Positions 1-21,694 of a DNA stretch of 21,694 nucleotides are shown here, piece after piece. Each line of letters opens with the position of its first letter. Position 1 is the stretch's first letter. The stretch is from Gemmatimonadota bacterium (GTDB taxonomy: Bacteria; Gemmatimonadota; Gemmatimonadetes; Gemmatimonadales; Gemmatimonadaceae), in NCBI GenBank assembly GCA_003222065.1, contig QHUV01000051.1, forward strand, positions 1 to 21,694, written 5' to 3'. The notes under the pieces were generated by a model. That model searched no databases and had not been told where the DNA came from. It worked only from the letters and a program-made list of their open reading frames with translations. The translations under genes and the position numbers were made by a program.

Positions 1-962
1 CCGGGCCGCCAGATACCGAACGGACTGATTCCCACCGACACCCATGGCTTCGCGACGTGAACACGCTGATAAAGCGTCGCGACAAAATCGTCGATGTTGT
101 GACGCCGCCAGTCGTCGCGATTCGTCCAGCGCTGGCGGCGTCCGTACTTGATCCACGAGGCACGATCCCCGAAATCGAGCTCGCGCACGATCCTGATCGT
201 GTGGCGATGCCGCCCGCGACCTACCCGCCGATAGTGCGTGCGCGTCTCGCGATAGGGATAAAAGAAGTCGTCGAGATGTACCGCATCGATGTCATATCGC
301 TGAACGACGTCGATGATAGTCGCGAGGATCGCCTCCCGCGCCGCGGGGATGCCGGGATCGATCCACTGCTGTCGGCCATAGCGTCGAACCCACTCGTGAT
401 GAACTCGCGTGACGTGGTTGCGCGCGGCTCGAATGCCGCCGTCGAGCGATGCGCGAAAAGGATTGAACCACGCATGCACCTGGAGCCCGCGCGCATGCGC
501 CTCTCGCACGACCACGGCGAGCGGATCGTCGCCCCGGTTCACTCCTTGTCGGCCAGTCAGCTTCGCCGACCAGGGTGCGAGCGGAGTTTGGTATAGCGCG
601 TCGCCGCTCAGCCTAACGTGAAAGATGATCGCATTGAGGCCAATCCCCCGCGCGCGATCCAACAGCGCGATGAGCTCACGCTGCTGCTGCTCCGCTGAGA
701 GTCCGGCACGGGAAGGCCAATCGCCGTCCGCGGCGGGACTCAGCCAAGCGCCTCGGAACTCGCGGAGGATGATCGGAGGAAAAACCGTGCTGTCGCGCAA
801 GGCGACGCGAGACATATCGCGCGGCGCGCCCTGCGGAATCACGCGTTGGGTCCCGGCCCCGCGCGCGCTGCCGAAGAGTAGCCCGGCAGCGGCCGCGAGC
901 GCACGGCTTCGGCTACGGGCCTGACGGAATTGATGGGACGCCAGCGGCGAACGGAGCGGCAT
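1..962 (-). CDS. GHL10 (former DUF187) family glycosyl-hydrolase-like protein, 3' end cut by window edge
   Basis: This exported TIM-barrel protein belongs to the glycosyl-hydrolase-like 10 family. Members are thought to act on cell-wall or surface polysaccharide, and the exact substrate is unknown here. The frame is open from the window edge to ATG 962-960 (320 codons). Residues 1-38 form a basic then Ala/Leu-rich signal region. Family blocks follow: EFRGAWLSPAADGDWPS (~68-84), GLNAIIFHVRLSGDALY (~108-124), PWSAKLTGRQG (~130-140), EAHARGLQVHAWFNPFR (~154-170), QWIDPGIPAAREAI (~199-212), DAVHLDDFFYPY (~226-237, with the Asp pair usual at the barrel active site) and VSVGISPFGIWRP at the edge. 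Complete members usually run past 400 residues, so the C-terminus is missing here. No clear SD precedes ATG 962. A TTG at 986 is the only upstream in-frame alternative. It is divergent from the lipoprotein at 1214. Confidence 0.9.
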   Translation of the reverse strand, partial: MPLRSPLASHQFRQARSRSRALAAAAGLLFGSARGAGTQRVIPQGAPRDMSRVALRDSTVFPPIILREFRGAWLSPAADGDWPSRAGLSAEQQQRELIALLDRARGIGLNAIIFHVRLSGDALYQTPLAPWSAKLTGRQGVNRGDDPLAVVVREAHARGLQVHAWFNPFRASLDGGIRAARNHVTRVHHEWVRRYGRQQWIDPGIPAAREAILATIIDVVQRYDIDAVHLDDFFYPYRETRTHYRRVGRGRHRHTIRIVRELDFGDRASWIKYGRRQRWTNRDDWRRHNIDDFVATLYQRVHVAKPWVSVGISPFGIWRP

Positions 963-1213
963 TACGCGAATCGTCGGGTCCGACAACGAAGCGACCCGGG
1001 GGGTGCTGTCCAGCCCGCCCCGAGTCGCGGTTACGCCTACCAGACGAACGGAGAGACGTGATGGTCAGAGTCCCATTGCGTCGTCTCGCCCGAGGCGACG
1101 GCGAACCGTCGAGAATTGAGACAGTTTGGGGCGAACGCCGTCGTTAGGCGCGGCCTTCAGGCGGCAAGTGCGTCGCCATGGGCTCCTTCGGCGCCGAGCC
1201 GTGTATTCCTCTC

Positions 1214-1630
1214 ATGCGTTCTCGACTCCTTACCGTTTCGTTGCTCGTCATCGGCGTCGCCGCCTGCGGTCGGCGCACAACCGTCGCTGACGAGAATCTG
1301 CGCCGCGACCTCGACCTGGCCCGGGGCCCAGGCCTCGAGTTGGCGCCCCGCTCCGGCTCGCAGACGACGGTCTCAGCCGAAGAACTAATCCCAGCCGGCC
1401 CCGCGAAGACAACTACGACGCCGGCGCGGCGCGCTCAACAGCCAGCATCGCCACGTGTAGCAAGGAAAGTGGTGTCCATGGCGCCGGCTCCGTCGCGCAG
1501 CGACAGTGCCATCGCCAGCGCACCGGCGACGCCGCGGCCGTCCGCTGGCGCTATCTCGCCACCGCCGCCGGGCGGCTACAAGACGATGGGCGAGCTGATT
1601 CGTAAGGCGCCTTTCCCGATCAATCCCTGA
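1214..1630 (+). CDS. Small proline/alanine-rich lipoprotein, function unknown
   Basis: A 138-residue protein with a bacterial lipoprotein signal: MRSR, a hydrophobic stretch LLTVSLLVIG and a lipobox V-A-A-C with Cys18 as the lipidated residue. I chose ATG 1214 because it places the signal at the N-terminus. An upstream in-frame ATG at 1178 would add twelve residues in front of it. The mature part is low complexity, rich in Pro, Ala, Thr and Arg, and ends with YKTMGELIRKAPFPINP. It has no catalytic motif that I recognise and is probably an unstructured periplasmic or outer-membrane tether. It stands alone, between the divergent GHL10 gene and the peptidase, which has its own likely promoter. 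The signal peptide and composition support a real gene; the role is unknown. Confidence 0.7.
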   Translation: MRSRLLTVSLLVIGVAACGRRTTVADENLRRDLDLARGPGLELAPRSGSQTTVSAEELIPAGPAKTTTTPARRAQQPASPRVARKVVSMAPAPSRSDSAIASAPATPRPSAGAISPPPPGGYKTMGELIRKAPFPINP

Positions 1631-1672
1631 ATGGAACCGGGTCGCGAGACGTCTACAGCCTTTGATTAGAAT

Positions 1673-1701
1673 TTGCTCATAATTCGAGTGAGCTCTATCT
1701 T
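1673..1701 (+). promoter_or_regulatory. Possible sigma70-type promoter for the S53 peptidase
   Basis: TTGCTC at 1673-1678 and TATCTT at 1696-1701 are separated by 17 bases, in a locally AT-richer stretch between the lipoprotein stop and the peptidase start. The spacing is ideal and each hexamer has four matches to the classical consensus. This is inferred from sequence pattern only. Confidence 0.35.
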
Positions 1702-1749
1702 GGCGCACGACGCTGCACGGGGTCGTCCTTCATCCTCGAGAGGTGCGTC

Positions 1750-3414
1750 ATGGCCAAAAAATCACCGCGTCTCACTCCTGTACCCGGAAGCGCTCGCCAA
1801 CCCATCGCCGGAGCCAAAATCGAAGGCCCGGTCGCTGGGAACGAGATCATCGACGTCACGATTCGGCTGCGAGAGGGCCAAAAGGCAAAAGCCGAAGGCG
1901 TCTACCGCGAGCAGTCGCGCGGCGCCGCTGCCGACACACCGCTCACACGCGAAGAGCTCGCGCAGCGAGTTGGCGCTCGAGCCGAAGACGCGCGGCTCGT
2001 GGAAGCATACGCGCACGACCATGGACTGACAGTGCTGGCAGTGAGCCTGCCGCAACGTACGGTGCAGCTCCGCGGGCCTGCCGATGCGATGGAGAAGGCC
2101 TTCGGCGTCTCGCTCGAGCGAGTCGCGGCGAAGGGTCACTCCTTTCGGCAACGCAGCGGCAGCGTGCACGTTCCCGCTGCTCTCGGCGACGTCGTCACGG
2201 GCGTGTTCGGATTGGACGACCGGCCACAAGCCAAGCCGCACTTTCGTCTGCACTCGAGCGCGACTGGTGCACGGTTCGAGGCCCACGCCACAACGCGAGC
2301 TTTTACTCCGCTCGAGTTGGCAAAGATTTACGAGTTTCCCGCGAAGGCCAACGGCAAGGGACAGTGCATCGCGCTAATTGAGCTTGGCGGCGGCTACAAG
2401 ACCTCCGATCTGAACGCATTCGCCAAGTCACTCGGCCTGCCAGCACCCGACGTCGTCGCGGTTTCCGTGGATGGCGCGCACAATCATCCGACCGGCAATC
2501 CCAATGGGCCGGACGGCGAGGTCGTGCTGGACGTCGAGGTCGCCGCCGGTGTCGCGCCTGGGGCGAAGATCGCCGTGTATTTCGCGCCGAATACCGATCG
2601 CGGATTTCTCGACGCCGTGAGCGCCGCGGTGCACGACACGAACAATCGGCCGAACGTCATCTCGATCAGCTGGGGCGGGCCCGAGTCGAACTGGACGAGG
2701 CAGTCCATGGACGCAATGACGCAAATCTTTCGGGAGGCGGCATCGATCGGTGTGCCTGTATTTGTCGCTTCTGGCGACGACGGCGCAACCGATGGTGTGG
2801 AGACTGGTGAATTGACGGTCGACTTCCCGGCCGCGAGCCCAGCCGCGATCGCGTGCGGCGGCACACGTCTCGAAGCCGCGAACGGCAAGCGCACCCGTGA
2901 GGTGGTCTGGAATGATCTAGCTACCGAGAGCGGGGCAACCGGCGGTGGATTTTCGAAGATCTATCAGGCGCCGGCGTGGCAGAAGACAAGCCTCAAGGAC
3001 TTCAAACAGCACATGCGCGGAGTACCGGACGTGAGCGCGAACGCCGACCCTGAGACGGGCTATCGCATTCACGTGGACGGGAAGTCGATGATCTTTGGAG
3101 GAACGAGCGCGGTGGCTCCTCTGATGGCCGGACTCGTTGCGCTCTGCGCCCAGAAGGGCGGCGCGACACCGCGGGACTTCATGGCGCGAGTGTACGGAGG
3201 TGGCAAGAGTGCCTCGCCGGCAAGACTGGCCACGACGCGGCGAGCGGTGAAACTGCCGGACTTCGCCTCGAAAGTCACTGCGGCCCAACCGCTCATGTTC
3301 GACGTCACCGAAGGCAAGATCGACGGCTTTTCAGCGAGGTCGGGCTGGGATGCCTGTACAGGACTAGGCGTACCGGTGGGGGCGAGAGTGTTGAAAGGGG
3401 TTTACGGGAAGTAG
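1750..3414 (+). CDS. S53 family serine-carboxyl peptidase (kumamolisin/sedolisin type) with activation prodomain
   Basis: A 554-residue endopeptidase of the sedolisin family, usually acid-active. Residues ~32-165 form the pro-kumamolisin activation domain (LTREELAQRVGA, the HGLTVLAVSLPQRTVQLRG strand, then AFGVSLER). The catalytic domain begins near 185 (FTPLELAKIYEFP). The kumamolisin-type residues are visible: Glu257 and Asp261 in GEVVLDVEVA, oxyanion Asp343 in ASGDDG, and Ser453 in FGGTSAVAPLMAG. The calcium site is suggested by FDVT (Asp518) and SGWDACTGLG (Asp534). No classical signal peptide is present; the basic N-terminus MAKKSPR resembles other kumamolisins exported or processed by unclear routes. 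The start is set by ATG 1750 with GAGAGG at 1738-1743, six bases upstream. It is monocistronic, closed by the hairpin at 3431. It carries none of the CCTAACG heptamers common elsewhere in the window. Confidence 0.96.
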   Translation: MAKKSPRLTPVPGSARQPIAGAKIEGPVAGNEIIDVTIRLREGQKAKAEGVYREQSRGAAADTPLTREELAQRVGARAEDARLVEAYAHDHGLTVLAVSLPQRTVQLRGPADAMEKAFGVSLERVAAKGHSFRQRSGSVHVPAALGDVVTGVFGLDDRPQAKPHFRLHSSATGARFEAHATTRAFTPLELAKIYEFPAKANGKGQCIALIELGGGYKTSDLNAFAKSLGLPAPDVVAVSVDGAHNHPTGNPNGPDGEVVLDVEVAAGVAPGAKIAVYFAPNTDRGFLDAVSAAVHDTNNRPNVISISWGGPESNWTRQSMDAMTQIFREAASIGVPVFVASGDDGATDGVETGELTVDFPAASPAAIACGGTRLEAANGKRTREVVWNDLATESGATGGGFSKIYQAPAWQKTSLKDFKQHMRGVPDVSANADPETGYRIHVDGKSMIFGGTSAVAPLMAGLVALCAQKGGATPRDFMARVYGGGKSASPARLATTRRAVKLPDFASKVTAAQPLMFDVTEGKIDGFSARSGWDACTGLGVPVGARVLKGVYGK

Positions 3415-3430
3415 AGCAGAAGAGCGAACG

Positions 3431-3464
3431 GAGAAGAGCGAGCCCTTTTCGGCTCGCTCTTCTC
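3431..3464. terminator. Strong hairpin terminator after the peptidase
   Basis: Perfect 14-bp arms GAGAAGAGCGAGCC (3431-3444) and its complement (3451-3464) enclose the loop CTTTTC. A T-containing run, CCCCTCTTTAG, lies about 10 bases downstream rather than directly after the stem, so it could terminate imperfectly. The left arm plus loop (AGAAGAGCGAGCCCTTTT) recurs at 5978-5995 after the response regulator. Confidence 0.7.
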
Positions 3465-3488
3465 GGCTCGCCCCTCTTTAGCTCGATC

Positions 3489-3507
3489 TTTTAACAGTTC
3501 CTACACA
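3489..3507. promoter_or_regulatory. Copy A of a shared 19-bp motif upstream of the two-component system
   Basis: The sequence TTTTAACAGTTCCTACACA lies 45 bases before the kinase start and matches copy B (6005-6023) at 15 of 19 positions. On the complement it reads TGTGT..GAACTGT, with TGT triplets 11 bases apart, as in direct-repeat sites bound by OmpR/PhoB-type regulators. A role as operator of the adjacent response regulator is inferred. Confidence 0.45.
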
Positions 3508-3551
3508 CCCCCGGCGTTGTCCGCCGCCTGTTCGGCGCTCATCATAGCAGC

Positions 3552-5300
3552 TTGCCGAATCTCCCCGCTTCACTCCGCTTTCGCATTCCCTTGGCGGTGC
3601 TCCTCGCGAGCATCGGCCTCACCGCACTCGCCGTCGTCGATGCGCAGCGTGCCGTCCGCTCGCAACAGGCGGTGACGCAACGCGCGCTGCGCGAGTACGC
3701 GACCTTCGCGGCGTGGAGCTATGCCCAGCATCTGAACGAAGTGCTCACCACGCTCCTGCGCGAGTCTCTCGGCGCGGTGAATCATGGTGATGACATGCAC
3801 ACGTCACCGCGCGTTCCGGCGGCGCGGGACCTCGCCCACTATCTGCCCTGGGACGCCGTGTGCATGTGTCATCGCGCGCGCAGTGGTCCCAATCCATCGA
3901 CATTCTTCGCCCTGAAAATTGGCGACGATCGGCTGGATGTCGGGCTCAATACGCACGCCGACCCGACGCACGGATGGGAAGTCGATCGGCCGATGCCTGA
4001 GCCCTTGGCGATGGGTTTTGTCGGCGATTACTCACGCGCCGAGAAGAAATGGCTCGTCGACACGTTGACACGGCGCATTCGCCGGGCGGGACAGCCCGAC
4101 CACGGCTACACGCTCGTCGTCGGTGAGACAGGCGAAGGGCCGCTCCTCGCCGCGTACACCCTGATGCCGACGTCGTGGGGCGACACGATGGTGTATGGCG
4201 CGCGGTACTCCACAAAGGCGCTCTCGGCAATGCTCTCGCAGGTGCTCGACGGCAATGGGCTGCTTCCGTCGACGTTCACGGAGGGACGCCGCAATCGTGA
4301 CGTGCTCGCGATCCGCGTTCGTGACCGCGCCGGCAATACGCTGTTCGATTCGGCGCCTGGCCTCACGTCACCGCTCGACGCGCACATCGATCTGCCGGGC
4401 CGCGCCGGCGCGCTCGGCATCGAGGCTATCATTCGGCCCGAAGTTGCGGGTTCACTCATCATCGGCGGCGGCGCGCCGTCACGACTGCCGATTCTGCTCG
4501 GCGTATTGGGCCTGGCGGCGGCGCTCGCCGTCGTCGCCGTCGCGCAGCTGCGCCGCGAAGGCGACCTGGCACGGCTGCGTGCCGATTTCGTGTCGAGCGT
4601 TTCGCACGAGCTCCGCACGCCGCTCGCGCAGATCAAGCTCTATCTCGAGACCCTCCGCCTCGGCCGGGCGAAGACCGACGCCGAACGCGATTGGTCGCTC
4701 GGCCATATCGATCGAGAGACGACGAGGCTGCACCATCTCGTCGAGAATGTCCTCCGCTTCTCGCGTCTCGGCCACGTCGACGCGACGTCCGCCGTCGCGG
4801 AGAGAATCGGAGAGGAGGTCGAGCGGGTCGTCGAGGAATTTCGTCCCCTCGCGGCGTCGCGGCGGGCGCGCATCGTGACGCAGATCGACGCGCGGCCGAC
4901 GCTCGCCATGCGGCCGGAGGCGCTCCGGCACCTGCTGCTCAACCTCCTCGACAACGCCGTGAAGTACGGACCTAACGAGCAAACCGTGCGCGTCTCGCTC
5001 GCGCAACGCGACGGCGAGGCCGTGCTCAGCGTCGCCGACGAGGGGCCGGGGGTGCCCGTGCGAGAGCGCGAGCAGATCTGGACGCCCTTTGCACGCGGCG
5101 CCGCGGCGCGAGCCAAGGGCGGCAGCGGCATCGGCCTAACGATTGTCCGTGATGTGGTCGAGCAGCACGGCGGGCGCTGTTGGGTGGAGCCCGCGTCACC
5201 AAGCGGCGGAGCGCGATTCGTCGTCACTCTCCCGTTAGACACGACGCCGGCGCCTAACGCGCGAGCCCCACTCGGCGATCCGACATGGCACGCGTCCTGA
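3552..5300 (+). CDS. Membrane sensor histidine kinase with a periplasmic C-x-C-H motif
   Basis: A 582-residue sensor kinase. A transmembrane helix at ~10-29 and a second at ~312-333 bracket a periplasmic sensor of about 280 residues that I do not recognise. It contains Cys104-Met-Cys106-His107, a possible metal, haem or thiol site. The kinase core is canonical: H-box SSVSHELRTPLAQIK with phospho-acceptor His352, N-box NLLDNAVKYG (464-473), G1 DEGPGVP (496-502), F-box WTPFARG and G2 GGSGIGLTIV (523-532). There is little or no HAMP between TM2 and the H-box. A stop lies two codons upstream, so the TTG at 3552 is the first usable start. The gene overlaps the regulator by 16 bases, which indicates translational coupling. 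The signal sensed is unknown; context suggests a link with the sulfur cassette downstream. Confidence 0.95.
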   Translation: MPNLPASLRFRIPLAVLLASIGLTALAVVDAQRAVRSQQAVTQRALREYATFAAWSYAQHLNEVLTTLLRESLGAVNHGDDMHTSPRVPAARDLAHYLPWDAVCMCHRARSGPNPSTFFALKIGDDRLDVGLNTHADPTHGWEVDRPMPEPLAMGFVGDYSRAEKKWLVDTLTRRIRRAGQPDHGYTLVVGETGEGPLLAAYTLMPTSWGDTMVYGARYSTKALSAMLSQVLDGNGLLPSTFTEGRRNRDVLAIRVRDRAGNTLFDSAPGLTSPLDAHIDLPGRAGALGIEAIIRPEVAGSLIIGGGAPSRLPILLGVLGLAAALAVVAVAQLRREGDLARLRADFVSSVSHELRTPLAQIKLYLETLRLGRAKTDAERDWSLGHIDRETTRLHHLVENVLRFSRLGHVDATSAVAERIGEEVERVVEEFRPLAASRRARIVTQIDARPTLAMRPEALRHLLLNLLDNAVKYGPNEQTVRVSLAQRDGEAVLSVADEGPGVPVREREQIWTPFARGAAARAKGGSGIGLTIVRDVVEQHGGRCWVEPASPSGGARFVVTLPLDTTPAPNARAPLGDPTWHAS

Positions 5301-5971
5301 TCGTCGAGGACAACGCGGATCTCGCGGCGGGGATCGAGTATAATCTCAGCCTGGAGGGCTACGAGACCTGCATCGCCGAGGACGGCCGGCGCGCGTTGAC
5401 CGTCGCCGAGCAGTGGGTACCGGATCTGATCCTGCTCGACTTGATGCTCCCCGAGCTCGACGGCTATCAGGTGCTGCAGACGCTGCGCGGCCGCGGCATC
5501 AAGACGCCGGTCGTGATCCTCACCGCGCGCGCCGAAGAAGCCGACAAGGTTCGCGGCTTCCGACTTGACGCCGACCAATACGTGACGAAGCCATTCGGCG
5601 TACTCGAGCTGCTCGAACGGGTGCGTGCGCTACTTCGACGCACAGCACGCGATAGCGGCGCCAGTGCGCCAACGACGCTTCGCTTCGGCGACGTCGTCGT
5701 CGAGACGAGCTCACGACTGGTAACCCGCGGCGGGTCACCCTGCGCGCTCACACCCAAGGCTTACGAGCTATTGCTGGCTCTCGTCCGCCGCAGCGGCGCT
5801 GTCGCCACGCGCAACGAGCTACTGAAAGAGGTCTGGGGATACAGCGCCTTCGTGACGACACGGACGGTTGATTCTCACGTCGCCGAGCTGAGGCGGAAGA
5901 TCGAGAAGGACGCGGCCAATCCGAGGCATGTGTTAACGGTCTGGAAAGTTGGGTACAGGTTCGAGCGATAG
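5285..5971 (+). CDS. OmpR/PhoB-family response regulator
   Basis: A 228-residue transcription factor. The receiver domain (1-~118) has the acidic pair Glu8-Asp9, phospho-acceptor Asp52 in LILLDLMLPELDG, the switch residue Thr80 in VVILTAR and Lys102 in VTKPFG. The C-terminal winged helix (~132-228) shows LTPKAYELLLALVRR, the recognition-helix segment TTRTVDSHVAELRRKIE and the wing GYRFER. ATG 5285 lies inside the kinase gene; the last 16 bases of the kinase are shared, so the two proteins are a cognate pair. The protein probably binds direct repeats. The 19-bp motifs before the kinase and before the sulfurtransferase are the obvious candidate sites, though this is not shown by the sequence itself. 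Confidence 0.96.
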   Translation: MARVLIVEDNADLAAGIEYNLSLEGYETCIAEDGRRALTVAEQWVPDLILLDLMLPELDGYQVLQTLRGRGIKTPVVILTARAEEADKVRGFRLDADQYVTKPFGVLELLERVRALLRRTARDSGASAPTTLRFGDVVVETSSRLVTRGGSPCALTPKAYELLLALVRRSGAVATRNELLKEVWGYSAFVTTRTVDSHVAELRRKIEKDAANPRHVLTVWKVGYRFER

Positions 5972-5972
5972 A

Positions 5973-5996
5973 GGGCCAGAAGAGCGAGCCCTTTTT
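5973..5996 (+). terminator. Weak terminator-like element after the response regulator
   Basis: GGGC (5973-5976) can pair with GCCC (5988-5991) and is followed directly by TTTTT. The stem is only 4 bp with an 11-base loop, so termination would be weak. The segment includes AGAAGAGCGAGCCCTTTT, identical to 18 bases of the strong hairpin at 3431, but without the matching right arm. It may be a decayed or partial copy of that element. Confidence 0.35.
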
Positions 5997-6004
5997 ACCA
6001 GCCA

Positions 6005-6023
6005 TTCTTACAGTTCTGACACA
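6005..6023. promoter_or_regulatory. Copy B of the shared 19-bp motif upstream of the sulfur cassette
   Basis: The sequence TTCTTACAGTTCTGACACA matches copy A at 15 of 19 positions and lies 77 bases before the sulfurtransferase start. On the complement it reads TGTGTCAGAAC then TGTAAG, two TGT-led units 11 bases apart. Likely binding by the adjacent response regulator is an inference from position and pattern. Confidence 0.45.
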
Positions 6024-6099
6024 TCTCATTCACCTATCCTGCACGTCCATTACCCCTCCGATCGTGTAGCGTAGCAGCACGCTTCCTCCGGAGATCTCC

Positions 6100-7029
6100 G
6101 TGCTCAGCCGTCGACTTGCTGTTCTCGCCTTTTTTGCATCGTTAGGGCTCGCCCTCCCCGCCCGCGCCCAGCGCGACCAGATACTCGTCACTACCGCCTG
6201 GCTCGCGCAGCATCTCCACGACCCCAATCTCGTGCTGCTTCACGTCGGAGCCGACGGGGAGTACAAGGCGATGCACATCCCAGGTGCCCGCTTTGCCGAC
6301 ATGGACGACGTGTCCGTCTCCGAGCACACCGCCGAGGGCCTCATGCTCGAGATGCCAAGCGCCGAGTCGTTGCGGGAGCGGCTGCAGAAACTGGGCATCT
6401 CGAACGACTCGCGGATCGTCGTCTATTACGGCAGTGATTGGGTCTCGCCGTCGACGCGCATCGTTTTCACACTCGACTACGCGGGCCTCGGAGGACAGAC
6501 GTCGCTACTCGATGGCGGCATGCCGGCGTGGGTCCGTGAGGGCCGCAAGGTTACCGACCGACTGCCGGCACCTCGTACCGGTACGCTTTCCCCACTTCAC
6601 ATCAAGCCGATCGTGGTGAACGCCGCGTACGTCAAGCAGCACATCGGGACGCGCGGCGTCTCGATCGTCGATGGACGCGATGCGTCGTTCTACGACGGTG
6701 TTCAGCGCGGCAGCGCCCACGGCGGGGAGCAGCGCGCCGGCCACATCGCGAGCGCGAAGAGCGTTCCCTTCACGCAAGTCACGCTCGACAACCTGCTGCT
6801 CAAGTCGCCTAACGAGCTCAGGGAGTTGTTCACGAAAGCCGGCGTTCAAGTCGGCGATACGATTGTCGGCTATTGCCACGTCGGCCAGCAGGCCACGGCG
6901 ATGCTTTTCGCGGCCCGCTCGCTGGGTCATCCTGTGCTGCTCTACGACGGCTCCTACCAGGAATGGTCACGCCTAACGCCCGTCGAGTCGTATCCGGTCG
7001 AGAACCCGTCGCCGAGAAGCAAGCAGTGA
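6100..7029 (+). CDS. Exported two-domain sulfurtransferase (rhodanese / 3-mercaptopyruvate type)
   Basis: A 309-residue tandem rhodanese. The N-terminus (RR, hydrophobic LAVLAFFASLGLAL, then PARA) is a Sec signal with cleavage near residue 23, so the enzyme works outside the cytoplasm. Domain 1 (~27-150) is structural: it has HIPGA (~59-63) and a Tyr/Gly-rich loop instead of a catalytic Cys (VVYYGSDW). Domain 2 (~170-300) has DGRDASFYDG, RAGHIASAKSVPF and the active loop YCHVGQQAT with Cys259. Such enzymes move sulfane sulfur from thiosulfate or 3-mercaptopyruvate to a thiol acceptor. The loop differs from both the CRKG and CGTG types, so the donor is uncertain. It starts at GTG 6100, preceded by GGAG at 6090-6093. 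It is the first gene of the overlapped sulfur cassette; its stop overlaps the next start (GTGA). Confidence 0.93.
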   Translation: MLSRRLAVLAFFASLGLALPARAQRDQILVTTAWLAQHLHDPNLVLLHVGADGEYKAMHIPGARFADMDDVSVSEHTAEGLMLEMPSAESLRERLQKLGISNDSRIVVYYGSDWVSPSTRIVFTLDYAGLGGQTSLLDGGMPAWVREGRKVTDRLPAPRTGTLSPLHIKPIVVNAAYVKQHIGTRGVSIVDGRDASFYDGVQRGSAHGGEQRAGHIASAKSVPFTQVTLDNLLLKSPNELRELFTKAGVQVGDTIVGYCHVGQQATAMLFAARSLGHPVLLYDGSYQEWSRLTPVESYPVENPSPRSKQ

Positions 7030-7544
7030 GGCGGTCGGCGGCGCGCCCCTATGCCAATCCTTACCTGGCCGGGGTAGCGCTCGGCCTCGTGCTGCTCACC
7101 GCGTTCGTCGTCATGGGGCGCGGCTTGGGCGCCTCCGGGGCGTTCGCGAGCAGCACGGCGGGCGTTGTCTCGGCGGTCGCGCCCGAACGGGCGCAGGCGA
7201 ACGCGTACTTCGCCCGCTATCTCGGCGGTGATGGTCCGTGGCTCGATTGGCTCTTGATCGAGATCATCGGCGTCGCGATCGGTGGGTTCTTCTCGGCGCT
7301 CGTCGCCGGCCGACTTCGTGTCGCTGTCGAGCGTGGACCACGGATCTCCAGCCGCGCGCGCCTAACGACTGCCTTCGGAGCTGGCGCGGTGATGGGGCTG
7401 GGGGCCGTGCTCGCACGCGGGTGCACGAGCGGCCAGGCGTTGACCGGTGGCGCGCTGCTCAGCGTTGGAAGCTGGCTGTTCATCGCTGGCGCGTTTGCGG
7501 CCGCGTACGCGGTGGCGCCACTGGCGCGGCGAGCGTGGACATGA
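7026..7544 (+). CDS. YeeE/YedE-family sulfur transport protein, first half
   Basis: A 172-residue integral membrane protein corresponding to one half of a YeeE/TsuA-type thiosulfate importer (sulphur-transport repeat, DUF395). Hydrophobic helices lie near 14-32, 74-95, 112-131 and 143-165. The family signature VMGLGAVLARGCTSGQALTG is present, with Cys133 at the position of the Cys residues that relay thiosulfate in TsuA. I chose GTG 7026, which overlaps the sulfurtransferase stop as GTGA. Longer in-frame starts (6873, 6963) would run deep into the previous gene without giving a sensible N-terminus. The next gene supplies the other half, so the two proteins probably form a heterodimeric channel. 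Confidence 0.9.
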   Translation: MRRSAARPYANPYLAGVALGLVLLTAFVVMGRGLGASGAFASSTAGVVSAVAPERAQANAYFARYLGGDGPWLDWLLIEIIGVAIGGFFSALVAGRLRVAVERGPRISSRARLTTAFGAGAVMGLGAVLARGCTSGQALTGGALLSVGSWLFIAGAFAAAYAVAPLARRAWT

Positions 7545-8197
7545 CCGCTCCGTACTTCGAGCTCGGTTACTTCGGCACCCGCGGTGCGCTCGTCGCCGCG
7601 CTGGTCATCGGTATCGCCTTTGGCTGGTGCCTCGAGAGCGCCGGCATGGGGAGCGCGCGCAAGCTCGCCGCCCAGTTCTACCTCACTGACCTCACCGTCT
7701 TCAAGGTGATGTTCAGCGCGATCGTTACCACGATGCTCGGCCTGTTCTGGCTTGGCCGACTCGGCGTGCTCGACTTATCGCGCGTGTATGTGCCCGAGAC
7801 GTTTTTGCTGCCGCAACTCGTCGGCGGGTTGGTATTCGGTATCGGTTTCGCGCTGGGCGGCCTCTGTCCCGGCACATCGTGCGTTGCGGCCGTCACTGGA
7901 CGGCTGGACGGAGTCGCGCTCGTGCTCGGGATGTGGTCCGGTGTGCTCGCCACCGGTCTGGCGTTTCCATCGCTGCGCGCGTTCTACGAACGGACGCCGC
8001 GCGGAACGCTCACGTTGCCACAAGTCTTTCACGTTCCGTACGGCGTCGTCGTGCTGCTTCTCGTCATCGTCGCGCTCGCCGGCTTCCGTGGAGCCGAGTG
8101 GATCGAGGCTCGGGCGACAAGCCGTAGCGATGAGCCGCCGCTGCCTAACGCTTCACGAGAGGCGACGCGGCCAGTCGCCGGAGGCATCGGAGTATGA
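7541..8197 (+). CDS. YeeE/YedE-family sulfur transport protein, second half
   Basis: A 218-residue membrane protein and the partner half of the preceding gene. It has about five hydrophobic segments (~15-30, 53-75, 91-110, 124-143, 165-182). Family motifs are FGWCLESAGMGSARKLAAQF (Cys30) and GGLCPGTSCVAA (Cys109, Cys114), the Cys-containing pore loops expected for a thiosulfate relay. The tail from ~186 is hydrophilic. ATG 7541 overlaps the previous stop as ATGA, and its own stop overlaps the next start in the same way, so the cassette is translationally coupled. In E. coli-like YeeE both halves lie in one chain; here they are separate genes, which is a common arrangement in other phyla. Confidence 0.92.
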   Translation: MTAPYFELGYFGTRGALVAALVIGIAFGWCLESAGMGSARKLAAQFYLTDLTVFKVMFSAIVTTMLGLFWLGRLGVLDLSRVYVPETFLLPQLVGGLVFGIGFALGGLCPGTSCVAAVTGRLDGVALVLGMWSGVLATGLAFPSLRAFYERTPRGTLTLPQVFHVPYGVVVLLLVIVALAGFRGAEWIEARATSRSDEPPLPNASREATRPVAGGIGV

Positions 8198-8862
8198 CGG
8201 ACGGTCGCGGGCGGCGCCTAACGCGCTGGCTGGCCGGGGCGGCGCTCGCTCTCGGCGTGCTGGCACCCTTGGCGGGGAGCCCGTACTCGTCCCGGCATGC
8301 CGTGATCGACGTTGCATCGCTGGCGCGGAGTGTCGCCCGCGAGGAGGATCACGTCACGGCGCTCGAGCTGGCGCAGTGGATCAAGGACCGGCGTCCCGGC
8401 CTTCGCGTTCTCGATCTCCGATCGCCAGAGGAATACACGGCCTACCACGTTCCGCGCGCCGAGCATCTGTCGCTCGATTCGCTGGCGACGACGACCTTCC
8501 GTGCCGACGAGACGATCGTGCTCTATTCCGAGGGTGGCCCGCACGCGGCGCAGGCGTGGGTCTTTCTGCGCGCGTTAGGCTATCAGCGGGTGTTTTTCCT
8601 TCGTGGCGGTCTGTACGAGTGGCTCGAGCAGGTGATGAATCCGACGCTGGGCGACACCACGCCGGCGGCGCGAGCGGCCTTCGCTCACGCCGCCGAGCTG
8701 AGTCGGTACTTCGGCGGGGTCCCGCGCAGTGATCTTCGCGCAATGCCCGCGGACGACGCGATTCCACTCCCGCGCGCCGGGTCGAGCGGCGGTTCCGCGG
8801 TTCCGCTCCCGTCGAAGCGCACCGTGTCACGTGTGCTCCAGATCAGACGACGTGGATGTTGA
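8194..8862 (+). CDS. Membrane-anchored rhodanese-like protein lacking the catalytic Cys
   Basis: A 222-residue protein with an N-terminal hydrophobic segment (~11-28, WLAGAALALGVLAPLAG) that acts as a signal or anchor, followed by a single rhodanese domain (~54-148). The domain is recognisable from RVLDLRSPEEYTAYHVPRA, then IVLYSEGGPHAAQAW and FLRGGLYEWLEQV. The active-loop position normally held by Cys is Ser112, so classic persulfide chemistry is not possible there. The only Cys I see is the last residue, Cys222, after a basic RRRG. This suggests either a sulfur-binding scaffold or a carrier using the C-terminal thiol; this is an inference. ATG 8194 overlaps the transporter stop (ATGA). The neighbourhood places it in sulfur uptake. 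Confidence 0.88.
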   Translation: MTDGRGRRLTRWLAGAALALGVLAPLAGSPYSSRHAVIDVASLARSVAREEDHVTALELAQWIKDRRPGLRVLDLRSPEEYTAYHVPRAEHLSLDSLATTTFRADETIVLYSEGGPHAAQAWVFLRALGYQRVFFLRGGLYEWLEQVMNPTLGDTTPAARAAFAHAAELSRYFGGVPRSDLRAMPADDAIPLPRAGSSGGSAVPLPSKRTVSRVLQIRRRGC

Positions 8863-8922
8863 CCGCGGATCCCTCGTCGGCGCTCGGCTCCGCCACGCGC
8901 GATCCGCTCTTTGGCGCGCGCC
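8856..8922 (+). pseudogene. Probable out-of-frame 5' end of the MOCOS-like gene
   Basis: ATG 8856 overlaps the rhodanese stop (ATGTTGA), fitting the coupled starts of this cassette. It opens a frame reading MLTADPSSALGSATRDPLFG then AR. DPSS...AT...AR resembles the NPHS...R.AT...AR segment that precedes the conserved FTANAT block in MOCOS-like enzymes. The rest of the enzyme continues in the +1 frame, ALLLAHLDADD. The switch falls in the GC run GGCGCGCGCCC (8913-8923), a likely single-base insertion or sequencing error. Confidence 0.45.
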
Positions 8923-10062
8923 CTCCTGCTCGCGCATCTCGATGCCGATGATGCCGAATACACGGTTTGCTTCACCGCGAACGCCACCGGCGCCATCAAG
9001 CTCGTCGTTGAGAGTTTCCCATTCTCGCCTAACGGCTCGTACGTCCTCACGGCGGACAATCACAATTCGCTCAACGGCGCGCGGGAGTACGCGCGCCGCG
9101 GCGGCGCTCACGTCGCGTACGTAGCGGTCGACGACGAGCTGCGGCTGGTGGACGCTGCGCCGCGACTCGACGACGTCAGCTCGAAGCGCGGGCCGAAACT
9201 CTTCGCCTTTCCGGCGCAATCGAACTTCTCGGGCGTGCGTCACCCGCTTGACCTCATCGAGGTGGCACAACGACGAGGATTCGACGTTCTCCTCGACGCC
9301 GCGGCGTATCTGCCGAGTAGTCCATTGAGCCTCCGCCGACACCGGCCTGAGTTCGTTGCGCTGTCCTTCTACAAGCTCTTTGGCTATCCGACAGGATTGG
9401 GTGCCCTCGTCGCCAGACGCGACGCTCTCGGTCGACTTCGACGCCCCTGGTTTGCCGGCGGCACCGTGGAGTACGTCTCGGTGCAGAACGACCTGCACTC
9501 GTTCCTTCCGGATGGCGCCGCGTTCGAGGACGGGACGCCGCACTTTCTCGGTGCGGCGGCCCTTCCGGCGGGGTTCAGTCTCCTCGCCGAGGTCGGAATG
9601 GCGCGGCTATCGGCTCACGTCGCACGCCTAACGAATGCGTTGCTCACCGGCCTCGGTGCGCTCGTGCATCGAGACGGCTCTCCGGCGGTGTGTCTCTATG
9701 GCCCGGGCGATAGAGGCGCTCGCGGCGGTGCCGCAGCGTTCAATGTCGTCGCGCCCGACGGACGCGTCGTACCCTACTGGATCGTCGAAGAGCGTGCCCG
9801 CGAGCTCGGTGTCGCCGTGCGTGGTGGGTGTTTTTGCAATCCAGGGGCGGCCGAAGCGGCGTTCGGCTTCGAGCGCGAGGCGGCGGCCCACTGCCTGCGC
9901 ACCGCCGGACGCGACGGCGCCTTTACCGTGCAACGCTTCGCCACCTGTATGAACGATCGCGGCGACGTCGCCGTCGGCGCGGTGCGTGCATCGTTAGGGC
10001 TGGCCAACAACGATGCGGACGTCGATCGATTGATCGCTGTCGTCGAGTCGTTCCTTAATTAA
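8911..10062 (+). CDS. Class V aminotransferase-fold PLP enzyme, molybdenum-cofactor-sulfurase-like
   Basis: A cysteine-desulfurase-fold enzyme that takes sulfur from a thiol substrate through a Cys persulfide. Numbered from TTG 8911 (383 residues), it has YTVCFTANATGAIKLV (~17-32), LTADNHNSLNG (~46-56), FAFPAQSNFSGVRHPL (~98-113), VLLDAAAYLPS, the PLP Lys155 in LSFYKLFGYPTGLGALV, FEDGTPHFLG and GVAVRGGCFCNPGAAEAAF with Cys307/Cys309. These match MOCOS-type rather than IscS/SufS sequences. The usual first ~50 residues, with the YLD...GA block, are missing. TTG 8911 is only the first start allowed by the upstream in-frame stop at 8860. An alternative 5' end in another frame is described at 8856. 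As the last gene of the sulfur cassette, it probably receives or releases its sulfur. It may be inactive if the N-terminus is really lost. Confidence 0.85.
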   Translation: MARALLLAHLDADDAEYTVCFTANATGAIKLVVESFPFSPNGSYVLTADNHNSLNGAREYARRGGAHVAYVAVDDELRLVDAAPRLDDVSSKRGPKLFAFPAQSNFSGVRHPLDLIEVAQRRGFDVLLDAAAYLPSSPLSLRRHRPEFVALSFYKLFGYPTGLGALVARRDALGRLRRPWFAGGTVEYVSVQNDLHSFLPDGAAFEDGTPHFLGAAALPAGFSLLAEVGMARLSAHVARLTNALLTGLGALVHRDGSPAVCLYGPGDRGARGGAAAFNVVAPDGRVVPYWIVEERARELGVAVRGGCFCNPGAAEAAFGFEREAAAHCLRTAGRDGAFTVQRFATCMNDRGDVAVGAVRASLGLANNDADVDRLIAVVESFLN

Positions 10063-10111
10063 CTGCAGAGGACTGCGTCTCAGTTATTCAAAGGCTCGTG
10101 GCGCGACGTGC

Positions 10112-11425
10112 TCAAGCTCGGACGTCCTGTCGCATCTCAGGCGTGAACTGCAACGCGCGTGCGGGAACGCGAACACCATTCGTCAAAAAACCGCGGGGCC
10201 CGCATTCGATGACGTGCTCGCACCCGGCGCCCCATGCGGCGGTGATCAGGTCCGCCGCGGGGTCGGGATTGCCTAACGGCGAACCCTGGTCGGCGACGCT
10301 CGCGTCGAAGAGGCCCCGCGTCCGGAGGGATACGATCGGCAGGCGCGGCTGATTGAACCGCACGCCGCCGAGCAGGGCCACGAACTGCTCGGCGGCGCTG
10401 GCCGTGTCACCGTCGCCATTAGGCGGACGCATGGCGATCGCCCGTTGCGCGGCGAGGCGGAGCGCCGTCGGCAAATCCGCGGCGCCGGCCACCGCCAGCG
10501 CCGCCAGTTCACCAAGGCCGTCGCCGATCAGCGCTTCAGGACGAATGCCATGCTCCTGCAGTGACTCGGCGATCAACACGCCAGCAAGCACGACGCCGAC
10601 GTGCGCAAGCTCCGGACACCGCTCCAAACGTTGGTCGTGTAGCGCGATGGCATCCATGTCGACGAGCGGCAAGAATGATTGCCGGAACAGGCGACGCGAT
10701 ACTTCCTCCGCCTGATCGAAGTAGTCGGCGAGATACGGCAGGTACGCGCGCAATTCACAGAGCAGGCGTCCGTCGTACGAGTCCACATCCGGAAAAAAGA
10801 ACGCCGTGCGTCCGTCGGGCACGGTGACTTCACCAAGGGCCGGAATCGAGAGCGGCGTCGAAGGCGTCCGCCGGCGCGGAGCTGGGCGCGTACTCTGCGA
10901 GGCGACTCGCTGCCCGAGCGCGCGCACGTCATCCGGAAAGAGGGATTCTGCAGCACCAGGCAATACGAGCGCGCGCTCGATGAACGAGGGCGATTGTACA
11001 CGCTCGCGAAAGCCACCGCGGATCGCGAGCAGGTCAAGCAGCGCGGGAGGAAGCGGGACCGACGCCCCGCTCGTCCTGTCAGCGCACGCCATCACCATGA
11101 ACGCACACGCCGCAGGCTCGCCATCGGCTCGCATGATGCGATAGTAGGCGCGGATCGTGGAGCTATCGGCGAGCTCGTCGAGGGACAGGAGGCACGCGAG
11201 CCGCTCGCGCACTGCCACTGGTGCGAGCGCGCGCAGCCCCTGTTCGATCACCACCCAAGCTACCGAGTCGATCTCGCCCCGAGCATGAGCGCTCGCCCCA
11301 CGCGCTTCGCCGACCAATTTCTCAAAAGCGCCGGTCAGGAGCTTGGTGCCGGTGACATAAAGACGTGGTCCGCAACCACCAACGTCTCCTTCCACGACTT
11401 CGCACGGCGCCGAAAAGTAGTGCAT
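10112..11425 (-). CDS. Hotdog-like domain fused to a degenerate acyltransferase domain
   Basis: A 437-residue protein convergent with the sulfur cassette. Residues ~1-165 look like a hotdog-fold acyl-thioester domain (GTKLLTGAFEKLVGEA, IDSVAWVVIEQ, TIRAYYRIMRADGEPAACAF, VPLPPALLDLL). Residues ~205-425 resemble a polyketide-synthase/FabD-type acyltransferase: TAFFFPDVDSYDG in place of FPGQGSQ, PELAHVGVVLAGVLIAESL, then ALIGDGLGELAALAVAG, and near the end VIECGPRGFLT. The nucleophile motif GHSxGE is GDGLGE (301-306), so Ser and His are both replaced. The domain is also short: the ferredoxin-like subdomain seems absent. It is probably a non-catalytic acyl-ACP binding or regulatory protein. ATG 11425 is the only start after an in-frame stop at 11456. 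No other PKS gene is in view. The hotdog assignment is tentative. Confidence 0.78.
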   Translation of the reverse strand: MHYFSAPCEVVEGDVGGCGPRLYVTGTKLLTGAFEKLVGEARGASAHARGEIDSVAWVVIEQGLRALAPVAVRERLACLLSLDELADSSTIRAYYRIMRADGEPAACAFMVMACADRTSGASVPLPPALLDLLAIRGGFRERVQSPSFIERALVLPGAAESLFPDDVRALGQRVASQSTRPAPRRRTPSTPLSIPALGEVTVPDGRTAFFFPDVDSYDGRLLCELRAYLPYLADYFDQAEEVSRRLFRQSFLPLVDMDAIALHDQRLERCPELAHVGVVLAGVLIAESLQEHGIRPEALIGDGLGELAALAVAGAADLPTALRLAAQRAIAMRPPNGDGDTASAAEQFVALLGGVRFNQPRLPIVSLRTRGLFDASVADQGSPLGNPDPAADLITAAWGAGCEHVIECGPRGFLTNGVRVPARALQFTPEMRQDVRA

Positions 11426-11534
11426 GGGCTCCGGTCCACGTGGACAAGGGAACCATTACGCTACCCCAACTTGCCGCCGCTCGCAACCGAGACGGCAGTC
11501 CAGACCGGCTGCGACGTCCAATTGACAGCGCCAC

Positions 11535-11558
11535 CCCTGGCGCACTATAGCGCCAGGG
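11535..11558. terminator. Hairpin between two minus-strand genes
   Basis: Perfect 9-bp arms CCCTGGCGC (11535-11543) and GCGCCAGGG (11550-11558) enclose the loop ACTATA. It lies 29 bases downstream of the small gene ending at 11587, and upstream of the gene starting at 11425. No T-run follows on either strand, so it could be a Rho-assisted terminator or an operator. Apart from this, 11426-11586 holds only one CGTTAGG heptamer (11569). Confidence 0.4.
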
Positions 11559-11586
11559 ACGGCTCAGTCGTTAGGCTGCCTCTCTG

Positions 11587-11877
11587 CTAGTGATTGCCGC
11601 GGTGCTTCCCCGAGCGTCGCTTTTTGCCGCCGGGCTCTCGACCGCGACCGACGAGGTGATCGACCTCGTAGCGATTCTCGTCGATCAGGTGCTCGACACG
11701 TTCGCCGCTCGCGCCGGCTTGCGGGCCGGTATCCGCGACGGCGCCGCCGAGTCGCACGTCGTCGCGGATGAACTCTTCGCCGGCGGGATCCGCGAGCGTG
11801 TCTTCCACGTCAGTCTGCTTCACCTTGAAATGACCGTCGACGTCGCGGCCATTGTGCGTCTTGCGGCGTTCCGACAT
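11587..11877 (-). CDS. Small hydrophilic protein, function unknown
   Basis: A 96-residue protein with no transmembrane or signal segment. It is strongly charged, Gly/Asp/Arg-rich, and has a Lys/Arg-rich tail (GGKKRRSGKHRGNH). A central portion, DPAGEEFIRDDVRLGG, is more protein-like. ATG 11877 is preceded by GGGAG about nine bases upstream, a plausible ribosome binding site. The opposite strand also has an open frame (11590-11976), but that lacks an SD, so the minus-strand reading is preferred. I recognise no family. It follows the lipoprotein gene by 124 bases, separated by a hairpin, and so may be its own transcript. Confidence 0.5.
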   Translation of the reverse strand: MSERRKTHNGRDVDGHFKVKQTDVEDTLADPAGEEFIRDDVRLGGAVADTGPQAGASGERVEHLIDENRYEVDHLVGRGREPGGKKRRSGKHRGNH

Positions 11878-11963
11878 CTGCAGATGCTCCCTCGCTTATT
11901 GGTCCGCGTCGCGGCGCCCCTACGGCACCCGACGAATCTCTCTCGCGCAAGCCGCAGGCCGAT

Positions 11964-12008
11964 GCGTAGAGCGTAGAGCGTTGAGCGCCACGCTCACGCT
12001 CTCAGCGC
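11964..12008. terminator. Tandem 7-bp repeats and hairpin at the end of the cell-wall operon
   Basis: Three tandem heptamers, GCGTAGA, GCGTAGA and GCGTTGA (11964-11984), run into an imperfect stem: GAGCGTTGAGC pairs with GCTCACGCTC (11976-12001, one bulge). The stem can extend outward through AGCG/CGCT. It overlaps the stop codon of the lipoprotein gene and probably ends the five-gene minus-strand operon. No T-run follows on the minus strand. Confidence 0.45.
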
Positions 12009-13081
12009 TCGACCAACAAAACCAAATACCTACCGCTTTCCCAGAACCCTTCCGGGTCAGTGATCCGCAGTCGATTCCCATATGAATTGACGCGTCCGTC
12101 ACGACCCACACCGTCCACGTAGCGCATGTCCTGAGTCGAGAGTACGCGTAGCCGACTGTGTCGGAGCGGGGGTAGGGCGAGCACCGTGTCACGGTACCGA
12201 TCCAGTTCACGAATCTCACCACTCTCCGGCGCTCGGGCATTGCCCTGCTGCTCGACGTCCGCTTCGTCATCAGTGGCCGTCGCGATCGACCCGAAGGCCG
12301 ATCGGATCGTCGCGAGCCGCGCGAGCTCTGCCTCGCGCGCCGGCAAGAGTTGTCGCTCGCGCTGCCATCCGCGCCAATTCTTCTTCGCGACGGTGACCTC
12401 GCGAATGATCCCGGCCGCGAGAAGCTCCTCGCGCGTGCCGACGACATAGTACACGCGTCCCATGCGCGCCGAGAGCCGCGAAAGGCTATCGCGCATGTGG
12501 TCGCGCTCATCGGCGAGAGCACGATTCTCGACCCGCAAGCTGTCGATGCGCTGCTCGAATTCGGCGAATTGGACAGCGCGGTTCTCGGCGAGCGTCCGAA
12601 ACATCGCCAGCGTCTCGGCCGATGACGCGAGCGCGGCACGCGCGCCGCTATCACTCGCGACGGCCGAGCGCCAGAGGCTGTCGCTGGTGCGGAGGCGCGT
12701 CGTCAGGCGATCCAGATTCGCCGCGATGCGCGCTCGCTTGGCCTCGATCAGGGTCCGTTCGCTCGCCGTATCCCCGAGCTCGCCGTTAGGCACGAGCGGC
12801 TGCACTGTGCCGCCGCGCGAACCGCGCGACAGGTCGCGATCGATCTCGTTGACGATCCCTGATAGATCGTTCAGCTGCGCCAACAAGTACTCGTTCTTCT
12901 GCGCGAGCTCGCGATTGACGCGCCGCGCCGTGTCGCCCCGCGCGCGTTCGCTATCCAAAATGACATGCAGGCGCTCGACCGTATCGGGACGAGCGTAATC
13001 ACGAAGCGCCCGACGCCACCCGTGAGCGTCCCCGCACGCCACGAGACCCGGAACGAGCAACAGCCAGACTCGGTTGCGCAT
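12002..13081 (-). CDS. Coiled-coil lipoprotein resembling the Cbp1-like adhesin family
   Basis: A 359-residue lipoprotein: MRNR, hydrophobic VWLLLVPG, lipobox L-V-A-C with Cys16. Residues ~35-80 and ~108-205 are heptad-rich, Arg/Glu/Ala/Leu-rich and predicted as coiled coil (VENRALADERDHMRDSLSRL). The C-terminal domain has VYYVVGTREELLAAGIIREV (~210-229), LRVLSTQDMRY and LRITDPEGFWESGRYLVLLVE (~338-358). These match, from memory, a domain in Bacteroidota lipoproteins annotated as Cbp1-like collagen-binding adhesins. That functional name should not be transferred. I chose ATG 13081 because it puts the lipoprotein signal first; the longer open frame to 13249 overlaps the PBP gene. It is the last gene of the SEDS/PBP operon, 32 bases after the transpeptidase, so a cell-envelope role near the synthase is likely. 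Confidence 0.82.
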   Translation of the reverse strand: MRNRVWLLLVPGLVACGDAHGWRRALRDYARPDTVERLHVILDSERARGDTARRVNRELAQKNEYLLAQLNDLSGIVNEIDRDLSRGSRGGTVQPLVPNGELGDTASERTLIEAKRARIAANLDRLTTRLRTSDSLWRSAVASDSGARAALASSAETLAMFRTLAENRAVQFAEFEQRIDSLRVENRALADERDHMRDSLSRLSARMGRVYYVVGTREELLAAGIIREVTVAKKNWRGWQRERQLLPAREAELARLATIRSAFGSIATATDDEADVEQQGNARAPESGEIRELDRYRDTVLALPPLRHSRLRVLSTQDMRYVDGVGRDGRVNSYGNRLRITDPEGFWESGRYLVLLVER

Positions 13082-13113
13082 GATCGAACTCGGAAAAACA
13101 GCACCGTACCTGT

Positions 13114-14355
13114 TCAACACACCTTGAGCCTCTGCCAATGCTTCCGCAACAAACGCCAGAGGCGCTCGTTCGCGAAATCCGTCGCCAGCGATTCGACATG
13201 CGGTGGATTGCGGCGGAGACGGAAGTAGATCGTTCCGACCACACCACAATCGATCGCGCCGGCACTATCGTCTTCTGCCTTCCCGCTCCCGCCAGCAGTT
13301 CCGCCATTCGCCACCGGTTTGCTCGTGTGTGCGTAGCGGGCACCGATCGCGAAGAGCAGCGTCTTCGCCACGACCGGCGGAACGACGGTATCGGAGAATG
13401 CCAGGATGCGCACAACCGGCGTGCCGTTCACCATGGTGGTATCGGCGCGTCGGAGGTGACGCACGTGCGGTGGCGCATTCAGTGTGCCGCTCTTGCCATA
13501 GAACGTCAGGCTTGGGCTGAGCTGCTGCGCGATCGCGGTTTGCGTTCCCTTTGCCGTCCCGATGGTACCAACGTCGTGAAGCCCGCCGATGAAAGCGGGG
13601 TACCACGAATACTTTGACAACGCCATCGACGGAAACGATGCATGTCCTTGTGTCGGGACGAATGTGAGTCCCACCCGGCGGTCCGTGGTCAGCCGTGCGA
13701 ACGCTTGAGTGAGATCGAGCGTCGTCACGCGGTTCTCGGCGGCGCCGACGGAGAACATGGCGAGTTGCCGCACCGTCGCCGGCCGGCTGCCCCGCATCAT
13801 CGCCAGCCGCGATTGCTCCGGCCAGAGGCCAAGCGGGACGCGGACCGGGTTGAAGCGATCGTCGCGCAGCCGCATCCACACCGACGAGTCCCGACCCTCT
13901 CGCCCCAACTGTGCCGCCAGCTCGAGGCTGGTATTCAGACTGTCGAGAGCGAACAGGCCGGCCGCGAGCACACTCGCGTTCAACGTGTCCGCGCGTATCT
14001 GATGATTGCGGTCGAGCGCGAGATGCGGTCGTTTTCCAACGTGCGTCTCCCCACCGAGACGAAAGCTGACACCGGGCGCGTCATCCATCTGCACGCTGTC
14101 GCGCCGCACCGCCGGCGCGAGCGCCGCGGCGACGAGGGCAGCGGAGAACCTGTTGCTCGAGCAACTGAGATATTGACGCAGCCCGATCCAGCCCAACGGA
14201 CAGGAGGCTCCGGACTCGAACCCTTTGCCTAACGGCAGACCCCATACGTCGTACATCGTCGGCGCGTCGTTGCGCACCTCGAGAGTGGCGAGCTCCGGCC
14301 GCTGCATCAGCGTCGCGGCGGCCAGCAACGGCTTGATCGCCGAGCCGACGTTCAC
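13114..14355 (-). CDS. Class B PBP transpeptidase domain encoded as a separate gene
   Basis: A 413-residue penicillin-binding transpeptidase domain that would cross-link peptidoglycan stem peptides in the periplasm. All three active-site motifs are present: SxxK as Ser5-Ala-Ile-Lys8 (VNVGSAIKPLLAAATLM), SxN as Ser66-Ser-Asn68 (QYLSCSSNRFSAAL) and KTG-type Lys288-Ser-Gly290 (LTFYGKSGTL). The helix AENRVTTLDLTQAFARL (~206-222) is also typical. The remarkable point is the start: GTG 14355 lies only four residues before the SxxK serine, so this chain has no membrane anchor, no pedestal and no first strands of the transpeptidase fold. Those are in the upstream gene, whose stop overlaps this start as GTGA. 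It could therefore only work with that partner, or by frameshifting into one fused protein. The in-frame region above the start is open only back to 14380. Confidence 0.88.
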   Translation of the reverse strand: MNVGSAIKPLLAAATLMQRPELATLEVRNDAPTMYDVWGLPLGKGFESGASCPLGWIGLRQYLSCSSNRFSAALVAAALAPAVRRDSVQMDDAPGVSFRLGGETHVGKRPHLALDRNHQIRADTLNASVLAAGLFALDSLNTSLELAAQLGREGRDSSVWMRLRDDRFNPVRVPLGLWPEQSRLAMMRGSRPATVRQLAMFSVGAAENRVTTLDLTQAFARLTTDRRVGLTFVPTQGHASFPSMALSKYSWYPAFIGGLHDVGTIGTAKGTQTAIAQQLSPSLTFYGKSGTLNAPPHVRHLRRADTTMVNGTPVVRILAFSDTVVPPVVAKTLLFAIGARYAHTSKPVANGGTAGGSGKAEDDSAGAIDCGVVGTIYFRLRRNPPHVESLATDFANERLWRLLRKHWQRLKVC

Positions 14356-15563
14356 CTCTGCAGATCGTCGGTAAGCTGCTCATCAAGGCTCAACGGAATG
14401 TTGCGGCCGCCCTCCAGCTCGACGCTCGCCCCGAATCCAGCCGTGCTGGCTAGTTGCCTAACGAATGGCGACGTGCGCGATACGCTCGGCTGCCAGCGAA
14501 TGCGGCCATTGATCCATTGCGTGCCGCCCAACGTACCGCCGAGTGTCCATTCGAGAATGACCGGTTCGGCACGCGCGCGGCGGGCGGCGCTCAGCACGCG
14601 CGAATGGAACTGGAACATGCCGCCGGTGGCGATGGGCACGGTGCGGCGCGACGGCAGCTGCGCGCCGTCGTAGAGCGTGCGATCGCTCGTGAACAGCGTC
14701 GCCGTGCCCGTTTCACCGAGACGGTCTGGAAAGCGCAACACGAGCTGGGCGAATGGCGAGCCGGGTGCCGTGCATTCCACGTACACTGAATCCTTCACAG
14801 CCCGGAAAGGACAGGGCGGCACGCCAGGTACGCGTCCGCTCGCGCGCACGGACTGCGCGCCCTTGGCCGAGATCCAGCCGAGGCTCCGCGACCATTCGCG
14901 AGTCGTCACGGCGACCAAGCGGGCCGCGTCGAAGGGCGAGGGCACGCGCAGGCCGTACGGTACCGCGCGTTCCGCCAGGACGATGCTGTCGCGCTCACCA
15001 CGCGCGTCATCGATGGCCCGGATCTCCGTCCGGAAGATCGATGGATTCTCCGCCGCCCGCAGATCCATGACTGCCCCGCCCGTTAGGCGGCCGCGGCGCA
15101 CGGCGTCGAGCCGTTCGCGCTGATAGGCGTTGAAACGATCGATCTCGTCGTGCAGGAATCCCCCCGGCTCGAGGCTCGGATAGACCGTCGGATCGGCCGC
15201 CAGGGTATCGAAGGTGACGATCGTAAAGCCGTTAGGCGCCGGCACGAGGGCATCGACCTGGACGGCGCGAATCGCGCGCCGCAATGGCCGGTCCGGCTCG
15301 TCGATCAAGGCGTCGTGCAGCTCGGAGAAAAGCGTGTCGTAGGTAAGGCCGCGGCGGGCTGTACTCGACAGCGTATAGCGCGGCAGCGCCGCCCCGAGGG
15401 CGACGAAGCCGATCACCGTCAGCAGCAGGAAAATGAGTCCCACGTGCGCGGCTGACGGCAGGCGCGCCTCGCGAGCGCCGGGTTTGGTCTCTGGCTCGGC
15501 GAGCGTGACGGGCGGCGCATACGACTCCCCTTGCGTGGGGAACTGCGTTTTGGGTGTCGTCAT
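14352..15563 (-). CDS. N-terminal membrane anchor and pedestal half of the split class B PBP
   Basis: A 403-residue bitopic membrane protein: cytoplasmic Pro-rich tail (1-38), one transmembrane helix (~41-60, VGLIFLLLTVIGFVALGAAL) and an extracytoplasmic region of about 340 residues. I see no catalytic motif. Near the end GGRNIPLSLDEQLTDDLQR resembles the 'LTLD..LQ' segment that begins the transpeptidase fold in class B PBPs. The next gene starts, by GTGA overlap, almost at the SxxK motif. The likeliest reading is the anchor/pedestal half of one bPBP. ATG 15563 overlaps the SEDS gene stop as ATGA. Alternatively it is a stand-alone regulator of the transpeptidase. Three CCTAACG-type heptamers lie within it. 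Confidence 0.78.
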   Translation of the reverse strand: MTTPKTQFPTQGESYAPPVTLAEPETKPGAREARLPSAAHVGLIFLLLTVIGFVALGAALPRYTLSSTARRGLTYDTLFSELHDALIDEPDRPLRRAIRAVQVDALVPAPNGFTIVTFDTLAADPTVYPSLEPGGFLHDEIDRFNAYQRERLDAVRRGRLTGGAVMDLRAAENPSIFRTEIRAIDDARGERDSIVLAERAVPYGLRVPSPFDAARLVAVTTREWSRSLGWISAKGAQSVRASGRVPGVPPCPFRAVKDSVYVECTAPGSPFAQLVLRFPDRLGETGTATLFTSDRTLYDGAQLPSRRTVPIATGGMFQFHSRVLSAARRARAEPVILEWTLGGTLGGTQWINGRIRWQPSVSRTSPFVRQLASTAGFGASVELEGGRNIPLSLDEQLTDDLQR

Positions 15564-16348
15564 GTGTTGCTCACTCTGGTGCTTTCGGCACGCCAGAGAG
15601 CGACCACCATCGCCGACAACATCGCTCCGACGAACGACACGTCACTCCACGCATTGAGCCCGAGAAATGGCATGTTCTGACCGGTGAGCGGCACGATGCC
15701 AAGGTTCGATGCCGCGACATAGGCCGCGGGGATGGTCAACATCAATGCGCCACCCACGACGACGGCCAACGGGCTGTCATCAGCGACGCCGCGGTCGACG
15801 CCGCTCCGCTCGCCGCGCGCGACGCGCCACGCATACAGCGCGACGACGAGGGCAACCCACACATAAAGCAGGAGCACGGCGATGCCGCCTAACAAGCCAT
15901 GCTCCGACAGGACGTACACCGAAAAGGTGTTCTCGGCATAGGAGATGGGCACGGGTACGCCACGGCCGATTACTGTCGGACCAGCTAGACCCTCGCCGAG
16001 GAGGCCCGACGCCGCATATGCCCGGCCTCCCCACGCCTGTTCCATCGATCGCAGAATCTCATCGCGCTCGGGCGAGGGCGCGGCGCTCACGAGCACACGC
16101 TCGAGCAGCTCCGGATGCGACGCTGACAGGCCCCGTACGACGGCGCGTATCACCGGATCGGAGGTCAGCGTCCAGTGTCGCAGTGGGCCGCCCAAATCGG
16201 CGAAGGCCGCGGATCGGGCCGCCGGCGACTCGGCGTGTTGTAGCGTTCCGAGGTGCGGCCGAAGCACGGGCTCGGCGAGAGCACCGATGAGGACGATGAT
16301 CCCGGCAAAGGTCGCCGCGATACCACGCGGCAACGACGCGAGCCCCAT
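15560..16348 (-). CDS. Half-length SEDS (FtsW/RodA/SpoVE-like) polytopic protein
   Basis: A 262-residue protein matching the C-terminal four helices of a SEDS peptidoglycan polymerase. A first helix at ~9-26 is followed by an extracytoplasmic loop of ~110 residues, the position of the functionally critical loop in RodA/FtsW. Then come GLLGEGLAGPTVIG (~115-128), NTFSVYVLSEHGLLGGIAVL (~140-159, compare DFIFAVIGEELGLLG), a helix at ~192-215, SNLGIVPLTGQNMPFLG (~214-230, compare GLLPVTGVPLPFIS) and a last helix at ~237-251. Typical SEDS proteins have ten helices and about 370-420 residues. The missing first part may reside in the upstream 753-residue protein. I chose ATG 16348, 14 bases after that gene's stop. 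The longer frame to 16600 overlaps it with an Arg-rich, unconvincing N-terminus. It overlaps the PBP-half gene by four bases. Confidence 0.8.
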   Translation of the reverse strand: MGLASLPRGIAATFAGIIVLIGALAEPVLRPHLGTLQHAESPAARSAAFADLGGPLRHWTLTSDPVIRAVVRGLSASHPELLERVLVSAAPSPERDEILRSMEQAWGGRAYAASGLLGEGLAGPTVIGRGVPVPISYAENTFSVYVLSEHGLLGGIAVLLLYVWVALVVALYAWRVARGERSGVDRGVADDSPLAVVVGGALMLTIPAAYVAASNLGIVPLTGQNMPFLGLNAWSDVSFVGAMLSAMVVALWRAESTRVSNT

Positions 16349-16362
16349 GGCGAGGAGGAGCG

Positions 16363-18624
16363 TTACAGAACGACGACGTTGAGCGCGCCGAGCAGGGCCA
16401 ACGTGAGAAGCGGCGCGCCGAGCCGAAGCCTCGGGCCGGCATCGGCGGTGCGGCGCATTGCACGCTCGACGCGCCAGACGAGCAGTGCGACGATGTACAG
16501 CACGAGAAGCGTCGCCGTCGCGAACACCGCGAGCTGGCGCGCGATCACGCTGAGGGGTACGCCACACGCCGCGATAATGATCGCGGCACGCCGGGCCCAA
16601 TCGTTGTCGCCGGGCTCGGAACGCAGTACCTCAGTTGGAGTGGCCGATGGCTCACGCCCGCGGCGCTGCGGCCGTAGATACTCGACGCCGATCCAGGCCA
16701 GCATCGCGACGAAGATCACCAGCAATGCGCCGCCGACCGCCAACGGCCGCAACGTGCCGAGCACGCCGATGCCGATGAGCATGAACAGCAGACCAAGTGA
16801 GGATGTGCGGCGATCGGGCAGCCGGGCCGCGGCGACCGCTCCAGTGTATCCGGTCACGGGCTCCGGCTGGAGGCCGGCGACAAGCCGCGCTACCCGGTCC
16901 TCGATCTTCAGCACGAGCCTAACGACGCGCGGCGCCCAGGTGCTCCACTGCAGCAAGAGTACCGCGCCGAGGATCGTCGCGATCCACGCGCCGACGGCGG
17001 AGTCGGCGCCACGCTCGTAATACGGTGTCGCGTACGTAATGCGGTAGCCGAGCACGAGACGGACGCCAAGGAACACGAGCGCCAAGTTCGCCAGCGTCCA
17101 CGCTGCCGCTGTCGACGGGCGCGCGCTCAGCGCCGCCGCACTGATTTTGGGATCGGATCCCAGCAACAGGAACGCGCCGGTGATCAGCAGCGCCAAGCCA
17201 GCGAACGTCAGATTGAGATTGATAATCTCGCCCGTTGCCACCTTGTGAATTCGCAACAAATAGCCGGCGGTCCGGCGCGGTTCGGCGGAGCGCGCCCATA
17301 CGGTCATCACTGAATCGACGGGCGCCGTATACACGCTGTCTGACGCGATGACCTGGGCCGCGCGGTCATTCAACATCCGTACGCGGCCGAGGAACGCATA
17401 ACGAGTCGTGTCGAGGCCGAACGCGCCTAGATAGAAGTGCGGCACGGACGGTGGCAGGCGTGACGTCGATATCAACGTGCAGCGTCGCTGCGTGCCGCAA
17501 ACCTCGTCCGACGGCAGCCAACCGAGCCGCGGGTCGGGACCGCGAACGAACCGGACGGCAATCCCCGGATCGCGATTCGGCCCGCGCGCGTGGTTCGCCA
17601 GCACGAACGACCACCGCTTACCGTGCGAGACGACGCGCACGGTATCGGCCATCGTTAGGAGAGGCCGCTCACTCGTCCGGCGCTCCGCCTTGGTTACGAC
17701 CCATTCTCCATCGCGCGACGCAAGTCGAAAGAGCAGCGGCGGCACGAGCCCCCAGCGCTCCAGCGGCTTGAGCCTCGCCTGCGGCTCGTAGATGAGCGTC
17801 AGTACGAGATCCCGTGCGGCGCTCGTATCGGGGACGTGCGTCCAGGACAATTCGCGCAGGGGCAACCCTTCACTCAACCGTCGCGTTAGGCGTCGGCCGA
17901 GCACATCGAACATCGGCGACGAATCGGGAAGCACGAGGGGAGCACGTTCGCCATTCCACTCGAGAAAACGACCATCGCCCGACTCGATCAGTCGAAAATG
18001 ATGTGTCGGTCCGGCGGCACGTGCCGCGATGGCATTCACGTCGGGGGAGGACAGACTCAGCTCGTCGCCCCAGAGTTGCACCCACGCCGGATCGAAGCGC
18101 ACGACACGCTCCCAGAGTCGCCGCGAGGAGGATCGGCTCCAGTCGCGCTTCTGCTGCAGCGACTCCACTCCTTCCATGCTGTCGACAATGAACCCGCGAC
18201 GCGTTGGATCTCGGCGAAGCGTTACGGCCCACCGTTGAGCAACGTCCGATGAGGGCTCGAGCCGAACGTCGAGGGAGTCGGGCGTGCTCCCTTCGGCGCT
18301 GAGATCCCCGGCTCCGATGCGGAAGACGCCGGAGCGCGGCAGCGATAGATGCACGCCGACGACGTCGAAGCGCTCGCTCCTCTGCCGCTGAATCTCGACG
18401 TAGTAGCTGTTGACGGCGAAGACCCATACTGCCGCAAACAGGGCGAGGAAGTACGCGGGGCGACCGGTGCCTCCGTCTCGTACACCCAACCCCGGCAATA
18501 CCGCCGCCGCGCCAAGCAAGGCGACCCAGATCGCGAACCAAGGTTCATCGACGTCGACGAACGAAGCGACGACGAACAGCGCGATCGCAGCGAGCGCCAC
18601 GATCCGTAGGCGTCGACCCAGCAT
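16363..18624 (-). CDS. Large polytopic membrane protein with a ~390-residue extracytoplasmic domain
   Basis: A 753-residue protein, first gene of the SEDS/PBP operon. Three hydrophobic helices (~7-23, 29-47, 57-73) lead into a long soluble region (~75-465). About eight more helices follow (~469-489, 509-526, 542-562, 608-626, 629-647, 678-694, 699-717, 734-752). I do not recognise the soluble region. It has one Cys pair (EVCGTQRRCT, ~375-383) that could form a disulfide if extracytoplasmic. The chain ends in a helix, and 14 bases later the half-length SEDS gene begins with another helix. This would fit an N-terminal SEDS half expanded by a large insertion, but I could not match the SEDS signatures of helices 1-6, so that remains inference. 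ATG 18624 has no strong SD. Confidence 0.72.
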   Translation of the reverse strand: MLGRRLRIVALAAIALFVVASFVDVDEPWFAIWVALLGAAAVLPGLGVRDGGTGRPAYFLALFAAVWVFAVNSYYVEIQRQRSERFDVVGVHLSLPRSGVFRIGAGDLSAEGSTPDSLDVRLEPSSDVAQRWAVTLRRDPTRRGFIVDSMEGVESLQQKRDWSRSSSRRLWERVVRFDPAWVQLWGDELSLSSPDVNAIAARAAGPTHHFRLIESGDGRFLEWNGERAPLVLPDSSPMFDVLGRRLTRRLSEGLPLRELSWTHVPDTSAARDLVLTLIYEPQARLKPLERWGLVPPLLFRLASRDGEWVVTKAERRTSERPLLTMADTVRVVSHGKRWSFVLANHARGPNRDPGIAVRFVRGPDPRLGWLPSDEVCGTQRRCTLISTSRLPPSVPHFYLGAFGLDTTRYAFLGRVRMLNDRAAQVIASDSVYTAPVDSVMTVWARSAEPRRTAGYLLRIHKVATGEIINLNLTFAGLALLITGAFLLLGSDPKISAAALSARPSTAAAWTLANLALVFLGVRLVLGYRITYATPYYERGADSAVGAWIATILGAVLLLQWSTWAPRVVRLVLKIEDRVARLVAGLQPEPVTGYTGAVAAARLPDRRTSSLGLLFMLIGIGVLGTLRPLAVGGALLVIFVAMLAWIGVEYLRPQRRGREPSATPTEVLRSEPGDNDWARRAAIIIAACGVPLSVIARQLAVFATATLLVLYIVALLVWRVERAMRRTADAGPRLRLGAPLLTLALLGALNVVVL

Positions 18625-18794
18625 GCATCTCTGGTCAAAGGAACGTTCCAGACCGTGGATCTACACGTGGTGTGATCCCGGTCGTGATCCATTGGACACC
18701 GCTTTGGCCTACTACGTTGCGGGCCCCTGCATGGTTCCGATGCAAATTCCGGGGCGCCATTCCGGCGGCAAGCAGCGGCTCGCATATTGGCGCC
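18625..18794. promoter_or_regulatory. Divergent intergenic region between the cell-wall operon and the amidohydrolase
   Basis: These 170 bases separate two divergent genes and must hold both promoters. I see no hexamer pair convincing enough to place either start site. An in-frame ATG at 18672 would extend the amidohydrolase by 41 residues of unlikely sequence. Confidence 0.4.
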
Positions 18795-20120
18795 ATGCTC
18801 GCCCCTTCCTTCGCCGTTTTTCAGCTCGTCGCCATCACTCACGTAACGGCGATCGACGTTGCGCGGGGCACGGCACGGCCCGACATGACCGTTCTTATCG
18901 ACGGACCGCGGATCACTGCGGTTGGGGCGTCCGCGTCGACGGTCATTCCCGGCGGAGCACGAAGAATTGACGGGCGCGGAAAGTGGCTGATCCCAGGACT
19001 TTGGGACATGCACGTGCACAGCACAGTGCCGACGGGACGGGCGCTGCTCGCACTCTATGTGGCCAATGGCGTCACCGGCGTGCGCGACATGGGCGGCGAT
19101 TTCGCGACGATTCGTCGCTGGCGCGAGGAGATCGCCACCGGAACGCTGCCCGGCCCCCGCATCGTCGCCGCGGGTCCCTACCTCGAGGGCCATTCGTCGC
19201 CGATCGCGCACATCGAAGTGCACACGCCGGATGACGCACGCCGCGCCGTCGATTCGCTAACGGTGCTTGGCGTCGATTTCGTGAAGGTGCATAGTGCGCT
19301 ACCGCGTGAGACTTTCTTCGCCGCGGCGCGGGAAGCACGCCGGAGGCACCTCGCCCTCGCCGGACATCTGTCCCGAAACGTCACTGTCGTAGAGGCATCC
19401 GACTCCGGCCAGCGAAGCCTCGAGCATCTCCTCGGCTTCGTGAACGTGTGCTCGCCGGCCGAATCGCTGTCGTTCGCGGCCGCCGATCCCCTGCGACGCA
19501 TCGTGTTCAATAGTTGCACATCGCGGGACCAGCACGCCGTATACGCGCATCTTGCCCGGAATGGCACCTGGGTGACGCCGACCCTGACGCCGGCCTGGGA
19601 GTTCGCGGTGCTGCCCAAGCACGACGTACCTGGAGACTCACTTGGCCGATTCGTCTCCGACAGCCTGCGAGCATACATGGTCAGCATCTTCGACCCGCCA
19701 CCGAATTTGCCGCCCGAAGCAAACATCCTCGGCCAGCAGATGTTCGCCAAGCGGCACGAGCTGGTGCTAGCTCTTCACCGCGCCGGCGTGCCGCTACTGA
19801 GCGGGACGGATGCGCCGATGCGAAATAGTCCGCCGGGATTCGGACTGCACGAGGAGCTCCTCGAGTTCGTTCGCAGCGGGCTTACCCCGACCGCCGCTTT
19901 GCGCACGGCGACCTACGAGCCGGCGCGCTATCTCGGGGCACTCGACTCGTTAGGTACGATCGCCAAAGGAAAGCTGGCCGATCTGGTCCTGCTCGACGCC
20001 GATCCACGAGTCGACATTGCCAACACTCGGCGCATCGCGGCGGTCTTCACGCGCGGCCGTGTCTACGATCGGGCGGCGCTCGATCAGTTGCTCGCCGAGG
20101 CGCAGCGCGCCGCACGGTGA
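18795..20120 (+). CDS. Metal-dependent amidohydrolase (imidazolonepropionase/prolidase-like)
   Basis: A 441-residue hydrolase of the amidohydrolase superfamily, which cleaves amide or ester bonds in cyclic or peptide-like substrates at a mono- or dinuclear metal site. The small N-terminal beta domain (ITHVTAIDVARG) is followed by GLWDMHVH with metal ligands His73 and His75. Lys164 in DFVKVHSA is the candidate bridging carboxylated lysine. His191 (LALAGHLS) and His211 (SLEHLLG) follow, then Asp339 in LLSGTDAP. The C-terminal signature TIAKGKLADLVLLDADP (~388-404) is typical. All metal ligands are present, so it should be active. No convincing signal peptide is seen from ATG 18795. The substrate is unknown. 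It is followed by 96 bases and then the ArsR-type gene, probably a separate unit because of the operator there. Confidence 0.93.
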   Translation: MLAPSFAVFQLVAITHVTAIDVARGTARPDMTVLIDGPRITAVGASASTVIPGGARRIDGRGKWLIPGLWDMHVHSTVPTGRALLALYVANGVTGVRDMGGDFATIRRWREEIATGTLPGPRIVAAGPYLEGHSSPIAHIEVHTPDDARRAVDSLTVLGVDFVKVHSALPRETFFAAAREARRRHLALAGHLSRNVTVVEASDSGQRSLEHLLGFVNVCSPAESLSFAAADPLRRIVFNSCTSRDQHAVYAHLARNGTWVTPTLTPAWEFAVLPKHDVPGDSLGRFVSDSLRAYMVSIFDPPPNLPPEANILGQQMFAKRHELVLALHRAGVPLLSGTDAPMRNSPPGFGLHEELLEFVRSGLTPTAALRTATYEPARYLGALDSLGTIAKGKLADLVLLDADPRVDIANTRRIAAVFTRGRVYDRAALDQLLAEAQRAAR

Positions 20121-20208
20121 CGGTGCCGCGTGACGGCGCCATGGGACCGCTTGAGAAGCCGGCCAATTATCGAGCAAGCTTGCGAAAATGGTGCTCCGGA
20201 GGTAATAC

Positions 20209-20224
20209 TAAACCATATGGTTTA
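20209..20224. promoter_or_regulatory. 16-bp perfect palindrome over the start codon of the ArsR-type gene
   Basis: TAAACCAT followed by ATGGTTTA is a perfect dyad centred on 20216/20217, so its right half begins with the ATG of the repressor. Palindromes of the CCATATGG type at this position are familiar upstream of ArsR/SRPBCC gene pairs and are probably autoregulatory operators. That link is from general recollection and inference. GGAGG at 20198-20202 lies 14 bases before the ATG, long for an SD. Confidence 0.6.
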
Positions 20225-20702
20225 CCATCACCGGACCCTCGATACGACGTTCGCCGCGCTCGCCGACCCCACGCGACGCGCCATCATCGCCCGCCTGGCG
20301 ACTGGCGAGCGGACGATCAGCGAGCTCGCGTCGCGCTTCGTCATGACCCTGCCGGCAGTTTCCAAGCACATCCACGTTTTGGAACGCGCTGGACTCGCTC
20401 GGGTGCGGCGGGAGGGACGCGTCCGCCGCACGACACTCGTCGCCGTGCCGATGCGCGGCGCGTCGGCGTGGATCGAACGCTACCGGAGGTTCTGGGAATT
20501 CCAGTTCGATCAGCTCTCGGCGTATCTCGCCGCGACTGGCGACATCAGTGGCGAGCCAACGGCCGCCCCGACCGGAGAGGAGCACGCATGGCCACGACGA
20601 CAAAAAAAGCCGACACGATCGACACGACGCTCGAGATCCGACGCACCATCCCGGCGTCGAGGGAGCGCGTCTTCGACGCGTGGACGCAAGCGAAAGAACT
20701 GA
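20217..20702 (+). CDS. ArsR/SmtB-family winged-helix repressor
   Basis: A 161-residue repressor. The winged helix (~7-85) reads LDTTFAALADPTRRAIIARL, ERTISELASRFVMTLPAVSK with the recognition helix, HIHVLERAGLARVRREGR and the wing RRTTLVAV. The segment WIERYRRFWEFQFDQLSAYL (~85-104) is typical of the AHSA1-linked branch of the family. No metal-binding Cys pair is present, so this is not a classic arsenic or metal sensor. I chose ATG 20217; the open frame to 20130 adds unlike sequence. The last ~38 residues are Arg/Ser-rich and are read from inside the next gene. The reading frames overlap by 115 bases, unusual for this pair. It probably represses itself and the downstream AHSA1-DinB gene through the palindrome over its start. 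Confidence 0.9.
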   Translation: MVYHHRTLDTTFAALADPTRRAIIARLATGERTISELASRFVMTLPAVSKHIHVLERAGLARVRREGRVRRTTLVAVPMRGASAWIERYRRFWEFQFDQLSAYLAATGDISGEPTAAPTGEEHAWPRRQKKPTRSTRRSRSDAPSRRRGSASSTRGRKRKN

Positions 20703-21484
20703 ATCGCTGGAGCGCGCCGGCGCCGATGACGCCGAGTGCCGAAGTGGACCTTCGCGTCGGCGGGCGATATCGAATCGTTATGCGCGGGCCCGACGGCACG
20801 GATCGCGTTGTCAGGGGCGTCTACCGCACGATCGAGCGGCCCGCGAAGCTTGCGTACACGTGGAAATGGGAAGAGAGCCCGATGGCCGATTCACTCGTTA
20901 CTGTCGAATTTCACGACAGAGGCAAGAGCACCGAGGTCGTGCTACGGCATGAAGGGCTGATCGACGCCGAGAGCCGTGCCCGACACGAGCACGGGTGGAG
21001 AGGCTGCCTGGAGAACCTCGTCTCCATCAACAAAGAGCACCAGACGACATCGAAGGTCGTCGAGGCATTTCCGCCGGACCAGTCCGAGTTCAAGCCACAT
21101 CCGCGATCCAACAGCGCGCGGCAGCTGGTCTGGACCTTCGCGGTCGAGGAGCGCCTGCTTACGGCCGCGGTCAAGAATCAGCTCAGTCTCGGCGGCGGAT
21201 TTCCGAAGGGCCCGGACACGTGGCACGAGGTCGTGAGCGCGTTCAAGCAGACCCACGCCGACGCGGTGGCGACGCTCGAGGCGGCGCGCGACGAGGACCT
21301 TGCCGGCACGGTGAAGTTCTTTACCGGCCCGAAGACGATGGGAGACATCCCGAAGGCGGAGTTCTTGTGGTTCATGCTGTGCGATCAGATCCACCATCGC
21401 GGGCAGTTGAGTGTTTACTTACGCATGGCAGGGGGGAAGGTGCCGTCGATTTATGGTCCGTCGGCGGACGAGCCGTGGAACTGA
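20588..21484 (+). CDS. AHSA1/SRPBCC domain fused to a DinB-like domain
   Basis: A 298-residue two-domain cytoplasmic protein. Residues ~13-147 are an AHSA1-type START-fold ligand-binding domain: LEIRRTIPASRERVFDAWTQ, ELNRWSAP, VDLRVGGRYRIVM, RGVYRTIERPAKLAYTW and HEHGWRGCLENL. Residues ~150-298 are DinB-like, a four-helix bundle with VVEAFPPDQSEFKPHPRS, EFLWFMLCDQIHHRGQLSVY and LRMAGGKVPSIYGPSADEPW. The His pair 269-270 is at the usual metal-ligand helix, but the first ligand region reads QLVWTFAVEERLL without a His, so metal binding may be altered. ATG 20588 has an excellent SD, GGAGAGGAG. The two domains are normally separate genes. Its ligand is unknown. Expression is probably under the overlapping ArsR-type gene. 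Confidence 0.92.
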   Translation: MATTTKKADTIDTTLEIRRTIPASRERVFDAWTQAKELNRWSAPAPMTPSAEVDLRVGGRYRIVMRGPDGTDRVVRGVYRTIERPAKLAYTWKWEESPMADSLVTVEFHDRGKSTEVVLRHEGLIDAESRARHEHGWRGCLENLVSINKEHQTTSKVVEAFPPDQSEFKPHPRSNSARQLVWTFAVEERLLTAAVKNQLSLGGGFPKGPDTWHEVVSAFKQTHADAVATLEAARDEDLAGTVKFFTGPKTMGDIPKAEFLWFMLCDQIHHRGQLSVYLRMAGGKVPSIYGPSADEPWN

Positions 21485-21492
21485 GGCCCTTG

Positions 21493-21574
21493 TCATCCCG
21501 AGGAGCGCAGCGACGAGGGATCTGCACTTGATTGCGTAAGTGCGGATCCCTCGTCGCATCGCTCCTCGGGATGA
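21493..21574. repeat. Large inverted repeat (37-bp arms), REP-like element and likely terminator
   Basis: The left arm (21493-21529) starts TCATCCCGAGGAGCG and contains GCGACGAGGGATC. The right arm (21538-21574) is its complement with 34 of 37 positions matching. The loop is the 8 bases GATTGCGT. It sits between the AHSA1-DinB gene and a convergent gene, so a bidirectional terminator role is likely. The TCATCCCGAG...GAGGGATC pattern looks like a dispersed intergenic repeat known from many bacterial genomes. No second copy is in this window. Confidence 0.75.
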
Positions 21575-21583
21575 ACAGCAGTG

Positions 21584-21694
21584 CTACGTGCGCTGGGGAA
21601 ATCGCTCCAGTGTCATTGGCGTGCCTGGCCAGCCCATAGTGAGACGGGCGCGCAGGCAATACTCCCAGGCCGACTCCCGATCGAGCAGAGCGAA
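21584..21694 (-). CDS. C-terminal end of an unidentified gene, cut by window edge
   Basis: On the minus strand the frame is open from the window edge to a TAG at 21586-21584, giving 36 residues: LLDRESAWEYCLRARLTMGW followed by PGTPMTLERFPQRT. The composition is protein-like, with Trp, Tyr and Met and no repetitive Arg/Ser bias, unlike shadow frames here. It lies just beyond the large hairpin, as expected for a convergent gene. Too little is visible to name a family. Confidence 0.5.
   Translation of the reverse strand, partial: FALLDRESAWEYCLRARLTMGWPGTPMTLERFPQRT

What the first reader, a model, noticed from the sequence alone, without database searches (positions are those of the whole stretch)
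12002..18624. Divergent SEDS/class B PBP operon with split genes, a giant membrane partner and a lipoprotein
In order: a 753-residue membrane protein, a 262-residue SEDS C-half, a PBP anchor half, a PBP transpeptidase half and a coiled-coil lipoprotein. SEDS-bPBP pairs are established peptidoglycan synthases, but I know of no described version spread over four coupled genes with a ~390-residue extracytoplasmic domain. It may be a specialised synthase for shape, sporulation-like or envelope repair functions.
Basis: partly seen in the sequence, partly recalled or inferred. Interest (0 to 1): 0.75.

Follow-up and report, generated by a model that had tools for sequence, protein, structure and literature searches.

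The report
Giant cell-wall synthase pair, artefactually split
These genes encode an unusually large and divergent version of a known two-enzyme machine that builds the bacterial cell wall; the odd "four-gene" split is most likely an assembly error, but the machine itself looks real, and relatives in a cultured bacterium carry both enzymes as one protein.

Summary
The genes are real; the reported split most likely is not. The 753-residue protein and the "SEDS half" are pieces of one ~1091-residue protein, and the two PBP "halves" are pieces of one ~867-residue PBP. The window lacks 211 and 169 bp that same-genus G001 has; similar losses hit two unrelated genes of the contig. I read this as assembly error, unverified by reads.

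The parts
16363..18624 (-). N-terminal 753 residues of the giant SEDS protein (residues 1-753 of the 1091-residue relative P0002)
   Evidence: 752 of 753 residues identical to P0002
17227..18390 (-). Extracytoplasmic domain, about residues 79-466, between the third and fourth hydrophobic segments
   Evidence: hydropathy; mostly strands in the model; coordinates; its fold was not identified and its side of the membrane is inferred
15560..16366 (-). C-terminal 268 residues of the giant SEDS protein (P0002 residues 824-1091)
   Evidence: PF01098 19.8 bits, E 4e-4, below cut-off; 266 of 268 residues identical to P0002; coordinates
16366..16367 (.). Junction where 211 bp present in G001 are missing (70 codons plus 1 base; P0002 residues 754-823)
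15932..15934 (-). Glu968 codon, at the position of the catalytic Asp of SEDS polymerases
   Evidence: alignment; coordinates
15668..15691 (-). PLTGQNMP motif, aligned with the canonical motif near the last helix
14356..15563 (-). N-terminal piece of the class B PBP: one N-terminal hydrophobic segment and the part before the transpeptidase domain
   Evidence: starts within the 4-bp overlap with the SEDS stop
14355..14356 (.). Junction where 169 bp present in G001 are missing (56 codons plus 1 base)
13114..14355 (-). Transpeptidase piece of the class B PBP: SAIK 14343-14332, SSN 14160-14152, KSGT 13494-13483
12002..13081 (-). Coiled-coil lipoprotein, 359 aa, lipobox LVAC with Cys16
   Evidence: beside the SEDS-PBP genes in 3 of 18 related loci

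Best explanation
In the living organism this is a two-enzyme peptidoglycan synthase plus an accessory lipoprotein. A ~1091-residue SEDS protein (three N-terminal helices, a ~390-residue extracytoplasmic domain, then an enlarged SEDS membrane core) polymerises lipid II, most likely with Glu968 doing the work of the canonical Asp. An ~867-residue class B PBP cross-links the new strands through its SxxK/SxN/KTG site. The two are made from overlapping genes (one polypeptide in some relatives) and act as a complex. It is an accessory third SEDS-bPBP system beside canonical ones. The large ectodomain and, at least in one lineage, a double-GTPase-like pair probably regulate it. The split into four ORFs is an error in this assembly. 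Shown by computation: homology, fold, motifs, linkage, fusion, the missing bases. Inferred: enzymatic activity, regulation, complex formation, topology, and assembly error rather than mutation.
Confidence: 0.72

Rival explanations
1. The gaps are real: this strain carries recent frame-breaking deletions and the operon is decaying. (Concerns the split only; compatible with the functional reading of the relatives.)
For: The assembly reads so, without N. The giant SEDS is accessory and patchy (12 of 200 genomes of the phylum with a match, own included), so loss would be tolerable.
Against: Two internal gaps of 211 and 169 bp in neighbouring genes, a 186-bp loss at 21029 that merges an AHSA1-like and a DinB-like frame, and a net 188-bp shortfall near 8868-8923, where the window's class-V aminotransferase begins at profile position 60 and that of G001 at 2, all within one 21.7-kb contig of a 736-contig draft. 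The 188-bp place aligns poorly, so its exact limits are unsure; the 186-bp loss is a multiple of three. All other coding indels of 3 bp or more in the operon keep the frame. A near-identical protein (3 differences in 1021) is intact.
Confidence: 0.12
2. The giant SEDS protein is a catalytically dead scaffold or sensor; only the PBP acts, cross-linking strands made by other polymerases.
For: Asp replaced by Glu in 36 of 40 rows; low sequence similarity to canonical SEDS; large ectodomain.
Against: The Glu is invariant in 31 of 31 rows of A1, and in the fused family the place holds D in 13 and E in 2 of the 15 rows with the motif, so an acid is kept. Asp811 and Gly813, which I match by eye to the canonical 'PDLG' loop, are also invariant.
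Confidence: 0.2
3. The SEDS-fold protein handles another lipid-linked glycan (polymerase or ligase, as WaaL), not lipid II.
Confidence: 0.08

Closest known systems
RodA-PBP2 (E. coli 8tj3; also 6pl5/6pl6, T. thermophilus by recall)
   Same: SEDS fold over 317 of 341 residues; adjacent or fused class B PBP; acidic residue at the catalytic position
   Different: ~1091 residues against the ~370 of RodA, ~390-residue ectodomain, additional hydrophobic segments, Glu for Asp in 36 of 40 rows, below the Pfam cut-off
FtsW-FtsI (P. aeruginosa 8bh1; 8p1u)
   Different: Not in the division cluster; own genome has a separate SEDS gene beside MurG and MurC
Natural SEDS-PBP fusion ORFs (mentioned in PMC10449877, passage seen)
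   Same: Polymerase and transpeptidase in one polypeptide in 5 of 18 related loci
   Different: Here 1446-1781 residues in 15 of 16 listed hits, with the large N-terminal domain and, in three genomes, linked P-loop genes; I did not compare them with the fusions of that paper's ref. 18, which I have not seen
Double-GTPase (DO-GTPase/GAP1) systems (PMC7159879, passages seen)
   Same: Two related P-loop genes beside a large protein without recognised domain in G017, G018 and G029; the best matches PF19993 with E 1.6e-5, 25.1 bits, below the 27-bit cut-off
   Different: Linked to a cell-wall synthase; one search counted no 'FtsW' and no 'penicillin-binding' in that paper. Other members match PF19993 only at E 6e-4 to 0.02 or not at all

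Membership tests
SEDS family (FtsW/RodA/SpoVE) | SEDS membrane fold | tested here: met
SEDS family (FtsW/RodA/SpoVE) | Profile match over curated cut-off (PF01098, TIGR02614) | tested here: not met
   19.8 of 26.4 bits and 20.7 of 337.5 bits for the window piece; G001 locus 21.7 bits; a limit of the profiles, not a functional feature
SEDS family (FtsW/RodA/SpoVE) | Catalytic Asp in the fourth extracytoplasmic loop | tested here: inconclusive
   Glu in 36 and Asp in 4 of 40 giant-family rows, Asp in 23 of 23 canonical rows (rows may repeat a gene); D262A kills RodA (PMC10449877 section 10)
SEDS family (FtsW/RodA/SpoVE) | Lipid II polymerisation | not testable with these tools
   needs biochemistry
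Class B penicillin-binding protein | SxxK, SxN, KTG motifs in order | tested here: met
   S463, K466, S524, N526, K747, G749, T750 invariant in 32 of 32 rows of A2; SAIK, SSN, KSGT in the window
Class B penicillin-binding protein | One N-terminal helix and transpeptidase fold | tested here: met
   N-terminal hydrophobic segment 32-50 of P0042, the other one (777-798) lying in strands of the model; 46 of 50 listed Foldseek rows named PBPs
Class B penicillin-binding protein | Penicillin binding | not testable with these tools
   needs bocillin labelling
   single ORFs in G001; 36 of 40 and 61 of 67 listed homologues full-length

The most novel reading that the evidence does not exclude
A GTPase-controlled, giant, third-type peptidoglycan synthase of Gemmatimonadota: a SEDS polymerase that works with Glu instead of Asp and senses the envelope through a ~390-residue ectodomain, coupled or fused to its transpeptidase and switched by a cytoplasmic double-GTPase pair with a coiled-coil lipoprotein. 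Basis for the GTPase link: P-loop genes directly upstream of the fused gene in G017, G018 and G029; a separate locus in G000, G001 and G002, followed in G001 and G002 by a lipoprotein homologous to the window's; in 60 genomes (own included) the larger P-loop protein is found in 6 and the giant SEDS in 8, both in 5.
Probability: 0.25. Interest if true: 0.75.

Novelty: new variant of a known kind. Interest (0 to 1): 0.52.

Why it matters
The catalytic Asp is treated as central to SEDS polymerases; a natural family with Glu there, next to sister proteins with Asp, tests how strict that chemistry is. The fused single-chain version in a cultured bacterium (Gemmatirosa kalamazoonensis) fixes polymerase and transpeptidase at 1:1 and could be purified. 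A possible GTPase switch on a wall synthase would be a new mode of control. It also shows how draft assemblies can create false "split gene" novelty.

Tried and rejected
Rejected: a genuine four-gene arrangement. Rejected: replacement of canonical systems; the own genome holds RodA, PBP2, an FtsI/SpoVD-type PBP and a contig-cut second SEDS gene. I briefly suspected that the new PBP replaces PBP2, because mreC-mreD-rodA of G001 follow each other without a PBP2 gene, but PBP2 lies elsewhere (G001 C11, G000 C281).

Led nowhere: Foldseek alone on the SEDS model (best rows are nuclear-pore chains with TM about 0.09); sequence search of A1 in the PDB (one chance hit); first genome-contig scan with P0002 (no relatives; the second, with A1, gave 10 loci). 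Parts of the ectodomain and PBP looked FHA-like to the eye, but Pfam listed no FHA domain for the proteins scanned. In the answers of my paper searches I saw no listed title that describes this family; I saw only the listed rows, and only open-licence PMC papers are held, so this is no proof that it is unpublished. One search found nothing because I asked for four of six terms.

Dropped rows: loci L024, L029, L031, L033 as duplicates of L016, L080, L079, L081; G139 (L085), only an 80-residue match without a PBP match; 7 of 30 canonical SEDS loci in which my pattern did not find the motif; G030 was left out of the alignment for the same reason and read by eye (AEN, so Glu). P0124 lacks the ECL4 pattern, and the SxN pattern was found in 12 of 16 fused hits, SxxK in 15, KTGT in 16. 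Gene names not from a call: those given as 'by eye'.

Full report
WHAT IS IN THE SEQUENCE. The window is contig C286 of a 3.73-Mb draft genome of 736 contigs, 81.66% complete. On the minus strand lie, in order, ORFs of 753 aa (18624-16363), a SEDS C-terminal piece ending at 15560, 403 aa (15563-14352), 413 aa (14355-13114), and a lipoprotein of 359 aa (13081-12002). Of the first four, Pfam places only the second, weakly (PF01098, 19.8 bits, cut-off 26.4).

THE SPLIT IS MOST LIKELY NOT REAL. Of 40 listed homologues of the 753-aa protein, 36 are 1071-1183 aa and four are 498-790 aa; the nearest, P0002, has 1091 aa and differs from the window's two pieces at 3 of 1021 residues, but has residues 754-823 in addition. 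Of 67 listed PBP homologues 61 are 771-926 aa; that search could not have listed pieces as short as the window's. In same-genus G001 the SEDS gene is one ORF of 1090 aa and the PBP one ORF of 867 aa. Aligned to G001, the window lacks 211 bp at 16366 and 169 bp at 14356, both breaking the frame, while every other indel of 3 bp or more inside the coding sequence is a multiple of three. The same contig lacks 186 bp at 21029, merging an AHSA1-like and a DinB-like frame that in G001 are not one ORF (DinB alone is 203 aa), and is net 188 bp shorter near 8868-8923, where its class-V aminotransferase begins at profile position 60 and that of G001 at 2 (the second place aligns poorly). Similar-sized losses in unrelated genes of one contig point to the assembly. 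Without reads a real mutation is not excluded.

THE CATALYTIC POSITION. In an alignment of 40 family rows with 23 canonical SEDS proteins of relatives, the column of the catalytic Asp holds D in 23 of 23 canonical rows, and E in 36 and D in 4 of the 40 (some rows may be the same gene from two sources). The four with D are fused proteins (G017, G018, G029, G188), whose 'LTDN' bridges the canonical 'SDF' and the window's 'AEN'; fused G164 has E. In the wider fused family 13 of 15 rows with the motif have D and 2 have E. G030, read by eye, has E. In E. coli RodA, D262A abolishes activity while E258A and H260A do not (PMC10449877, section 10 read); that section does not mention D262E. In the model this loop has pLDDT below 50, so the geometry is open.

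THE PBP. The motif residues are invariant in the 32-row alignment and present in the window. The profile finds FtsI/PBP2 chains in the PDB (E 1.4e-5). The model (pLDDT 72.9) finds PBPs (best 7onn PBP3, E 1.4e-10; 46 of 50 rows named PBPs, the other 4 one penicillin-bound protein), though with TM of only 0.26-0.33 by query length.

CO-CONSERVATION AND FUSION. In 18 distinct related loci the PBP lies directly beside or fused to the SEDS protein: 17 in my HMM search, and G029, cut by the contig end, in a whole-genome search (E 1.7e-14). Five are fused: L019, L020, L021, L081, L082. Some loci are cut by contig ends. A database search with the fused protein of G018 gave 16 hits, 15 of 1446-1781 aa. 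P0109, identical to G018's protein and on a contig of the same length, is named Gemmatirosa kalamazoonensis; P0115, matching G188's contig, is from Roseisolibacter sp. H3M3-2. G018's contig is 5.3 Mb, so its fusion is hardly an assembly product. The lipoprotein was found beside the pair in 3 of 18 loci.

DISTRIBUTION. 8 of 60 relatives and 12 of 200 genomes drawn from the phylum have a match, own genome included in both; one of the 12, G139, only by 80 residues and without a PBP match. Of 10 loci of the named collection, 9 are titled as Gemmatimonadota, Gemmatimonadetes, Gemmatimonadaceae or Longimicrobiales and one, L028, a 7.2-kb contig, as Myxococcota, perhaps misbinned. Canonical SEDS are in 41 of 41 genomes tested, own included. 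The own genome has RodA (363 bits, cut-off 336.7), PBP2 (532 bits, cut-off 455), an FtsI/SpoVD-type PBP below cut-offs, and a contig-cut SEDS gene beside MurG and MurC. So this is an accessory third system.

A POSSIBLE GTPASE LINK. In G017, G018 and G029 the fused gene follows a P-loop protein of 286-341 aa, a protein of 818-871 aa and a second P-loop protein of 480-549 aa; the two P-loop groups are related to each other (hhalign probability 97.7), and the best single match to Double-GTPase 2 is E 1.6e-5, just below cut-off. G030 has another P-loop pair downstream of its unfused genes. In the window's genus the larger P-loop protein is at another locus (G000 C190, G001 C67, G002 C132). In G000 the smaller one lies beside it; in G001 and G002 a lipoprotein homologous to the window's follows (blastp E 3e-12 and 2e-9, partly coiled coil). 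Among 60 genomes the larger protein occurs in 6 and the giant SEDS in 8, both in 5; the hypergeometric value 6e-5 ignores relatedness and the physical linkage in three of the five. G002, 79% complete, has the P-loop protein but no giant SEDS; G030, G035 and G056 have the giant SEDS but no such protein. The large middle protein was found only in G017, G018 and G029. The link is suggestive, not shown.

LITERATURE. Natural SEDS-PBP fusion ORFs are mentioned in PMC10449877 (passages and section 10 seen). Active-site mutants of FtsW come from PMC8765783 (passages). PMC7159879 describes double-GTPase systems (passages). In PMC11271474, on gemmatimonadotal cell division, a word search found no FtsW, RodA or FtsI. 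My searches listed no title that describes this family.

VERDICT. The four-gene split should be withdrawn. What remains is a strongly diverged variant of the SEDS-bPBP synthase: co-conserved, with an unusual ectodomain and active-site substitution, and present in cultured relatives.

Noticed in passing
window 21029: 186 bp present in same-genus G001 are missing; an AHSA1-like and a DinB-like reading frame are merged into one 455-aa ORF, probably the same kind of assembly error.
   Followed up: yes
window 8740-8926: Net 188 bp shorter than G001; the class-V aminotransferase ORF (383 aa) begins at profile position 60, that of G001 (463 aa) at 2. The stretch aligns poorly.
   Followed up: partly
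L097:9104-11508 (G001), L098:1-2014 (G000), L099 (G002): A double-GTPase-like locus in the window's genus; in G001 and G002 a lipoprotein homologous to the window's follows it.
   Followed up: partly
L020:2325-7443, L021:11664-16524, L019:5550-10475: P-loop protein, 818-871-aa protein and second P-loop protein directly upstream of the fused SEDS-PBP gene; the middle protein looks GAP1-like to the eye only, Pfam lists nothing for two of the three at E 0.1 and the third at E 1.
   Followed up: partly
L100 (G001): mreC-mreD-rodA follow each other without a PBP2 gene in between; PBP2 lies on another contig.
   Followed up: partly
L028: A 7.2-kb contig labelled Myxococcota carries the SEDS-PBP pair; transfer or misbinning.
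   Followed up: no
window 10112-11425: A 437-aa protein with a weak acyltransferase match (PF00698, 33.7 bits); a 461-aa counterpart in G001 scores 30.4 bits, below cut-off.
   Followed up: partly
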